Of a DNA stretch of 63,520 bases, positions 1 to 63,520 are shown one piece after another. Source of the stretch: Nitrospirota bacterium (GTDB lineage: Bacteria > Nitrospirota > Leptospirillia > Leptospirillales > Leptospirillaceae); the NCBI GenBank assembly GCA_021816465.1, contig JAKAYF010000002.1:1-63520 (forward strand), written 5' to 3'. The position numbers and the translations under genes were made by a program. Below the pieces are notes generated by a model, which was not told the DNA's origin, did not search any database, and saw only the letters and a list, made by a program, of their open reading frames with translations. Every line of letters starts with the position of its first letter. The first letter of the stretch is position 1.

Positions 1-242
1 TTCGGATAGGCCGAAGAGATCCTTTTCCGACAGACCGGACAGGTCCTCCGGCGATCGTTTTCAATCGAGAGAAAGGTCCGAGCGTCCAAGAGAGGGAGGA
101 CGTCCCGCTTCTGAAGAAAGTCCCCGGAGCTCTTCTTATCGGGGAAACGGTGAACGGACCAGACCACATTCGCCAGGCAGCCGTCCATCAGGACGTCCCG
201 GGCAAGGTTCGGGTTCCCCCAGGAATGGCAAACCAAAAACAA
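1..242 (-). CDS. Partial open frame at the window edge, unrecognised
   Basis: A minus-strand frame stays open from about position 242 to the left edge, so its 3' end is outside the window. The translation is protein-like and contains a C-P-V-C pair near the edge and two further cysteines, but I do not recognise a family. The frame is closed by a stop just upstream and has no ATG; a TTG at 242 preceded by AAGGG is the only plausible start. It could equally be a decayed gene. The stretch is the only thing upstream of aspS here. Confidence 0.3.
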   Translation of the reverse strand, partial: MFLVCHSWGNPNLARDVLMDGCLANVVWSVHRFPDKKSSGDFLQKRDVLPLLDARTFLSIENDRRRTCPVCRKRISSAYP

Positions 243-283
243 GACGCCCTTAACAGACTCACTACGATAAAGAGGAAGAACTC

Positions 284-2050
284 ATGGTTCGATCGCACCC
301 CATTATTGATATTGTTTCCCTTCCGATAGGGTCAATGACAACACTTTCAGGTTGGGTACAAACCGTCAGGGACCACGGATCTCTCCTCTTTTTTGATTTA
401 AGGGACCGGACAGGAATTGCCCAGATCGTTATCGACACGGAGAAGAATCCCCATCTGATTGACGCGGCAAAGTCAATGAGGGATGAATGGGTTATCTCTG
501 TTCATGGAACAATCGAAAAAAGGCCTGAAGGGACAGAAAACACAACTCTCCCCACCGGTCGTCTTGAAATCAGGACCTCGACCATTACGGTTCTCAATAC
601 ATCTCCAACTCCTCCTTTTCCTATCGATGACCGGACAGAGATTTCCGAAACGCTTCGACTGACATATCGCTATCTTGATATGAGACGCCCTGAACTACGG
701 CGAAATCTCAAGCTAAGAAGTGAAGTTACCCATTTTCTCAGGAATCATCTTGTCTCCCATGGATTCTGGGAAGTCGAAACTCCGATCCTGACAAAGTCAA
801 CTCCTGAAGGCGCCAGAGATTTTCTGGTACCATCCAGACTCGAAAAGGGTTCATTCTACGCCCTTCCCCAATCTCCCCAACTTTTCAAACAGCTGCTGAT
901 GGTCGGTGGAATTGAAAAATATTATCAGATTGCCCGCTGCTTCAGGGATGAAGATCTTCGATCAGATCGTCAGCCTGAATTTACCCAGGTCGACATTGAA
1001 GCATCTTTTCTGACCGTCGACCAATTTCTCTTCCAAATGGAAGAAATGGTCTCCGCGCTTTTTTCACAGTTCACAGCTCATACGCCCCAAAAACCGTTTA
1101 TGCGCCTCACTTATCAGGAAGCCATGAACAACTATGGAACAGATAAACCAGACCTTCGATTTGACCTCAAGATGGTTCGACTTGATGAACAAGTTGCAGG
1201 AAATACCTTCAAGGTCTTCCTCGACGTTCTTGACAAAAAAGATGGCACGGTCATAGGGATCCGTTATCCGGGTGGGGCATCTTTATCCAGAAAAGAGATG
1301 GATACTCTTACACAATGGACCATTTCACAGGGAGCAAGTGGGCTCGCATGGATGAAATGGGAGTCAGGAGAACTATCCAGCCCAATCGCAAAATTCTTTC
1401 CCGAAGCAACTCAAAAGGCTATCCTCAAAAGTCTTGAGGCACAGCCCGGTGATCTGCTTCTCTTTGTTGCCGACATAAGAGCAAAAGCCCAAAAAATCAT
1501 GGGACAATTGCGGCTTCACATCGGCGATCGTCTGAATCTTAGAGACCCAAACCATTTTTCATTGCTATGGGTTGTGGACTTCCCGATGTTTGAGTGGAAT
1601 GATGAAGAAAATCGTCTTGATGCTTTACATCACCCTTTCACATCACCCCACTTCGATGATCTGGAAAAACTGGTCAGCGATCCTCTTGCAGTCCGATCGA
1701 ACGCCTACGATCTGGTTTTGAACGGAACTGAGCTTGGTGGAGGGAGTCAGAGAATCCATGAACGAACGATCCAGGAGACAGTCCTTAGCCTTCTCAAGAT
1801 CGAAAAGGAAGAGGCCCTTCAAAAATTTGGATTTCTGCTCGATGCATTGACCTACGGGGCACCACCACATCTTGGCATGGCCCTTGGACTTGACCGGCTC
1901 ATCATGCTTCTTGCAGGATCCAGCTCGATCAGGGATGTTATCGCTTTTCCCAAAACGCAAAAGGGCTCATGCCTCCTGACAAATGCCCCTTCAGGTGTCA
2001 GTTCATCCCAACTCAGAGATCTTGGTATTCGACTGACATCAAAAGACTAG
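284..2050 (+). CDS. aspS: Aspartyl-tRNA synthetase
   Basis: Cytoplasmic class II enzyme that charges tRNA-Asp with aspartate. At 588 aa it has the usual bacterial length. An N-terminal OB-fold anticodon-binding domain covers about residues 15-105. Class II motif 2 (FRDEDLRSDRQPEF) lies near residue 225 and motif 3 (GLDRLIMLL) near 540, with the bacterial GAD insertion between. ATG at 284 follows GAGGAA at good spacing. The OB domain reads RDHG and later RPEGTEN; a His and a Gly at these places are associated with non-discriminating enzymes that also make Asp-tRNA-Asn. That is an inference, as no gatCAB genes lie in the window. It converges with the nifA-like gene. Confidence 0.97.
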   Translation: MVRSHPIIDIVSLPIGSMTTLSGWVQTVRDHGSLLFFDLRDRTGIAQIVIDTEKNPHLIDAAKSMRDEWVISVHGTIEKRPEGTENTTLPTGRLEIRTSTITVLNTSPTPPFPIDDRTEISETLRLTYRYLDMRRPELRRNLKLRSEVTHFLRNHLVSHGFWEVETPILTKSTPEGARDFLVPSRLEKGSFYALPQSPQLFKQLLMVGGIEKYYQIARCFRDEDLRSDRQPEFTQVDIEASFLTVDQFLFQMEEMVSALFSQFTAHTPQKPFMRLTYQEAMNNYGTDKPDLRFDLKMVRLDEQVAGNTFKVFLDVLDKKDGTVIGIRYPGGASLSRKEMDTLTQWTISQGASGLAWMKWESGELSSPIAKFFPEATQKAILKSLEAQPGDLLLFVADIRAKAQKIMGQLRLHIGDRLNLRDPNHFSLLWVVDFPMFEWNDEENRLDALHHPFTSPHFDDLEKLVSDPLAVRSNAYDLVLNGTELGGGSQRIHERTIQETVLSLLKIEKEEALQKFGFLLDALTYGAPPHLGMALGLDRLIMLLAGSSSIRDVIAFPKTQKGSCLLTNAPSGVSSSQLRDLGIRLTSKD

Positions 2051-2058
2051 AGTCCTGT

Positions 2059-2086
2059 AAGGGGAGTTTAAGATTCTGCTCCCCTT
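2059..2086. terminator. Terminator between aspS and the nifA-like gene
   Basis: AAGGGGAG (2059-2066) and CTCCCCTT (2079-2086) form a perfect 8-bp stem, followed on the plus strand by a T-rich stretch. It lies between two converging genes and overlaps the stop codon of the nifA-like gene, so it could serve both directions. Confidence 0.5.
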
Positions 2087-3690
2087 ATTCCGTATTTTTC
2101 CATCCTATAAACCAATTGCCTCGTCGTAATACCAAGAGCAAGCGCCGCCCTGGTTTTTACCCCGCCCGACCGTTCAAGAGCCTTCACGATTCTCTCGCGC
2201 TCGATCTCCCTGATCGTGTCAGGCAAATCCGCATTGATTTCATGAACAGAGGAACCTCTTGGAGAGGGGATCGGATCCCGGGGTGCAAGACCAGGATCCG
2301 AAGGAGCCCCTTTCGCATCAACCGGCGCAGAACCACTGGAATGAACCGGAAAGAGAGCGAGTGTCTCGACCACATCACTTGCAGTGATGACATCTTTCCT
2401 GGCCATTACAACCAGCCGTTCTACGATATTTTCCAGCTCCCGGACATTTCCGGGCCAGTCATATTCCATAAAGACATCGATCGCATCGGATGAAATCCGG
2501 ACATCCCGTCCATTCTCCTCGATGAACCTTGAGCGGAAATGTTCAAGCAGGAGGGGAATATCTTCCTTCCGGTGCCTCAATGGCGGAAGGTAGATGGGAA
2601 TAACATTCAGCCGATAATACAGGTCTTCCCTGAATCGGTTCATCCTGACCTCCTGGTCAAGATTTCGATTGGTCGCAGCAACAATCCTCACATCAATTGG
2701 AATTGGCCTATTGGAGCCGATTCTTTCGACAACACGCTCCTGAAGAACTCGCAAGAGCTTTACCTGGACGGAAGGAGGAATTTCCCCAATTTCATCGAGA
2801 AAAATTGTCCCCTCGTTGGCAGCCTCGAAACGACCTGGTCTCGACAAGCTCGCTCCAGTAAAAGCCCCTTTCTCGTGTCCGAACAACTCGCTTTCAAGAA
2901 GAGTCTCAGGAATGGCGGCACAGTTAATCTGTATAAATGGCATTTTGCTTCTGGGGCTATTGAAATGGATTGCCTTTGCAATAACTTCCTTTCCCGTTCC
3001 GCTTTCCCCAAGGATCAAGACTGTCGCTCTGCTTGCCGCCACTTGGTGAACGCTTTCGGCAATTTGGGCAACCAGCTTCGATCGGCCGATCCATCCTGAA
3101 ATCGTGTACCTGTTTTTCAGGGCATGTTCTAGCCTCGTTGTTTCATCCTGCAAACGTCTTTTTTCATCATCAAAACTATGCCGCAAAAGAACAGCCTGAG
3201 CCATAATGGAACTGATTGTCGTCAACAAACGAACATCCTCTTCCAGACTCTCACGGCCTCCAGATGCACTCCTGTCTGCAGAAAGAACTCCAAGTTTTCT
3301 TCCCTGAAAGATCAGTGGAACAGCAATAAAAGCTGTTTTTTCCTTTTTGGAGAGTCTTGATCCGGTTCTGTTCAGAAATCGGGGCTCAAGGGAAATGTCA
3401 GGAACGATGACCGGCTCACCACTTTCCAGAACCATTCCAGTAATACCTTCGCCTTTTTTAAAACGTCCCCGCTCCTTTTCTTCCTCGGAAAGCCCATGGG
3501 CTATTTCCGTCGACAATTCATCAGAGGCGCCCTTTACAAGGAGAATGGAACTTCGGTGGAGGCCAAGGTTCTGATCAAGAATGGCAAGGATCTTGACAAG
3601 GGCAACATCCAGGTCAGGGCAGCTTGCAAGCTCCTGGCTGATTGAGAACAATGTTGTAAGTTCCTGAATAATTTGATGTTCGGATTCCAT
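2068..3690 (-). CDS. nifA: NifA-like sigma-54-dependent activator (GAF-AAA+-HTH)
   Basis: Enhancer-binding protein that activates RNA polymerase with sigma-54; the NifA group switches on nitrogenase genes. Domains: GAF sensor (about residues 20-165), AAA+ ATPase (about 195-435) with Walker A GESGTGKE and the sigma-54 contact loop GAFTGA, then a C-terminal helix-turn-helix ending [14 protein letters not shown], which is close to the NifA form. The Cys cluster that marks oxygen-sensitive NifA proteins is absent between the AAA+ domain and the linker. The start is ATG at 3690, behind AAAGGG; the frame is open 30 codons further up but without a good ribosome site. It follows the glnA terminator. 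The nifA name is an inference from the HTH, the GAF domain and the glnA context; another NtrC-family regulator is possible. Confidence 0.75.
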
Positions 3691-3754
3691 AAAGCCCTTT
3701 CTGATCGAAAAGGTCAGCAAGATTAGAAACCACGAGAAACGCAAGAAGAAAAAA

Positions 3755-3778
3755 GGCCCGAAGGGAATCCTTCGGGCC
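3755..3778 (-). terminator. glnA terminator
   Basis: Read on the minus strand, GGCCCGAAGG and CCTTCGGGCC form a perfect 10-bp stem with a 4-base loop, followed by TTTTTTC. It lies 40 bp after the glnA stop codon and before the nifA-like gene, so the two are probably separate transcripts. Confidence 0.9.
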
Positions 3779-3820
3779 AACAGGATAAACAGATACTAAA
3801 GGAAAACGCACAAATCGGGT

Positions 3821-5230
3821 CTAGACGTCATAATACAGGAAAAACTCATGTGGATGGGGGCGAAGTCGAACCTGATTGACATCCCTCTTGCGCTTTTCAG
3901 CAATCCACACTTCAATCAGATCCTTGGTAAAGACACCACCCTTAAGGAGGAAGTCATGATCTTTCTCCAGAGCATCAAGTGCGCCCTCGAGACTTCCTGG
4001 CATCTGCTTGATCTTCTTTCTCTCCCTGTCTGACATTTCGTAGATATCCTTGTCGAGAGGAGCTGGCGGAACAAGCTTGCGCTCGATTCCATCAAGACCC
4101 GCCATCAACATCGCCGAAAAGGCAATATAGGGGTTGGCACTTGGATCCGGGGTCCTGAATTCGATTCTCTTGGCTTTTTCACTTTTCGAGTACATCGGGA
4201 TCCGAATACAGGCGGAGCGATTTCTCTTCGAATACGCCAGATTGATCGGAGCTTCATAACCAGGAACCAGTCTCTTGTAAGAATTTGTCGTTGGTGCAAT
4301 AAAAGCCAACAGGGCAGGCGCATGATGCAGAAGACCGCCAATGTAGTGAATGGCCATCTCAGACAGGTCAGCGTAGCCACCTTTTCCGAAAAAGAGGTTT
4401 TTTCCACCCTTCCACAGACTCTGATGGCAGTGCATGCCCGAACCATTGTCCTGGAAAAGGGGCTTTGGCATAAAAGTGGCCGTCTTCCCATATTTTAATG
4501 CTGTATTTCTAACGACATACTTGTATTTCATCACGCTGTCAGCCATTTTGGTCAATGTGTCATAACGCATGTCGATTTCACACTGACCAGCCGTCGCCAC
4601 TTCATGATGATGGACCTCTGTTCTGATTCCAAGCTTTTCCATTGTCAGGATCATTTCAGAGCGCAGATCCTGGAGGGTATCATTGGGGGAAACAGGGAAA
4701 TAACCTTCCTTATGGCGGATTTTATAGCCAAGATTTGGCATCTCGTCACGGTCGGAGTTCCAGATGGCCTCGGAAGAGTCAACAGAATAGTGGGAGTAAT
4801 TTGATCCCTGCCCAAACTTCACATCATCAAAAACAAAAAACTCTGCTTCCGGTCCCCAATAGGAAACATCCGCAACTTTCTTGAGGTAAGACTCAGCTTT
4901 TTGAGCAATCAGGCGGGGATCCCTGGAGTAAGACTCACCAGTGATCGGATCTTTGATGTTACAGACCAGGACCAGCGTTGGCACCTGAGTGTAGGGATCC
5001 ATGAATGCCGAAGCCGGATCAGGAATCAGGAGCATGTCGGACTCATTGATTGCCTGGAACCCACGAATGCTCGATCCATCAAACCCCTTGCCTTCAGCAA
5101 ATGACTCTTCTGTCAACTCATGAAGTGATGTCGAAACATGTTGCCATGCACCAAAAAGATCCGTAAAGCGGTAATCAATAATCTGTACATTGTTTTTCTT
5201 AGCAAATTCAAGAACTTCTTTCGGTGTCAT
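3821..5230 (-). CDS. glnA: Glutamine synthetase type I
   Basis: Makes glutamine from glutamate, ammonia and ATP in the cytoplasm; it is the main ammonia-assimilating step. At 469 aa it has the standard GSI length. Visible signatures are the N-terminal DGSS loop region (FDGSSIRGF), the metal site EAEFFVFD, the catalytic MHCHQSLW segment and NRSACIRIP. Near residue 400 the sequence KDIYEMSD holds a tyrosine where GSI-beta enzymes are adenylylated, so regulation by GlnE is likely. ATG at 5230 follows AAGGAG. A promoter and a terminator-like hairpin lie in its leader, and a strong terminator follows. Confidence 0.97.
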
Positions 5231-5308
5231 CGAGTCGGGCTCCTTTCTTGATCAATCTTGGTGATGGGATAAAACCCATTGAAATATTGGGATGGAGACA
5301 CAAAAAAA

Positions 5309-5331
5309 GCGTCCTTTCATCAAAAAGACGC
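5309..5331 (-). terminator. Terminator-like hairpin in the glnA leader (possible attenuator)
   Basis: On the minus strand GCGTC (5331-5327) and GACGC (5313-5309) pair across a 13-base loop; a G-T and three A-T pairs extend the stem, and seven Ts follow. It lies about 40 bases after the predicted transcription start and 80 bases before the glnA start codon. In this place it would stop transcription before the gene unless it is prevented from forming. Confidence 0.5.
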
Positions 5332-5375
5332 CTTTGTCTTTCGACCGATGGGAAATATGGACCACGCTCCGGAGG

Positions 5376-5404
5376 ATTCTAGGCATTCAAATCGAGACTG
5401 TCAA
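5376..5404 (-). promoter_or_regulatory. glnA promoter, sigma-70 type
   Basis: Read on the minus strand: TTGACA (5404-5399), 17 bases, TAGAAT (5381-5376). The -35 box is perfect and the -10 box is one base off consensus. Transcription would start near 5369 and give a leader of about 140 bases. No sigma-54 (GG-N10-GC) element was seen here. Confidence 0.7.
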
Positions 5405-5597
5405 GATCCCGTTACAAGAAAATGAAATCCTTTCCCTATCAGGTGAAGATCTCCCCGAAAACTCCCGTATTATTACCCGCAAAGCTGACAGGATGCTGAC
5501 GAAAGGAAGTAAATCCTTTAAGATAATCCGGATGAAGGCATTTGCCAAAAGATTCAACAAAACCAACAAATCTTGCAACATATTAAAGAATGGAAAA

Positions 5598-7001
5598 ATG
5601 ACCCGACACAAAAACATTCCGGAAAACACCGATGTTCTGGTGATTGGTGGGGGATCGGCCGGCCGATATGCTGCAAAAGCAGCTGCCAGGAAAGGAGCAC
5701 GGGTAACTCTTGTCGACCCGGGACCCTTTGGAGGGCTCTGCATCCTGAAAGGCTGCATGCCCTCCAAGGCATTGTTACGCTCTGCCCATGTCAGACATCT
5801 CATCGTCTCTGAGCTTCCGGAACTGGGGCTAAGGCTTTCCGGCGGGCAAGTTGACCTGGATATGAATTACATTGTCGATGCAAAAGACAGGATGATAAAA
5901 GAGTTTGCAGATGATGCCCTTCAGGGGATCCTGAACAATCCATCCATTACGCTGGTCGAAGGTCTGTTTCGATTTACCGGCCCCCACGAGGGGAGTATCA
6001 GCGGAGCGCCTATATCGTTCAGAAAGGCGATCATCGCCTCAGGAACCCGGATCCGTCTTCCCCACATCAAGGGACTTGAGGCAAAAGACATCATGACCTC
6101 CGATGATATCCTCGAAACAAGGATCCTGCCCAAAAAAGTTGTCGTGATCGGAACTGGCCCGGTCGGACTTGAGCTTGGACAGTACCTCCACAACATGGGA
6201 TCAGATGTGACGATCCTCAATATCAATCCGGAATGGGGACATGGGCTCGATCGGACGATCTCCGATGCCTATCTTGATGCCTTGAGGGCGAGAGGACTCC
6301 CGATTCATATGGGCATTACAAATGAATGGGTGGAGAATACCCCCTTGGGGCCCATTATGCATTACATCCATAATGGCAAGGAACATTCCTGCCCGTTCGA
6401 CCGCCTCCTCTCGGCCATTGGACGGACGCCCGACACACATATTCTGGACCTGCCTGCCGCCGGGGTTGAAACCGCAGAAAAAGGCATTATCAAAGTCCTG
6501 TCCACGCTCCAGACAACCAATCCGGATATTTATGCAGCCGGGGATGTCACAGGGATTCTTCCCGTTCTGAATGTCGCAACATTCCACGGAGAAATGGCTG
6601 GGGAAAACGCAACAAGGGAACAGCCTCTCCCCGTCCCTGAACCACCGGTCCCCATCGCGATATTCACCGATCCGGAATACGCCCGCTCAGGCTTGTCGGA
6701 AAATGAAGCTCTTCACAAGGGATATTCGGTCATCACAGGCAAGATACCTTTTACAGATCTTGGGAAAGCCATTGTTTACCGCCGCACGGACGGATGGCTT
6801 AAAATTGTTGCCGATGAAAAGGATCGCAAGATTCTGGGGGCGGAGATGTTCGGTCCGGGAGCATCGGACCTGATCCATGTGATCCATGTTGCAATTGCAT
6901 TAGGGGCAACGCTTGACGACTACCAGAGGATTCTCCACATACACCCTACATTTGCAGAAATATTCAAATATCTGGTAGACGACTTGACCGATGCTATCTG
7001 A
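5598..7001 (+). CDS. Dihydrolipoamide dehydrogenase/mercuric reductase-like flavoprotein
   Basis: FAD- and NAD(P)-dependent disulfide oxidoreductase. FAD-binding GGGSAGRYA lies at the N-terminus, the redox pair C-I-L-K-G-C near residue 50, a second nucleotide site GTGPVGLELG near 185, the FAD motif AAGDV near 315, and a C-terminal dimer interface with HIHPTFAE. This order is that of the Lpd/MerA/glutathione reductase family. No lipoyl-complex genes or mer genes flank it, so the substrate is unknown. The frame is open from 5292, but the first 102 codons have no family similarity and overlap the glnA promoter; ATG at 5598 gives 467 aa, the family length. Its ribosome site is weak. Confidence 0.8.
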   Translation: MTRHKNIPENTDVLVIGGGSAGRYAAKAAARKGARVTLVDPGPFGGLCILKGCMPSKALLRSAHVRHLIVSELPELGLRLSGGQVDLDMNYIVDAKDRMIKEFADDALQGILNNPSITLVEGLFRFTGPHEGSISGAPISFRKAIIASGTRIRLPHIKGLEAKDIMTSDDILETRILPKKVVVIGTGPVGLELGQYLHNMGSDVTILNINPEWGHGLDRTISDAYLDALRARGLPIHMGITNEWVENTPLGPIMHYIHNGKEHSCPFDRLLSAIGRTPDTHILDLPAAGVETAEKGIIKVLSTLQTTNPDIYAAGDVTGILPVLNVATFHGEMAGENATREQPLPVPEPPVPIAIFTDPEYARSGLSENEALHKGYSVITGKIPFTDLGKAIVYRRTDGWLKIVADEKDRKILGAEMFGPGASDLIHVIHVAIALGATLDDYQRILHIHPTFAEIFKYLVDDLTDAI

Positions 7002-7016
7002 TGACCGGATAGCATA
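6992..7016. repeat. Inverted repeat spanning the flavoprotein stop codon
   Basis: ATGCTATC (6992-6999) and GATAGCAT (7009-7016) are perfect inverted repeats over the end of the flavoprotein gene. No run of Ts follows on either strand, so it is at most a weak terminator or RNA-stabilising hairpin. Confidence 0.35.
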
Positions 7017-7058
7017 TGCGCATCAAAACATGCCACGCAAAATTTCTCAGGAGCGTTG

Positions 7059-8432
7059 ATGAAAAAACCCCTTTCACTGCTCATTGTCAGACCTTCAGGA
7101 AAAACTCAGAGGGAATGGGTTCAGACAGTTCAAACGCTCTTGCAGGTCTCTGCATCCCAGTTTAAAATATCCGCCTTTATCGATCCTGATCCCTCTGAAG
7201 ATTTTTGCCTTATTGCAAGCTATGAACAAATTCCTTTTGGAAAATCCTGGACAGAAATCAAAACACACAATGAAGCATATGTCGTTCTTGCTGAAGAAGA
7301 CCGTGCTTCCGCTGGCGTCCCCGGAAACGTACCTGTTTTGCCATTTGACGTTATTGAACTCCTCCGCCATGAAATCACCGCAAAGTTTTCGCTTTTATCT
7401 GTCCTGACCAGACTGCAGACCTTTATCCAGACAATCACCGGCCTGGGTTCGCCAGAAACTTCTTTTGCCGAAATGATTTCGACTGCAACACGGAATTTTC
7501 TGAATGCAAGGGGGGTTATCTATCTCAAGACCTCTGCCCACTCCAAGACATTGAAGGTGGAAGCCAAAAGCATAGAGGGAAATTTTCTTCTTCCCAAAGA
7601 CGACCTGGCCCTACCATCACATTTTTTCAGAGAACCTCCATTTATCCAGAATCCGACAACACTTCATTCCCCCTCATCAGCACCACCGCTACTGAGGGAG
7701 TTCATCCGGAACAATCCTTTTTATCTCTTGCCGATTGACTATCATATCCCTTACCCCAAGCATTTTCTTCTCGTTATCCCTGATACGCTTGAATACAACT
7801 CATTAAAAACAACCCTTGAAATGAAAAATGCGGTCGAACTTTGCTTTCCTCTTTTGGGAACAAGTCTTTCCCTGCACAAAAACCATCTTGCACTTAAGAA
7901 AAAAGCCGAACTTGATACAATGACCGGTGCTTACAACAGAGCCTCAATCGAAGAAATCCTCTCAAATGAGATCGCCCAGACCAAGCTCCAGGGAAACAAC
8001 CTTTCAATCCTCATGATTGATCTCGATCACTTCAAAAAGATCAATGACAAGTTTGGCCATCTTGCCGGGGACGAGGTTCTGATTGAGCTGACAAAAAGTG
8101 TTTCGGAAGCGCTTCGATCGGAAGACCGCATAGGGCGTTACGGGGGGGAAGAATTTCTGGTCATTTTACCGGGAACCACCACAAAAACAGCAAGAAGCAT
8201 TTCGGAAAGGATTCTCAGCAGAGTCCAGTCTCTGACGTTCTTGAAATACCCGGACATCAGACTGACTGTCAGCATAGGAATCGCCTCCTACCCGGAGCAT
8301 GCCCCGCATCTGACAGGGCTTCTGGCCATCGCTGACCAAATGTTATACAACTCAAAATACTCCGGTCGGAACAGAGCTTCAGCCCCCAAAGAACGCATAG
8401 AGCCAACCGAACAGGGAGTTGTTTCACAATGA
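7059..8432 (+). CDS. Diguanylate cyclase (GGDEF domain)
   Basis: Makes the second messenger cyclic di-GMP from two GTP. The N-terminal 280 residues are a divergent sensor part with GAF-like character and no clear membrane segment. The C-terminal GGDEF domain (about 290-445) has DLDHFKKIND, the active-site form GGEEF, and an RSED sequence five residues before it, which is an intact inhibitory I-site (RxxD). No EAL domain is present. ATG at 7059 follows CAGGAG; a TTG three bases earlier is less likely. The signal it senses is unknown. Confidence 0.88.
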   Translation: MKKPLSLLIVRPSGKTQREWVQTVQTLLQVSASQFKISAFIDPDPSEDFCLIASYEQIPFGKSWTEIKTHNEAYVVLAEEDRASAGVPGNVPVLPFDVIELLRHEITAKFSLLSVLTRLQTFIQTITGLGSPETSFAEMISTATRNFLNARGVIYLKTSAHSKTLKVEAKSIEGNFLLPKDDLALPSHFFREPPFIQNPTTLHSPSSAPPLLREFIRNNPFYLLPIDYHIPYPKHFLLVIPDTLEYNSLKTTLEMKNAVELCFPLLGTSLSLHKNHLALKKKAELDTMTGAYNRASIEEILSNEIAQTKLQGNNLSILMIDLDHFKKINDKFGHLAGDEVLIELTKSVSEALRSEDRIGRYGGEEFLVILPGTTTKTARSISERILSRVQSLTFLKYPDIRLTVSIGIASYPEHAPHLTGLLAIADQMLYNSKYSGRNRASAPKERIEPTEQGVVSQ

Positions 8433-8448
8433 AACAGTCCGAATCATC

Positions 8449-9045
8449 TTAGCGCAATCGAGCCAACGCCTCCATTTTCTGCTGATATAGCCGGAACCGC
8501 TCCTCATTTGCCAAGACACCCATGACATATGCATTACGGGCGTTGCCTTTCCTCCCACTATACAGACCGATCATTCCGTAGACTGACCCGTGGGACAGAA
8601 GCAGATCATGCCGAATAATCATCATTCCAACGCGAACATTGACAGCAATCCTGTATAAGTCCTTAAAAGAAAGGGGCCAGAGCCTTGATCCCTTTTTGCG
8701 GGCAAAATGTTTTTTCCAGAACGCATAATGGATTTGAAAAAGTCCATAATCTCCGGAATCCCTGTTCATTGCCATCGGGTTAAAAGCAGATTCCCGCTCC
8801 ATGATGGCAACACCAAGATCTACAGGAACCCCAAGAAGTGCTGACTGGCGAACAATTTCACGAGAAATCTTCCAGGCCTGCTTGCGGGACAGGTGGACAC
8901 GATTGTGATTCAGAATGTACGAGGACAGAATATCTGTACCGGAATCGGCCAGATCTCCGGAAAAAGCCTGAGCAGACATGCCAGGTAATGAGGCAAATAA
9001 AAGACAAAAAAAGAGGAGCCCTCCAAAAAACAAAGGACTCCCCAT
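8449..9045 (-). CDS. Lytic transglycosylase (SLT domain), exported
   Basis: Predicted exported muramidase that cleaves peptidoglycan glycan strands. The N-terminus MGSPLFFGGLLFF to SAQA is a signal peptide. The catalytic domain has ERESAFNPMAMN, where the first Glu of the ES pair is the expected acid, followed by GDYGLFQIH, the usual GLMQI box. At 198 aa it is a compact SLT protein. The frame runs up to 9231 inside erpA, but only ATG at 9045 puts the signal peptide at the start; its ribosome site is weak. It follows erpA at 52 bp and converges with the GGDEF gene. Confidence 0.82.
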   Translation of the reverse strand: MGSPLFFGGLLFFCLLFASLPGMSAQAFSGDLADSGTDILSSYILNHNRVHLSRKQAWKISREIVRQSALLGVPVDLGVAIMERESAFNPMAMNRDSGDYGLFQIHYAFWKKHFARKKGSRLWPLSFKDLYRIAVNVRVGMMIIRHDLLLSHGSVYGMIGLYSGRKGNARNAYVMGVLANEERFRLYQQKMEALARLR

Positions 9046-9097
9046 CTTACACAAAGCTTCAAAGAGAAAAACCTGAAACGGACGAACTTCCTTCAAC

Positions 9098-9421
9098 CTA
9101 GGTTGAAAAAGAGCTTCCACAACCACAAGAACTCTTGGCGTTTGGATTCTTGATTGCAAAACCCGATCCATAGAGATTCTCGACATAGTCGACTTCCGCA
9201 CCGTCAAGCAACGGGTAGCTTTGTGCATCAATAAAGAGTTTTACACCAGACTCTTCAATGATCTGGTCCATTTCACCGGGAGCCTCTTCAAAGGCCATCC
9301 CATATTGAAAGCCATGGCAACCACCGCCGGAGACATAAACGCGAAGACCATAACCGACCTTGTTTTCTGAAGTCAGATATTCACTGACTTTCTCAACTGC
9401 TTTTTCTGACATGCTGATCAT
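9098..9421 (-). CDS. erpA: Iron-sulfur cluster insertion protein (ErpA/IscA/HesB type)
   Basis: A-type carrier that delivers Fe-S clusters to target proteins, here probably to the many ferredoxin, Rieske and radical SAM proteins of this organism. The 107 aa include the three conserved ligand cysteines: one in SGGGCHGF and two in the C-terminal CGCGSSF. AGGAGG lies nine bases before ATG 9421. The product could also be called IscA; no isc or suf operon is adjacent. Confidence 0.88.
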   Translation of the reverse strand: MISMSEKAVEKVSEYLTSENKVGYGLRVYVSGGGCHGFQYGMAFEEAPGEMDQIIEESGVKLFIDAQSYPLLDGAEVDYVENLYGSGFAIKNPNAKSSCGCGSSFST

Positions 9422-9458
9422 ATATCATATCCTCCTGTTGTGATTCCGTTTGAATAAT

Positions 9459-9656
9459 TTAGTTATATGCCATGATTTTACGATTTCGACCTACCATAGG
9501 AGCAGGTCTTCGCTTCCTGTTGGAGAGGATCACGGAATCCACAATCTCCCCACAGAGGATGCATCTCCAACCCCGGAAACCCAAATAACCCGTATCGTCA
9601 TTTAAATCGTTAAACTCTTCCTCAAACATCTCCGTATGGCATCTTGGGCACTCCAT
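9459..9656 (-). CDS. Small zinc-ribbon protein
   Basis: 65-aa protein with two C-x2-C knuckles (MECPRCH and CILCGE) about 30 residues apart, likely one bound zinc ion, and a basic C-terminus with RKRRP and RNRK. This suggests nucleic-acid binding, but no specific family is recognised. ATG at 9656 is preceded by GGAGGT at ideal spacing, which decides against the longer frame from 9686. A candidate extended -10 promoter lies about 130 bp upstream. Confidence 0.65.
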   Translation of the reverse strand: MECPRCHTEMFEEEFNDLNDDTGYLGFRGWRCILCGEIVDSVILSNRKRRPAPMVGRNRKIMAYN

Positions 9657-9788
9657 CGCTGACCTCCGTCTATTGTCATCAGACAATCCAGAACTTCACT
9701 CAACGATATAATAGCAATACCCATGCCAAAAAATTAACTATTTCTAAAATAATGATTTCTTAAAAACACAAAACGTTCAGACGAAAGA

Positions 9789-9797
9789 ATTATATCA
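9789..9797 (-). promoter_or_regulatory. Possible extended -10 promoter for the zinc-ribbon gene
   Basis: The minus strand reads TGATATAAT, an extended -10 element with a perfect TATAAT, in an A+T-rich gap. No good -35 box is placed upstream. An imperfect AACAC/GTGTT hairpin just before it could end the greA transcript. Confidence 0.35.
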
Positions 9798-9860
9798 AAA
9801 TGAAACACATTTTAAAAGTGTTATCCCGAATTGATACAGAACACGTGAACGCGGAAACGG

Positions 9861-9995
9861 TTATTGGCCCATCACCTTGTGGTAAAGAGAAAAGCCGTAA
9901 TAAGCATTAAAGATAATCACAAAAGTGGGAACAAGAATCGTCAGGATCACGACGACAATTGTTATCCACTTTTTGCTGTCCATCGGGGTTTGCAT
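9861..9995 (-). CDS. 44-aa single-pass membrane peptide downstream of greA
   Basis: Short gene encoding MQTPMDSKKWITIVVVIL and a further hydrophobic stretch, with a hydrophilic end HKVMGQ. One membrane helix spans about residues 11-33. GAGG lies seven bases before the ATG, and the start is 15 bp after the greA stop, so it is probably co-transcribed with greA. No family is recognised. Codon use, ribosome site and the sharp hydrophobicity pattern support a real gene. Confidence 0.55.
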   Translation of the reverse strand: MQTPMDSKKWITIVVVILTILVPTFVIIFNAYYGFSLYHKVMGQ

Positions 9996-10010
9996 GATGT
10001 CGCCTCAAAT

Positions 10011-10478
10011 CTAGTAGAGGATTTCCTCAATGGAGTATACAACTTCTCCCGATGGAATGCGGATCGTGACGCTTTCTCCCTTCGAGTGGCCGATCAAGGC
10101 CTTTCCCACAGGAGACTGGATTGATATTTTCCCAAGCTTCAGGTCAACTTCTTCCTGTCCAACCAGCGTATAGCGCTTTTCCTCTCCCGTCGTTGAAACA
10201 AGCTTGACGGTCGCACCAAAAGTAACCCTTGATGGGTCCTGATGAGCTGAAGATACAATGATGGCAGAAGAGATTTTCTGTTCGAGCTCCTGAATTCTGG
10301 ATCCCAGGAAACCCTGCCGTTCTTTCGCTGCATGATACTCGGCATTTTCTGAAAGATCTCCATGGGCACGCGCCTCAGCAATATCCGCAATATTTTTGGG
10401 ACGCTCCACATGTTTCAGCCGATCAAGCTCCTCTACCAGTTTATCATACCCCTCTTTGGTCATCGGTAATTGATTCAT
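10011..10478 (-). CDS. greA: Transcription elongation factor GreA
   Basis: Rescues arrested RNA polymerase by stimulating transcript cleavage. The 155 aa start MNQLPMTKEGYDKL and form the N-terminal coiled coil with the conserved acidic tip (ARAHGDLSENAEYHAAKE), followed by the C-terminal FKBP-like domain that ends in PSGEVVYSIEEI. ATG at 10478 follows AGGTGAG. The open frame extends 12 codons upstream but lacks a ribosome site. It lies 60 bp after carB and may be read from the pyr operon. Confidence 0.95.
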   Translation of the reverse strand: MNQLPMTKEGYDKLVEELDRLKHVERPKNIADIAEARAHGDLSENAEYHAAKERQGFLGSRIQELEQKISSAIIVSSAHQDPSRVTFGATVKLVSTTGEEKRYTLVGQEEVDLKLGKISIQSPVGKALIGHSKGESVTIRIPSGEVVYSIEEILY

Positions 10479-10537
10479 CTTCTCACCTTTTCTTTTTTCC
10501 TGGAACAGGACCACACGTTTTCAAACACTTGAGAGAT

Positions 10538-13500
10538 CTATCTCCGGATCTCCTGCAAACAAATAACCTCTTCCAAAACATTTCTGCTTGAAGCATCCAT
10601 AAGAGCCATCGCCAGAGCCTTGGCTCCCGCAACTGTCGTATAATACGGGATGTTTCTCGCGAGCGTTTCCCTCCTGATCGACAGGGAATCCCTCTGGGAA
10701 CTTTTGCCGGACACGGTGTTTACCACAAGGGCGATTCTACCATCGGCAATCTGGTCAACAATGTGAGGTGAACCCTCTTTAACCTTGTTGACATGCTCGA
10801 CGTCCATACCTGCAGCAATCAATACGTCACGGGTTCCGCCAGTAGCAACAATCTTATACCCCAACGAATTCAGGGACTGACATATTTCTATAATAGCTGG
10901 TTTATCCCTGTCAGATACACTGACAAAAACACGCCCCTGTTTCGGAAGATTCATTCCTGCCCCTTCCTGAGCATCCAGGAATGCTTTTGAAAAGCGGCGG
11001 GAAAGACCCATGACCTCGCCTGTTGATTTCATCTCCGGACCCAGAATGGTGTCAACCCCGGGAAATTTCTTGAATGGGAATACAGCTTCCTTGACCGAAA
11101 CAAAAGGGGTCCGGGCAACTTCTCCATGAGAAAGACCCAAATCGGCCAGAGATTTCCCAAGCATAACCTTCATCGCTATTTTTGCGAGTGGAAGACCAAT
11201 TGATTTGCTGATGAAAGGAATCGTTCTTGAAGCTCTCGGGTTAACCTCAAGGATGTAGACTTTTTCGTTCTGGACAGCAAACTGGATATTCATCAATCCC
11301 TTGACCGAAAGCCTGAGGGCGAGCTTGATCGTCTGATCTCGCAGTGTCTGAAGAACTTTTTCCGACAGGTTCATGGGGGGGAGGAAACAGGCCGAATCGC
11401 CGGAGTGGATTCCCGCTTCCTCGATATGTTCAAGAATGCCCCCGATAAAGACCGATGTCCCATCACTCAGAGCATCGACATCCACTTCGGTTGCCTGTCC
11501 AAGGAATGAGTCGATCAGGAGAGGAAAACGAAAGTCCAGACTCACAGCTCTTGCGAGATAGGCGGTCAGATCCTCTTCATCGTACAGAACCTCCATCGCT
11601 TCCCCGCCCAAAACATATGAAGGACGAACCAGGACCGGAAACCCCACCGACATTACCATTTCCGGGGTATCCCCGATTGAGTGGGAAAGGGCACTTAATG
11701 GCTGTAAAAGCCCCAGTTCCTGAATAACCGCATGAAACCTCTCCCTGTCTTCGGCAAGATCCGTCATTCCCGGAGAAGTCCCAAGGACAGGAATATTTTT
11801 TTCCGCAAGGATGGAGGCCAGCTTGAGGGGAGTCTGGCCTCCAAACTGGACGACAACTCCCATCGGCTTCTCTTCTTCAAGGATTCCCAGAACATCCTCC
11901 CGCGTTAGCGGATCAAAATACAGTCTGTCCGAGATATCAAAATCCGTAGAAACCGTTTCCGGGTTGCAATTGATCATGACCGCATCGAACCCCATTTCCC
12001 GGGCTGCCATCACTCCGTGCACACAGCAATAGTCAAATTCGACTCCCTGGCCGATCCTGTTTGGACCGGATCCAAGAATAACAACACTTTTCCCCTCGGA
12101 GCCTGAGAGATCCCTCTCATCGACTCCCGCATAGGTTCCATAGAGATAGGGAGTCGTTGTATCAAATTCCGCAGCACATGTATCAACCCTGCGATATTGC
12201 AAAGAGATTCCCCGACGTTCCCGCATCTCGCGAACAAGGGACTCATCCTTTTGCAAAAGCTCAGCGATCCTGAGATCCGACAAACCATCTTTTTTTGCTT
12301 TTCTCAAAAGATCGTCCGGAAAAAGGGCAAGAGGTTCGTTGCACCGCTCGGCAATCTCGATTTCAAGATGGACCAGTTCAAGGATCTCATTCAGAAAAAA
12401 CTGATCCACACCGGTCCACTCATGGATTTTCTCCACTGAATAGCCTTGTCTGAATGCCTGAGCAATTCTGTGAATGCGGTCATCAAGAGATTCTTTCAAC
12501 ATCTCCTCAACCTCTGAATCGCTTTCCGGAAGGACAACAGAGGCAAAGCCGGAACGATTGTTTTCAAGGGAGCGAAGAGCCTTCATCAAGGCTTCCTTGA
12601 AATGATGGCCGATTCCCATCACCTCACCCACCGATTTCATTTGTGGACCGAGAACCCTTGATGCCTGGGCAAATTTTTCAAAGTGGAAGCGAGGAACCTT
12701 GACCACAACATAATCTATGCTCGGCTCAAAAGCTGCGGGAGTTACCTTGGTAATGTCATTTTTGATCTCATCTAGCGTATACCCTATTGCGACCTTGGTT
12801 GCGACCCTCGCAATGGGGAACCCCGTCGCCTTCGAAGCCAGTGCCGAACTTCTTGATACTCTGGGATTCATCTCGATAACAAGAACCCTGCCGGACTGAG
12901 GATTGACCGCGAACTGAACATTCGACCCACCTGTTTCGACACCAATCTCCCTGAGGATGGAAATAGCCGCGTTCCTGAGGTACTGATATTCCCTGTCCGT
13001 GAGAGTCATCGCCGGTGCAACGGTAATGCTGTCGCCTGTATGAACACCCATCGGGTCGACATTTTCAATCGAACAGACAATGATCGAGTTGTCAGCACGA
13101 TCCCTGACGACTTCGAGCTCAAACTCTTTCCAGCCCAGAAGAGACTCCTCAACCAGCACTTCACCGACAGGGCTCAGGTCAAGGCCGGATAAAACTTTTT
13201 GCTCAAATTCTTCGGCATTCCTTGCGATCCCGCCGCCCGTGCCGCCAAGGGTAAACGAAGCCCTGATAAGAACAGGAAAAGGGATGGCCGTTAAGGCACG
13301 CTTGGCTTCATCAAGAGAGTGGACAACAAAACTTTTGGGACTGCTCAGCCCGATCTTCTCCATTGCCTTTTTGAATAGGCCACGATCCTCTGCTTTACGG
13401 ATAGACTCAACAGAGGTCCCTATCAGCTTGATCCCCAAACGGGAAAGAACACCACGATCGGAAAGGCTGACCGCAAGGTTCAGGGCGGTTTGTCCACCCA

Positions 13501-13768
13501 TCGTAGGCAAGATGGCATCGGGACGGTCCACTTCCAGAACCCGCTCCAGTGCCTCAACGGTTAAGGGCACCATATAGGTTTTGTGCGCAAGGTCAGGATC
13601 GGTCATGATCGTCGCCGGATTCGAGTTTACAAGGGAAACAATATAGCCCTCCTCTTTGAGCGCCTGGACCGCCTGGGTTCCCGAATAGTCGAACTCCCCT
13701 GCTTGCCCGATAACGATTGGACCGGATCCGATGATCATGATTTTTTGAATATCTGTTCGCTTAGGCAA
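10538..13768 (-). CDS. carB: Carbamoyl-phosphate synthase large subunit
   Basis: Builds carbamoyl phosphate from bicarbonate, ammonia and two ATP for pyrimidine and arginine synthesis. Two repeated ATP-grasp halves are visible, each starting with a similar nucleotide-fold segment ([17 protein letters not shown] and [16 protein letters not shown]), and a C-terminal MGS-like regulatory domain. The length is 1076 aa, as usual. The start is TTG at 13768 (reading [10 protein letters not shown], the family N-terminus) with GGAGAGGG before it, overlapping the previous gene by 8 bp. The upstream 53 codons of the open frame have no similarity. Confidence 0.96.
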
Positions 13769-14744
13769 TTTCCCTCTCCTGGCCCGAAGATGCAATCGGA
13801 ACCTCGTCAAACTCATCAAATGTCTCTTCTTTTTCCTGGATATAGCCTTCCAGAAGCTCCAGGGAAAAGAGGGTCTCCATCGCGCTCTCATATTCATCCA
13901 TCGAAATTGGACGATTGATGGAGTCACTCTTTAGCGCCCTGTTTGTAGGAAAATACTGGGCCATCAGGGAAATGGCGGTATTTTTTCCAAGGTTTTCACG
14001 AATGAACGATCCTGTCTTCAAAAGACCGCCAATGCCATTTGGCATGATCAGATGCCTCACCAAAAGTCCTTTTTTCGCAATTCCATTCTCATCAAGAACC
14101 AGTTGACCCACCTGGCGGAACATCTCAAGAATGGCAAGCCTGTTGAAATGGACATATCGATCAGCCTTTGATATGCGCCGGGCATAAATCTCCTCAGAAT
14201 ACTTCATGTCGGGAAGGTAAATATCGATCAGTCCATCCAACAGCTTTAACATCTCAACATCGTCATATCCATTGGAGTTGTAGACGATCGGAACGGAGAG
14301 TCCCGATTCCCGGGCGACAATGATCGCAATGAGGAGAGACGGGACAACGTGGCTCGGAGTCACGAGGTTAATATTGTGGGCGCCTCTTTTCTCAAGATCC
14401 AGAAAAATTCGGGACAGGCCTGAAAAAGAGACTTCCCTGCCATGATCCATCTGACTGATCGGAAAATTCTGGCAAAAATCACAGGACAGGTTGCAGGACG
14501 TCAGGAAAACAGTGCCAGATCCCCGGACGCCGGAAATACAGGGCTCTTCCCCAAAATGAAGATTCGCTGCAGAAACGGAGATATTAACCCCCGTTCGACA
14601 GGTTCCCGTTTCTCCGGAAATACGGTCTACCTGACAATTTCTCGGGCAAACACTGCACGCACGGTACTTTTCCCAGGCAAGTATCGCTCTCTCCCTCCAG
14701 AATTCACTGCGAATAATCGAAGGGTCAAAAGAATCAGAAGACAA
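13761..14744 (-). CDS. PflX-like radical SAM protein in the pyr operon
   Basis: Radical S-adenosylmethionine protein of the PflX group, related to pyruvate formate-lyase activating enzymes. The radical SAM signature C-x3-C-x2-C reads [11 protein letters not shown] near residue 95. An N-terminal Cys set (CSVCPRNC and a later GTCRTG) could hold a further cluster or zinc. The protein is 327 aa and has no transmembrane segment. It begins at a TTG behind AGAGGTAG, 3 bp after carA, and overlaps carB, so it is translated within the pyrimidine operon. Its substrate is unknown; a role in pyrimidine synthesis is suggested only by position. Confidence 0.82.
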
Positions 14745-14747
14745 GGG

Positions 14748-15833
14748 CTACCTCTTCATCATTTCAAGAAACTCTGAAAAGATAGGAAATGCGTCCGTCG
14801 GACCAGGAGCAGCCTCCGGATGGAACTGGACGGACAATATTGGAGAGCGGGAGAATCGGATTCCCTCCAGAGAACCATCATACAGACTCCTGTAAAGTGG
14901 TTCGCATCCGTCAGGGAGGCTGTCTTCCCGGACAGCATAATTATGATTCTGGGATGTAATCCAGACTTTCCCGGAAAACAGATCCAGGATCGGGTGGTTT
15001 ACTCCGTGGTGTCCGAAAGGCAGCTTGTAGGTTTTTGCACCAACAGCCAGACTCAGGAGCTGGTGACCAAGACAGATGCCAAGAATGGGCAATCTTCCAA
15101 GAAGCCCCCGAACCTCACCAATAATGGACGTCAGACGTGCCGGGTCTCCCGGACCATTTGAAAGGACAACCCCATCAGGGCGGTCATCCAGAATTGACTG
15201 GGCCTTGGTATCGGGAGGAACAACCCTCACCCGTACCCCAAGATCCTCCAGACACTTTTTAATCGATCCCTTTGCCCCGAAATCAATCAGGACAACTTCA
15301 AGCCCGGAAGTCAAAGACCTTTTCAATGTTTCATGCATGGGAAGTCCCTGACGGACCAGATCCAGAGATTCAATGGATGGGACGCGCCTCGCCCGTTCAA
15401 TCAGACGGGACGGCTTGTCCATCTCGGTGGTCAAAATTCCCCGAAGAACGCCCTTTTTCCTCAAATGACGTGTCAGGGAGCGGGTATCAATTTCCTGGGC
15501 GGAAATGATTCCCTGCTCGACAAGGTAATCCGGCAGCGTTTTTGTGCACTGATGGTGAGAAGGCTTATAGCTCATGGCTGTCGTCAGGAACCCCGACAAC
15601 TGAACTTTCGAAGACTCGGCATCGACTTCATTAATTCCCGTATTTCCGATCATCGGTGATGTCATTACGACAATCTGCCCTGCATAGGAAGGATCCGTCA
15701 GAACCTCCTGATATCCGGACATCGCAGTGTTGAAAACGACTTCGCCAGAAACAGTTCCCGATGCACCGACGCTCTGACCCGAAAAAATTGTCCCATCCTC
15801 GAGAACCAGTACAATAGGGGCGAATGATTTCAT
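14748..15833 (-). CDS. carA: Carbamoyl-phosphate synthase small subunit
   Basis: Glutaminase subunit that supplies ammonia to CarB. The N-terminal CarA domain starts LVLEDGTIFSGQSVGA; the C-terminal class I amidotransferase domain carries the nucleophile in ILGICLGHQLL near residue 250 and the catalytic HPE in VQFHPEAAPGP. At 361 aa it has full length. ATG overlaps the pyrC stop in an ATGA junction. Confidence 0.97.
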   Translation of the reverse strand: MKSFAPIVLVLEDGTIFSGQSVGASGTVSGEVVFNTAMSGYQEVLTDPSYAGQIVVMTSPMIGNTGINEVDAESSKVQLSGFLTTAMSYKPSHHQCTKTLPDYLVEQGIISAQEIDTRSLTRHLRKKGVLRGILTTEMDKPSRLIERARRVPSIESLDLVRQGLPMHETLKRSLTSGLEVVLIDFGAKGSIKKCLEDLGVRVRVVPPDTKAQSILDDRPDGVVLSNGPGDPARLTSIIGEVRGLLGRLPILGICLGHQLLSLAVGAKTYKLPFGHHGVNHPILDLFSGKVWITSQNHNYAVREDSLPDGCEPLYRSLYDGSLEGIRFSRSPILSVQFHPEAAPGPTDAFPIFSEFLEMMKR

Positions 15834-17149
15834 CGTTCCACCTCTTTGTCCTGCATCCGGTCAAAAACAAGCCGGCCATCCATAAAGGTCTTCTGGACCT
15901 CACCTCCGATAACTGAGCCCAGGAATGGTGAGTTCCGGCTCTTCGAGCGGAAGAAATCATTCTGAACCGTCTGACGTCTCGAAAGATCCAGAAGAGCAAA
16001 GTCAGCAAGGCCACCAACCCGGATCTCTCCCACGGGAAGACTGAAATGATGCGCAGGGTTGTTTGACATCAGGCAAATCAGCCTCTCAAGCGACAGATCG
16101 CCCCTTTCGACAAGTCCATACCCCAGGGAAAAGGCTGTTTCAAGACCAATAATCCCAAATGGAGCCTGATCAAATTCCCGCTCCTTTTCATGAGAGGCAT
16201 GTGGCGCATGATCCGTCGCAATCATATCGATGGTGCCATCGGCAAGACCCTCAATAACAGCCTTGCGATCAGCTTCCTGACGCAGGGGAGGGTTCATTTT
16301 CGCATTTGTATGATGATGCCGGACACATTCATCAGTCAGGGAAAAGTAATGAGGGCATGTTTCCGCTGTCACGGGAAGACCATCCTTCTTGGCCTGTCGA
16401 ACAAGGCGGACACCTCCTTCGGTCGACAGATGGGCAATATGCAGATGTCCTCCTGTCAAACGGAGAACCTCGATATCCCTTGCAATGACAACATCTTCCG
16501 AGGCATTCGGGATTCCCTTGAGACCCAACGTTGTACTGACCCATCCTTCATTCATCACGCCACCATCGGAAAGGTCCCGGTCTTCACAGTGGTCGATCAC
16601 GGGAAGACCGGTCATGATCGAGTATTCAAGGGCCCGTCTCATGAGTTTTGCCGTCCGCACAGGAAGTCCGTCATCGGAGAACGCAACACAGCCAGCCTCG
16701 GAAAGTGAGACCATCTCCGAGAGAGTCTCACCTTTCAGGCCAATCGATACGGCTCCGATCGGAAAGATCCTGCACAGCCCAACCTCATTGGCCTTTCGAA
16801 TCATTTCCCTTGTAACACCCGGATGGTCGTTGACAGGGTTGGTGTTTGCCATGACACAGACACTGGTAAATCCTCCGGACACTGCTGCCCGGGATCCCGT
16901 TTCGATCGTTTCCTTATACTCGAATCCAGGCTCCCGAAAATGGGCATGCACATCGACAAAACCTGGGACAAGAAGGCCGCGATTTCCTTCAATCACAGGA
17001 ACGGAGGGTGGCAATTCCTCTACGACCCCAAAAGCACGGACCCGCCCATCCATAACCAGAATATCCCCGGTCTGGTCAACCTTCTGGACGGGGTCAAACA
17101 TTCTGACATTTCTCAGGAGAAAGGATCCTCTTTGTTCACGCTGGTGCAC
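15830..17149 (-). CDS. pyrC: Dihydroorotase
   Basis: Cyclises carbamoyl-aspartate to dihydroorotate. The zinc-binding DVHAHFREPG lies near residue 58 and TDHAPH near 300, as in the class I (PyrC/PyrX) dihydroorotases, with the Asp-His pair kept, so it should be active. The 439 aa match that class. It overlaps pyrB by 14 bp and carA by 4 bp. Confidence 0.95.
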   Translation of the reverse strand: MHQREQRGSFLLRNVRMFDPVQKVDQTGDILVMDGRVRAFGVVEELPPSVPVIEGNRGLLVPGFVDVHAHFREPGFEYKETIETGSRAAVSGGFTSVCVMANTNPVNDHPGVTREMIRKANEVGLCRIFPIGAVSIGLKGETLSEMVSLSEAGCVAFSDDGLPVRTAKLMRRALEYSIMTGLPVIDHCEDRDLSDGGVMNEGWVSTTLGLKGIPNASEDVVIARDIEVLRLTGGHLHIAHLSTEGGVRLVRQAKKDGLPVTAETCPHYFSLTDECVRHHHTNAKMNPPLRQEADRKAVIEGLADGTIDMIATDHAPHASHEKEREFDQAPFGIIGLETAFSLGYGLVERGDLSLERLICLMSNNPAHHFSLPVGEIRVGGLADFALLDLSRRQTVQNDFFRSKSRNSPFLGSVIGGEVQKTFMDGRLVFDRMQDKEVER

Positions 17150-18107
17150 GATTTTCCTCCTCCGGTCGCCCCCCGGCCATTAAAAGATAAAGAATAGCCA
17201 TTCTGACAGCCACTCCATGATGAACCTGATCCAGGACAGCCGATCGTTCAGAAAACATCTCTTCCCCCTGGATTTCAATGCCCCTGTTAACCGGACCCGG
17301 ATGTAATACAATCGCATCCGGAGCAGCCCAAGAGAGCTTCTCCGGGGAAAGACCAAACAGCCGAGAATATTCCTCAATAGAAGGAATGAAGCCGGACGCC
17401 TGTCTCTCAAGCTGAAGACGCAGCAACATGATGACATCAACCTGTTCCAGTCCATCACGAAGAGAATGAAAGACATCAATCCCCCACTGCTTTGCCTCAC
17501 GGGGTATCAGTGTCGGAGGGCCGACAACCCTGACTTTCATCCCCATCATTTGCATCGCAGCAATATTCGAACGGGCAACCCTGCTGTGGAGAACGTCACC
17601 GACAATGGCAACGGTCAATCCAGACAATCTCTTCTTCCTTTTCTGGATGGTAAAAAGATCCAGAAGAGCCTGTGTCGGATGCTCCCGCAGACCGTCCCCG
17701 GCATTGATGACATGACAGTTCACCTGACTTGAGATCCACTGGGGAACCCCTGAGGAGGAATGGCGAATGACAATGCCATCAGCTCCCAAAGCCTCTATTG
17801 TGCGGACTGTATCCAGAAGACTTTCCCCTTTGACAACACTCGACTGGGTCGTCGTTATGTTGATCACATCGGCAGAAAGTCTCTTTCCGGCTATCTCAAA
17901 GGATGTTCTTGTTCGGGTCGATGCTTCGTAGAAAAGGTTGACGATAATCCTTCCCCTGAGAGACGGGACCTTTCGGACTGAGCGTGAGGAAAGATCCAGA
18001 AAAGATTCAGCTGTCTGGAAGATCCCCTCAATTTCTGGCACAGACAAATCCGAAATCGACAGAAGATGCTTTTTTTCGAGTGCGTGAATCGGGGGAGGAA
18101 GGTTCAT
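17136..18107 (-). CDS. pyrB: Aspartate carbamoyltransferase
   Basis: Joins carbamoyl phosphate to aspartate, the committed step of pyrimidine synthesis. The carbamoyl-phosphate loop STRTRTSFE lies near residue 58; HPTQALLDLFTI and the C-terminal HPGPVNRG mark the aspartate site. At 323 aa it is complete. It overlaps pyrR by 4 bp. No pyrI regulatory subunit follows. Confidence 0.97.
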   Translation of the reverse strand: MNLPPPIHALEKKHLLSISDLSVPEIEGIFQTAESFLDLSSRSVRKVPSLRGRIIVNLFYEASTRTRTSFEIAGKRLSADVINITTTQSSVVKGESLLDTVRTIEALGADGIVIRHSSSGVPQWISSQVNCHVINAGDGLREHPTQALLDLFTIQKRKKRLSGLTVAIVGDVLHSRVARSNIAAMQMMGMKVRVVGPPTLIPREAKQWGIDVFHSLRDGLEQVDVIMLLRLQLERQASGFIPSIEEYSRLFGLSPEKLSWAAPDAIVLHPGPVNRGIEIQGEEMFSERSAVLDQVHHGVAVRMAILYLLMAGGRPEEENRAPA

Positions 18108-18649
18108 GATGACATCCTGACCAAGGTAACAGATTCATTGTTTTCTTCAAGAAGGACCCGAACTTTCTCCTGCCTACTCGTAGGGATGCTTTTTCCGACA
18201 ATATCCGCCCGGATTGGAAGTTCCCTGTGGCCCCGGTCAATCAATACCGCAAGCTGTACAGAAGATGGCCGGCCAAGATCCATCAGAAAATCCAGGGCAC
18301 AACGAACCGTTCTCCCCGTATACAACACATCGTCGACCAGAACAATTCGGCTGTCATCGATGGAGAAGGGGATATTGCTCTCTCTCAAGAAAGGAGGGGC
18401 AGCGCGAATGGCGAGATCATCCCTGTAAAGAGTGATATCGAGCGTCCCCATTGGTGGGGCAATTCCTTCTATGCTCTCAATCACAGCCCCAATTCTTTGG
18501 GAAAGAATCGCACCGCCCTGAAGGATTCCAACCAGGCACAAATTTTTTGTTCCCTGATTATGCTCAAGGATCTCATGAGCCATTCGGCGAATCGTGCGAC
18601 CTATCTGTCCAGAATCCATCAAAACACGGAGACCACCCTGTGGACTCAT
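18104..18649 (-). CDS. pyrR: Bifunctional pyrimidine regulator / uracil phosphoribosyltransferase
   Basis: RNA-binding attenuation protein of pyrimidine operons in many bacteria, with weak uracil phosphoribosyltransferase activity. The PRPP loop reads VLVDDVLYTGRT near residue 100, and the N-terminal GQIGRTIRRMAHEI is typical. Two starts are possible: ATG at 18649 (181 aa, a GGAT at moderate spacing) or ATG at 18619 (171 aa). I chose the first because its length is typical and its ribosome site is less badly spaced. It is the first gene of the operon and has a PyrR-loop-like hairpin in its leader. Confidence 0.9.
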   Translation of the reverse strand: MSPQGGLRVLMDSGQIGRTIRRMAHEILEHNQGTKNLCLVGILQGGAILSQRIGAVIESIEGIAPPMGTLDITLYRDDLAIRAAPPFLRESNIPFSIDDSRIVLVDDVLYTGRTVRCALDFLMDLGRPSSVQLAVLIDRGHRELPIRADIVGKSIPTSRQEKVRVLLEENNESVTLVRMSS

Positions 18650-18773
18650 GAAGGATCCGATCTGAAAAAGTGGTATTTTTTTGAAAAAAAACAGGAAGGG
18701 AGAAACAAGCAACGATCTTGCAGAGATAAAAAGCTGATAGAGGAACTAAGAAAAGCGCTCACAGAACCCTTTC

Positions 18774-18791
18774 CCAGGCTCTCGGTCCTGG
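18774..18791 (-). promoter_or_regulatory. PyrR-binding-loop-like hairpin in the pyr leader
   Basis: On the minus strand CCAGG-A-C-CGAGA-G-CCTGG folds into a five-pair stem, a bulged A, one C-G pair and a five-base loop. The loop CGAGA fits the NGNGA loop of the PyrR-binding consensus, and a single bulged base in the same neighbourhood is also expected. Compared with the consensus, one base pair is swapped in a compensated way. It lies about 125 bases before pyrR. The overlapping AGAGCC and GGTTCT can form an alternative stem. No strong terminator follows, so the mode of control is open. Confidence 0.5.
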
Positions 18792-18887
18792 ATTTAAAAG
18801 GATTTGACACCTACCCTTCGCCAAACATGAGGAATCGTCGCAGAGGGATATTCCCAAGGTGACTCTTGGGATTGACTGTTGGGAGCT

Positions 18888-18917
18888 ATTATAGTGTGGA
18901 TCGAGGGGAAAAAGCAA
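18888..18917 (-). promoter_or_regulatory. pyr operon promoter
   Basis: Minus strand: TTGCTT (18917-18912), 18 bases, TATAAT (18893-18888). The -10 box is perfect, and the -35 box keeps four of six bases. It predicts a start near 18880 and a leader of about 230 bases that contains the PyrR-like hairpin. Confidence 0.55.
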
Positions 18918-19271
18918 AAATCAAGAGCCCCCCGACCCAGCCCTGGCGTGGCACACAAGGAGTAAAGGACATGTGCCGGGAAAAAAGTCAAGAGCTTTTC
19001 CCTCATCAGCAAAATCCACGGTGCAAGACCCTGGGCAGCAGAAGCATGTCTGAAAAGAGGATTCTGACTTTTGTCCGGAAACTCCCTCTTGCAGTCGACA
19101 GCCCATCAGCTTTTGGTCCGTTTTGAGGCGGCCCGGCAATCCGACAACGCCGTTTCGGGGGAGGACTCCAAGAGCGGCGGAGGACCTGAACTCGGCCTCC
19201 GGGGAGAAAAGGCCCAGGGCTTTTTGGGACTATACGGGAACAGGAGTTCAATCCATCAGGTCACGCAAACA
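18918..19271. other. Intergenic stretch with no recognised gene
   Basis: About 350 bp between the pyr promoter and the gene ending at 19272. Short open frames exist on both strands, but none has a ribosome site, known domain or convincing composition. It is richer in G+C than its surroundings and may be decayed sequence. Confidence 0.5.
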
Positions 19272-19973
19272 CTATTTGGAAGCCGATGTTTCCGTCTGAT
19301 CTCTGCCTTCCATAGCCAACCCGTTTTGAAGACCCATCTTATGGAATGAAGGTTTGACAAGCTTCGTCATATGGGTTGATCCATCCCCATGCACTTCAGG
19401 ATAAACACAATAGTTCGCCAAAATGGTTGCCTGGGTATCCTTGAAGAAATTCCCGTAGAATGGACCACCCGTCAATATCGTACCGGCTTTTATCATGAAC
19501 CCGCGATACATATCGATGTTGCGCTTGTAGATTTTTCCATTCTCGATATCAAAGTTTGGCTTTCCATCAACAATGCTGTTCTCATCCTGCTCAACCGTCC
19601 AGAGCCATTCCCTCACCCCTTGCAGATTGGTAAAAACAGCGGCTTCACGCGTCCATGGGTGCTGATTGATCGGCATAAAGTAAGGGTAAAGCTGATGAAG
19701 GCGCTCCTCAGCAAGCATCATCCGCTTCTCCCAGGAAGCCCGCCACGGAGAATAGTTCTTCGCCAAAACATTTTTTTCGGCAAGAACATCATCAAGCTCC
19801 TTGGCAAGGCCAGCATACTCGGTATAAATAACCTCCAGCTTTTTATGAACTGGCGCTACCGGATAATCCGGCTTTCCTGCCACAACCCATGCCCGGGCGT
19901 CCGTTGGCAGGAAGAAAAAACCTCCAAACAACTGAAAAACCAGAACAGACACAACCACTCTGAACATCTTCAT
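19272..19973 (-). CDS. Exported protein of unknown function
   Basis: 233-aa protein with an N-terminal signal peptide (MKMFRVVVSVLVFQLFGG to ARA) and no other hydrophobic segment, so it should be periplasmic or secreted. The mature part is rich in charged and aromatic residues, with a likely helical region at about 35-90; it holds a single cysteine (ANYC) late in the chain. No family is recognised. ATG at 19973 follows AAGGAG, which decides against the open frame from 19994. It is flanked by unrelated genes. Confidence 0.65.
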   Translation of the reverse strand: MKMFRVVVSVLVFQLFGGFFFLPTDARAWVVAGKPDYPVAPVHKKLEVIYTEYAGLAKELDDVLAEKNVLAKNYSPWRASWEKRMMLAEERLHQLYPYFMPINQHPWTREAAVFTNLQGVREWLWTVEQDENSIVDGKPNFDIENGKIYKRNIDMYRGFMIKAGTILTGGPFYGNFFKDTQATILANYCVYPEVHGDGSTHMTKLVKPSFHKMGLQNGLAMEGRDQTETSASK

Positions 19974-20040
19974 CTTGGCTCCTTCCGGTTCCATTGTCCA
20001 CGATCAATGCCAGACACAGGACACACCCAAAAAATCGGAC

Positions 20041-20568
20041 CTATTCGCCTTTCTCGGCACACTTGTCCATCTGGGGCACACGGGAAAACGCAGGCAAAAG
20101 CCGGTCATAAGTCATCAACAAGGATTCAGGCAACACTCGCACTTCATGGATGGAAGTCATAAAATTCGTATCGCCATCCCATCTTGGCAGGAGATGAGAA
20201 TGCAGATGTCCCGGGATCCCCGCACCTGCAGTACGCCCGATATTCACACCCATGTTGAAACCTGTCGGCTGATACTCCTCAAGGAGAATCCGTTCCGCAT
20301 GTTTTAAAAGGTACATCATCTCACTGAGTGTTGACTGGGACTGTTCGGAAAATGTTCCCGCATGATGATAGGGAACAACCATCAGGTGGCCGCTTGTATA
20401 GGGAAAAGCGTTTAGGACAACGTAACAGTCCTGCCCGGAGTAGAGGACAAGACGATCCCGTTCTACGCCGGACTTTCCGAGATCACACAAAATGCAGTCG
20501 CTCTTCGGAGTGACCTCACCATTTTTTTTAATATATTCCATTCTCCAAGGTGCGCTCAAGCCTTCCAT
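20041..20568 (-). CDS. HIT-family nucleotide hydrolase/phosphorylase
   Basis: Histidine-triad protein; members hydrolyse or phosphorolyse dinucleoside polyphosphates and related nucleotide adducts. The triad HLHSHLLPRW lies near residue 125, preceded by IPG. An N-terminal C-x2-C (CILCDL) is a zinc site seen in the Ap4A-phosphorylase-like HIT group. It is 175 aa from the ATG that overlaps tsaE; ATG at 20541 is an alternative, and neither has an ideal ribosome site. It lies in a minus-strand run with tsaE and a CBS protein. Confidence 0.85.
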   Translation of the reverse strand: MEGLSAPWRMEYIKKNGEVTPKSDCILCDLGKSGVERDRLVLYSGQDCYVVLNAFPYTSGHLMVVPYHHAGTFSEQSQSTLSEMMYLLKHAERILLEEYQPTGFNMGVNIGRTAGAGIPGHLHSHLLPRWDGDTNFMTSIHEVRVLPESLLMTYDRLLPAFSRVPQMDKCAEKGE

Positions 20569-21086
20569 CGCTTCCCGTCATTTAGAAAAAGGTTGATTCC
20601 GCGTTCAAGCCCAGAGACATCCCGAGAGAGGGAATCGACAATAAAAGAAAACCTCCTGCCAGGACATTCCAGATCACCCTCCCAGGAAAAGGAAAGATGG
20701 ATCGTCACAGCGAACAGGTCTCTCGCTTTAAGGGAGAGCCTTTCCCCCCATTCAACCAAGGCCAGCTTCTCTTGCGAACATTCTGTGAGGGCCCATTCAA
20801 ACTCCTCGGAGGCACTCCCTTTAAAGCGGTCAAGGTCACCATGAAACAGGGGGATCCGGCCACCCTCATAAAACTGCCACGTCAAAAAAGTTGGACTGGT
20901 TAACACCTCCCTGATTCCCAGAGATCTGGCCACTCCCTTACAAAAGCTGGTCTTTCCGATTCCAGTCGGACCGGACAGGAGTATCAGTGTTCCAGAAGAT
21001 GCATTGCTCCCGAAAAACTCTCCCAATTCCGACGTCTGGAACTCTGATGGAAGGATCCATACAGAAGAATCAGGTTGCTTCACCAT
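20556..21086 (-). CDS. tsaE: tRNA threonylcarbamoyladenosine biosynthesis ATPase TsaE
   Basis: P-loop ATPase needed, with TsaB and TsaD, to make the t6A modification of ANN-decoding tRNAs. Walker A reads SGPTGIGKTSF near residue 45, followed by the family segment LTSPTFLTWQFYEGG and the HGDLDR box. Typical TsaE proteins are about 150 aa; this one has 176 with a longer C-terminus. ATG at 21086 has no clear ribosome site; a TTG at 21104 behind GGGGAG is an alternative. It overlaps the CBS gene. Confidence 0.88.
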   Translation of the reverse strand: MVKQPDSSVWILPSEFQTSELGEFFGSNASSGTLILLSGPTGIGKTSFCKGVARSLGIREVLTSPTFLTWQFYEGGRIPLFHGDLDRFKGSASEEFEWALTECSQEKLALVEWGERLSLKARDLFAVTIHLSFSWEGDLECPGRRFSFIVDSLSRDVSGLERGINLFLNDGKRWKA

Positions 21087-21528
21087 CTGCCATGGCCCGA
21101 ACAAGATCTCCCCTACCTATGACTCCGACAAGCTTCCCTTTTTCAAGAACCGGCAGAATATCGACCCCTGTTTTCTCGAAAACCCCGGCCAGGTCCGCAA
21201 TCTGGGCTTCCGGGGATACAGTGGGTGGATTGTGTTGATAGATGTCCCTGACCTGGGTTGCAGCAAGACGCTCGATCTCTTTTTTTAAATGGGAGGGAGG
21301 CTCCAGAAAAAGCCATGCATCGAACAATGAAATAACTGTCGGGATATGAAGTGGTTTCTCATGATGGATCAGATCATGTTCTCCCACAACACCCAGAAAT
21401 TCTCCTGGTACGTTCGAGACCACTACCCCGTTGATCCGGTTCAGGACAAGAAGGTCCGCCAGCTCCCTCAGGGAAGCTTCCGGAGAAATCGAAATCACAC
21501 TGCGAGACATCAAATCCTTTGCGGTCAA
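21070..21528 (-). CDS. CBS-domain pair protein
   Basis: 152-aa protein made of two CBS motifs (about residues 1-60 and 85-145), a module that binds adenosyl nucleotides and often regulates enzymes or transporters. The first begins KDLMSRSVISISPEASL, the second has GVDILPVLEKGKLVGVIGRGDL. No effector domain is attached. The start is TTG at 21528, six bases after a perfect AGGAGG. The target is unknown. Confidence 0.8.
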   Translation of the reverse strand: MTAKDLMSRSVISISPEASLRELADLLVLNRINGVVVSNVPGEFLGVVGEHDLIHHEKPLHIPTVISLFDAWLFLEPPSHLKKEIERLAATQVRDIYQHNPPTVSPEAQIADLAGVFEKTGVDILPVLEKGKLVGVIGRGDLVRAMADGEAT

Positions 21529-21644
21529 AGTGAACCTCCTCAATTTCCTGAAAATGTTTGTTTAAAATCATACTACACCAAGGCCGCATTCTTTTCCATT
21601 GAGACCGTCCGGTCAAAGAGTCACCCTTCCGGGCATGACTTCCG

Positions 21645-22880
21645 TCAGAAGCCCCTCTTTTTCGCATATATCGCATAGATTGCAAGGGCAAAGAGCAAAG
21701 GAATGATCAGAGTGACTTCAACTGCAACGGAAAGCCCCCATTGCTGGGAAACCTCTCCAATAATGGAGGGGGAAAGGAGGTCGCCAAGAAGATGAGATAC
21801 AAAAAGACTCATTCCGATCAAGACTGCTGGAGAGACCTGGGCATCACGAGAAAGAAGAATCCAGTTCAACGGCACAAAAACAAGAAATATTCCGGAGATG
21901 GCAAGAAGCAATCCTGCGCCACAAACAAACAGAGAGTTTCCGGCAATAACAACCAGGACCCCCAGCAAAGATGCGCCCAAACCCAAAAGGGTGGGTCCAT
22001 GAAATGGCCTATCCGGATGAATCCTGATTTCCCTGTCCAGCAACTTCCCTCCTCCAAGCATCCCGGTGATTCCTCCAACCAAAAGCATCCCACCGGTCAA
22101 GGACTCAATCGAGGTGACAGGAAACATCTTCACCCTGATAAAATAAAAAGTCATCCAGGCAGCCATCCCGCCAAGAACAAAGGTCACAAGCGTCTGCACC
22201 TGAAAACTCATCATGACCATTGCCCTGTCTTCCATGGAAAACCTTTTCAGAAACCCCCTCCACGAGAAAAGATCTTTTTGCAAAGGAGACTGATAAAAAG
22301 AATCAGGAAAGTGGCTCCCTTTCCTCATGATAAAGATCCATGCAAATAGGAATCCGGGAAGAACAGGAATCATGAGGATCTGTTCCACGCTCAGTCTCGA
22401 AAGAAAGGCACCTCCCAGCAAAAAGCCCATTGCCGAACCCAGAGGGATCGCAAGGTAAAACCACCCAAGCCTTGCTCCTTTCGAAGAAGAGACAAGATTG
22501 TAGAGGTAGACAGGTCCCAGTGTTGACAGAACCGCCTCACCGAAGCCGGTGAGGAATCTTCCCAGGAAAAGCATCCACCTGAACTCAGCCAGGGCGGCAA
22601 CAAGCATCCCGATCGAAAAAAGCAGAATACCTCCACCAAGCATCTTTTCCATTTTAAACCTCGTTCCCCAAAAACCGGCAACAGGGGCTGCGGCAAGATA
22701 GGCAAAAGTAAAGGAGGAGGAAAGAAGACCAATAACAGGATCACTGAGTTGGTAGAGGTTTTTCATCGCAGGAAGAAGGGAAAGAAAGAGTTGCCTGTCA
22801 AGATAATTCAGGCAATTCGACAAAAAAAGGAGGATAAGCAAGGAATCTTCAGACCGAAGGGGGAAGAATCGGCTCTGCAT
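21645..22880 (-). CDS. Major facilitator superfamily transporter
   Basis: 411-aa integral membrane protein with about 12 helices. The first helix holds LNYLDRQLF, a motif of the spinster-like/sugar-phosphate-like MFS groups, and the loop after helix 2 reads GFWGTRFKMEK in place of the usual GxLaDRfGrR. Substrate unknown. It overlaps the DUF2127 gene by 32 bp and is followed after about 115 bp by the CBS gene. Confidence 0.82.
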   Translation of the reverse strand: MQSRFFPLRSEDSLLILLFLSNCLNYLDRQLFLSLLPAMKNLYQLSDPVIGLLSSSFTFAYLAAAPVAGFWGTRFKMEKMLGGGILLFSIGMLVAALAEFRWMLFLGRFLTGFGEAVLSTLGPVYLYNLVSSSKGARLGWFYLAIPLGSAMGFLLGGAFLSRLSVEQILMIPVLPGFLFAWIFIMRKGSHFPDSFYQSPLQKDLFSWRGFLKRFSMEDRAMVMMSFQVQTLVTFVLGGMAAWMTFYFIRVKMFPVTSIESLTGGMLLVGGITGMLGGGKLLDREIRIHPDRPFHGPTLLGLGASLLGVLVVIAGNSLFVCGAGLLLAISGIFLVFVPLNWILLSRDAQVSPAVLIGMSLFVSHLLGDLLSPSIIGEVSQQWGLSVAVEVTLIIPLLFALAIYAIYAKKRGF

Positions 22881-23349
22881 CCTTCGACATCGAATGAAAA
22901 AGGGAACGATTCTTCAGCAGATACCAAACAATCAGGATATTGACACAAAAAGCGGCTAGGCGAAATAGGGAAAACTTCTGGTCGATCGCGTAAACTTCAA
23001 ATGGAATCAACGCAGATATTTCAATAATGGTCATATATTCGGCCCACCGGAATCTCCGGTGCAAACCCCATGCAACAATGTAGTTCAGCACTCCGTAACA
23101 GACGATCAGGAAGGATGCAACCTTAAGGGCTACAGGATTGATTCTTCCGGAAGCATGAATAAGATAGTCCAGCCAGGGACTGTCAACTTCTATGTGCAGA
23201 GTCATACCCACCTTCTGGACAAGGCTTGACAAATCCAGCGGGACAAGGGACAGTCCACCGATTCCGAGTGCCAATACCAGAGAACCCTTAGCAACGCGCT
23301 CTGCAATGATGTATTTTAAGAATAGGGGGGATGAGGACTTGATCAGCAT
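22849..23349 (-). CDS. DUF2127-family membrane protein
   Basis: 166-aa membrane protein with four predicted helices, starting near LKYIIAERVAKGSLVLALGIG. The pattern of an N-terminal helix, a soluble stretch and three C-terminal helices with LHRRFRWAEYMTIIE fits DUF2127. Function unknown. The start codon overlaps that of the plus-strand gene at 23348, so the two are divergently read from overlapping ATGs. No clear ribosome site is seen. Confidence 0.68.
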   Translation of the reverse strand: MLIKSSSPLFLKYIIAERVAKGSLVLALGIGGLSLVPLDLSSLVQKVGMTLHIEVDSPWLDYLIHASGRINPVALKVASFLIVCYGVLNYIVAWGLHRRFRWAEYMTIIEISALIPFEVYAIDQKFSLFRLAAFCVNILIVWYLLKNRSLFHSMSKDAEPILPPSV

Positions 23350-23764
23350 GGAAGCATTCTATCAAAGGGTCAGCAACCTGTCGAATCAGTTTGCCCTGAA
23401 AAAAATGACCCTCATGACATTCGCAGTTCTGTCAATGCTTCTGATGAACAAAACAGTCGGACATGCAAACTCTTCACAAAAAGAACTTCGCATTGTATGG
23501 CCCGCACCGGCAAAGAATAATACAAAAATGACCATCCAGGTGTTTTTCCCCCAATCTCCTGTCAATGATCAGTTTTATCGCATGGAAGTTGACATTGATG
23601 GAAAAGCGGTTGCAATATCCGACATATCGAGGACAAAAAAAGCATCGATAGACCTTCCGCCTTTAACCATTGGGATCCACTCAGTCAAGCTTCTCTGGCT
23701 GAACCCTCCAAAAGGCCAGAAAAGCGATTATGAGGGGTCGGTCAAGGTTCTTCCCGGACAATAA
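23348..23764 (+). CDS. Small exported protein of unknown function
   Basis: 138 aa. An N-terminal basic stretch ending ALKK leads into the hydrophobic MTLMTFAVLSMLLM and a likely cleavage site after GHA. The mature part looks like a beta-sandwich domain (short alternating strands, PPLTIGIHSVKLLWLNPP). No family is recognised. ATG at 23348 is chosen so that the KK precedes the hydrophobic core; ATG at 23405 is possible. It heads a three-gene group with a lipoprotein and a cytochrome c. Confidence 0.5.
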   Translation: MEAFYQRVSNLSNQFALKKMTLMTFAVLSMLLMNKTVGHANSSQKELRIVWPAPAKNNTKMTIQVFFPQSPVNDQFYRMEVDIDGKAVAISDISRTKKASIDLPPLTIGIHSVKLLWLNPPKGQKSDYEGSVKVLPGQ

Positions 23765-23783
23765 AAACGAAGGAAAATCATCC

Positions 23784-24404
23784 ATGAGAAAAAGAACACT
23801 GGTCGGTTTTTTTGCATTTGGCACAATAGCCCTGCTGGCAGGATGCGCAAACTCTCTGGAACCTCCGGTAATCGTTGGAGGGCTTAAATTTCCCAAATCC
23901 CCTCCCCCTGACAATACCTCCCAGGGCATCTCTGTCTGGCTCCTTCCCGTAACGGACACTGGTAACGGAAAAAGACTCGGAACCCTCTTCCATGCTCTCG
24001 GGAGCAGGTCCCACTTGCTTGTCAGGGAGTCCCTCTCTCAAAGCATCCAGAAAAAAATCGAGCAGGACCTTGTTGACGAGGGATTCTCGGTACAAATGGC
24101 CAAAACATCAAACCACCCTTTGACCGTTTCTGTTTCCATTGAAAAGATCGAAGACAGGGTTTCGGCTGCACCACTCAACGTCCGCCAAAAGGCAGTTGTC
24201 ATTTTAAGCTACAAGATCATTACACGATCATCCGATGGCACGACCCGGTCAATGTCGGGAACAATAACCCGACATCAGTCGCCGACACCGGATGCGCTCT
24301 TCCATCGCAGCACCCCTCCGTCACTCATTGGATCGATGGTCGATGATGAAATCAGACACGAACTTATTCCAATGATTCTCCGGACAGGAAAGGAGTCTTC
24401 ATGA
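23784..24404 (+). CDS. Predicted lipoprotein
   Basis: 206 aa. The lipobox LLAGC follows a short signal peptide at residues 1-21, so the protein is probably lipid-anchored. The mature domain includes VWLLPVTDTG and later VSVSIEKIED with RQKAVVILSYKI, similar in layout to outer-membrane-associated lipoproteins such as the LptE or YajG type, but I cannot assign it. ATG at 23784 is preceded by AAGGA. It overlaps the next gene by 4 bp. Confidence 0.62.
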   Translation: MRKRTLVGFFAFGTIALLAGCANSLEPPVIVGGLKFPKSPPPDNTSQGISVWLLPVTDTGNGKRLGTLFHALGSRSHLLVRESLSQSIQKKIEQDLVDEGFSVQMAKTSNHPLTVSVSIEKIEDRVSAAPLNVRQKAVVILSYKIITRSSDGTTRSMSGTITRHQSPTPDALFHRSTPPSLIGSMVDDEIRHELIPMILRTGKESS

Positions 24405-24754
24405 GCCCGATTACCCCTCCCATGAAGAACTCGACAGCAATTGGACTGACAGCTCTTTTCGCATTGGTAGCCTTTGGTATTCTCATCTCGCTTCCGGAAA
24501 AAAAAGTTGCAAGGGAGAGCTCACAGGACCTTTCAAGAGTTTTTCCCCTTGCATCCGGAAAAACACTTTTTGAGGAATCATGCGTGCAATGCCATACTCT
24601 TCCTGTTTTCAGCACACATACCCCAGACCAATGGAAAGTCCTTGTCAAAAAAATGAACCGCTATATGGAACAAACTGGAAAAAAATACCTTTCCGCTGAC
24701 GAGACAGACGCCGTTACCAGCTATATTCTGTCGAACATCTCAACGAAGCACTGA
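24401..24754 (+). CDS. Membrane-anchored monoheme cytochrome c
   Basis: 117-aa electron carrier with one N-terminal helix (about residues 12-31) and a single heme site CVQCH near residue 61. A class I cytochrome layout follows, with M-N-R-Y-M as likely sixth-ligand region and a C-terminal helix AVTSYILSNIS. It would face the periplasm. The start overlaps the lipoprotein stop (ATGA), which suggests joint expression. Partner unknown. Confidence 0.8.
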   Translation: MSPITPPMKNSTAIGLTALFALVAFGILISLPEKKVARESSQDLSRVFPLASGKTLFEESCVQCHTLPVFSTHTPDQWKVLVKKMNRYMEQTGKKYLSADETDAVTSYILSNISTKH

Positions 24755-24755
24755 A

Positions 24756-25886
24756 TCACCCAAACAAACCAGGATCTCCCCGGTCCGGCACCAGAAGAGG
24801 GAGAAGGGATTCCCGAGGGAATCCCTTCATTGCCTTCTTGGGTCCGATTCCCTTTGAAGTCAGCAATACCTTGAAGACTCTCCCCATCTGAAGGGGATGA
24901 AAAAGCGTCGACGCCGCAATAACTTCTTCCTTGCTTAATTGATTCTCCTGAAGGACCTGGTCAATCCCAAGCGCAATAAGGTAGGACATCTGGTCGCTAT
25001 ACCCCTCAAACCGATGCCCCAACTCAACAAGGCGCTTCATAACCCCGCTGAAATCGACATGTGCAGTAAGGTCGATGCTTCCTGCCGGATGATCGAAGAC
25101 CTGGTCGATCAACTGGTGGTCCTTGAATCCCCTGATCGTTCCACGACTCCTTCTCTGTGAGTATTTTTCGGAAGCGCTGTCCCCGTAATCGATCCATAGC
25201 ATAAAACCCCGGTCCAGAATGGAATCGAGCTTACCCAGAACAGAAATGGCATCAATCGAAATGTCCGTTTCGCACCCTTCCGGCAACTCGACACCGATCC
25301 AGTCAAGGTAGTTGACGATATCCCGATTGACAAGAGGCTCATAAGAATGTCCAAGAACCCTGTCCGCGTCGACCTCGACATAAACCTCCTCCAGCCCACC
25401 TCCTGCCATCCTGATCCAGTGGGCAGGAAGAGCATCAAGGAATTCATTTCCAAGAATAACTCCATCGACCTTCTCCACCGGAAGGCTATTCATCTCCATC
25501 CAGACGGGAGCATTTTTCAAAGACAGGCTTGACAGCCTCTTGAATTGCTGCTGCCTTAAAAATGGGCTTGTCTCGATCATCATGGGACAAACCCGTTCAA
25601 AAAGATGAGGATGGAGCAGTTTTATGCAGGTGAGAACTGAACGCATCATCGTCCCATTGCCGGGCCCTGCCTCAATCAGATAAAATTTCTCCGGATTTCC
25701 GAGATAATCATCAAGCTCTATGATCTGTTCCGATATAAGGAGAGAGAAAACGGGACTGACCTCAGGAGCAGTGATAAAGTCACTCCCGGACAAACCGATT
25801 TTAGCCCGACACGTGTAGTACCCTATATCCGGATCAAAAAGGGACCATTCCATATAGTCCCGAAAAGCCATCGTCCTAATAGCCAT
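24756..25886 (-). CDS. SAM-dependent methyltransferase, MidA/NDUFAF7 family
   Basis: 376-aa protein of COG1565. The SAM site reads EAGPGNGTMMRSVL near residue 75, and the N-terminus has the family segment SLFDPDIGYYT. The mitochondrial relative NDUFAF7 methylates an arginine of complex I; the bacterial role is not settled. ATG at 25886 has GGAG nine bases ahead. The frame is open up to 25913, where it would start on TTG. It converges with the cytochrome gene and diverges from the YHS-like gene. Confidence 0.82.
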   Translation of the reverse strand: MAIRTMAFRDYMEWSLFDPDIGYYTCRAKIGLSGSDFITAPEVSPVFSLLISEQIIELDDYLGNPEKFYLIEAGPGNGTMMRSVLTCIKLLHPHLFERVCPMMIETSPFLRQQQFKRLSSLSLKNAPVWMEMNSLPVEKVDGVILGNEFLDALPAHWIRMAGGGLEEVYVEVDADRVLGHSYEPLVNRDIVNYLDWIGVELPEGCETDISIDAISVLGKLDSILDRGFMLWIDYGDSASEKYSQRRSRGTIRGFKDHQLIDQVFDHPAGSIDLTAHVDFSGVMKRLVELGHRFEGYSDQMSYLIALGIDQVLQENQLSKEEVIAASTLFHPLQMGRVFKVLLTSKGIGPKKAMKGFPRESLLPLLVPDRGDPGLFG

Positions 25887-25912
25887 ATTTTCCGGCTCCA
25901 TAGAGAGGTTCA

Positions 25913-26158
25913 ATGCTTCTTATACGATTATTATTTTTTCTCATGCTCATTCCTGGAATACTGATTCTTCTAAAATTTCTGCGCCCGGGAACCGCACACA
26001 AGACTCCGACATTACAATCTGCCGCACTCCAGAGAGATCCTGTTTGCGGAACTTTTGTCGACCCGGAAGCCCCATCGACACTGAAGGCGAAGTCTGAAAA
26101 CGGCACACTCTACTTTTGCAGTTCCGATTGCCAGGAAAAGTATACAAGGAGCCATTGA
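25913..26158 (+). CDS. Membrane-anchored YHS/TRASH-like metal-binding protein
   Basis: 81 aa: one N-terminal helix, then a small domain with DPVCGTFVDP and YFCSSDCQEKY. The three cysteines fit the TRASH/YHS pattern that binds heavy-metal ions, as in the PP0621 type of small proteins. It would hang from the inner membrane. It is followed after 2 bp by the glycerate kinase gene, whose ribosome site lies inside it. Confidence 0.7.
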   Translation: MLLIRLLFFLMLIPGILILLKFLRPGTAHKTPTLQSAALQRDPVCGTFVDPEAPSTLKAKSENGTLYFCSSDCQEKYTRSH

Positions 26159-26160
26159 GT

Positions 26161-27429
26161 TTGAATGAAGAGCAGTACGCGAAGCATTCGAGACAGTCCA
26201 TCAATAAAATCCTTAAAGCTCTTTCACCAAAAGAGCTCATCTCCCAGGAGATTCCATCCCGACCAGAAGAACTTGGACTGAGAGACCCTCTTTTTCTGCT
26301 GTCAATCGGGAAAGCCGCCGCAGAAATGACCGAGGCGATTTCCGGTCGATGGCGAATACCTGCTGAAAAGACTTTAACATTAATTCCACAGGGATCTGTA
26401 CCACCGAAAAACTATCCAGCCCTCACCGGTGAACACCCTTTCCCCGGACCTTTGAGCATTGAATCCACAAAAATTGTTCTGGAAAAGATCTCATCACTTC
26501 CCACAAGAACAGCTCTCATTGCGGCGATTTCCGGAGGAACATCAAGCCTGCTTGCGGCACCAGTCAGTCCAATCACCCTGGAGAAAAAAGTTCAAGTCAT
26601 TGGTTCATTGATGAAAAAAGGCCTGCCGATTGAAGAGATCAACCAAGTCAGGACAGCTCTCTCCAGTGTCAAGGGCGGAAAGCTTCTGGACTTTTTCCAT
26701 GGATCAGAATCATTAACCATAATTCTCTCGGACACTCCGGGTATGCCATCCTATATGGTCGGATCAGGACCGACCATCCCCTCCGACTTGGGAAACAGAG
26801 CCACTGCAAGCAATATCCTGAAATCGCTTGATATCGACTGCAAGATCCCAAACCCATCCCGAAGAGTTGCCTCTGCCAGAAACACTTCTCTCCTGCTCCA
26901 TGAACCGATTGTGATCGGAGACTCCCGAACAGCCATTTTGAGATCCAGCGGGATCCTTGTGGTGCCCAATACAGACATCCATATCTGGTCAGATAAAATA
27001 AAGGGCGAGGCACAGACTGTCGGCATAACACTTGCGTCTCTCATGCTTTACGACAGACGACCCTCTGGAAACAATCAACTTTTTATCGGATCAGGAGAGA
27101 CAACTGTCTCGATAGGAACAAGTAACGGAGAGGGTGGACGAACGCTCGAACTTGCATTGTCAATCGCCCAAACACTCCATGACGGAGGGCTCCATTCATT
27201 TGTTGTCGGAGCATTGGCAACAGATGGAATCGACGGCAACTCAGGACTTGCAGGATGTATCATTCCCGGATCCGGATTCGGAAAACTAAAACAATTCCAT
27301 ATACAAAATGCATTAAGAAGTCATAATACAAAGCCTGTTGTTCAAAAAACAGGGTGGGCGATCAAAACCGGAGCGACCGGAACCAATCTGAATGACCTTT
27401 TTTGGGTCTTCTTGCCTGAAAATGCTTAG
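26161..27429 (+). CDS. Glycerate 2-kinase (GckA/TtuD family)
   Basis: 422-aa cytoplasmic kinase that phosphorylates glycerate, here probably for recycling photorespiration-like or serine-pathway glycerate. The N-terminal MOFRL-associated domain has SIGKAA and GEHPFPG; the central ISGGTSSLLA is the nucleotide loop; the C-terminal MOFRL domain holds GALATDGIDGNS. The start is TTG at 26161, nine bases after AAGGAG; the frame upstream overlaps the YHS-like gene and lacks similarity. Confidence 0.85.
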   Translation: MNEEQYAKHSRQSINKILKALSPKELISQEIPSRPEELGLRDPLFLLSIGKAAAEMTEAISGRWRIPAEKTLTLIPQGSVPPKNYPALTGEHPFPGPLSIESTKIVLEKISSLPTRTALIAAISGGTSSLLAAPVSPITLEKKVQVIGSLMKKGLPIEEINQVRTALSSVKGGKLLDFFHGSESLTIILSDTPGMPSYMVGSGPTIPSDLGNRATASNILKSLDIDCKIPNPSRRVASARNTSLLLHEPIVIGDSRTAILRSSGILVVPNTDIHIWSDKIKGEAQTVGITLASLMLYDRRPSGNNQLFIGSGETTVSIGTSNGEGGRTLELALSIAQTLHDGGLHSFVVGALATDGIDGNSGLAGCIIPGSGFGKLKQFHIQNALRSHNTKPVVQKTGWAIKTGATGTNLNDLFWVFLPENA

Positions 27430-27441
27430 AAAGGAGCAGCA

Positions 27442-27816
27442 ATGAATCAGAGAAAACTGGGTTACAAAACGGCTATCCTCGTAGCCGCTGCCGCCGGATT
27501 CATTATCGCAACAGGAAGTAGCGCCGCGTTCGGAGCTGATGGGGAATATCCTGTTGCATACTGGGGACAAACCCATCGGCATTTTGCCCTTCAGATCTAC
27601 CACGCCCTGACACCGGCTCAACTCAGGGAGATTTGCACCCATCCCGCGTCAACAAAAGACCTGATCAAATCCCCTTCACTAAAAACAGCATGGGAGCAGT
27701 TTCATCAAAAAAAAAGGGCGGCTTTTTGTAAAAGCCACCCCGAAAAAACATGGAAATTGCTGGGAGAATCGCCCTACTTCATGCTCCCCCCACCAAGAGA
27801 GGGAGACCAGAAATAA
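27442..27816 (+). CDS. Small exported protein of unknown function
   Basis: 124 aa with a clear signal peptide (AILVAAAAGFIIATG, cleavage near AFGA). The mature 90 residues contain WGQTHRHFALQIYHAL and two cysteines (REICTHP and AAFCKSHPE), which could form a disulfide. No family is recognised. AAGGAG precedes the ATG. Its last 43 bp overlap the converging sppA gene. Confidence 0.55.
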   Translation: MNQRKLGYKTAILVAAAAGFIIATGSSAAFGADGEYPVAYWGQTHRHFALQIYHALTPAQLREICTHPASTKDLIKSPSLKTAWEQFHQKKRAAFCKSHPEKTWKLLGESPYFMLPPPREGDQK

Positions 27817-28778
27817 AGAGGTGTAGGACCAAGCTTTTTAAGCGCTGGAATAAGAAGGGATGGATCAGCCACCGGAGACCCTACAGGGCTTGATTCACCA
27901 AACAGTCCTGTTCCGGACAAAAAGGGCTCCCGATAGCGTACAAGCTCAAACTTACTGACGTGCATGACTCGCTCGAGGTGGGTGACCAAGTCCTCCCTGT
28001 AACCGATCCTGTCGACAAGATGAAGCTTGATAGCCTGTTTGGCGGTGTAAACCCTCCCATCAGCGATCGGCTTCAGCTGCTCCGGAGCAATCTGCCGGCT
28101 TTTCGAGACAACTCCCAAAAACTGCCCATAGAGGTCTCCCACCAGATCCTGAAAGATTTGCTGATCCTTGCTCGACATATGCCTGAAGGGAGAGCCCATC
28201 TCTTTTTCGTCCCCCGACGTAATTGACCGGTCGGTAACCCCAATCTTCTTCATCAAACCGGTAACACCAACATTGAAAACAACAACGCCGATGCTCCCTA
28301 CAATACTGGTCGGATGAACCCAAACCTCATCTGCACCCATTGCAATATAATAAGCACCAGAAGCCCCTATGTCCTCGACAAGGGCAAAAACAGGGATGGG
28401 ATGTCTCTGGCGGAATGAACGGATCATATGATAAATACGGTCTGAGGCTGTCACAGATCCCCCGGGGCTATCAATCAGGAAGATGACACCCCTGACGCTC
28501 GGATCATGTTCCGCCTTTTTCAGCATTGAACGCGTTGCAGTAACAGTGTCTTCCCGTCCACCTAAAAACGGGATTCCCTTTTGAGCCCTGTCTCCGATAA
28601 ATCCGTCAATGGGGATGAGCAACAATTTATCCGGAGAACCTTTTCCAGAAACGATTTCCTCCGTCAACCCGTTACTTTGCGGCAGCAGGTTTACCGTAAT
28701 ACAGGATGTCTGGACCAAAAGCCCTAAAAAGAACAAGGATCCCAGAATTTTTTTTCTAAAGCACACATGCCCCCCCAT
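27774..28778 (-). CDS. sppA: Signal peptide peptidase SppA (short type)
   Basis: Membrane-bound serine protease that degrades cleaved signal peptides. At about 334 aa it is the single-domain type. An N-terminal helix anchors the protein. IDSPGGSV, the nucleophile Ser in DIGASGAYYIA, and the general-base Lys in GDEKEMGSPFRHM follow in the usual order. The start is uncertain: ATG at 28778 lies close to GGAG, and a GTG four codons later is also possible. Confidence 0.9.
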   Translation of the reverse strand: MGGHVCFRKKILGSLFFLGLLVQTSCITVNLLPQSNGLTEEIVSGKGSPDKLLLIPIDGFIGDRAQKGIPFLGGREDTVTATRSMLKKAEHDPSVRGVIFLIDSPGGSVTASDRIYHMIRSFRQRHPIPVFALVEDIGASGAYYIAMGADEVWVHPTSIVGSIGVVVFNVGVTGLMKKIGVTDRSITSGDEKEMGSPFRHMSSKDQQIFQDLVGDLYGQFLGVVSKSRQIAPEQLKPIADGRVYTAKQAIKLHLVDRIGYREDLVTHLERVMHVSKFELVRYREPFLSGTGLFGESSPVGSPVADPSLLIPALKKLGPTPLYFWSPSLGGGSMK

Positions 28779-28866
28779 CTCCAGAATATTCCCTGGAATC
28801 AAGATACGTTGTCACGGAATCGGTTGGAGAACCAGAACACACCAAAAGGTCTTAAAACACCATTGG

Positions 28867-29358
28867 CTACCGGTAATTGGTGAACTGCAAATCAATACCA
28901 AAGTCCTTGTTCTTGAGAATCTGGATAACCTCCTGAAGGTCATCCCTGGATTTTCCGGAAACACGCACGGTGTCTCCCTGAATCTGCGGCTGAACCTTCA
29001 ATTTGGTCCCCTTGATCTCCTTGACAATTTCCTTGGCATTTTCTGAAGACAATCCCTGTTTGAAACGAATACGCTGCCTTGCTGTCCCACCCAATGCCTC
29101 CTCAACCTTTTCCTTGTCGAGATTCTTCAGGGAAATCCCCCGTCTGAGACATTTCGAGTCTAGGATTTCGTTGACTGATTTTAACTTGTGAACATCCTTG
29201 GCTTCAAGGATCAGATCAGACTTGTCCCATTTGACCTCGGATTTTGAGTCCTTGAGATCAAATCGCGTGAGAATCTCCTTATTGGTCTGCTCCACAGCAT
29301 TTTTGGCTTCCTGCATGTCAACCTTGGAAACGATATCAAATGACATTTCCGATGCCAT
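28867..29358 (-). CDS. yajQ: YajQ-family nucleotide-binding protein
   Basis: 163-aa protein of the UPF0234/YajQ family, some members of which bind cyclic di-GMP and act as effectors. The N-terminal MSFDIVSKVDMQEAKNA and the C-terminal DDLQEVIQ segments match. Since a GGDEF cyclase with an intact I-site lies in the same window, a signalling link is possible but not shown. GAAAGGAGCG precedes the ATG. Confidence 0.9.
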   Translation of the reverse strand: MASEMSFDIVSKVDMQEAKNAVEQTNKEILTRFDLKDSKSEVKWDKSDLILEAKDVHKLKSVNEILDSKCLRRGISLKNLDKEKVEEALGGTARQRIRFKQGLSSENAKEIVKEIKGTKLKVQPQIQGDTVRVSGKSRDDLQEVIQILKNKDFGIDLQFTNYR

Positions 29359-29406
29359 ATTAACGCTCCTTTCCTTTCCGAGCTTCTGCCGGAGAAATCC
29401 GGAAAA

Positions 29407-30294
29407 CTAATCTTTCTGAAATTGCCTGACGGAAATATATAACATCAATAGTCCGAAGAACATAATAATAAATATATCCCGGTAGACAGAATAGTAAAAA
29501 GTTCCCAGCAGTATTCCCCTCATCAGATCAACCCCATATGTCAATGGATCCATTTGAGAGAGAACAGATAACCATGTTGGCAACTGATTTAGGGGGAACA
29601 TCGCACCTGAAAGAAAATAGATGGGTAGAACAATAAAGTTCATAAGCACCATAAACCCTTGGCTTGAACTCATTCTCGCGGACAAAGCAATTCCCATTGC
29701 TGTTTGGGAGAGGGAAACAATCAGCATGACTCCCAACATGAAGAAAATCTGTCCAAAAGAAGGGTAAATCTTCAAAAAAGGAGCCAGCGCCAACAAAAAA
29801 ATTCCCTGAATCAGGCTATTTGATGCTCCTCCGAGAATCTTGCCGACAACAACCGCTGTTCGAGAAATGGGAGCAACAAGCACTTCCTTCAGGAATCCCA
29901 TCTCCCTATCCCAGACAACGGCCATCCCGGCAAAGGAAGAGGTAAACAATATACTCATCAGTACAATTCCCGGGAAAATAAAAATTTGATAATTTGTTCC
30001 TGAACCTTGAGGCACAACTCTTCCCCTAAGCCCACCCCCCAAAACAAACAGAAACAATAGTGGCTGAATAAAAGAACCTACAAGTCGTATACGGTCTCGC
30101 CAGAGCCTGATCACATCACGTAGCCAAAGTGTATAGATACCCCTTAAATCTCTCAGAAATGGCCCCGTCGAATGGATTTTTTGATCAATATCAGAGATAA
30201 GCTCGATTGTTAATTGCGATTGAGGTTCCTGGTTTGTCATCCGCTGAATTTCTTCCATTCTTGCTAAAGCATTCAACCATTCATAAGGCAACAA
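29407..30294 (-). CDS. ABC-2 type transporter permease
   Basis: 295-aa integral membrane protein with about six helices, of the daunorubicin/lipid exporter permease type: FIQPLLFLFVLGGGL in the first helix, later PGIVLMSILF and the ABC-2 signature region VVWDREMGFLKEVLVAPISR. It pairs with the ATPase 30 bp upstream. The first codon would be TTG; ATGs at 30261 or 30240 are alternatives. The exported substrate is unknown. Confidence 0.85.
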   Translation of the reverse strand: MLPYEWLNALARMEEIQRMTNQEPQSQLTIELISDIDQKIHSTGPFLRDLRGIYTLWLRDVIRLWRDRIRLVGSFIQPLLFLFVLGGGLRGRVVPQGSGTNYQIFIFPGIVLMSILFTSSFAGMAVVWDREMGFLKEVLVAPISRTAVVVGKILGGASNSLIQGIFLLALAPFLKIYPSFGQIFFMLGVMLIVSLSQTAMGIALSARMSSSQGFMVLMNFIVLPIYFLSGAMFPLNQLPTWLSVLSQMDPLTYGVDLMRGILLGTFYYSVYRDIFIIMFFGLLMLYISVRQFQKD

Positions 30295-30324
30295 GGGGAC
30301 TGTTGAAGAACCATTCTCACAAAT

Positions 30325-31269
30325 TCACCGGTTATCGATACTTCCATCATCCCCTGTGAGAGAAATAAAAACATCATCTAGTGTTGCAGTTCCTATTGAG
30401 AAACCGGTTAAAACGGGTGGCAGGCTTTGGAGAAAGACTGCCGGAGATGAAACGTTGACCGGCATAGGGAAACGTAATAACGATTCGGATTCGAGAGAAA
30501 AGCGAGATATCCCATAAAGCATATTCAACGTCGTTTTAAGAGATTCCAAAGATTCCGGTGGAAATTCGATTGTCACAAGGGATGGACCAAGGCTTGCCTT
30601 CAGGTTGGCTGGGTGATCAAGAGCAACAATTTTGCCCTTGCTCATGATTGCAACCCTGTCTGCCCCATCCGCTTCCTCCAGATAATGCGTAGTCAATAAA
30701 ATAGTCATCGACCACTCCCTCCGGGCTTCATGAATATAATGCCAGATATCCCTTCTACTTTTCGGATCAAGACCGATTGTAGGTTCATCAAGAATCAGGA
30801 GGAGAGGGCGATGCATCAAACCCCTGGCAATCTCAAGCCTTCGCTTCATTCCTCCGGAAAATGTCCTGATCAGGGAGCTTCTTCTGTCCCAAAGGTCTAC
30901 CATTTTCAATAGCAGCTCTGATCTCCGCAGCCTGTCTACAGGAGACATTCCGTATAAACGTCCATGAAAATCCATATTTTCCTGGGCACTCAGGCGATCA
31001 TCAAGGCTTGGATCCTGGAAGATAACGCCAATATGTTGCCTGATCCCATGAGGATCCTTCCGAACATCTATCCCATTAATCAGCACATTTCCTGATGTCG
31101 GAGACAATATTGTGGAAAGGATTGAAATAGTGGTTGTTTTTCCAGCCCCATTAGGACCAAGCAATGAAAAAAACTCTCCTTTTTGCACATCAAAGGAAAT
31201 TGAATTCACCGCAGTGATCTTCTGGCCTTTCTGAATATATTCTTTTCTGAGATCACTGACATGAATCAT
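30325..31269 (-). CDS. ABC transporter ATP-binding protein
   Basis: 314-aa ATPase of the DrrA/CcmA-like export type. Walker A GPNGAGKTTT near residue 40, signature TFSGGMKRRLE near 138, Walker B LLLILDEPTIGLD near 158 and the switch His in TTHYLEE follow in order. A C-terminal extension of about 90 residues is typical of DrrA. It acts with the ABC-2 permease gene downstream. Confidence 0.92.
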   Translation of the reverse strand: MIHVSDLRKEYIQKGQKITAVNSISFDVQKGEFFSLLGPNGAGKTTTISILSTILSPTSGNVLINGIDVRKDPHGIRQHIGVIFQDPSLDDRLSAQENMDFHGRLYGMSPVDRLRRSELLLKMVDLWDRRSSLIRTFSGGMKRRLEIARGLMHRPLLLILDEPTIGLDPKSRRDIWHYIHEARREWSMTILLTTHYLEEADGADRVAIMSKGKIVALDHPANLKASLGPSLVTIEFPPESLESLKTTLNMLYGISRFSLESESLLRFPMPVNVSSPAVFLQSLPPVLTGFSIGTATLDDVFISLTGDDGSIDNR

Positions 31270-31311
31270 TTTTTTTCCTCAAAGCATTACCTTATTCGAG
31301 CCATTCCAATT

Positions 31312-31349
31312 GAAAAGCCCCCTCCACCGTCAGGCGAAGGGGGCTTTTC
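31312..31349. terminator. Terminator after the bc complex operon
   Basis: GAAAAGCCCCCT and its complement AGGGGGCTTTTC form a long stem with a loop of about 14 bases. The A/T ends supply a U-run in both directions. It lies 20 bp after the tetraheme cytochrome gene on the minus strand. Confidence 0.85.
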
Positions 31350-31368
31350 TAGATAGGAAAAGATTTTT

Positions 31369-32334
31369 TTAGTTATGGAATGAGACTTTCTTGAAAGCTG
31401 AATCCGGAAAAACTCCGATATTGCCCTTTGTAATCGGAATCGGAACAGGTCTTCCCTGGCTTCTTTCAACAGGCAGGTATTTTTGTGGAATCGTGATAAC
31501 GGAAGGATCAACCAATCCCAAGACCCAAACAGTAAGAGCTGTCGTCTGCTCATCCGTCAGATGGAAATTGGGCATGATCGTTGGTGGAACCTTGAATGCC
31601 GGAATACCGGGAGAAATACGTCTGGGGTTTTTAAAATGTTCCCATTCCCACTCTCGTTCCGATCTGATTCCGTTTACGTACTCAAACATGTGAACGTTAT
31701 AGAATCCAAGCTCTGTTCTTGAACCAAAGCCTGAAAGGTCTGGAGCCAGAACTCCATGGAGGTTGAACTGGGCCATCATATGACAGGAACCACAACCTTT
31801 TTCCTTGATGGTCCTTTTTGCAAGGTTCAAATAGGGTGTCATTGGTGGATTGACACCTTCACTATATAGATCGGTATGGCACTTGGTACAGGATGCCTCC
31901 GAAAATGGACCCACCTTTGGCTGATAGTTCAGCGTTACGTTAAATCCATGGGCTTCCTTCACAGTGGTTGCCATGCCATTTCCGTCGTGACAAACGGTGC
32001 AACCAAATTTTTCAAAAGGATGCTTTGACATAAATCCCGACAAATCCGGATGTGCAGTAAAGGGCTCCGGCATATCCTTGAAAATGGGAATATTGATGCC
32101 CATGTGGCATGTCTGACATCGGTCGGCCTTATTGAGGATCGTATTCCATGTCTGAACAACCTGTAATGGAGTATTTGCAATATCCGGCTTGTTCGTTTTT
32201 TTAGCCAGAATCTTATAGAAATGGCTTTGATAGGACATCCACTCCGGATGGGAATCCTTATACATTTCAATGGCGACCATCACACCGACAAAGATCGTCG
32301 AAAAAAGAAACATCGCATATATTTTCATCTTCAT
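31369..32334 (-). CDS. Tetraheme cytochrome c of the bc complex
   Basis: 321-aa protein with an N-terminal membrane anchor and four heme sites: CQTCH, CTVCH, CTKCH and CGSCH, at about residues 75, 115, 152 and 187. The C-terminal half has methionine- and histidine-bearing segments such as IMPNFHL. It closes the operon of Rieske, cytochrome b6 and subunit IV genes and probably takes the place of cytochrome c1 or f, passing electrons to or from the periplasm. Its ATG overlaps the stop of the small gene before it. Confidence 0.88.
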   Translation of the reverse strand: MKMKIYAMFLFSTIFVGVMVAIEMYKDSHPEWMSYQSHFYKILAKKTNKPDIANTPLQVVQTWNTILNKADRCQTCHMGINIPIFKDMPEPFTAHPDLSGFMSKHPFEKFGCTVCHDGNGMATTVKEAHGFNVTLNYQPKVGPFSEASCTKCHTDLYSEGVNPPMTPYLNLAKRTIKEKGCGSCHMMAQFNLHGVLAPDLSGFGSRTELGFYNVHMFEYVNGIRSEREWEWEHFKNPRRISPGIPAFKVPPTIMPNFHLTDEQTTALTVWVLGLVDPSVITIPQKYLPVERSQGRPVPIPITKGNIGVFPDSAFKKVSFHN

Positions 32335-32552
32335 GATCGAATTCCCCTTTCTTGATCATTGGAAGACGAATCCTTGCGAAGAGGATGGCCTTCTGGGTAA
32401 AAACTGCCCTCCTGCCATTTCTGAAACCAGATAACCAGATAATAAAAAAATGCCGTTCCAAACAAGAGTACAAGAGATATCCCAATCCTGTACGGGAATC
32501 CAAAAACCTGCTCGATCCAAGGAGCATCAAAGAAACTGTGTATTGATCCCAT
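32331..32552 (-). CDS. Small membrane subunit of the bc complex operon
   Basis: 73 aa with one hydrophobic helix (about residues 19-42) and a charged tail. It sits between subunit IV and the tetraheme cytochrome and overlaps the latter by ATGA, so it is probably a small subunit of the complex, comparable in place but not in sequence to the small Pet proteins. GGGAGG precedes the ATG. Confidence 0.65.
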   Translation of the reverse strand: MGSIHSFFDAPWIEQVFGFPYRIGISLVLLFGTAFFYYLVIWFQKWQEGSFYPEGHPLRKDSSSNDQERGIRS

Positions 32553-32632
32553 TCAACCTCCCTGTGGGGCGGGGAGTATATCCCCACCCTTTGTTTTGCT
32601 TCTTACACGTGAAAACGAGACCACAAATTGGG

Positions 32633-33463
32633 TCAAACATTAATCCAGGGCGTTACGACAATATACTTGATGTTGAAAAGAAGTCTCAAAACGATTTTTA
32701 GAGCGACGCCCATCATGGACAGAAAGAAAATCATGAAGGTGATATAGCGTCCTGCCCCCATTGAATCGTAAAACTTTCGCATGAACATATAGGGGATAAG
32801 CATACCCAATGCAAAATACCCAAGGAAGATGACATCGCAGAAACCCTTCGCCACATCTTTTGATACATGAAGCAGATTGACAAAGACAATATGCAATGGA
32901 ACCAGTGTCACCAAAGCCGGATTCATATGGGCAAGCTTGTCACTCCATGGCCAATACCATTGCCAGTCCAGACCTCTCAGGTAAGTTCCGATCACAATGG
33001 TAATCCACCATAGGGCAAATCCAAAGGAATAATTGAAGACTGCAAATTTTCTTTCTGTATAAGTGTAATACCCAACACCCTTTGGGTTTGTATCAACATA
33101 GGGAAAAATCATCAACCCGACAATAATCATGCCCGGAAGAACAACACCTGCATACCATGGATCGAAATACACCAGAATTTCCTGGAGTCCGAGAAAGTAC
33201 CAGGGAGCTCTCATTGGATTTGGCGTAGTCGAAGGATCCGCCAGAGACCTGAGCGGAGCATGCTCAAACTGAACTAAAAGAATTAAAGCTGCTGTTACCA
33301 GTAATGCACAGATAAGTTCGATCATGATCAGGTTGGGCCAAGTGTAGACAGTATCTTCCGGTTCCTTTCGGACGATCGGAGATGCTCCCTTCATCAACTC
33401 AACTAGACCGTAGGATTTTTTTGCATCCCTCGGAAATATTTCTCTCACTGCCTTGTTTTCCAT
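32633..33463 (-). CDS. Cytochrome b C-terminal subunit (subunit IV type)
   Basis: 276-aa membrane protein with the C-terminal half of cytochrome b. In the quinol-oxidation site, the usual PEWY is replaced by APWY in RAPWYFLGLQEIL, a form found in menaquinone-type complexes. After the subunit IV core there are additional helices toward the C-terminus, making it longer than the 160-aa plant subunit. An N-terminal hydrophilic stretch of about 45 residues is unusual. It follows cytochrome b6. Confidence 0.88.
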   Translation of the reverse strand: MENKAVREIFPRDAKKSYGLVELMKGASPIVRKEPEDTVYTWPNLIMIELICALLVTAALILLVQFEHAPLRSLADPSTTPNPMRAPWYFLGLQEILVYFDPWYAGVVLPGMIIVGLMIFPYVDTNPKGVGYYTYTERKFAVFNYSFGFALWWITIVIGTYLRGLDWQWYWPWSDKLAHMNPALVTLVPLHIVFVNLLHVSKDVAKGFCDVIFLGYFALGMLIPYMFMRKFYDSMGAGRYITFMIFFLSMMGVALKIVLRLLFNIKYIVVTPWINV

Positions 33464-33526
33464 AAGATTATCCTCTCCGAAACGCTATTACTCTAACGGC
33501 ACAGTCAAAACTCCTCAGCGAGGACT

Positions 33527-34291
33527 TTACAAGGGTCCTGAAAAACCGTCTTTCCGAATTCTCCAAAAGTGAACAGCAAGAAAGACCGTCACAACCAATG
33601 GAAGGACCACACAATGGAGCACATAAAAACGGATCAGGGCATTTTGGCCAACAACCGTGCCACCGATCATCATGAACATCAGGTCGTTTGTTGGATTAAC
33701 ACCAAGCTGTGCGCCCCAGGGTCCATTCTGACCGATAAAGGGTGTGTAAGAAGCCATTTTTGTTCCAACTGTAACAGCCCAGTAAGCAAGCTGATCCCAT
33801 GGGAGAAGATAACCAGTCCAGCTCAGGATCAGTGTATTGACCAGGAGGACCACACCGACAACCCAGTTGAACTCCCTGGGAGCCTTATAGGCCCCCGTCA
33901 GGAACACCCTTGTCATATGCAGCCAGACAAACAGAACCATTCCATGCGCTGCAAAACGGTGAAGATCTCGCATCAGGTTTCCACCAAAAATCACAAACTG
34001 AATATCCTTGATATTCTTGTAAGCAAGACCGGTGTAGGGCGTGTAGTAGAACATGAGCCAAATCCCTGTGACCGCCAGCATGATGAAAAGGAACAGGGTA
34101 ATACCTCCGAGACAGAAGGTATATCGCATTCTCAGAGCAGTCCGGCGGACCTTCACAGGGTGAATATGGAGGAAGATGTTGCTAAATACGACATAGGCCT
34201 GATTCAGCTCATTATCAGGATAGCCATGCCTGAAAACAGACTTGAACAGCTGAGTCTGAACAACCTTTTCTTTCATCTTTTCCAGCATCAA
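33527..34291 (-). CDS. Cytochrome b6-type subunit
   Basis: 254-aa membrane protein that carries two b hemes for quinone turnover. The ligand histidines come in pairs: [15 protein letters not shown] (14 apart) and [16 protein letters not shown] (15 apart); the second spacing is the b6f type, not the bc1 type. A cysteine in FCLGGITL at the first helix matches the residue that holds the additional heme c-i in b6f complexes. This makes a b6f-like complex likely. It follows the Rieske gene. Confidence 0.92.
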
Positions 34292-34366
34292 ATATCCTTT
34301 CCCTTTAAAAAAGGAATGTTTTTAATGTGTACTTGCAACGGCAAACTTGATTCTGAATCGACAGAC

Positions 34367-34981
34367 CTAACAAAGAAGCCTGTTTGACGAACAGGAAGCC
34401 CCCGACGGTGGAACATGCTCTATCCAGAAGGGATTAACTTCCTTGACTTTTTCCTTCACCCAAAGTCCCTGGGGAGTCTGAGCCGGATTTGGATCGAGTC
34501 GAATAACGGTATTCACAACCAAAGCACCATCGACAGGATCCTTTGTGATCTGTCCTCTCCAGAGAGTTCTTGGAGCCGGACCTCCGCGTACATTTCCGTG
34601 AACATCGTAAATGGAACCGTGGCATGGACATCTAAATCGCTTTTGGTCCGGGAACCAGTTTGGAGTACATCCCAGATGGCGACAGATGGAAATCATGTTG
34701 TAGATTCCCCTCATGTTTCTCACAACCCAGAAACGGCCTTTCAACTTCCAGCGCTCATCAACACCCAGACCATACTCCGTAACGTGACCGATCTTAAAAA
34801 CTGTCGGTGGCTCATAAAGGATCGGAGGGAAAAGGTATTTGTAGGCTGCGAAGGTAGAGCCAGCCAAAGTTGCACCAACAACTCCCCAGCCGGCTGCCAA
34901 CATGAACTTCCTGCGACTTTGCTCGGTTGGGCCTAGCACACCAGAATTATTGTTCTGGGATTGATCTGCGACACTACTCAT
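34367..34981 (-). CDS. Rieske iron-sulfur protein
   Basis: 204-aa subunit that accepts the first electron from quinol. The N-terminal [16 protein letters not shown] helix is a Tat-like anchor. The cluster boxes are CRHLGC and CPCHGS, with the two cysteines and two histidines needed, and the linking disulfide cysteines are also in them. The start is the ATG at 34981, which overlaps the stop of the previous gene in ATGA; the frame upstream is unrelated. Confidence 0.95.
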
Positions 34982-36819
34982 GTATGGGTTACCTCCTGTT
35001 TGATTTCCAGGTGTTCCATTGTGATGGCACCAGTTGGACACCTCTTGGCGCACAAGCCGCATCTGATACATCGGGCACCATCCCAAATCATGGCGGTAGA
35101 ACGACTAAGCTCTTGAAGAACTTCGGTTTCTCCAAGACGAGCCTTCTCGACTCCAATGAATCCACTCAACACATCTGCAGACTTGGGGATATCAAGATCC
35201 ACTTCCGACAAAGGAATCATTTTCAGTGCAAACTCAGGACATACATCGACGCATCCACCACACATGATGCATTTTTCCCCAACAAAGATGGGGTTAACAT
35301 GGCAGGTCAAACACCTCGATGCCTGGGTGCGGGCCTCTTCTTCCGTGAAAGAAAGCTCCGCCAGCTCAAAATTTGTACGACGGAATTCCGGTTTCAACAG
35401 CTGGGGATTTTGTCTGGGAATCGTATAGTATCCATCCACATTGAAATCGACCGGCCATACAGGGGTCGGAGCACCTCTATGTTCAATCGCCGTTGAAATA
35501 CCAAAAACAGTTTTCGGTGTTTCCTTTTGACTGATATAGCGATGAACAGATGCTGCAGCAGATTGTCCAGCAGCGATCGCTTCAATGAAAATACGTGGCC
35601 CTGTCACCACATCACCGGCGGCAAACACACCGGGAATTCCTGTGCTCATATCACTCATGTTCGCCCGGATCACACCGTTGCGACCAATAATTGAGTCATG
35701 CTCGCCTGAAATAAATCCAGTATCAATCGACTGACCAATGGCCAGAATAACCGAATCAACCGGAACGACAATCAAGTCTTCTTCGTTATAGACCGGACTG
35801 AAACGACCCTGGTCATCAAAAACGGATTTCACGCCAACAACCTCAATGCCTTCAACCGAAGAGGTTCCGACAATGCGACGGGTTCCCCTGCGAGGGAGAA
35901 AATGCACGCCCTCATCGACTGCATCCTCAATTTCTGCATCGTCAGCCGGCATTTCAGCCCAATCCTCAAGCGCAATAACAGTGACAGACTCGACACCCGG
36001 AAGGCGCACAGCCGTCCTGCAGACGTCCATGGCAACATTACCCGCACCAACGACAGCCACACGTGGTCCCAGAGGAACTGGGTCATGATGAATATAGACA
36101 GATTGAAGAAATGGAAGGGCTGAATAGGTTCGCTGAAGATCCTTGCCTTCAAACGGTATTGGGCGGGAGCCCCATGCCCCGGAAGAAATGACAACAGACC
36201 TGAATGACTTATAGATTTCCTCAAAGGAGATATCTTTTCCGACTTTTGTATTTAACCGGACCTCGACTCCCATGCTCAGAATCGCCTCAATCTCGGCCTG
36301 GAACAAAGGTCTCGGCAGACGGTACTCGGGAACAAGGTAGAAAAGGCCACCCAATTTAGAGTTCGCCTCAAATATTGTAACCCGGTAGCCAAGGCGGGCC
36401 AGGTCGTGAGCGGCACTTAGACCGGCAGGTCCTCCACCGATGATTGCAACCTTTTCTCCCGTCGCCCTGCCATACGGGACACCAGGAGCGGTCGAATAAC
36501 GAAGCGTCGCCGCAGGATCAAGAACAGCCTCGACGCCAAACTTCTCAGTCACGAATCTCTTCAGTGCCCTGATCGCAACAGGCCGGTCAATATTTCCACG
36601 GGTACACGAGGCCTCACAAGGAGCATTGCAGACCCACCCGCAAACCGAAGCAAAGGGATTTGGTCCCCTGGCAATCGCGTAGGCTTTTTCATACTCTCCC
36701 GAGCGGATGGCCTGCACATAACCACCAGCATCCGTACCAACCGGACACGACTTCCGGCAAGCCACCTGATCGGAATAGTAATTATACTCTGGAATATGGA
36801 GCTTATACTTTCCTTTCAT
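34978..36819 (-). CDS. GltD-like FAD/NAD(P) oxidoreductase with 2[4Fe-4S] domain
   Basis: 613 aa. An N-terminal Cys-rich segment ([24 protein letters not shown]) as in glutamate synthase small subunits, the FAD fold [18 protein letters not shown] near 150, a second nucleotide fold [15 protein letters not shown] near 280, FAD-binding AAGDV near 410, and a C-terminal ferredoxin part with [12 protein letters not shown] and [12 protein letters not shown]. It overlaps the Rieske gene, so it is probably an NAD(P)H-linked partner of the bc complex. In an iron oxidiser it could serve reverse electron flow to NAD(P)+. Glutamate synthase is unlikely, as no gltB is adjacent. ATG follows GGAGG. Confidence 0.85.
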
Positions 36820-36990
36820 TTATCTAACCTCCGCCCTTAAGACCCCTGGGCCAGACAAGCTTATGTCGATATATGACTTGGAGGAGGAGATAGTACTCCC
36901 CCCTCGGGGACAGCGCCCTTACATTTCACTTTTTAAATCTGGTGCGATTTGTCACGCAGGATCTTCTCTATTGGCTTTTTTAGTTCGGCG

Positions 36991-37020
36991 GTTATAGCAC
37001 TTAAACATGGAAGATGTCAA
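36991..37020 (-). promoter_or_regulatory. Promoter of the bc complex operon
   Basis: Minus strand: TTGACA (37020-37015), 18 bases, TATAAC (36996-36991). The -35 box is perfect and the -10 box differs in one base. It predicts a leader of about 165 bases before the GltD-like gene. Confidence 0.7.
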
Positions 37021-37331
37021 GGCACCATCTGAGCGAGTTTGACAAGCTCTTTGACAAAGATCCACCTTCCATATCTAATTTGATCAATCCTGATATTTTC
37101 GCTTGCGAGCTGTTCCTTGATGAAAAATGGAATGGTCCATGAACAGATTTTTCTCGATACGATACAGATACTCGCGATATTTCTGGGAATACCGACCAAA
37201 GCTTTCCATGAACGGCATCAAAATCCCCTTTTCATTGAACACCAGAGTTGATCTTGTCGCATGACTGCCCTATCCTTCCCCGGTCCGGAATTTTTATAGC
37301 TGCCTCAGGTTTGTCCTACTACCCGCAACCA
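37021..37331. other. Intergenic remnant DNA
   Basis: About 300 bp between the bc operon promoter and the TnpB remnant. Two short minus-strand open frames (about 45 and 60 aa) are present, without a recognisable family. Together with the neighbouring TnpB fragment, it looks like decayed mobile-element DNA. Confidence 0.4.
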
Positions 37332-37693
37332 TCACTCTTCTGAGAATATCGTACCATGGCTGCACCACTGCCAAACATGAGAAACGTTTGTAGTGTGGGC
37401 TTTTTGGGGACTGCCCCGAGACTCTAGCCCGAGTCTCAAAATAGTCAGGGAAACGTTATAGTCCCTATTCTTTCGAACCGGGGATAGCCCGTATCGAGAA
37501 ATGACCGTTCCTTCTTCAATGCCGGGAGTGTGTTCTTCTGTCCGGAATAAGACGAAATACCGTACCACTCCCGGGCGTTTTTCCTGTACTCCAGAAAATG
37601 CTTGTAGAGCCAGCGACACTCTTCCAACTGTTGATCGAGAACAGTTTCCTGCTTGCGAGTCGGATACAGCCGATACCTGAACGCGTTATGCAT
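37332..37693 (-). pseudogene. TnpB (IS200/IS605 OrfB) remnant, internally deleted and frameshifted
   Basis: The first part, from ATG at 37693, reads MHNAFRYRLYPTRKQETVLD and EECRWLYKHFLEYRK, the N-terminal helix-turn-helix part of TnpB-type proteins. Then, in another frame, comes RDYNVSLTILRLGLES, the typical C-terminal end of TnpB. The nuclease core between them, with its DED residues and zinc finger, is missing. The remains total about 120 codons against about 380 in an intact gene. No TnpA lies nearby. Confidence 0.68.
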
Positions 37694-37828
37694 ATGGGTC
37701 AACAGGATAATAAGAAGACTCTTGTTATCACGATCGGGCACTACTGTTTTTTCATGATCCATCGTAGAATACTGAGATTATTTTACAGACCGTTCCGAAT
37801 TGCCTTCGTACCCTTCTTCGGAGACCGA

Positions 37829-38704
37829 ATGATGAAAAACACTCCCATTTCGCGAGTGGGGATCCTTTGCAAGCCGCATCGCTCAGAAGCGATCAGATCG
37901 ATTCTGAGTGACTTGCTCCCCTGGCTGAGATCAAGAGGCGTTACCCCCTTGCTTGATCCTGAAGGAGCGTTGCTTCTTCGCCACGAGATTTCCTGCTCAC
38001 GGGAAACAATCAAAGATGAGAGCGAAGTAGTCCTGGTCTTAGGAGGGGATGGCACGCTTCTTTCAGCGGCCAGACTGCTTGCGGGAACACAGATTCCCAT
38101 TCTCGGAGTTAACCTTGGCAACCTTGGATTTTTAACAGAAGTCCAATCAACTGAATTATTGGAGGTTCTCTCCCGAACTCTGCAGGGAGATTATTCGATT
38201 GAAAACAGAATCATGCTGCAGGTCCGGATCTTTCGCAATCGGATAGAGCAGTCACAGACCCATGTATTGAATGATATCGTTATCAATAATGGATCCATTG
38301 CCCGATTGATCGAGTCGGACATCTACATGAATGCGCAGTTTGTCACCTCCCTTAAGGGCGACGGAGTCATTTTCTCCTCCCCGACCGGATCGACAGCATA
38401 CTCCCTGTCAGCAGGTGGTCCCATCCTTTACCCTGGCATGGATGGGATCATCATAACTCCAATTTGTCCCCATACACTGACACACAGACCCATCGTCATT
38501 CCCGGGGCTGCAACACTTGAGATCCTGATTAAAAAAGGCGATGAATCGGTAACAGCAACACTTGACGGACAGGTTGGACATTCATTAAAGGTTGGAGACA
38601 TGATTGAAATTACAAGATCACCTCATATAACAAAGCTGATTGTAAATTCGGAAAGAAACTACTTTGAAGTTTTAAGGGACAAGCTCAAATGGGGGGACAC
38701 CTGA
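37829..38704 (+). CDS. nadK: NAD kinase
   Basis: Phosphorylates NAD+ to NADP+ in the cytoplasm. GGDGTLL lies near residue 70, followed by NLGNLGFLTE, the NDIVINNG segment and the C-terminal SPTGSTAYSLSAGGPI. The length is 291 aa from ATG at 37829 behind GGAG; a second ATG follows at 37832. The frame is open 77 codons upstream, but that part runs antisense through the TnpB remnant and is not coding. It overlaps the next gene by 16 bp. Confidence 0.93.
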   Translation: MMKNTPISRVGILCKPHRSEAIRSILSDLLPWLRSRGVTPLLDPEGALLLRHEISCSRETIKDESEVVLVLGGDGTLLSAARLLAGTQIPILGVNLGNLGFLTEVQSTELLEVLSRTLQGDYSIENRIMLQVRIFRNRIEQSQTHVLNDIVINNGSIARLIESDIYMNAQFVTSLKGDGVIFSSPTGSTAYSLSAGGPILYPGMDGIIITPICPHTLTHRPIVIPGAATLEILIKKGDESVTATLDGQVGHSLKVGDMIEITRSPHITKLIVNSERNYFEVLRDKLKWGDT

Positions 38705-39666
38705 CCTCCAAAAAATATCTTATTCATAACCTTATATCAGTCCAGGATAATTTTTTAAAGATTCCTCTTCAAGGAAGATTGAATCAGGCACAAAAACAGG
38801 AAGGAGTAGCGGAAGCATCGCCCCGACAGTACGGACCCAGGGCTTCCGCGATATCAAAAATGATGAAAGAATTTTCAAGCCCGCAGGATATCATACAGAA
38901 CATTCAGGAAAGATATCTTGAAAAATCTGGCGTCACATCAACGCTTCTGGGAGAGATAGCAACGGACAATGGGCCCTGCCCCTTCATTCGACTGAAAAGA
39001 AAATCCGGAATAGGTTTGCCAAAGATCCTGCTGTCGGCGGGCATTCACGGAGATGAACCTGCCGGCCCTCATGCAGTCATGTCCCTTCTCCAGAAAATAT
39101 CCGACGGAACAATAATCCTGCCCAAGGTCAATCTCGATATTTTCCCGCTGATCAATCCATCCGGTTTTTTGAGAAGAACCAGAACCAACCAGCAAGGAAA
39201 GGACCTGAACAGGTGCTTCTCAACAGGACATCCTCCCAAAGAAATAAGGCTGATGATGGATTACCTGAAAAACCGCGAATATGACCTGTCAGTGGAATTT
39301 CATGAGGATATCGACACAAAAGGCTTCTATCTTTACGAACACCAGCCTGTTGATATGGCAGGGTCCAGAACCAGGGCATGGGGAGCAGAAATAACCACTC
39401 TTTTAAGAAAGCAGGGATTTCCGATCAATGAAAGTCCTGTCATCGAGGGAATGCCCGCCGTTGATGGCGTGATTTCTCCCAGAAGGAAAAGACGATCCTT
39501 CTTTAGAAGACATGGGTGGCCACAGGCATTTTATATGCACAAACATGGCACAAAGCGTACCCTGACACTTGAAACACCGCCCTGCCTTTCTCTCGAAGAC
39601 AGAACAAAAATGCATATCGAGGTCTTTCTTTTTGCATTAAAAAAACTCTCGGGTGACGCCACATGA
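38689..39666 (+). CDS. Zinc carboxypeptidase-like (aspartoacylase/succinylglutamate desuccinylase family)
   Basis: M14-type metallohydrolase fold: zinc ligands in GIHGDEPAG (HxxE) and the His of VEFHEDI, the arginine pair in KDLNRCF, and a late glutamate in LTLETPP. Such enzymes remove acyl groups from amino acids or trim peptides; the substrate is unknown. The start at 38689 has AGGGA nine bases upstream but leaves about 57 residues with no similarity; ATG at 38860 is the alternative. It is probably co-transcribed with nadK. Confidence 0.72.
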   Translation: MGGHLTSKKYLIHNLISVQDNFLKIPLQGRLNQAQKQEGVAEASPRQYGPRASAISKMMKEFSSPQDIIQNIQERYLEKSGVTSTLLGEIATDNGPCPFIRLKRKSGIGLPKILLSAGIHGDEPAGPHAVMSLLQKISDGTIILPKVNLDIFPLINPSGFLRRTRTNQQGKDLNRCFSTGHPPKEIRLMMDYLKNREYDLSVEFHEDIDTKGFYLYEHQPVDMAGSRTRAWGAEITTLLRKQGFPINESPVIEGMPAVDGVISPRRKRRSFFRRHGWPQAFYMHKHGTKRTLTLETPPCLSLEDRTKMHIEVFLFALKKLSGDAT

Positions 39667-39683
39667 AATGCGGAATCACTCCA

Positions 39684-41975
39684 TCAGGGGACAGGGGGAG
39701 GCATAACAGGACTGATGAGCTGACCAATTCCCGCGATTCCATTGAGGGTCAGGGAAAAACCATAAGTCGTCTGGACAGGAAGCGGTGCAGGCTCAATCAC
39801 CATCGAATACATTAAACCAAAACTCCAGCATGCCCCCTGATACCCCGCTGACAGAACCTCCATCTGAATGCCACCTGCAGGTCCGGGATCAAGATCATCA
39901 TAATAGGCAACCGATCCATACAAACCAAGGCTTGTCGAAACCCCGATCGAAGGGACCAAAAAAGTGGCGCTCGTAGGCTGATAATATCCTTCGGTAATCG
40001 CGAGAGGGGTAAAGTAATTGCCCACCATCGGAACAGTTCCCGCCCTATAACTTGTCTCGCCAATCTGGAAAAGAAAGTTAATCGCCTCCGGCATGACTGC
40101 CGCCTGATTGAAAATCATTGACAGATCCTCTGTGGGTAGAACTCTTGAGGTCTCGTCATAAAACGCCTCTCCATAAAACGATACCGGGTCAGATGGAAGG
40201 AGATGCGCCTCAAAAAGGATCGGACTGAAAGGACCGGACAGATTGACAAACGGATTGGAGAGAGTCGTCCCACCATAGAAGGTCGGGGCCGTGTTCGTCG
40301 AGTAAGAATCCAGAATAGCCTCCTGCGCAACCTTGAAAGACAGGATCTCACTCGTTCCTGATTGTCCATCATAAAAAAACCGGTTGGTTATACCGTAATA
40401 GGCCGCATTAAGACCTGGAATATTGTCGGACCACCCATTCTGGATAATCGCGGACTCATTATTCTGCGGAGAATATTCATAGTCTCCGTTCAGGACAACC
40501 TGATGGGTAATAGTCCCGCCCCCAAGATACGATGGAAGAGAAAAATCTCTTTCAAAGGCACTCCTGACAGCAATTCCCCCATTTGGAACAGTCTGGCTAT
40601 AAGGACTCGGGGAGCTGTTTCCCTCGCTGTAAAAGGACTGAAGGACCCCACCGTGGGGAGAAATCTCAACAGCACCATCCCCAAGGGAAAAACTTCCACT
40701 CATATGAGGAAACAACAACCCTCTCTGCATTAAAATCGGCCCGGACATAAAGTCCACCCCCGACAAAAAGCTCGAAAAATAAAATGGAGTTTCTCCAAGG
40801 CGATAGTCCATGATGGCAAAATCTCCTTGTGGAAGCTTTGAGACTGTCGTGTTGGGACCCGGGAAAATATCCTCGTTGTAGACACCGATGAGGTTAACTT
40901 CGCTATTATCCTGATAGTAGTTCGCATAGATTGAGGACATCATTTGCGGGTTAAAACTTGCCGTACTCCCGACACTCATCAACTGGTAAAAATCCTGAGC
41001 ACTGACGAAGTTGATATTCCCCATCAAGTTAAAATCCTGCCCGGAATAATTGTAGAGATCCTCAGTCTGCGTAATATTTGTCCGAAGCCCCAAGCTTGGA
41101 TCATTGACTGCCTGCTGACTGTAAGACAAGAGCAGGTTCTGATTCTGGGAAAACGACTGCCGGTACGTTAAGCCTTCCCCAACACCGAAATTGCTCATGT
41201 CATCCACGGTAAGCATCAAATCATAGGACGGATCAAGATCCCAGAACAAAGAATCCTCGAAAACAAGCCCCTGAATCGAATTATAATTTCCAAACGGCAT
41301 CAGCAGCCCCGTTTTTCTTGAAACAACAGGAAAGGAAAAGTAGGGGAGATAAATCGCAGGGAGACCTTTGATATTGAGTATGTCGTTAGAGCTGTCAAAG
41401 TGATCTCCAAGATAAAGATCAGCCGATCCAGTCTGCATCATCCAGCTTGGAGTCGAATCAGGGAGGCAGTTGCAGGTTGTGACGTTTCCGCTTACGACGT
41501 GATAATGATCAGAAGAAAGCTTGTCGATCACCTTTCCCGTAATATGGTAGGTATATTCTGCGCGCAACCCGTTCCCGGTATAAGGCTGAACAGTATCGAC
41601 CGATCCATCGATCAGGTGAGCCTTCCCGTTTGAAAGGTTCAATCGAAGGCGCTTGGCCTTCATCTTTGTTTTTGGAGCACGAAGGTGGACATGGCCTGCA
41701 GCCCAGACAATATTCGTCTCGCGATTGATAATAACCTCATCCGCATTCAGTGAGATATTGCCTCTGGAAACATACGCATGTCCCACCGCATGAATCAGGT
41801 GTGTCTTTCGGTTAAATCTCAGGTGATCGGCAAGGACAACGACCTTGTCCTGCTGCTGATTTTTTTGGGGAGGAGGCGTGGCTGACTCGGTGGAATTCCC
41901 TGTTCCAGGACAAAACATAAGCCAGATCAGGGAAAAGAAAACGATAAAAACAGATTCCGAGAAAAACCTTCTCAC
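39684..41975 (-). CDS. lptD: LPS-assembly protein LptD
   Basis: 763-aa outer-membrane beta-barrel that inserts lipopolysaccharide into the outer leaflet. A signal peptide (about residues 1-28) leads to the OstA/jellyroll domain with repeats such as ADHLRFNRKTHLIHAVGHAYV and ADEVIINRETNIVWAAGHV. Then comes the large C-terminal barrel with alternating aromatic strands and PCLPDSTP-like CNCLP cysteines near residue 175. It confirms a Gram-negative envelope. It overlaps folC by 4 bp. Confidence 0.88.
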   Translation of the reverse strand: MRRFFSESVFIVFFSLIWLMFCPGTGNSTESATPPPQKNQQQDKVVVLADHLRFNRKTHLIHAVGHAYVSRGNISLNADEVIINRETNIVWAAGHVHLRAPKTKMKAKRLRLNLSNGKAHLIDGSVDTVQPYTGNGLRAEYTYHITGKVIDKLSSDHYHVVSGNVTTCNCLPDSTPSWMMQTGSADLYLGDHFDSSNDILNIKGLPAIYLPYFSFPVVSRKTGLLMPFGNYNSIQGLVFEDSLFWDLDPSYDLMLTVDDMSNFGVGEGLTYRQSFSQNQNLLLSYSQQAVNDPSLGLRTNITQTEDLYNYSGQDFNLMGNINFVSAQDFYQLMSVGSTASFNPQMMSSIYANYYQDNSEVNLIGVYNEDIFPGPNTTVSKLPQGDFAIMDYRLGETPFYFSSFLSGVDFMSGPILMQRGLLFPHMSGSFSLGDGAVEISPHGGVLQSFYSEGNSSPSPYSQTVPNGGIAVRSAFERDFSLPSYLGGGTITHQVVLNGDYEYSPQNNESAIIQNGWSDNIPGLNAAYYGITNRFFYDGQSGTSEILSFKVAQEAILDSYSTNTAPTFYGGTTLSNPFVNLSGPFSPILFEAHLLPSDPVSFYGEAFYDETSRVLPTEDLSMIFNQAAVMPEAINFLFQIGETSYRAGTVPMVGNYFTPLAITEGYYQPTSATFLVPSIGVSTSLGLYGSVAYYDDLDPGPAGGIQMEVLSAGYQGACWSFGLMYSMVIEPAPLPVQTTYGFSLTLNGIAGIGQLISPVMPPPVP

Positions 41976-43309
41976 GATCGTCTGTTGTCTTCGGGAGAAT
42001 GTTCTCCTATGGGAAGCTCCGGCACCAATCCTGTCAGCTGTTTTCTGACCTCGCCAACCAGATACAGCGATCCCGCCACAACAACAGGCAAAGATCGTGC
42101 AAGAGCCCTTTCAATGGCTTCTCCCAACATATCATCAAGAGATCCGGATTTTGTCGGCAAGGTCTTTTTGACAGAAAAGATCCATTGTTCCAGTAACTCG
42201 GGAGGAACAGCCCTGGTTGAAGGTGGTGTCGTAAAGAACATGGAGTCCGCTGACCCTATAAGCTTTTCCAGGACAAGAGTCCAGTTCTTGTCATCAAGTA
42301 TTCCAAAAACGTAGATCACTTTTTGATCTGAAGAGAAGGAGCTTCTGATTGTTTGCAAGAGGAATTCAGCCGCCTCAGGATTATGAGCCCCATCAAGATA
42401 GACCTGGGGTATATCCAGGACTTTTTCCCATCTTCCGGGATGAGTCACCTGGAGAAGAGAATGGGAAAGAGATTCCTCTCTGGGCAGTTTTCCCAAAACA
42501 TCAAGCGTGGCCAATGCCAATGCAACATTTCCGATCTGATAATCTGCCACAAGGGAAACTGGAAGTTCCATTTCGCCTGAAGGTCCTTTATAGATAAAAA
42601 TCCTTTTTGACTGGCTTGCCGGAGATACCCATCTTGCGAAAAAGTCTTGTCCCCAGATGATGGGAGTAAAACCCAACATTTTGGAATGCCGGCGGAATTC
42701 AGGCAACAGTTCATCAGGCAATTTTGCGACAAAAGGTTTGCCCGCCCGCCCGACAGCAACCTTTTCCGACAGGATCTGCTCAAGGGTATTTCCCAGTATC
42801 TGGGTATGCTCAAGAGAAATCGAAGTCAATACCGTTGCAATCGGATCGACCACGGAAGTTGCATCCCATCGGCCGCCCATTCCTGCTTCAAGAACTGCGG
42901 TCGTTATTCCTGACTGCTCAAAAAGGAAAAAGGCCGCACATGTTACTGCTTCAAAGAATGTAATTGGTAGAGCGGTTTCCTTGATGGATTCGTCAACGAA
43001 ATTCAGTGTTTGAAGCCAGGAATCGACAGGGAGCATCCTCCCCTGCACCAATACACGCTCCCTCAAATCCGACAAGTGGGGAGATGTATATAAACCGACC
43101 GGAGATTCATTCGCAGCAAGAATGGTTGCCAGGATTGATGCCGTTGAGCCTTTGCCGTTTGAACCAACAACCTGGATGGAAGAAAAGCGAAGCTGGGGAT
43201 TGCCAGCGTGAACAAGGAGGGACTTCACATTCTCCAGTGTCGGATGTATGCCATGAAGGCGGAGACCATTTAAAAACCTGATAGCCCCCAATCGGTCATT
43301 GATGCTCAA
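41972..43309 (-). CDS. folC: Folylpolyglutamate synthase/dihydrofolate synthase
   Basis: Adds glutamate to dihydropteroate and to tetrahydrofolates. It belongs to the Mur-ligase fold: ATP loop VGSNGKGSTAS near residue 45, the GMGGRWDATS box near 145 and the DGAHNPEAA motif near 315. The length of 445 aa is typical. Its start overlaps the accD stop (ATGA) and its stop overlaps the lptD start. Confidence 0.94.
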   Translation of the reverse strand: MSINDRLGAIRFLNGLRLHGIHPTLENVKSLLVHAGNPQLRFSSIQVVGSNGKGSTASILATILAANESPVGLYTSPHLSDLRERVLVQGRMLPVDSWLQTLNFVDESIKETALPITFFEAVTCAAFFLFEQSGITTAVLEAGMGGRWDATSVVDPIATVLTSISLEHTQILGNTLEQILSEKVAVGRAGKPFVAKLPDELLPEFRRHSKMLGFTPIIWGQDFFARWVSPASQSKRIFIYKGPSGEMELPVSLVADYQIGNVALALATLDVLGKLPREESLSHSLLQVTHPGRWEKVLDIPQVYLDGAHNPEAAEFLLQTIRSSFSSDQKVIYVFGILDDKNWTLVLEKLIGSADSMFFTTPPSTRAVPPELLEQWIFSVKKTLPTKSGSLDDMLGEAIERALARSLPVVVAGSLYLVGEVRKQLTGLVPELPIGEHSPEDNRRS

Positions 43310-44238
43310 TCACGCACCGGGGCTTCGCCCTCAGGATCTCCCTCCGAGTGACACCTGGACGTTCCGCTTTGCCGAAAATGGCAAATCAGCAAAGAGAGTG
43401 TTTCCCGAAGTTTTCCTCTCTCAACAACCATATCCAGGAATCCATGAGACAAAAGAAACTCTGCCCTTTGAAATCCCTCCGGAAGCTGTTGCTTGATTGT
43501 CTGCTCAATAACTCTGGGACCTGCAAAACCAATCAGGGAACGCGGCTCGGCAAGAATGACATCTCCCAGCATCGCAAAACTGGCAGAAACGCCACCGAAT
43601 GTTGGATCAGTCAAAACAGAGAAAAATGGAACGGCGTTTTCATGAAGACGGGAGATAGCCGCACTCGTCCTGGCCATTTGCATAAGGGAAAAAATCCCCT
43701 CCTGCATTCTGGCCCCACCAGATGCGGTAACCAAAATAAGCGGAATTTTAAGTTCAAGGGCCCGCTCAGCTGCTCTCACAACCTTTTCGCCAACAACAGA
43801 CCCCATGCTGCCACCCATAAATCCGAACGAAAACACCCCAAGAACAGCCATGCGACCATTGATCCTGCAAACACCGATTCTGAGTGCTTCTGTCAGCCCG
43901 GTCTTTTTTTGGGCGAGTCTCACCCGCTCCGGATAACGCATGCTGTCGGTAAATTTCAAGGGATCGAGCGGTTCAATATTTCCGGCAAACTCTACAAATG
44001 AATCCGGATCAGCCAGCTGGGCTATCCGCTCATCAATGGTAATCGGAAAGTGATAATTGCACTTGGGGCAAACCTTTCCGGCCTTTTCCACTTCCTTCCG
44101 GTAAACAATCTGTCTGCACAGATGGCACTTGATCCACAGACCCTCAGGAATTCGAACCTTCCGTTCGACTTCCTGAACTTCAGGTATTTTTTTTTCAGAA
44201 GTTTTTTCTTTCGAATGAGATCGTGAAAGCCAACCCAT
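43306..44238 (-). CDS. accD: Acetyl-CoA carboxylase carboxyltransferase subunit beta
   Basis: Transfers the carboxyl group from biotin to acetyl-CoA, the first step of fatty acid synthesis. The N-terminal zinc ribbon has CHLCRQ and CPKC about 19 residues apart. The carboxyltransferase domain has GARMQEGIFSLMQM and the FAGPRVIEQT segment. At 310 aa it is complete. The trpA-accD-folC order is seen in many bacteria. Confidence 0.96.
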   Translation of the reverse strand: MGWLSRSHSKEKTSEKKIPEVQEVERKVRIPEGLWIKCHLCRQIVYRKEVEKAGKVCPKCNYHFPITIDERIAQLADPDSFVEFAGNIEPLDPLKFTDSMRYPERVRLAQKKTGLTEALRIGVCRINGRMAVLGVFSFGFMGGSMGSVVGEKVVRAAERALELKIPLILVTASGGARMQEGIFSLMQMARTSAAISRLHENAVPFFSVLTDPTFGGVSASFAMLGDVILAEPRSLIGFAGPRVIEQTIKQQLPEGFQRAEFLLSHGFLDMVVERGKLRETLSLLICHFRQSGTSRCHSEGDPEGEAPVRD

Positions 44239-44258
44239 ATTATGACTCCTGATTCAAT

Positions 44259-45050
44259 CTATTGATGAGGCGAAGAAGCCGCCACACTGGCCACCTCGCA
44301 AAATTGTCTCAACAGGTTTCCCCATGCAACCGGGTCCTTTTCTTCCTGAACCAACCTCGACCCGACAATAACTCCATCGGCAAAATCAAGAATTTTCTGA
44401 GCCATCTCAGGTGTCTGGATACCGAACCCCACGCAAACAGGCAGTTTTGTCCGCGCTCGGAGATCCCGAACTGATTCTTCCATAGTTGAAGACAGGGTCA
44501 AAGCTTTACCTGTCGTTCCCAGCAAAGATACAAAGTAAATGAATCCATCAGCCGTTGCAAGAATTTTTTTAATGCGAGTAAGACTTGTCGTCGGTGAAAT
44601 GAAGGGAACCAGCGCAAGTCCGGCAGCTTTAAAAGATTCCCGGACCTCTTTAGCATCTTCAAACGACAAATCTGGGATAACAGCTCCCGCAACTCCTCCG
44701 ACTCGAATAGACTCATCGATAAACTTATCGATTGTCATGGCCAGGAAGAGGTTGAAGTAAGTCATGATGAAAACAGGAGGCCTTTCTGAAAGAGGGATCG
44801 TTCCCAGAAAGGACAGAACATTTAAAAGTGATGTTTCATCGGAAAGCGCCCTGATTGCCGCTTTCTGGATAACGGGCCCATCGGCTGTGGGGTCAGAAAA
44901 AGGGATACCCAGTTCAACAGCCCATACGCCAGCTTTTCTGGCCTCGAGAAGGAGAGACCTCGTCACAGACAGGTCAGGATCCCCTGCCATCAGGTAAGGA
45001 ATGATTTTCTTGCCGGACCGATCCTGTTTTTGAGAAGAACGGGATGTCAT
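44259..45050 (-). CDS. trpA: Tryptophan synthase alpha chain
   Basis: Cleaves indole-glycerol phosphate to indole, which passes to TrpB. The family segment [14 protein letters not shown] with its catalytic Glu and Asp lies near residue 45, and the phosphate loop VGFGIQTPE near 210. It is 263 aa long. It overlaps trpB by ATGA. Confidence 0.97.
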
Positions 45051-46270
45051 GAAAGAACCCCTCCTCTCAATCGGGCGACTTCCAGGACATCTTTGTCCCC
45101 TCGACCCGAAAGATTGATAATCAGGATCTTGCCCCGACCCATTTCCTTTGCCAGTCTGATACCGTAAGCGATTGCATGAGAACTTTCCAGCGCCGGGATA
45201 ATACCTTCAAGACGGGAGAGGGTATCAAAGGCCTCCAGTGCCTCATCATCACCAACCATGTCAAAGTGAACTCGCCCGGTTTCAAAATAGTAGGCCAGTT
45301 CAGGGCCGACAGCCGAATAATCGAGTCCGGCGGAAACCGAGTGGGTCCTAAGGATCTGACCATCAGCATTCTGCAGGACAAAAGTCTTCGAACCCTGCAA
45401 AACGCCGATGCGCCCTCCCTGGAAACGGGCAGCATGTTCGCCGGCAGTCAAGGAACGGCCCCCTGCTTCAATCCCATACATTCTCACCGACTCATCCCCG
45501 ACAAAATGGTGAAACAGACCAAGTGAGTTGCTCCCGCCCCCCACGCAAGCAACAAGGGCGTCTGGAAGACGTCCTTCTTTTTTCATGATTTGCTGACGTG
45601 CTTCCCGACCGATGATTGACTGGAAGGAGCGGACCATCAACGGAAATGGATGTGGCCCGAAAGCTGTTCCCAAAACATAATGAGTTGTCAGGACAGACTG
45701 AGCCCAATCGCGCAGAGCCTCGCTAATGGCATCCTTGAGAGTCCTGGTCCCTCCATCAACCTCTTTCACGTTGGCACCGAGAAGGTTCATCCGAAAAACA
45801 TTCAGGGACTGACGTCGCGCATCTTCCGAACCCATAAAGATCTCGCAATCAAACCCATACTTTGCTGCAACCGTCGCAGTGGCTACGCCATGTTGCCCGG
45901 CACCTGTCTCGGCTATAAGCCTCTTCTTGCCCATTCTCCTGGCAAGAAGGGCCTGACCTACGGCATTATTGATCTTATGGGCACCGGTATGATTCAGGTC
46001 TTCCCTCTTCAGATAGATTCGAGCGCCACCCGCATGATCAGTCAGCCCTTCCGCAAGAGTCAGGGGGGAAGGTCTGCCGACAAACTCAGTCAGGACCTCC
46101 TGATACTCCTTCTGAAAGGACCGGTCGCTCCAGGCCTTTTTAAAGGCCTTCTCGAGCTCATATAGGGCTTCCATCAGCGTTTCTGAAACAAACCGGCCGC
46201 CAAAATCCCCAAAGTACCCGGAATGGTCCGGCATTCGCGAAGCTTCGGATTCTTTCTTCCGAGTTTTCAA
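45047..46270 (-). CDS. trpB: Tryptophan synthase beta chain
   Basis: PLP enzyme that joins indole and serine to tryptophan. The PLP lysine is in [10 protein letters not shown], the phosphate cup in [14 protein letters not shown], and the C-terminal SGRGDKD is conserved. TTG at 46270 follows GAGGGGG; ATG at 46234 would give a protein starting MPDHSGYFG, which also fits the family, so the true start is one of the two. Confidence 0.97.
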
Positions 46271-46288
46271 ATCAACCCCCTCAACTGA

Positions 46289-46909
46289 TTATTTTCTCGC
46301 TTCTTCTATAAAGCGGGCAACCTTTTCCAAATCTTTCTTTCCGGGGGAGACCTCCACTCCTGAAGAAACATCCACCCCAAAAGGAGAAATCTCATGGACA
46401 GCCGCTCCAACTGTTTCAGGATCAAGCCCCCCAGAAAGGATAAGAGGAACAGAAGTCCTGACACCGGACAGCTTCCTGAAGTCCCATACCGTTCTGGTTC
46501 CTCCCGGAGCTTTTTCACTAAACCCCTCGACAAGCACCATAGAAGCACCTGCATCGGAAGAAAGAGTCAAAAAGGAGTCAGACGGTCGAACCCTTCGCAC
46601 TTCAATCCAGGGGACACCAATTCGATTAAGCTCATACCCGTCCTCTTCCGAGAAGGAGCTTCCATGCCACTGAATCATGTCCAGAGATACCCGTTCGACC
46701 ACACTGCGAATAAAGGCCCATTGGGGATCAACGAAAACCCCCACTTTTAAAACCCCGGGAATTACCTTCGATGTGACATCAACCGCCCGTTCGGGAGTTA
46801 GTCCCCTTGGAGAGGGCGGATAAAAGATCAAGCCAATCGCATCAACTCCCATGCGACTGATTTTTTCGGCTTCATAAGGGTCGGTCAAGCCGCAAATCTT
46901 AACCCACAT
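46289..46909 (-). CDS. trpF: Phosphoribosylanthranilate isomerase
   Basis: Converts phosphoribosyl-anthranilate to the ribulose form. KICGLTDPYEA at the N-terminus carries the catalytic cysteine; the acid is the Asp in VFVDPQ-region or DVSSGVEVSPG at the C-terminus. The length is 206 aa. It overlaps trpC by 11 bp. Confidence 0.95.
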   Translation of the reverse strand: MWVKICGLTDPYEAEKISRMGVDAIGLIFYPPSPRGLTPERAVDVTSKVIPGVLKVGVFVDPQWAFIRSVVERVSLDMIQWHGSSFSEEDGYELNRIGVPWIEVRRVRPSDSFLTLSSDAGASMVLVEGFSEKAPGGTRTVWDFRKLSGVRTSVPLILSGGLDPETVGAAVHEISPFGVDVSSGVEVSPGKKDLEKVARFIEEARK

Positions 46910-47711
46910 GTGACATGAATTCCTTCATTGCTCTCCCGGGATGCTCCGCCGTCAGAAAAGACTCCCCTACAAGAACCCCATCATAACCAAGATCCACCAT
47001 CTTTCTGTAATCCTGGTTACTCTTCAGACCACTTTCGGCAATCCGGACAACATCATCAGGAATCATTGGCGAAAGACGTCCGGAAAGCCCTGTATCCATA
47101 CTGAGCGTATCCAGATCACGATGGTTCACTCCCAAAAAGGAACAGCCGGCATCCAGGGCCCTCTTAAGTTCTCTCTCCGAATGCACCTCGACAAGGGATT
47201 CCATCCCCAGATTCCTGCTCTGCTCAATCAGCTTGACAAGAGTTTTGTCCTCCAGTATCCGGACAATGAGCAGGACAATATCGGCACCGGCCACAAATGC
47301 CTGATCAACCTGCCTTGGATCAAGGATAAAGTCCTTCCTCAGAACCGGCAAAAAAATACCACGCTCCCAAAAGGCCGTCTTGACGGCAAGAAGATCTGAA
47401 AGGCTTCCCCCAAAAAAATGTTGGTCGGTCAGGATGGAAATGCCGGATGCACCCGATTCGGCATACTCAAGAGCAATCGAAACAGGATCATAATCCATCC
47501 GAATGATCCCTCTGGAGGGGGATTTCGCCTTGCTTTCGGCAATAACCCTGATCCCGCTCCCCCTTCTTTGCCGCCAGTCTGAAAGGAAATCCCGAACAAG
47601 AGGAACGGATCTTTCGTTTAGCCCAGAAAGCCTTTCCGGCAGAAGCGAAACTTCTTTTTTCTTCGACTCCATGATCTGAGTCAGGATCGGGTTTGGCAAA
47701 GATCTCTCCAT
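46899..47711 (-). CDS. trpC: Indole-3-glycerol phosphate synthase
   Basis: Closes the indole ring from the TrpF product. It shows the IGPS segments IAESKAKSPSRGIIR, the DPVSIALEYAESGASGISILTD stretch, PVLRKDFILD and the C-terminal AESGLKSNQD. The length is 270 aa. It overlaps trpD by 31 bp, the longest overlap of the operon. Confidence 0.96.
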   Translation of the reverse strand: MERSLPNPILTQIMESKKKEVSLLPERLSGLNERSVPLVRDFLSDWRQRRGSGIRVIAESKAKSPSRGIIRMDYDPVSIALEYAESGASGISILTDQHFFGGSLSDLLAVKTAFWERGIFLPVLRKDFILDPRQVDQAFVAGADIVLLIVRILEDKTLVKLIEQSRNLGMESLVEVHSERELKRALDAGCSFLGVNHRDLDTLSMDTGLSGRLSPMIPDDVVRIAESGLKSNQDYRKMVDLGYDGVLVGESFLTAEHPGRAMKEFMSHVG

Positions 47712-48697
47712 CGATTCAGAAGTTCTTCTCCCCGCCCGCTCATCACAACCTCCCGTGCTATCCGGACACCATCAAGAGGACTGTCCGCATGCCCTGTTAT
47801 CTGAAAACCCAACGCAGCATTCGCAAGGACATAATCCAGATAAGGCCCTTCTTCTCCAGCAAGAACCCTCCTGACGATAGAAGCGTTCTCAAAGCAATCC
47901 CCTCCGGAAATAGCACTGACCGGAGTCAGGGGAAGACCAAAATCTCCTGGCATCAGGGCCCCTTCCTGAATCTCGCCGCCTCGACCGATAGCAAAGATTG
48001 TCCGCCCTTCAAGGGTAGCCTCATCAAGACCTTGCCCACACATGACGATAAACTCCTTCGAGCCATGGGAGAGAAGGAGCTCCGCCATCGGAACGACCAG
48101 TGCCTCGGATGACACACCCAGCATCTGCCTGCTCACACCCGCAGGGTTGGCAAGAGGAGCAATCATGTTAAAAAGGGTCCTGATCTGAAGCGACCTTCGT
48201 AACGGTGCCAGACCTTTTAAGGCAGGATGGTACAGTGGTGCCCATAAAAAAACGATTCCCAGTTCGGAAAAAATTTCGAGAGACCGTTCAACAGGCAAAT
48301 CTACCTGGATTCCCAATGCTTCAAGAACATCCGCCGAACCAGAACGGCTGGAAACAGCCCTTCCCCCGTGCTTTACAACCGGAATGCCGCCTGCCGCCAG
48401 AACAATCGCTACGGTCGTCGAAATATTGAAGCTCCCCTTTCCGTCACCACCGGTACCGCATGTGTCAAAAAGAGGACCGAAGCTACCCGAAGGGAAAGGA
48501 ATCATCACTCGTTTCAAGGCATCAAGTGCTCCTGACAACTCTGAAACCGACTCCCCCCTGTAAGACATCGTGGCCAAAACAGCGGATACAACAACCTCAG
48601 GCTCCTGACCTGAAACAACACTCGTCAGCCACCGGTCCATCTCGAGCCGGGACAGCCTCTCTCCTGAGATGACTCTTTGCAGGACAGTTTTGTTCAT
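47681..48697 (-). CDS. trpD: Anthranilate phosphoribosyltransferase
   Basis: Transfers the phosphoribosyl group from PRPP to anthranilate. The PRPP loop GTGGDGKGSFNIST lies near residue 78 and KHGGRAVSSRSGSADVLEALG near 105. The ATG at 48697 overlaps the trpG stop (ATGA); a GTG four codons earlier is an alternative. The length is 338 aa. It is separate from trpG, not fused. Confidence 0.96.
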   Translation of the reverse strand: MNKTVLQRVISGERLSRLEMDRWLTSVVSGQEPEVVVSAVLATMSYRGESVSELSGALDALKRVMIPFPSGSFGPLFDTCGTGGDGKGSFNISTTVAIVLAAGGIPVVKHGGRAVSSRSGSADVLEALGIQVDLPVERSLEIFSELGIVFLWAPLYHPALKGLAPLRRSLQIRTLFNMIAPLANPAGVSRQMLGVSSEALVVPMAELLLSHGSKEFIVMCGQGLDEATLEGRTIFAIGRGGEIQEGALMPGDFGLPLTPVSAISGGDCFENASIVRRVLAGEEGPYLDYVLANAALGFQITGHADSPLDGVRIAREVVMSGRGEELLNRWRDLCQTRS

Positions 48698-49299
48698 TTC
48701 TCCTGGCACAACTTGTCTGACTGAAAGGATTTCGCCATCCTGAGGAAGTTCTCCAGAATAGACTTGCCTTCTTTCGTCAAGATGGATTCCGGGTGAAACT
48801 GAACCCCCCAGACCGGACGATCAACGTGTCGGACACCCATGATTTCGCCTTCCTCTGTCCATGCGGTCACAAGAAGCTCCTTTGGCATTGTTTCAGGCAG
48901 AATCACCAGGGAGTGGTAACGGGTGGCCTCAAATGGAACAGGTATACCAAGAAATAATCCTTCACCATGGTGAACAATCGGAGAAGTTTTTCCATGCATG
49001 AGCCTGGGAGCACGATCCACCGTTCCTCCAAAAACTTCTCCGATGACCTGATGCCCAAGACAAACACCAAAGATTGGAATCTTTGCAGAAAGATTGAAAG
49101 CAACCTCCCGACAAACTCCTGAATCTTTCGGAGAACCCGGACCGGGTGAAAGCACAATCCCCTCATAGTCGCGAGAAAGGATCCAGTCTGAATCAACCTG
49201 ATCATTTCTCACAACATCCATGTCAACACCCAGCTCCCAAAAATACTGAACCAGATTGAAGGTGAAGGAGTCATAGTTATCAATCATCAAAAAAGCCAT
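48694..49299 (-). CDS. trpG: Anthranilate synthase component II (glutamine amidotransferase)
   Basis: Supplies ammonia to TrpE. The class I amidotransferase nucleophile sits in FGVCLGHQVIG near residue 78, and the catalytic His-Glu in VQFHPESIL near 170. The length of 201 aa is standard. It could also serve PabB for folate synthesis, as in many bacteria with a single copy. Confidence 0.95.
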   Translation of the reverse strand: MAFLMIDNYDSFTFNLVQYFWELGVDMDVVRNDQVDSDWILSRDYEGIVLSPGPGSPKDSGVCREVAFNLSAKIPIFGVCLGHQVIGEVFGGTVDRAPRLMHGKTSPIVHHGEGLFLGIPVPFEATRYHSLVILPETMPKELLVTAWTEEGEIMGVRHVDRPVWGVQFHPESILTKEGKSILENFLRMAKSFQSDKLCQEK

Positions 49300-50792
49300 G
49301 AGCCTCTTTCCCCGTTAGCAATGCGTAAGGCTTCCATCATCGCCGCAGCCTTCGCCGCCACTTCCTGATCTTCATTGCGGGGGATCGAGTCTGCGACAAT
49401 CCCGGCCCCTGCCTGAAGAAACGCATTTTTTCCACGAATAAAAATAGACCGGATCGCAATGGCCAGATCGCAGTCCCCGGAAAACGAGATCGTCCCGACC
49501 GCTCCGGCATAAGGTCCCCTGCGCATCGTCTCCAGCTTTTCAATAATTTCCATCGCCTTGATTTTAGGAGCTCCGGAAAGGGTTCCCGCTGGAAACGTTG
49601 CGCGAATGACGCTGAAGGCATCGTTCTGCTCCGAAAGAAGCCCCTCTACATGGGAGACGATATGGGTCACATGAGAATACTGCTCAAGAACCATCATTTC
49701 CGGAACCCGGACACTTCCCGGGCGGCTTACCCGCCCGATGTCATTGCGTCCAAGGTCAACGAGCATGACATGCTCCGCAAGCTCTTTGGGATCCGACAGA
49801 AGTTGTTTCTGCCGCAATGCATCTTCCTCAGGAACACCGGTCCGCCTGACAGTGCCGGCGATAGGCCGAACCTCAACCTTTTCTCCTTTAACCCGGACAA
49901 GAAGTTCCGGTGATGATCCGACAATCGCCATTTCTCCATCCTGGATCAGGTACATGTAAGGGGAAGGATTGATCGACCTCAATACACGATAGACCTTTAG
50001 CGGATCCCCATCAAAGTGGAAGGAAAATCTCTTGGACAGGACGATCTGAAAAATATCCCCTGATCTTATATGTTCTTTAGCTTTCAGGACATTCTCTTCA
50101 AAAACCTCGGACGTGGGAGTTTCATTAAATGAAAGAGGTCTCGAACCAACCGCAGAACTCTCAGAATCGGATGGGACTGAAAGAGATTCCCTAAGCCTCA
50201 TCAACCTGAGGCAGGCATTTTCATACAAGTCATCCGGAGCGGCTTTCTGGGCACAATCGATCCATGTAAGAATTCTGATTTTACCGAGAACATGATCAAA
50301 AACCAGAAAGAACTCCGGAAAAACAAAATAAAGATCAGGAAAATCTTCCTGAGGAGGAAGAATATCGGGCAACCTCTCAAATTCACGCACCATATCGTAC
50401 GAGAGATATCCCACTACACCCGCGGCAAGACCAACCGGCAAAAGATCAGAATCGACTGACAGAGACCTCATCTCATCTTTCAGGGAAGAAACAAGGTCAC
50501 CATCCCTGTGCCAGGATTTTCCCTGGCCTGATTGAGTCAGGTCAGTTACAGACAACCCCCTCGAAACATCACCCTCAAAACGGTACAGAACACCGCCACC
50601 GACATAGGAAAATCTTCCCCAGCTCTCTCCTCCGACAACACTTTCGAGAAGGAATCGATATTTTGCGTGATCAAGAGATGCATAGGCCGAAACAGGGGTT
50701 ATCCTATCCGAAAGAATTTCTCCAAAAAGAGGAATAAATCGTTTTCCAGAGGATAACTTCCGGAATTGGTCTTTCGAAAGAGAAAGAATCAT
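49287..50792 (-). CDS. trpE: Anthranilate synthase component I
   Basis: Makes anthranilate from chorismate. The C-terminal chorismate-binding domain has [28 protein letters not shown] and the late [14 protein letters not shown]. The N-terminal part carries the LLES segment (FLLESV) associated with tryptophan feedback. The length is 501 aa from the ATG at 50792, which overlaps the stop of the sigma-54 activator gene in ATGA. Confidence 0.95.
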
Positions 50793-52195
50793 TCGAGATC
50801 CATTTCTCTTAAACGGCGCCATAATGTCGAGCGACCAATTTCAAGCTTTCTGGCTGCTTCAGAAATATTGCCGCCGGTCATCTCCAATGTTTTGCGAATC
50901 ATATCATCCTTCACTTTTCGAAGCGGCTGGGAAGTTTCCAATACAATTTCAGAAGCATGCATTTCATCAGAACCCATTTGGATATCGGCGGGGAGGTTTT
51001 TCAGATCGATGGTCCCAGCTGTGGAAAGAAGAACGGCATGTTCAATTGCATTCTGCAACTCCCTGATGTTCCCTGGCCAGGAATAGTTCAGAAGGACCCT
51101 CATCGCTTCCGGAGTTGTTCCAGATATCTCCTTGCCCGTCGTCAGGGAAAACTTCTCAATAAATGAGTTGACGAGAAGGGGAATATCCTCCTTCCGCTCT
51201 CGCAATGGAACCAGTGTGATCGGAATAACTCTCAGACGATAGTAAAGATCCTTGCGAAACTCTCCTTTTTCCATCGCCTGTTTCAAATCCCGGTTAGTTG
51301 CGGCGATAACACGAACATCGACCTTGATTGTGTGCGTTCCACCAACCCGCTCAAACTCTTCTTCCTGAAGAACCCTCAGAAGTTTTACCTGCATGGAGGC
51401 AGAGATTTCCCCGATCTCATCGAGAAAGAGTGTCCCGCCGGAAGCGATTTCGAAACGGCCCGGGCGGCTCTGGACTGCTCCGGTAAAAGCTCCCTTCACA
51501 TGGCCAAAGAGTTCCGATTCAAGAACACCTTCTGAAAGAGCTGCACAGTTAAGCTTGACAAAAGGTCCTTCTTTGCGGGAGCTTGACTCGTGGATGGCAT
51601 TTGCCACAAGCTCCTTGCCTGTTCCGCTCTCGCCTTCGATCAAAATCGTGGATTTACCATTCGCTATAATGGGGAGAATATCGTAAAGCTCCTGCATCTT
51701 CTGCGAACGGCCAATTATGCGACCAAAAGAATAACGGCCATTGATCTCTTCCCTCAATGCGAGAATCTGCGTCACATCACGAAAGATCTCAACCCCACCA
51801 ATCAACTCCCCGTCCGGTCTTTTCAACAGAGCCGTATTGACTCGAATGGTACGAATTTTGTGAGAGCGGTCAAAGATCGTTATTTCATGGTTTCTTATCG
51901 GCTCGCCTGTTGCGATGGTCTTTTCCAGCAGACATCTTGTCTGACAGGAAGAGGATTTGAGAGCCTTTTGGCAATCGATATTTTTTTCCTGTCCGGGAGT
52001 GACCGACAACATTTCCCTTGCAGCTTTATTCATATAAAGAATTTTACGGTCAAGTCCTATTGCAAGAACACCTTCCTCCAGAGACTCCAGAATAATTTCC
52101 GGATCTATCAGGGAAGCATTCTTGTCTCCGTCTTCCGGTGTTCCATTGTTCTCAGGAAAAGAAGGCACCAGAGAACGCCCGCGAAATGAACTCAT
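50789..52195 (-). CDS. PAS-sigma-54 activator upstream of trpE
   Basis: 468-aa NtrC-family transcription activator. The PAS domain (about residues 30-150) includes a cysteine group, [15 protein letters not shown], which could bind a cluster or act as redox switch. The AAA+ domain (about 170-400) has GESGTGKE and GAFTGA. The C-terminal Fis-type HTH reads [19 protein letters not shown]. No receiver domain is present. It overlaps the ferredoxin gene and trpE in ATGA junctions. Its target genes are unknown; no sigma-54 promoter was seen near it. Confidence 0.88.
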
Positions 52196-52455
52196 GAATA
52201 GGACTCTCCATCGGTCTTTGAGATCAGAGACAATGCCTTGTCTGGGCAGAACGTCAGACAATACCTGCAGGCGATGCAAACCCCCATTATCGAGAGCCCA
52301 CCCTTTTGAATCCATCGACCCGGGGAAGGGATAACAAGAACTCCTGTAGGACAGATTTCCTCACATTCAAGACATTGCCGGCAAAGGGTGAGATCGAGAC
52401 TCATTGAACCCTTTGCAACGACCACATAATCATGCCCTGACAGACACCCTGTCAT
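52192..52455 (-). CDS. 2[4Fe-4S] ferredoxin-like protein
   Basis: 87-aa protein with two cluster motifs, [12 protein letters not shown] and [12 protein letters not shown], so eight cysteines for two clusters; a further N-terminal cysteine is present. It starts by overlap with the NUDIX stop and ends by overlap with the activator start. Its position suggests electron delivery to or signalling with the neighbouring PAS protein, but this is inference. Confidence 0.82.
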
Positions 52456-53000
52456 GGATCGATTTTATTGATCGACCAATACAGAGCAAATGCGGAAAGA
52501 GTCTTTCCGTCACGGATTGATCCATTCACAATGGACTTGGCAATCATAGAAAGTGGCAGAGAAACAATATCAAGGTCCTCATCCTCATCTGGCTGACTTT
52601 CTCCGAGAACACCTCCGGTCGAAAGGAAAAGATGGATCCGCTCATCGCAGAAGCCAGGAGTCGTCATGATCGTCCCCATCAATGAGAGCTCGCCTCCAAA
52701 AATGCCTGTTTCTTCCTTCAACTCCCGAATCGCCCCTTTCAGGGGATCCTCTCCATTTTCGAGCTTTCCGGCTGGCAATTCAAGGACGGTCTCGGAAACC
52801 GAAGGCCGAAACTGCCGGACAAAAAATACTTTGCCATCAATAATCGGCAGAATGGCAACTCCTTCTCCAAAACAAACTGACTCGTGGATCCATCCGGACT
52901 GGAGGGAACCGACTCTGGACAAAGAGACCGAGATCCTTTTTCCCGAAAATACAATGGAACGCTCATCTCCATCGGGGGGATTCATTTCAGCCTCCGTCAT
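52452..53000 (-). CDS. NUDIX hydrolase, ADP-ribose pyrophosphatase type
   Basis: 182-aa hydrolase. The Nudix box lies near residues 77-99 (GKLENGEDPLKGAIRELKEE, then TG). The preceding FVRQFRPSV-VLELPAG stretch is typical of ADP-ribose pyrophosphatases. It would clear ADP-ribose or related nucleotides. It is joined to DUF420 and ferredoxin genes by ATGA overlaps. Confidence 0.88.
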   Translation of the reverse strand: MTEAEMNPPDGDERSIVFSGKRISVSLSRVGSLQSGWIHESVCFGEGVAILPIIDGKVFFVRQFRPSVSETVLELPAGKLENGEDPLKGAIRELKEETGIFGGELSLMGTIMTTPGFCDERIHLFLSTGGVLGESQPDEDEDLDIVSLPLSMIAKSIVNGSIRDGKTLSAFALYWSINKIDP

Positions 53001-53611
53001 GAAGGTGTTCCCATTCTCTTTCGCTTCTCTCTTCCGACATACCAGAAGAGAATAACAAGAGAGAGAATCAGGAAAGAACCAATTCCGGAAAGGGCCCCGA
53101 TCGAAGACTTGATCCCGTAGGAAGGATTCCTCGCCGGATTATAAATGACAAAAAGCATCGTATAGACCGAATAGGCTGTCACAATGGAACAGATAAAACA
53201 GATGAGCGTTACCCACCCCAGTCGTTGATGCACTTTAGGGTTCTTCACCAGAACCCGTTCACCATCTTTGAAGTCGGTTGAAACAAACCCGTTAAAAACG
53301 ACGACACCTGTCAAAACCAGCGCTGCGGTAGAAACAAGAGAATGAAAGATAATCACGGGATAATAGATCAGAAACTTGACAAAATCCGGACCACCGAATC
53401 CTACGATTCCGACGATGTACTGTTGCGCGATATACATCAGGAACCAGGCAGCAACCAGTACGGAAGACAGAAGCATTGTATTGTGATGGCGAGTTCCTTT
53501 GTGTTTCCTGCCAAAATATCCACCAACCGCAAGAAAGCTGAATACGATCGTTTCGCTTGTTACAGTCAGATCCCACCAGAAATCGGCCTTCGTTCCCAAA
53601 AAGCCATGCAT
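52997..53611 (-). CDS. DUF420 membrane protein
   Basis: 204-aa membrane protein with five or six helices and several conserved histidines (RKHKGTRHHN, KVHQRLGW, IIFHSLVS). DUF420/CtaM proteins are associated with terminal oxidase assembly in Bacillus-like bacteria, and here the gene is close to the cbb3-like cluster, which supports a role in respiration. It follows the 95-aa membrane protein after 35 bp. Confidence 0.78.
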   Translation of the reverse strand: MHGFLGTKADFWWDLTVTSETIVFSFLAVGGYFGRKHKGTRHHNTMLLSSVLVAAWFLMYIAQQYIVGIVGFGGPDFVKFLIYYPVIIFHSLVSTAALVLTGVVVFNGFVSTDFKDGERVLVKNPKVHQRLGWVTLICFICSIVTAYSVYTMLFVIYNPARNPSYGIKSSIGALSGIGSFLILSLVILFWYVGREKRKRMGTPS

Positions 53612-53646
53612 CTAATACTCCTTATCCAGATACTCCTTCATAACCA

Positions 53647-53934
53647 TCACGAAACAGGGTCACCACTTTCCAGTGCCCGACATACAAGATACCAAATAGA
53701 AAATGGGACGACAAAAGCAAATATCCCGACCATTCCGAAGAGCAGGGAAAATCCCATGAATGCATCCATTGGACTTTTCCCAACCAGCTTGAAGAATGAA
53801 AACAGAAAATGCCCACCAAGAAGGTTGGGAACCATAAAAGTATACCCAAATCCCCAAAATGAAAAGATCGCAGTGAGAAAAGGATGACGTTTGGCTAAAA
53901 CAGGAAGTGAAATTGAGTCCGTGGGCGGGGCCAA
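53647..53934 (-). CDS. Small membrane protein of unknown function
   Basis: 95 aa with two helices (about residues 20-45 and 60-85) and no cysteines in a known motif (one late Cys in YLVCRAL). It starts at TTG 53934, six bases after GGGAG, and is 12 bp after the preceding gene. Its neighbours (DUF420 and the oxidase cluster) suggest a respiratory role, but no family is recognised. Confidence 0.55.
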   Translation of the reverse strand: MAPPTDSISLPVLAKRHPFLTAIFSFWGFGYTFMVPNLLGGHFLFSFFKLVGKSPMDAFMGFSLLFGMVGIFAFVVPFSIWYLVCRALESGDPVS

Positions 53935-53946
53935 GGGTTGCTCCCT

Positions 53947-54414
53947 TTATGGCTTTGGCTTGTCCATGTCACGAATGCGGGCAAACTCTGAGAGGAGGTA
54001 GGAAAAGTCTTCCTTTTTCAAAGAGTTCCGCCTGATCGCAGCCTGAATTCGCCGTTTGTCAACGGTTTGCCCCCACACCCCCAACAATGTCCGGCCTCCC
54101 TGGAAGTTGAGCTTTTTGACGATCTCGTCAGCATCTCCATTTTTCCATGTCAGTATGACGGACCGATTCCCGATCCTGATTGATTTGAGGGAATGAGGAA
54201 AAAGCAGCAGGCACTGTGAACCGACAGAAGTAAAACCCGAAAAGAGAGCAAGCCATAATGAAAAGAAAAATAAATAAAATAGCGGAGAAGTATGGCTTTT
54301 TTCATAATAATCGTAACTGAGAACTGAAGACATGAAAATGGCGGCGCCATGGAACAAACCGCTCCATAAAGCACCCTTTTTATCTGGAATCAATTCTATA
54401 ATCTTCTCTGACAT
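53947..54414 (-). CDS. Membrane protein of unknown function at the head of the trp supraoperon
   Basis: 155 aa. Two helices (about residues 17-34 and 45-72) are followed by a soluble C-terminal domain with SIRIGNRSVILTWKNGDADE. No family is recognised. A promoter with good spacing lies directly upstream, so this gene may be the first of the long transcript to lptD. The ATG would be close to the 5' end of the mRNA. Confidence 0.6.
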   Translation of the reverse strand: MSEKIIELIPDKKGALWSGLFHGAAIFMSSVLSYDYYEKSHTSPLFYLFFFSLWLALFSGFTSVGSQCLLLFPHSLKSIRIGNRSVILTWKNGDADEIVKKLNFQGGRTLLGVWGQTVDKRRIQAAIRRNSLKKEDFSYLLSEFARIRDMDKPKP

Positions 54415-54420
54415 GGCGGA

Positions 54421-54449
54421 ACGATACCACAGTTATTGAACTATTTCAA
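54421..54449 (-). promoter_or_regulatory. Candidate promoter of the trp supraoperon
   Basis: Minus strand: TTGAAA (54449-54444), 17 bases, TATCGT (54426-54421). The -10 box ends six bases before the ATG at 54414, so the transcript would be nearly leaderless. Each box has two mismatches or fewer. Confidence 0.4.
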
Positions 54450-54499
54450 CGAAAACGAAGGCTTCACGGTCCTTTTTCCAAAAAACCACAATAGCCACA

Positions 54500-54709
54500 T
54501 CAGTTGAAAAAGACGTGCAGGGCTTTTTTGTCCGCCTTGCAGGAATCGGCAACCTTCGCGATGGACCGAACCGCCATTGGGTCGAACAGGCCGAATCGGC
54601 TCACCGTCTCATTATATCCAAGACGGGAGGCAAACTGCCCGAAGATCCCCTGCTCCATCGCCTGACCGGAAAACCAGTTTGCAGGCATCGTTTCACCGCT
54701 CAAGGGCAT
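54500..54709 (-). CDS. Doubtful 69-aa open frame in a gap
   Basis: The frame starts MPLSGETMPANWF and ends KADKKALHVFFN. It has no ribosome site, known domain or hydrophobic segment. It lies in the otherwise empty 400-bp gap between the CcoG-like gene and the trp supraoperon promoter, and may be a decayed gene. The remaining gap shows nothing else that I can support. Confidence 0.2.
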   Translation of the reverse strand: MPLSGETMPANWFSGQAMEQGIFGQFASRLGYNETVSRFGLFDPMAVRSIAKVADSCKADKKALHVFFN

Positions 54710-54828
54710 GGCACAGGGTCTTCACGGATAAGGAGAAGCATTCTCTTCCTCAATCCTGGCAAGCAACGCCTAAGCGGGGGGATCCTGCGCACAATAATAC
54801 TGATGAATACAGACCGCCCAAAAATATT

Positions 54829-56172
54829 TCACAATCCTTGAGTTATATAGACAGATGCCTCCTGGGAAAGCTCCTGTTTTTTAGAGTTCAAAGAAGTTAC
54901 ATGAATCACGAAAGGATGCAATCCCTCCGAAAGGTTGCCTTCTTTGGGAAGGATTGAAAAAGGAATTATTTTTTTTCCTCCGGCAGGAATAGTCACTTCA
55001 CCGGCTCCCATCCGGACACTTCCTGAAGGAAGCCCATCCTGCTGAATCAAAAAACTTTGCGGAACCGGCTTTTTATTAGAAATAGCAAGAGAGTAGCTCG
55101 TCAATTGGCCAGGGTTCTGACTAAAGGTTATATGGAACGGAATGTAAGAAAAAATCCCATAAATGAAAAGTGTCAGGGGAATCATTGTAAAACCGGCCGT
55201 CAAGGCAAAGCGGTTCAGTGCCGGGGAAACCTTGTTGATATGTTTTTTTCCATCCTTGCCTATCGAAAAACCGTCAAAATGGAATGTCAATAATGATGGG
55301 ACATTTTTTTTCCCTGAGTAATCTTCACAGGCAACAACACATTCACCACAATTAATACAACGGGTGTAGTTCTTCGTATCTCGTGGATCAATATCAACGA
55401 TGCAGGACTTGACGCAAAGGTTACATCCGGTACATTCCTCCCGTCGCGCATCATCAAAGGCAACTTTCATTGTTGCTTCGCTTTTGAACATGTGCTGCCA
55501 GAGAGGATACGGACAAACCCAATTGCACCAGTAATGACGTATCAGAAAGAGATCAAGGATAAACAATGCCCCGATCCCTGGAATAATAAAGAAGACTCCA
55601 TGAGTATTCGAGGCTGTCCTGATATCGTTCCAAAGGACCTTTGGAGCGACAAAATATCCCGCAAAGACAACACCGAGAGCGATCGACATCAGAACAATAA
55701 TGGTGCCGAAAAGGACCCATCCCACAGGGGTCGCCTTTGAGCTTTTGCTCAAATCCGCACCTATTGTCAGGGAGTCAAGACCGAGACTTTGCTTTTTCGA
55801 TTTCAGTATCTTGATGACGAGATAGTCGACAAACTCTGACAATGTATTCTGAATACAGGCCCACCCGCAGAAAACCATTCCGAGCATGGAATAAACTGTT
55901 GCAGCTCCCGCGATCAGGAGAAGCCAGAAAGGAAAAATAAGGAAAAAGTCGCTCCACCAGATCTGATAACCAGCCAACAAAAAACGCCCTGTGGAAAGAT
56001 CTATCCGGAACAAACCCGTAAAGGGCAATATCGCGATAGTGGCAAGAATCGTACCCTGAACAAGATATCTGACAGTTGTAACGCGCCAGAACTTTTTTGC
56101 ACCGGACTTGGACGGATTTTTATTGATGCTGGGCATTGGAATAAGTGAAGCATTTTTTACAGAGGATGACAT
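54829..56172 (-). CDS. ccoG: CcoG-like cbb3 oxidase accessory protein
   Basis: 447-aa membrane protein with about five helices and a 2[4Fe-4S] domain; CcoG proteins reduce copper for insertion into cbb3 oxidase. Motifs: FCGWACIQN after helix 2-3, YWCNWVCPYPLW, CTGCNLCVKSC and CINCGECVVACED. A C-terminal immunoglobulin-like periplasmic domain ends the chain, as in FixG. ATG at 56172 has AAGG six bases ahead; a TTG at 56190 is less likely. It closes the respiratory cluster. Confidence 0.85.
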   Translation of the reverse strand: MSSSVKNASLIPMPSINKNPSKSGAKKFWRVTTVRYLVQGTILATIAILPFTGLFRIDLSTGRFLLAGYQIWWSDFFLIFPFWLLLIAGAATVYSMLGMVFCGWACIQNTLSEFVDYLVIKILKSKKQSLGLDSLTIGADLSKSSKATPVGWVLFGTIIVLMSIALGVVFAGYFVAPKVLWNDIRTASNTHGVFFIIPGIGALFILDLFLIRHYWCNWVCPYPLWQHMFKSEATMKVAFDDARREECTGCNLCVKSCIVDIDPRDTKNYTRCINCGECVVACEDYSGKKNVPSLLTFHFDGFSIGKDGKKHINKVSPALNRFALTAGFTMIPLTLFIYGIFSYIPFHITFSQNPGQLTSYSLAISNKKPVPQSFLIQQDGLPSGSVRMGAGEVTIPAGGKKIIPFSILPKEGNLSEGLHPFVIHVTSLNSKKQELSQEASVYITQGL

Positions 56173-56218
56173 AGCCAACCTTTCCGACAAGGAGAATCAG
56201 GGGAATTTTGCAGAGAGA

Positions 56219-56473
56219 CTATTCTTCGCCCTGATCATCACCCTGTTTACCGCTGGATTCAATCTCATGACGCCAGTACCATGAAACTCCCAGATATAGA
56301 AAAAGCGGCGCCAGAACTCCTAGTAAAAAGACAAGATAGGCAATCCAGGGAACACCCAGTGTTACATGCACATACCTTGGCATATAGGCATCTGACCGGA
56401 CCGGGAAAAACAGGCCGGTCCAAATGGACAAAAACAGTATCCACAGGAACAAGAACTGCCCTTTTCGGCTCAA
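56219..56473 (-). CDS. Small membrane protein in the oxidase cluster
   Basis: 84 aa with two helices (about residues 7-24 and 42-63) and a very acidic C-terminus. The start overlaps the stop of the CcoN-like gene before it (ATGA). No family is recognised. Its place suggests a small oxidase subunit or assembly factor. Confidence 0.6.
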   Translation of the reverse strand: MSRKGQFLFLWILFLSIWTGLFFPVRSDAYMPRYVHVTLGVPWIAYLVFLLGVLAPLFLYLGVSWYWRHEIESSGKQGDDQGEE

Positions 56474-57045
56474 ACCGATTCTCCTGCCCTGACAGCCACC
56501 CGACCGCTTATCATGGCATCCTCTTCCGATGGAAGCTTCTTGCGCCCCTTTGCGACTTGAACAGAGTTGTAAATATTGTAAGCAAAGATAAAGTTTGCAA
56601 GAAGGACCATCATTCCGAAGATACCGACCAGTTCCATGTAAGGGACTTCCACTGGTTTGATATCAGCAACATTACCGTGAAGGAGGATCATTCCCCCCTT
56701 GTAACCCGCAATACTAAAACAGAGAACCATTCCCACCAGCCCGATGTTATGGGTCCAGAAATGGATCTTCATAAGCTTGTAACTATAGAGGGGAGAGTTG
56801 TAAAGCCTTGGAACCACATAGTAAATCGTTCCAAAGATCGCCATCTCCACCCATCCAAGGAGGTTAATATGAGTGTGCCCAAGAACGATCAGGTCAGAAG
56901 GACCTCCTGCGCCAGCCTGTACAAAGTTCCTGAACTGTTCGACTCCACCCATGATCGACCCCCAGGAAAAACCGATAATCGCGTATAAAAGACATGCATA
57001 ATAGAACTTCATGATGTAGTCCTTGATACCTTCTTCCCGATCCAT
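56470..57045 (-). CDS. Short CcoN-like membrane protein (copy 2)
   Basis: 191 aa with five helices. Residues near 50-85 read GHTHINLLGWVEMAIFGTIYYVVPR, which resembles the second helix of CcoN with its heme-ligand histidine, followed by HFWTHNIGLVGM and near the end LLANFIFAYNIY. A typical CcoN has 12 helices and six metal-ligand histidines; the later helices and the copper-site motif are missing. It is a paralogue of the protein at 58182-58730. The start ATG at 57045 follows AAGGAG. Confidence 0.75.
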   Translation of the reverse strand: MDREEGIKDYIMKFYYACLLYAIIGFSWGSIMGGVEQFRNFVQAGAGGPSDLIVLGHTHINLLGWVEMAIFGTIYYVVPRLYNSPLYSYKLMKIHFWTHNIGLVGMVLCFSIAGYKGGMILLHGNVADIKPVEVPYMELVGIFGMMVLLANFIFAYNIYNSVQVAKGRKKLPSEEDAMISGRVAVRAGESV

Positions 57046-57058
57046 AATCTCTCCTTCT

Positions 57059-58177
57059 TCAATCATGAATGACATCGCGACATGTACGGAAACCAAAAAA
57101 ATCTGACGCATAGTCTGGCCAGGTGGGATTTCTCGCTGTCGTTCTGGCACTATACTGGTCGCTTTTCCAGGAGCCTCCGCGCAACACCTTGTAAACCTTG
57201 CCCCTGACCCGGTGCAAGGTTCCCGTTGCATCGACCTTATATGCCATAAATCTTGCCTTGTTGGCGGTACTTCCCGGATAGGGCCTATATGTCGATGAGG
57301 TCCATTCGAACACATTTCCAGCCATGTCGTAAATACCGTATGGACTGACTCCGTTGGCATACCTTGTAACGGATGTGGTATCTCCGACGGTATAATTTGC
57401 GTTCGCCCGACGGGGATCCCATGTATTCCCCCATGGCCATAGCCTTCCATCTACACCGCGAGCTGCCTTTTCCCACTCTTCTTCCGTGCAGAGCCGGCTT
57501 TTCTGCCATCTAGCAAAGTCTGACGCATTAAGATAGCTCACAAAGGTTACGGGATGGTCCCCCTTCCCTTTGGGGTAGGTTCTCCCTTTCCAGCCCGGGG
57601 GAGCCAGGTAATGGGCCTGGTCAATAAATTCCTTGTACTCGCGATTGGTCACCAATGTTTTCATAATGGCATAAGGAGGCAAATACACCTTGTGGACAGG
57701 TTTTTCATCAAAGTTGGAGAAGGCATCGTCCGACCCCATGATGAAAGGTCCAGCAGGAATATAGACAAATCCGGGAGGCAAACTGACACCTTTTGGTGCA
57801 GGCACTGCAAGGCTTGGAGTTGCCGGCATTTCATTTGCTGCCTTGGAAATGGGCAAAGATGCCGAAAGGTGGGGAACAACGCCTCCCATTGGCCTGAAAT
57901 TACCCGGTGTTGCACCATGGGTACGGATGCTTGACTCAGAAAGCCGCTTGATTCGGTTCGAGGCCAAACTCACGATCTGGATTGCCCCCGCAATCAGGAT
58001 CAGAATCACGACAGTAACAGATATGGCCTTCCACGGCAGTCTCCAAGGGGAGAGTTCCTGCAAGGTCAGATCATCGTCATCCATTGTTGTGATTGAAGGG
58101 CCTGGAGCCTTCTTTTCCTGACTTTCCGATCCCGACGGGACGACTTGATCAAGGGATTCATCTTGTTTACCCGTCAT
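57059..58177 (-). CDS. Membrane-anchored SUMF1-domain protein
   Basis: 372 aa. A cytoplasmic N-terminus of about 48 residues, one helix (about 50-70), a proline-rich linker, then an FGE-sulfatase/SUMF1 domain (about 130-370): GPFIMGSDD, RLCTEEEWEKAARG, MAGNVFEWT, RGGSW and FFGFRTC. The catalytic cysteines of formylglycine-generating enzyme between RGGSW and GFR are absent, so that reaction is not expected. It lies between two CcoN-like genes and is 4-13 bp from each, so it is probably a component of this system. Confidence 0.85.
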   Translation of the reverse strand: MTGKQDESLDQVVPSGSESQEKKAPGPSITTMDDDDLTLQELSPWRLPWKAISVTVVILILIAGAIQIVSLASNRIKRLSESSIRTHGATPGNFRPMGGVVPHLSASLPISKAANEMPATPSLAVPAPKGVSLPPGFVYIPAGPFIMGSDDAFSNFDEKPVHKVYLPPYAIMKTLVTNREYKEFIDQAHYLAPPGWKGRTYPKGKGDHPVTFVSYLNASDFARWQKSRLCTEEEWEKAARGVDGRLWPWGNTWDPRRANANYTVGDTTSVTRYANGVSPYGIYDMAGNVFEWTSSTYRPYPGSTANKARFMAYKVDATGTLHRVRGKVYKVLRGGSWKSDQYSARTTARNPTWPDYASDFFGFRTCRDVIHD

Positions 58178-58181
58178 CTTC

Positions 58182-58730
58182 TCAAGCCCTTTCTTTCACA
58201 GGAACGACGTCAGGAACAACGGAAGCAGATTCCTTCGCAAAATAGGTCCAGAAAATGTTGGCGACAAAGGTCCAGTGAGCCAACCCCATAAGCAGCGCTG
58301 AAAAGACGAATCCAATCCTGTGAATCGGCTCATAATGGGCACGAGCCAAGGGGTAGACAATCCCTTCATCGATCATCCGATTTCCCTCGAGAATCCCGAA
58401 AACAAGAAGTGTCACATAAAACAAGAGGACACCGGAAACCATAAAATAGAAATTGGCCTGGCCAAGGAAAGCACTTTTGATATTCCTTTTCATCATTCGG
58501 GGGATCAGATAGTAGACCACCGCCATCATGACTGAAACAACTCCGCCAATCAGGTTGATATGAGCATGCGCCAGCGGATCGACAAGATGCCCGGCCTGTC
58601 CGGTGGTATGAACCCAATGTCTAAGTCTGGGCGTTGACTGAAGGAATCCTTGCAGCGTCCCTATGAAAAGGCAGAAAACACCAAAAAGGATAAATTTAAG
58701 TCCTAACCGATCGCTTTCTTCGATTTTCAT
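58182..58730 (-). CDS. Short CcoN-like membrane protein (copy 1)
   Basis: 182 aa with five helices: the motif LAHAHINLIGGVVSVMMAVVYYLIPR and a late FVANIFWTYF match the copy at 56470-57045. Further histidines lie in RHWVHTTGQAGH and AHYEPIHRIG. Like the other copy it resembles only the first part of CcoN or related heme-copper oxidase subunits. It might bind a b heme, but it lacks the copper and catalytic-tyrosine regions. It overlaps the gene before it (ATGA). Confidence 0.75.
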   Translation of the reverse strand: MKIEESDRLGLKFILFGVFCLFIGTLQGFLQSTPRLRHWVHTTGQAGHLVDPLAHAHINLIGGVVSVMMAVVYYLIPRMMKRNIKSAFLGQANFYFMVSGVLLFYVTLLVFGILEGNRMIDEGIVYPLARAHYEPIHRIGFVFSALLMGLAHWTFVANIFWTYFAKESASVVPDVVPVKERA

Positions 58731-59197
58731 AGCGGAGTACTCCCTTCATTTCGCCCATTTTCAAACGTCTGGGTGTTTGATTTTTGTTTCAGACGCAGCC
58801 TTTTAATCTTGTCCTGCCGTTTGCGGAGATACTCGCCTGCCCAACCTCCCACAAATGATACTTCCGGAACAGTAATAAAAAAAATCATCATAAAGGGAGC
58901 GGTCGGCAGACCGACCGTATGAAAGCTTCCGGATCGGGAAGCATTCATGTAGGCCCAGAGAATATACGCCATCGGCGGAACTGCCCCCCAGTACTTTCCC
59001 CACTTTCCGACAATGAATCCAACATAAAAAGCAACCAATGCCGGCACAAGAAGGTATGTCCAGAGAATTCCACCTCCGAACAGGTGATGGAAGGCACCAT
59101 CGGTCAGGTGAAATACTGAATCTATGATCCAATAACCAAGCACTCCCAGAATCATTGCAAGAACCACCCGGGGAATATAATTTTTCTCGAGATTCAT
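58727..59197 (-). CDS. Four-helix membrane protein in the oxidase cluster
   Basis: 156 aa with four predicted helices and a strongly basic C-terminus (KRQDKIKRLRLKQK). Helix 2 includes DGAFHHLFGGG. No family is recognised. It is 20 bp after the ccoS-like gene and overlaps the CcoN-like copy 1. Confidence 0.6.
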   Translation of the reverse strand: MNLEKNYIPRVVLAMILGVLGYWIIDSVFHLTDGAFHHLFGGGILWTYLLVPALVAFYVGFIVGKWGKYWGAVPPMAYILWAYMNASRSGSFHTVGLPTAPFMMIFFITVPEVSFVGGWAGEYLRKRQDKIKRLRLKQKSNTQTFENGRNEGSTPL

Positions 59198-59217
59198 CTG
59201 GACAGACCTCCCCCAAC

Positions 59218-59424
59218 CTACTTACGGTCTTCTAGTTCCTTTTCCTTCATTGCCTCAATATGATTCTTTCGATCATCATCATCCTCCATAAAAACCAGAT
59301 ATTTGATATTTTCGTCAAACTGGTTGTTCTTATAGGCCCAGTAGATACCGATTACGACCAGTACAAGGGATACCAGTCCTGTCGCTGTCCAAAGATAGGC
59401 AACAATTCCTTCTGGTAATTTCAT
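59218..59424 (-). CDS. ccoS: CcoS-like cbb3 oxidase maturation protein
   Basis: 68 aa with one helix followed by NNQFDENIKYLVFMEDDDD. CcoS/FixS proteins have the same layout, with a GQFDD box and an acidic tail after a single helix, and are needed to assemble cbb3 oxidase. The match is by pattern. Confidence 0.6.
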   Translation of the reverse strand: MKLPEGIVAYLWTATGLVSLVLVVIGIYWAYKNNQFDENIKYLVFMEDDDDRKNHIEAMKEKELEDRK

Positions 59425-59441
59425 CGTTAACCCTTTCTCAT

Positions 59442-59873
59442 TTATTTTGGCGGTTTAGGATAGTTGGGAGAGCCTGGAAGCGATTGGGTTGATGTCAACA
59501 AATCCAGAAGCATCGCCTTGTCAGCTGGAGGAATATCAGAAAAATCCGTTGCAAATTTTCCATCGTGTCTGGTATTGAAAAAGACTTTGTGCGGGTCTTT
59601 CATATAAGCTTCCAGCCACTGGCGCGTTCTTTTGGTTCCTTCTCCATCAAGATCCGGACCTGCAAAATCTCCATCTCCGTAGAGAACATGACAGTTCTTG
59701 CAGCCATCTCTTTTGAAAACATGAAAGCCTGCTTCTGTTTTTTTGTTAAATACATACACATCATTCGTCGTCCAGAAGTTAATGATATGCATCTGGCCCA
59801 ATACATACAAAATCATTACAACCCCAATCATCAGGGCCGTAAGCATAAACACAACCTTTTCCCCAGTCTTCAT
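59442..59873 (-). CDS. Monoheme cytochrome c, CcoP-like
   Basis: 143 aa with one N-terminal helix (about residues 8-27) and a single heme site CKNCH near residue 58, followed by GPDLDGEG and a C-terminal helix. This corresponds to the heme part of CcoP (usually diheme), here as a separate small protein. The predicted sixth ligand is not clear. Confidence 0.78.
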   Translation of the reverse strand: MKTGEKVVFMLTALMIGVVMILYVLGQMHIINFWTTNDVYVFNKKTEAGFHVFKRDGCKNCHVLYGDGDFAGPDLDGEGTKRTRQWLEAYMKDPHKVFFNTRHDGKFATDFSDIPPADKAMLLDLLTSTQSLPGSPNYPKPPK

Positions 59874-59886
59874 TGCCAGAACCTCA

Positions 59887-60093
59887 TCAAACCAGAATTT
59901 TCAAGACGAGCTGAACCACCGCAAACAACAGAACGACGGTCACTCCGATAATACTGAGGACGACAACAACCTGCTCTCCTTTTTTCAACTTTCCAAAAGG
60001 GCCAATGATATAACGGGACATGATGAGAAAGACAAAAACAGCAGCAATCAGGAAGGTAAAGATAACGATAGAAACAGACAGTTTGATATTCAT
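59887..60093 (-). CDS. Small two-helix membrane protein
   Basis: 68 aa with two hydrophobic helices (about residues 5-26 and 41-65) separated by GPFGKLKKGE. No family is recognised. It is the first gene after the internal promoter, with a ribosome site GAGGG, and precedes the CcoP-like cytochrome by 13 bp. Confidence 0.6.
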   Translation of the reverse strand: MNIKLSVSIVIFTFLIAAVFVFLIMSRYIIGPFGKLKKGEQVVVVLSIIGVTVVLLFAVVQLVLKILV

Positions 60094-60113
60094 ACAGGAC
60101 CCTCTTACCTGTT

Positions 60114-60143
60114 ATTTTACGGCCCCTCGCATTCCCGGGTCAA
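60114..60143 (-). promoter_or_regulatory. Internal promoter of the oxidase cluster
   Basis: Minus strand: TTGACC (60143-60138), 18 bases, TAAAAT (60119-60114). The -35 box begins next to the U-run of the upstream terminator. It would drive the 68-aa gene and everything down to ccoG. Confidence 0.55.
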
Positions 60144-60149
60144 CAAAAA

Positions 60150-60172
60150 GGGCGGTCGCAAGCGAACCGCCC
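60150..60172 (-). terminator. Intrinsic terminator inside the oxidase cluster
   Basis: On the minus strand GGGCGGTTCGC and GCGACCGCCC pair, with one bulge and a tiny loop, and TTTTTGTT follows. It is a strong terminator 70 bp after the 34-aa gene. Confidence 0.8.
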
Positions 60173-60192
60173 TGGTCCAATATGCCGGAAAT

Positions 60193-60228
60193 GAGAAAGG
60201 CCGGATGGGAAATAATCCGGCCTTTCTC
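60193..60228 (-). terminator. Second hairpin of a tandem terminator
   Basis: GAGAAAGGCCGGAT and ATCCGGCCTTTCTC are perfect 14-bp inverted repeats around an 8-base loop. The 3' arm itself is T-rich. It lies between the 34-aa gene and the terminator at 60150. Confidence 0.6.
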
Positions 60229-60241
60229 CTGCGACTAAAAA

Positions 60242-60346
60242 CTACTCTGGCCGTCTCTCGTCGATAAAGAAAGAATAGATCAGAGAACAAGCCAACATCA
60301 TCATCGTTATAACCCAAAAAACGTAAGGACTATTTAAGTTCCACAT
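60242..60346 (-). CDS. 34-aa single-pass membrane peptide in the oxidase cluster
   Basis: Short gene that encodes MWNLNSPYVFWVITMMML and a further hydrophobic part, ending FFIDERRPE. One helix spans about residues 8-27, with the charged end after it. GGGAGGG precedes the ATG at good spacing. It lies 54 bp after the CcoP-N-like gene. Small single-helix subunits such as CcoQ or CcoH are known in cbb3 oxidases, but the sequence is not recognisably similar. Confidence 0.6.
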   Translation of the reverse strand: MWNLNSPYVFWVITMMMLACSLIYSFFIDERRPE

Positions 60347-60400
60347 ATGACCCTCCCAGGAGAGTTTTCTCCAGAAATCTCTTGCAATCGATACTCAAAA

Positions 60401-60733
60401 TTAAAAGTCTTTTGAAACCTCTGTTTTTTTCAACAAAAGGCCCATCCAGACATAGAAAAAACAAACATAGGTTGAGTTGATGATATAACCCTGATCCCAC
60501 CATGGGCGCGCCAAGGTTTTCGACAAATGTGCCTTCAGGACGGGAGCTCCCATAATGAGCCAGTGATGGGGATGGCCTGGATACTGGGGCCTTGCTCCAA
60601 AAAGCGGGAAGGTCAGCAACTCAGCCGTAACAACAGTCATTGTCAAAATGAGAATCAACGCTGCAGGGATGTTATTCGTCCCTTCAAGAATTCCGTCATA
60701 CCTTTCGTTCAACATCTCGTCAATATCAGCCAT
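60401..60733 (-). CDS. CcoP N-terminal-domain-like membrane protein, no heme site
   Basis: 110 aa. The start region NERYDGILEGTNNIP resembles the YDGIxE-N-P stretch at the N-terminus of CcoP, followed by a helix and LFGARPQYPG, where CcoP also has a short helix-exit segment. A histidine group PGHPHHW and a second helix (about 85-105) follow. There is no CxxCH. It may represent a split-off membrane domain of CcoP. Confidence 0.55.
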   Translation of the reverse strand: MADIDEMLNERYDGILEGTNNIPAALILILTMTVVTAELLTFPLFGARPQYPGHPHHWLIMGAPVLKAHLSKTLARPWWDQGYIINSTYVCFFYVWMGLLLKKTEVSKDF

Positions 60734-60789
60734 TTTATAACTCCTTACAAGTATAATTGCAGTGAAACATCTCCGTCAATTGAAGACGT

Positions 60790-61320
60790 CTATTTCAAGC
60801 TTGCCATGTAATCGGCCAGAGCGTCAAGATCCTTTTTCCGGAGATAGTTAAAAGCCGGCATCATGGACTTGGGCTGAACAGCTCTTGGATTGGCATGATG
60901 GACAAGATGCCATCCCTTGATCGGCAAACGGCTTCCCACATGGAGAAGGTCAGGAGCCTTACGATCGGAGCCGAACACTGTCGGGCTCTCACCCACAAAG
61001 TCAGCTGCTGTCGGAGGAGCTCCAAAATACTGCCAGTCCTGGGTCTGCTCAGGTAGCAGCGTATGGCACCACCAGCAACCTTCGCGAATAAAAACAACCT
61101 TTCCTTTTCCGATCATAGTTGGCCGATTGTCACCGGTCATCATAGGATCTTCAAGCGTCCATCCGCTCTCAGAGCCGTAGTCCTTTGATTTCTGGACTGC
61201 CGTGGCTGTCGGAGGGATTTTCGCCATCTGGAGGGATGGGAACAAAACAACGATCGAGAGAACGATTACAAAAAGCGTCCCGATCATCATGGTACCAAAT
61301 TTATACTCACGATAAGCCAT
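60790..61320 (-). CDS. CcoO-like monoheme cytochrome c
   Basis: 176 aa with one N-terminal helix and one heme site CWWCH near residue 83, in the CcoO form REGCWWCHT. The C-terminal PKSMMPAF stretch carries the likely methionine ligand. In cbb3 oxidase, CcoO transfers electrons into the catalytic subunit. GAGGAG precedes the ATG. It is shorter than usual CcoO (about 200-240 aa). Confidence 0.82.
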   Translation of the reverse strand: MAYREYKFGTMMIGTLFVIVLSIVVLFPSLQMAKIPPTATAVQKSKDYGSESGWTLEDPMMTGDNRPTMIGKGKVVFIREGCWWCHTLLPEQTQDWQYFGAPPTAADFVGESPTVFGSDRKAPDLLHVGSRLPIKGWHLVHHANPRAVQPKSMMPAFNYLRKKDLDALADYMASLK

Positions 61321-61424
61321 TCACCACTCCTCACTTGAGGTTGAGGGTTCTACACCCAACCTGACTTGTCCAACAATCGGTTCAAGAGCCAGGGACAAGA
61401 TTCCCGGCAGACCTCTCAAGGAAA

Positions 61425-61625
61425 CTATTTTTTCCCTTTTGTAGGGTCAAACTTAGGCTTTGCGCCAATTCCGGTCATGCACTGGATCATAAGGAGCAAG
61501 CTGGTCAGAGCTGTGGCCGTTCCCATCAATGCCGCAAAAGCAGAAACACTGGCGTTACCGCCTGGGGTAGCACCACAGCAGTTGGAAGAATCAGATAATT
61601 GTGCCAGCGTAGAAAGAAGATTCAT
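61425..61625 (-). CDS. Small hydrophobic protein with a Cys-Cys pair
   Basis: 66 aa. A short start with SNCCGATPGGNASV leads to one helix (about residues 28-50), with another Cys in MIQCMTG. AAGGAG precedes the ATG at 61625 and decides against the longer frame. No family is recognised. It is part of the promoter-proximal oxidase cluster. Confidence 0.55.
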   Translation of the reverse strand: MNLLSTLAQLSDSSNCCGATPGGNASVSAFAALMGTATALTSLLLMIQCMTGIGAKPKFDPTKGKK

Positions 61626-61726
61626 CGCTTTCTCCTTTACAATGTTCAAACATTCTTTAAGTTCAACGAGAGGTCAGCTGAAAAGAAGGCTTCATTGAAA
61701 CGGAAGCTCAGCCTTTCAGAGTCCAA

Positions 61727-61960
61727 TCACCAGTTTTCTTCCTTGCGATGAAGTGAGCGCGCCCACAAAGAAACTGCCATTCCAGTTATTGCGGAGATGA
61801 CCATCACTTCGTAAACCCACTCATAATCTCCGCGCCATGTCGGAAACCGGTGCGCACCCAACCACTCCTGCAAACAAAACCCAACGACGCATCCGCTGCC
61901 CACGGCCACAAATGCACCAACCAAGGCATACGCCACAAAACCCTTCATGCTGTTTCCCAT
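61727..61960 (-). CDS. Small two-helix membrane protein, first gene of the oxidase cluster
   Basis: 77 aa with two helices (about residues 8-29 and 50-68); two cysteines (SGCVVGFC) lie in or next to helix 1. GGAGGG precedes the ATG. It is the first gene after the strong promoter at 62108. No family is recognised. Confidence 0.6.
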   Translation of the reverse strand: MGNSMKGFVAYALVGAFVAVGSGCVVGFCLQEWLGAHRFPTWRGDYEWVYEVMVISAITGMAVSLWARSLHRKEENW

Positions 61961-62107
61961 TTTGATACCCTCCGATTTTCCATGGAATCCATGGACCGGT
62001 AAACGATCCTACTATCGGATAAACTCCGAAAAATAATAGCTGACGACCCCCCACTCCGGACACAATATACCCTTTTACAAAGGGAATATCAGGAAGGGAT
62101 CGGGTGG

Positions 62108-62136
62108 ATCATACCCCCCACATAAATACTTGTCAA
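62108..62136 (-). promoter_or_regulatory. Promoter of the oxidase cluster
   Basis: Minus strand: TTGACA (62136-62131), 17 bases, TATGAT (62113-62108). This is one of the best sigma-70 promoters in the window, and the leader is about 140 bases. Confidence 0.75.
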
Positions 62137-62158
62137 GAATATATTGGGATTTCTATCC

Positions 62159-62184
62159 AGCCCCAGTGCTCTAAGACTGGGGCT
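62159..62184 (+). terminator. Terminator-like hairpin before the VIT1 gene
   Basis: AGCCCCAGT (62159-62167) and ACTGGGGCT (62176-62184) pair over 9 bp, followed by ATG and six Ts. No plus-strand gene lies upstream, and the start codon of the transporter is only 15 bases after the T-run. It may be a leader attenuator or a barrier to transcription from the opposite promoter region. Confidence 0.6.
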
Positions 62185-62207
62185 ATGTTTTTTGATATGA
62201 TGGAGAT

Positions 62208-62927
62208 ATGAAAAATTCTCTTCCATCCGTTGAAGCATGGCATTCCCCAGAAGGAAGGCGGATCAAGGATTCCGTTCTCGGAATCAATGACGGGCTGGTT
62301 ACCGTTGTCAGCTTCATCGGGGGGTTGACCGGGTCAGCACTCCCGATGCATACGATCTTTTTTTCTGGAGTCATGTCCAATATTGCAGGGTCCATCTCAA
62401 TGTTCCTTGGGGGCTATATGGCATCAAGAAGCCAGCGGGACTTCTACCTCAGGGAATCAAGGAGGGAGTGGGAAGAAATCAGGGACACTCCGGAGCTTGA
62501 ACGGAAAGAAGTCATCGACATTCTCCTGCAAATGCACTTTTCACATGAAGAAGCCATGCTCTTCGTTCAAAGAATCACAAAAGACCCTAAGCTTTGGCAT
62601 GCATTCATGATGAAAGAAGAGCTTGGACTGAATGATATCGACAAGATTCACCCCCTAAAAGATGGAACATGGCTGGGTCTCTCTTTTCTCGTCGGGGGGG
62701 TTCCGCCTCTTCTCCCTTACGCATTGGCCCACTCCCTTTCACTTGCATTCGACCTGTCACTCGCTCTGTCCATAGTAGTATTGGCAACCCTCGGTGTTAT
62801 AAAATCCTATTACTCGAACGAACCGGCAATCAAGGGGGCGGGAGAAATGGTCCTTCTTGGGGGATCAGCGGCATTGGCGGGCCTTTTTGTGGGAACAATC
62901 CTTCCAAAGTTCTTTCACCTGTCATGA
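62208..62927 (+). CDS. VIT1/CCC1-family iron/manganese transporter
   Basis: 239-aa membrane protein with about five helices. The first cytoplasmic-helix region VLGINDGLVTVVSFIGG is the family signature, and GGYMASRSQRDFY follows. A metal-binding cytoplasmic segment with several Glu and Met lies between helices 2 and 3 (about 75-135). Relatives move Fe2+ or Mn2+ out of the cytoplasm; for an iron oxidiser this points to metal detoxification. The ribosome site GGAG lies only two bases before the ATG. Confidence 0.88.
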   Translation: MKNSLPSVEAWHSPEGRRIKDSVLGINDGLVTVVSFIGGLTGSALPMHTIFFSGVMSNIAGSISMFLGGYMASRSQRDFYLRESRREWEEIRDTPELERKEVIDILLQMHFSHEEAMLFVQRITKDPKLWHAFMMKEELGLNDIDKIHPLKDGTWLGLSFLVGGVPPLLPYALAHSLSLAFDLSLALSIVVLATLGVIKSYYSNEPAIKGAGEMVLLGGSAALAGLFVGTILPKFFHLS

Positions 62928-63020
62928 ACCCTGATCGGAGTTGAACAATCAGGGGAATACCCCGCTGGAGTCCTGCCTCCTGCCGACATTAAAAACCAAA
63001 TAGTTAAGGAGACAAAAGCA

Positions 63021-63362
63021 ATGGGGAGATTCAGATATCACCTTTTCGCCTGCACAAATGAACGTCCGCCAAACCATCCAAGAGGATCCTGTGCTGCCAG
63101 AGGAATCGCCCCACTGCTTGAAGAGCTGAAGGAAGAGGTCCTCTTAAACCATGTTCCTGGACCGATCCGGATCAACAAAAGCGGCTGTCTCGATACCTGC
63201 GAGGAAGGACCTGTGCTGGCAATCTATCCTGATGGTGTCTATTACCGGGTACAAACATCCGAAGACGTCAAAAGAATTGTTTCAGAACATCTCCAAAAGG
63301 GCCGTGTTGTTTCTGACCTTCAGATCCCCAATCCTCCGGAGCTGGGAGGACGATCCCTTTGA
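63021..63362 (+). CDS. Thioredoxin-like [2Fe-2S] ferredoxin
   Basis: 113 aa of the COG3411 type: cysteines in FACTNE, GSCAARG and SGCLDTCEEGP give the four ligands of a 2Fe-2S cluster in a thioredoxin fold, and the end reads PDGVYYRVQTSEDVKRIV. Electron partner unknown. AAGGAG precedes the ATG. It overlaps the thrB start. Confidence 0.85.
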   Translation: MGRFRYHLFACTNERPPNHPRGSCAARGIAPLLEELKEEVLLNHVPGPIRINKSGCLDTCEEGPVLAIYPDGVYYRVQTSEDVKRIVSEHLQKGRVVSDLQIPNPPELGGRSL

Positions 63363-63520
63363 AAGAGACCCCTGTGGGACCGGTAACAGTTTACGCTCCA
63401 GCTTCGGTCGGAAATATCGGACCCGGGTTCGACACACTGGGAATGGCCGTAACCGGAATGGGTGACCTGATAACCGGTCACCTCGAAAACAACCGCTCAG
63501 GGGACAGGATCACTTCAATT
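63359..63520 (+). CDS. thrB: Homoserine kinase, 5' part
   Basis: First 54 codons of a GHMP kinase that phosphorylates homoserine on the way to threonine; the remainder is outside the window. TVYAPASVGNIGPGFDTLG is the homoserine kinase N-terminal signature. The start is TTG at 63359, seven bases after GGAGGA and overlapping the ferredoxin stop. Confidence 0.85.
   Translation, partial: MKETPVGPVTVYAPASVGNIGPGFDTLGMAVTGMGDLITGHLENNRSGDRITSI

Follow-up and report, generated by a model that had tools for sequence, protein, structure and literature searches.

Gene content of the cluster

The window analysed here, a stretch of 63,520 nucleotides from contig JAKAYF010000002.1 of a Nitrospirota bacterium (Leptospirillaceae; assembly GCA_021816465.1), carries a series of genes for respiratory and small membrane proteins, all of them on the minus strand. 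The series opens with a_77 (61727-61960), a small protein with two transmembrane (TM) helices whose homologue in related clusters immediately precedes full ccoN, and b_66 (61425-61625), which has one TM helix and a CC motif and is found only in the Leptospirillum family. They are followed by a CcoO-like membrane-anchored monohaem cytochrome c of 176 aa (60790-61320; Pfam FixO, 3e-20), which carries a single CxxCH in 38 of 38 homologues, and by a 110-aa anchor that resembles the N-terminal part of CcoP without its haem domain (60401-60733; FixP_N at 5e-4, below cut-off). CxxCH occurs in 0 of 41 homologues of this anchor, the monohaem proteins being encoded by separate genes. A 34-aa single-TM peptide, conserved in the Leptospirillum family, occupies the position of CcoQ (60242-60346). 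Next come m_68, a small two-TM protein conserved across phyla (59887-60093), a membrane-anchored monohaem cytochrome c in place of the CcoP haem domains (59442-59873), and a small CcoS-like protein (59218-59424) that matches FixS at 0.004, below cut-off, and is kept in all related clusters. The 3-4 TM protein x_156 (58727-59197), which lies upstream of N1 or the FGE gene in relatives, gave no COX1 match in a Pfam profile search.

Two proteins with four TM helices each, N1 (182 aa; 58182-58730) and N2 (191 aa; 56470-57045), resemble a single arc of CcoN. H48, D51, H55, H57 and E115 are invariant in N1, as are H57 and H59 of N2, within HxHINLLGWVEMAIF. Between them lies a gene for a membrane-anchored SUMF1/FGE-like protein (57059-58177; Pfam FGE-sulfatase, 2.6e-50), which the preliminary description had missed. 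Compared with the active-site motif of formylglycine-generating enzyme (FGE), the protein lacks the two active-site cysteines, and most members of its family carry RGGSWKSD at the motif. The remaining genes encode y_84, a conserved small two-TM protein that adjoins FGE across phyla (56219-56473), a CcoG-like membrane ferredoxin that has its cysteine motifs and is matched at 1e-60 or better by proteins of related clusters (54829-56190), and z_155 (53947-54414), a weak homologue (1e-4 to 2e-9) of a small neighbour of N2 in Zeta- and Gammaproteobacteria. Pfam matches and homologues thus bear out the inventory first given for the locus (CcoO, haem-less CcoP-N, 34-aa peptide, monohaem c, CcoS, two COX1-like proteins, CcoG and small membrane proteins). 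The two strong promoters also proposed there gain no support: promoter-like sites number 10, against 9.1 +/- 3.4 in shuffled sequences, and are no commoner.

N1 and N2 correspond to the last four helices of CcoN

N1 and N2 scored 53 and 55 bits against COX1 (PF00115), above the curated cut-off of 34.8, but reached only 36 and 64 bits against the CcoN family (TIGR00780), far below its cut-off of 583. Judged by the COX1 scores, the likeness to COX1 is not due to chance. Both proteins match COX1 positions ~308-412 of 436, and residues ~300-460 of CcoN, which form its last third, helices IX-XII, and not the first helices as had been proposed. Profiles of N1 and N2 found solved cbb3 CcoN at 8e-12 and 6e-22, respectively; they match all three CcoN arcs, the best being arc 3. 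The HxH of both proteins aligns on H345/H347 of 3mk7 (helix X), and none of 56 N1 sequences or of the aligned N2 sequences departs from it. In CcoN, the first histidine of this pair is an axial ligand of haem b3 and the second of haem b. A YYxxP(R/K) motif is also common to N1, N2 and arc 3 of CcoN.

Single-chain folding predicted four TM helices for each protein (pLDDT 87 for N1, 92 for N2), and not the 12 TM helices in three arcs of CcoN. The top structural matches of both models were CcoN chains (TMq 0.72-0.74), and the N2 model fitted 9g6b with 1.7 A over 166 columns; for N1 alone the Foldseek match was weak (best E 0.005). Each of the two models can be superposed on the CcoN of cbb3 oxidase. 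In the alignment, the CuB histidine ligands and the cross-linked tyrosine are absent from N1 and N2, the arc that bears them being missing. Since these residues lie on another arc, N1 and N2 would be unable to reduce O2 alone. From their sequences, they appear to constitute two undescribed, uncurated families, each one-third CcoN-like in the form of a single arc.

Compared with a complete relative (G002), N1 differs at 66% of synonymous and 1.2% of non-synonymous sites, and N2 at 71% and 4.2% (pN/pS ~0.02 and ~0.06), indicating that both are under strong purifying selection. The excess of synonymous differences agrees with the earlier view that the cluster is not decayed. An origin as a decayed or frameshifted ccoN was rejected, as both proteins are arc-3-like, have another gene between them, are kept across Nitrospirota, Zeta- and Gammaproteobacteria, and have these low pN/pS values. 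In a quick tree with long branches, N1 and N2 branch with arc 3 (SH-aLRT 87) but not within the clade that arc 3 of the two CcoN types forms (SH-aLRT 89), a weak result which does not support simple truncation of the ccoN of their own system.

Location of full ccoN and related clusters

No full ccoN was found in the window or in its own genome, which is in 104 contigs and 80%-complete. The complete relative carries an intact ccoN (474 aa, with all haem and CuB ligands) ~100 kb away from the cluster, and H64, H205, Y249, H255, H256, H343 and H345 are invariant in 16 CcoN sequences from relatives, aligned to 3mk7; they comprise the histidine ligands of haem b, haem b3 and CuB and the tyrosine of helix VII. 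In the window's own genome, one contig (C8) begins ~260 bp downstream of the expected end of ccoN; the gene is unseen because a contig gap falls at the expected spot. The missing ccoN is thus explained by an assembly gap and gene relocation, and the absence of a full CcoN described earlier holds for the window and the incomplete genome but not for the relatives.

Nitrospirota, Zetaproteobacteria and Gammaproteobacteria all have conserved versions of the cluster. In the latter two, full ccoN lies inside the same cluster, with ccoO, the haem-less CcoP anchor, monohaem cytochromes, the FGE-like gene and CcoG, and one region reads N2-z-ccoN-O-P-m-S-c-x-FGE-y-CcoG-N1. The N1 gene of Arenicellales and other Gammaproteobacteria runs in the same direction as a, ccoN, ccoO, ccoP_N, m, c and S and adjoins them; in Arenicellales, neither N2 nor FGE nor CcoG was found beside N1-ccoN within the stretch read. 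These arrangements support the earlier suggestion that N1 and N2 are accessory to a CcoN encoded elsewhere. The partnership of a full-length ccoN with these subunits, which the preliminary description had set against its own reading, is one of gene order and not of biochemistry.

Zetaproteobacterial CcoN falls into two types by score (>450 versus <300 bits). Among 78 zetaproteobacterial genomes, a short protein occurs in 40 of the 41 that have this CcoN type versus 7 of the 37 that do not (p = 8e-14), and the short proteins are absent in 20 of the 22 of the other type. Neither this CcoN type nor N2 was detected in 321 other sampled Pseudomonadota, where a single N1 turned up, a distant relative. 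A full CcoN of one type is present, and usually adjacent, in nearly all genomes that have N1 or N2.

Possible roles of N1 and N2

The core of the preliminary description stands: the cbb3 system is in pieces, it includes two paralogues that resemble CcoN, and it is not decayed. The explanation we favour, to which we give about an even chance, is that the genes of the cluster account for most of a divergent cbb3 oxidase, with N1 and N2 as its haem-b-binding accessory subunits. The host would be a chemolithotroph of the Leptospirillum family, with CcoO, the haem-less CcoP anchor, separate monohaem cytochromes c, CcoS and CcoG supplied by the cluster, and O2 would be reduced at haem b3-CuB by the intact CcoN encoded ~100 kb away in this genus. 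N1 and N2, each a four-helix arc homologous to CcoN helices IX-XII that has kept HxH, would bind low-spin haem b where they contact each other or the remaining subunits of the oxidase, and could serve as an extra haem relay or as a structural dock on the oxidase complex.

Against a subunit reading, HxH could be kept for the fold or for haem in transit, and in the longer clusters the neighbours of N1 and N2 are maturation genes (CcoG, CcoS, FGE-like). Arenicellales have N1 without N2, so the two do not everywhere form an obligate haem pair. A serious but less probable rival is that N1 and N2 are assembly factors that keep haem b, or imitate arc 3, during CcoN folding and haem and copper loading, work alongside CcoG, CcoS and the FGE-like protein, and then leave, being absent from the mature enzyme. 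This fits the position of both genes around the FGE-like gene and beside CcoG and CcoS in Nitrospirota, the N1-FGE-N2-CcoG block that is separate from the ccoNOP locus in one group of genomes (f2), and an FGE-like protein that lacks the cysteine pair, as a non-catalytic helper might. Standard cbb3 oxidases, however, are assembled without such proteins, and most zetaproteobacterial genomes of the other CcoN type lack them. The occurrence of N1 in the ccoNO operon of Arenicellales, with no FGE, CcoG or N2 detected nearby, favours a subunit over a maturation factor.

A more ambitious version, which we consider unlikely, is that the single arcs of N1 and N2 join, as homo- or hetero-oligomers, into a second haem core on the haem-copper fold that would dock on the divergent cbb3 oxidase as an extra relay in lithotrophs. 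They would then be stand-alone arcs of the sort from which subunit I, with its three arcs, is held to descend.

Alternatively, N1 and N2 could form a separate haem-b membrane protein, for instance a module that serves reverse electron transport by electron uptake or a link to quinol, only co-regulated with the oxidase. The hosts are for the most part iron oxidisers or members of electrode-associated lineages, which have to move electrons uphill, and dihaem and monohaem cytochromes adjoin N2; against this, N1 alone is kept with ccoN in Arenicellales, the distribution tracks this CcoN type and not the other, and evidence of a quinone site is lacking. We regard such a module as quite improbable. 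The quinol- or NO-handling role suggested previously is unsupported.

Replacement of CcoN by N1, N2 and other small membrane proteins, as a haem-copper-like core built from separate arcs or as the haem-b dimer first envisaged, would suit the three four-helix arcs of subunit I and the match of both profiles to all of them, but is largely refuted and very improbable, given the co-encoded full CcoN, the arc-3 likeness of both proteins, and the lack in the cluster of a third COX1-like arc with CuB ligands.

An oxidase of this kind is the end point of aerobic iron oxidation. If N1 and N2 belong to the enzyme, published pathway models that stop at CcoN, CcoO and CcoP leave part of it out, and the name 'CcoN' given to a short protein in gene surveys is a mislabel. 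Stand-alone proteins that amount to one-third of subunit I also offer a direct test of how the three-arc haem-copper fold arose.

Comparison with known systems

N1 and N2 share the helix IX-XII fold, HxH and YYxxP(R/K) with arc 3 of cbb3-type (C-family) CcoN (PF00115, TIGR00780; 3mk7, 9g6b), but differ in being stand-alone proteins of 170-190 aa without arcs 1 and 2, and hence without CuB ligands and cross-linked tyrosine. DUF2871 (PF11070) is also a short COX1-like membrane family; N2 matches it weakly (0.0012, below cut-off), and neither protein is a significant member. A search of open-licence papers found no account of short or truncated CcoN-like proteins.

The division of cbb3 oxidases into proximal and distal forms reportedly goes back to Ducluzeau 2008. 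The 'distal' cbb3 of neutrophilic iron oxidisers is a second, divergent zetaproteobacterial CcoN type with a different subunit composition, according to passages of three papers (PMC7029218, PMC8788666, PMC10734462) in which short CcoN-like proteins are not mentioned; the PV-1 ccoNOP locus named in PMC3179512 is the one that they list. The CcoN type described here may correspond to this 'distal' form. The primers used in PMC6695575 to follow cbb3 expression in L. ferriphilum fall in this ccoO, with 3-4 mismatches in the window (1-4 for the forward primer in relatives), and that study probably measured a homologue of it. In PMC9053815, a 'CcoN' (WP_036082816.1) is up 4.9-fold, a label that may stand for full CcoN, N1 or N2.

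The cluster has the CcoO-, CcoP-, CcoS- and CcoG-like proteins of a cbb3 system, and its relatives have full CcoN; we call it a cbb3 variant because a CcoP with two haem c is lacking. With the standard ccoNOQP operon of Pseudomonas and Rhodobacter it shares CcoN, CcoO, a small Q-like peptide, CcoS and CcoG, whereas CcoP is split here, with the anchor haem-less and the monohaem cytochromes separate, and a, m, x, y, z, the FGE-like protein, N1 and N2 are extra.

Two short CcoN-like proteins match the last third of CcoN

A compact run of genes occupies the minus strand of the window from 61960 to 54829, in the order a, CcoO, Pn (a haem-less CcoP N-terminal anchor), a 34-aa peptide, m, a monohaem cytochrome c (c), a CcoS-like protein (S), x, N1 (182 aa, 58730-58182), a SUMF1/FGE-like protein, N2 (191 aa, 57045-56470), y and CcoG, where a, m, x and y are small membrane proteins. 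Two more membrane proteins downstream of CcoG (52997-53611 and 53647-53934) are conserved in this genus and in those nearest to it, and were not detected in lineages beyond these.

The preliminary description had called for an HMM search of both short CcoN-like proteins, N1 and N2, against COX1 and CcoN; COX1 was matched by both (53 and 55 bits, Pfam cut-off 34.8 bits). The same description had assigned them to the first helices of CcoN, and every tool used points to the last third instead. The matched stretches are positions 308-412 of 436 in Pfam COX1 and residues about 300-460 of CcoN. In P. stutzeri CcoN, the counterparts of the two conserved HxH histidines are H345 and H347, which are known to serve haem b3 and haem b, respectively, as axial ligands. 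Against arcs 1, 2 and 3 (the three four-helix units) of Arenicellales CcoN, the N1 profile scored 22, 19 and 55 bits and the N2 profile 32, 19 and 78 bits; the weaker matches to arcs 1 and 2 are expected, since subunit I has an internal repeat. Predicted structures of N1 and N2 each display four long transmembrane helices (pLDDT 87 and 92). The best PDB matches of the N2 model were cbb3 CcoN throughout (E 1.4e-4; 1.7 Å over 166 columns with 9g6b), and for the N1 model the matches were to this family too, but statistically weaker (best E 0.005).

Among 56 N1 sequences, D51, H55, H57 and E115 never vary and H48 hardly does; in N2, both histidines, the HINLLGWVEMAIF stretch and HFWxHN show almost no variation. 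In a comparison of the window with G002, a complete genome of the same genus, 66% of the synonymous sites of N1 differ and 1.2% of the non-synonymous ones; for N2 the values are 71% and 4.2%, respectively. In a quick tree with long branches, N1 and N2, each a clade of its own, group with arc 3 (SH-aLRT 87) and lie outside the clade that arc 3 of the two CcoN types forms (89), a placement that we regard as tentative. N1 of Nitrospirota family f2 (L026 and L028) has about 65 additional soluble residues at its N terminus (IPLASLDLPHGFSDRELK...).

A full CcoN is encoded elsewhere

The preliminary description had noted no full CcoN. This holds for the available contigs, where N1 and N2 are the only COX1 matches (1.98 Mb, 104 contigs, 80.5% complete), but G002 carries a third match about 100 kb away, an intact 474-aa CcoN adjoining tatA-like and globin-like genes, which aligns end to end with the P. 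stutzeri structure (3mk7, 3e-62) and in which every one of the seven ligand and Tyr residues is retained. When the window's genome was searched with this locus, one contig was found to begin about 260 bp past the expected ccoN stop, so that the lack of ccoN is explained by a gap in the assembly. In the Leptospirillum family, ccoN does lie apart from ccoO and ccoP.

Related clusters and co-occurrence with CcoN

When N1 was used to search 84,980 species genomes, 229 loci were obtained, the best 80 of which belong to Nitrospirota, Zetaproteobacteria (including M. ferrooxydans PV-1) and Gammaproteobacteria (Arenicellales, Chromatiales, Thiotrichaceae and a biocathode lineage). The order is N1-a-ccoN-ccoO-Pn-m-c-S-c in Arenicellales, and c-N2-z-(a)-ccoN-ccoO-Pn-m-S-c-x-FGE-y-...-CcoG in M. 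erugo, PV-1, EBB-1 and several Gammaproteobacteria (z, a further small protein), with N1 nearby in most; Nitrospirota family f2 has two loci, ccoN-O-Pn and S-c-x-N1-FGE-N2-CcoG. Thus, the window cluster is the gene set of its relatives with ccoN removed. CxxCH is absent from all CcoP-like anchors (0/41), haem c being carried by separate monohaem proteins.

Zeta- and gammaproteobacterial clusters (L153, L154, L158-L161) also encode, between y and CcoG, a protein of approximately 870 aa, spermidine-synthase-like by eye, which the window cluster lacks. N1 is followed in such clusters by a soluble protein, about 170 aa long and cysteine-containing (L154, 5123-5638; L121, 8498-8995).

In 78 genomes of PV-1's class, the CcoN type that accompanies N1 and N2, whose scores set it clearly apart from a second type, is present in 41, with N1 in 37 of these, N2 in 38 and at least one of the two in 40. 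Seven of the 37 genomes without it have N1 or N2; five of the seven have no CcoN match whatever, consistent with incomplete assemblies. Fisher's test gives p 8e-14, a value that makes the genomes look more independent than they are, since they are related. In a further sample of 321 Pseudomonadota, neither this CcoN type nor N2 was found, and one genome has a distant N1-like protein. A distant N1-like protein at L227 (6213-6749, minus strand) keeps only one of the two histidines (DPLALGH) and adjoins an 824-aa protein that by look resembles the putative spermidine-synthase-like one; no CcoN was found near it.

Possible role of N1 and N2

In cbb3 oxidases, electrons from periplasmic carriers reach O2 at haem b3-CuB, and CcoN, CcoO and the monohaem cytochromes would provide this route here. 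Judged from their sequences, N1 and N2 cannot reduce O2 as CcoN does, because the arc with the CuB ligands is missing. Their two histidines, at i and i+2 on one helix, would face opposite sides, so that each protein could offer an axial ligand at two interfaces, as CcoN helix X likewise does; haem b may be held where N1 or N2 meets a partner arc or another subunit. We thus infer that they are accessory haem subunits, predicted to bind haem b. The main rival explanation is that they are assembly factors; however, the Arenicellales operon keeps N1 with no FGE, CcoG or N2 detected nearby, and for this reason we prefer the role of subunits.

Comparison with known cbb3 oxidases

The cbb3 oxidases of these bacteria are described as having proximal and distal forms (PMC7029218; PMC8788666; PMC10734462), and the PV-1 ccoNOP genes are named in PMC3179512. 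Short CcoN-like proteins are mentioned in none of the papers found, and no NCBIfam family covers N1 or N2. The cluster represents a variant of the known cbb3 type with two undescribed single-arc companion families, N1 and N2.
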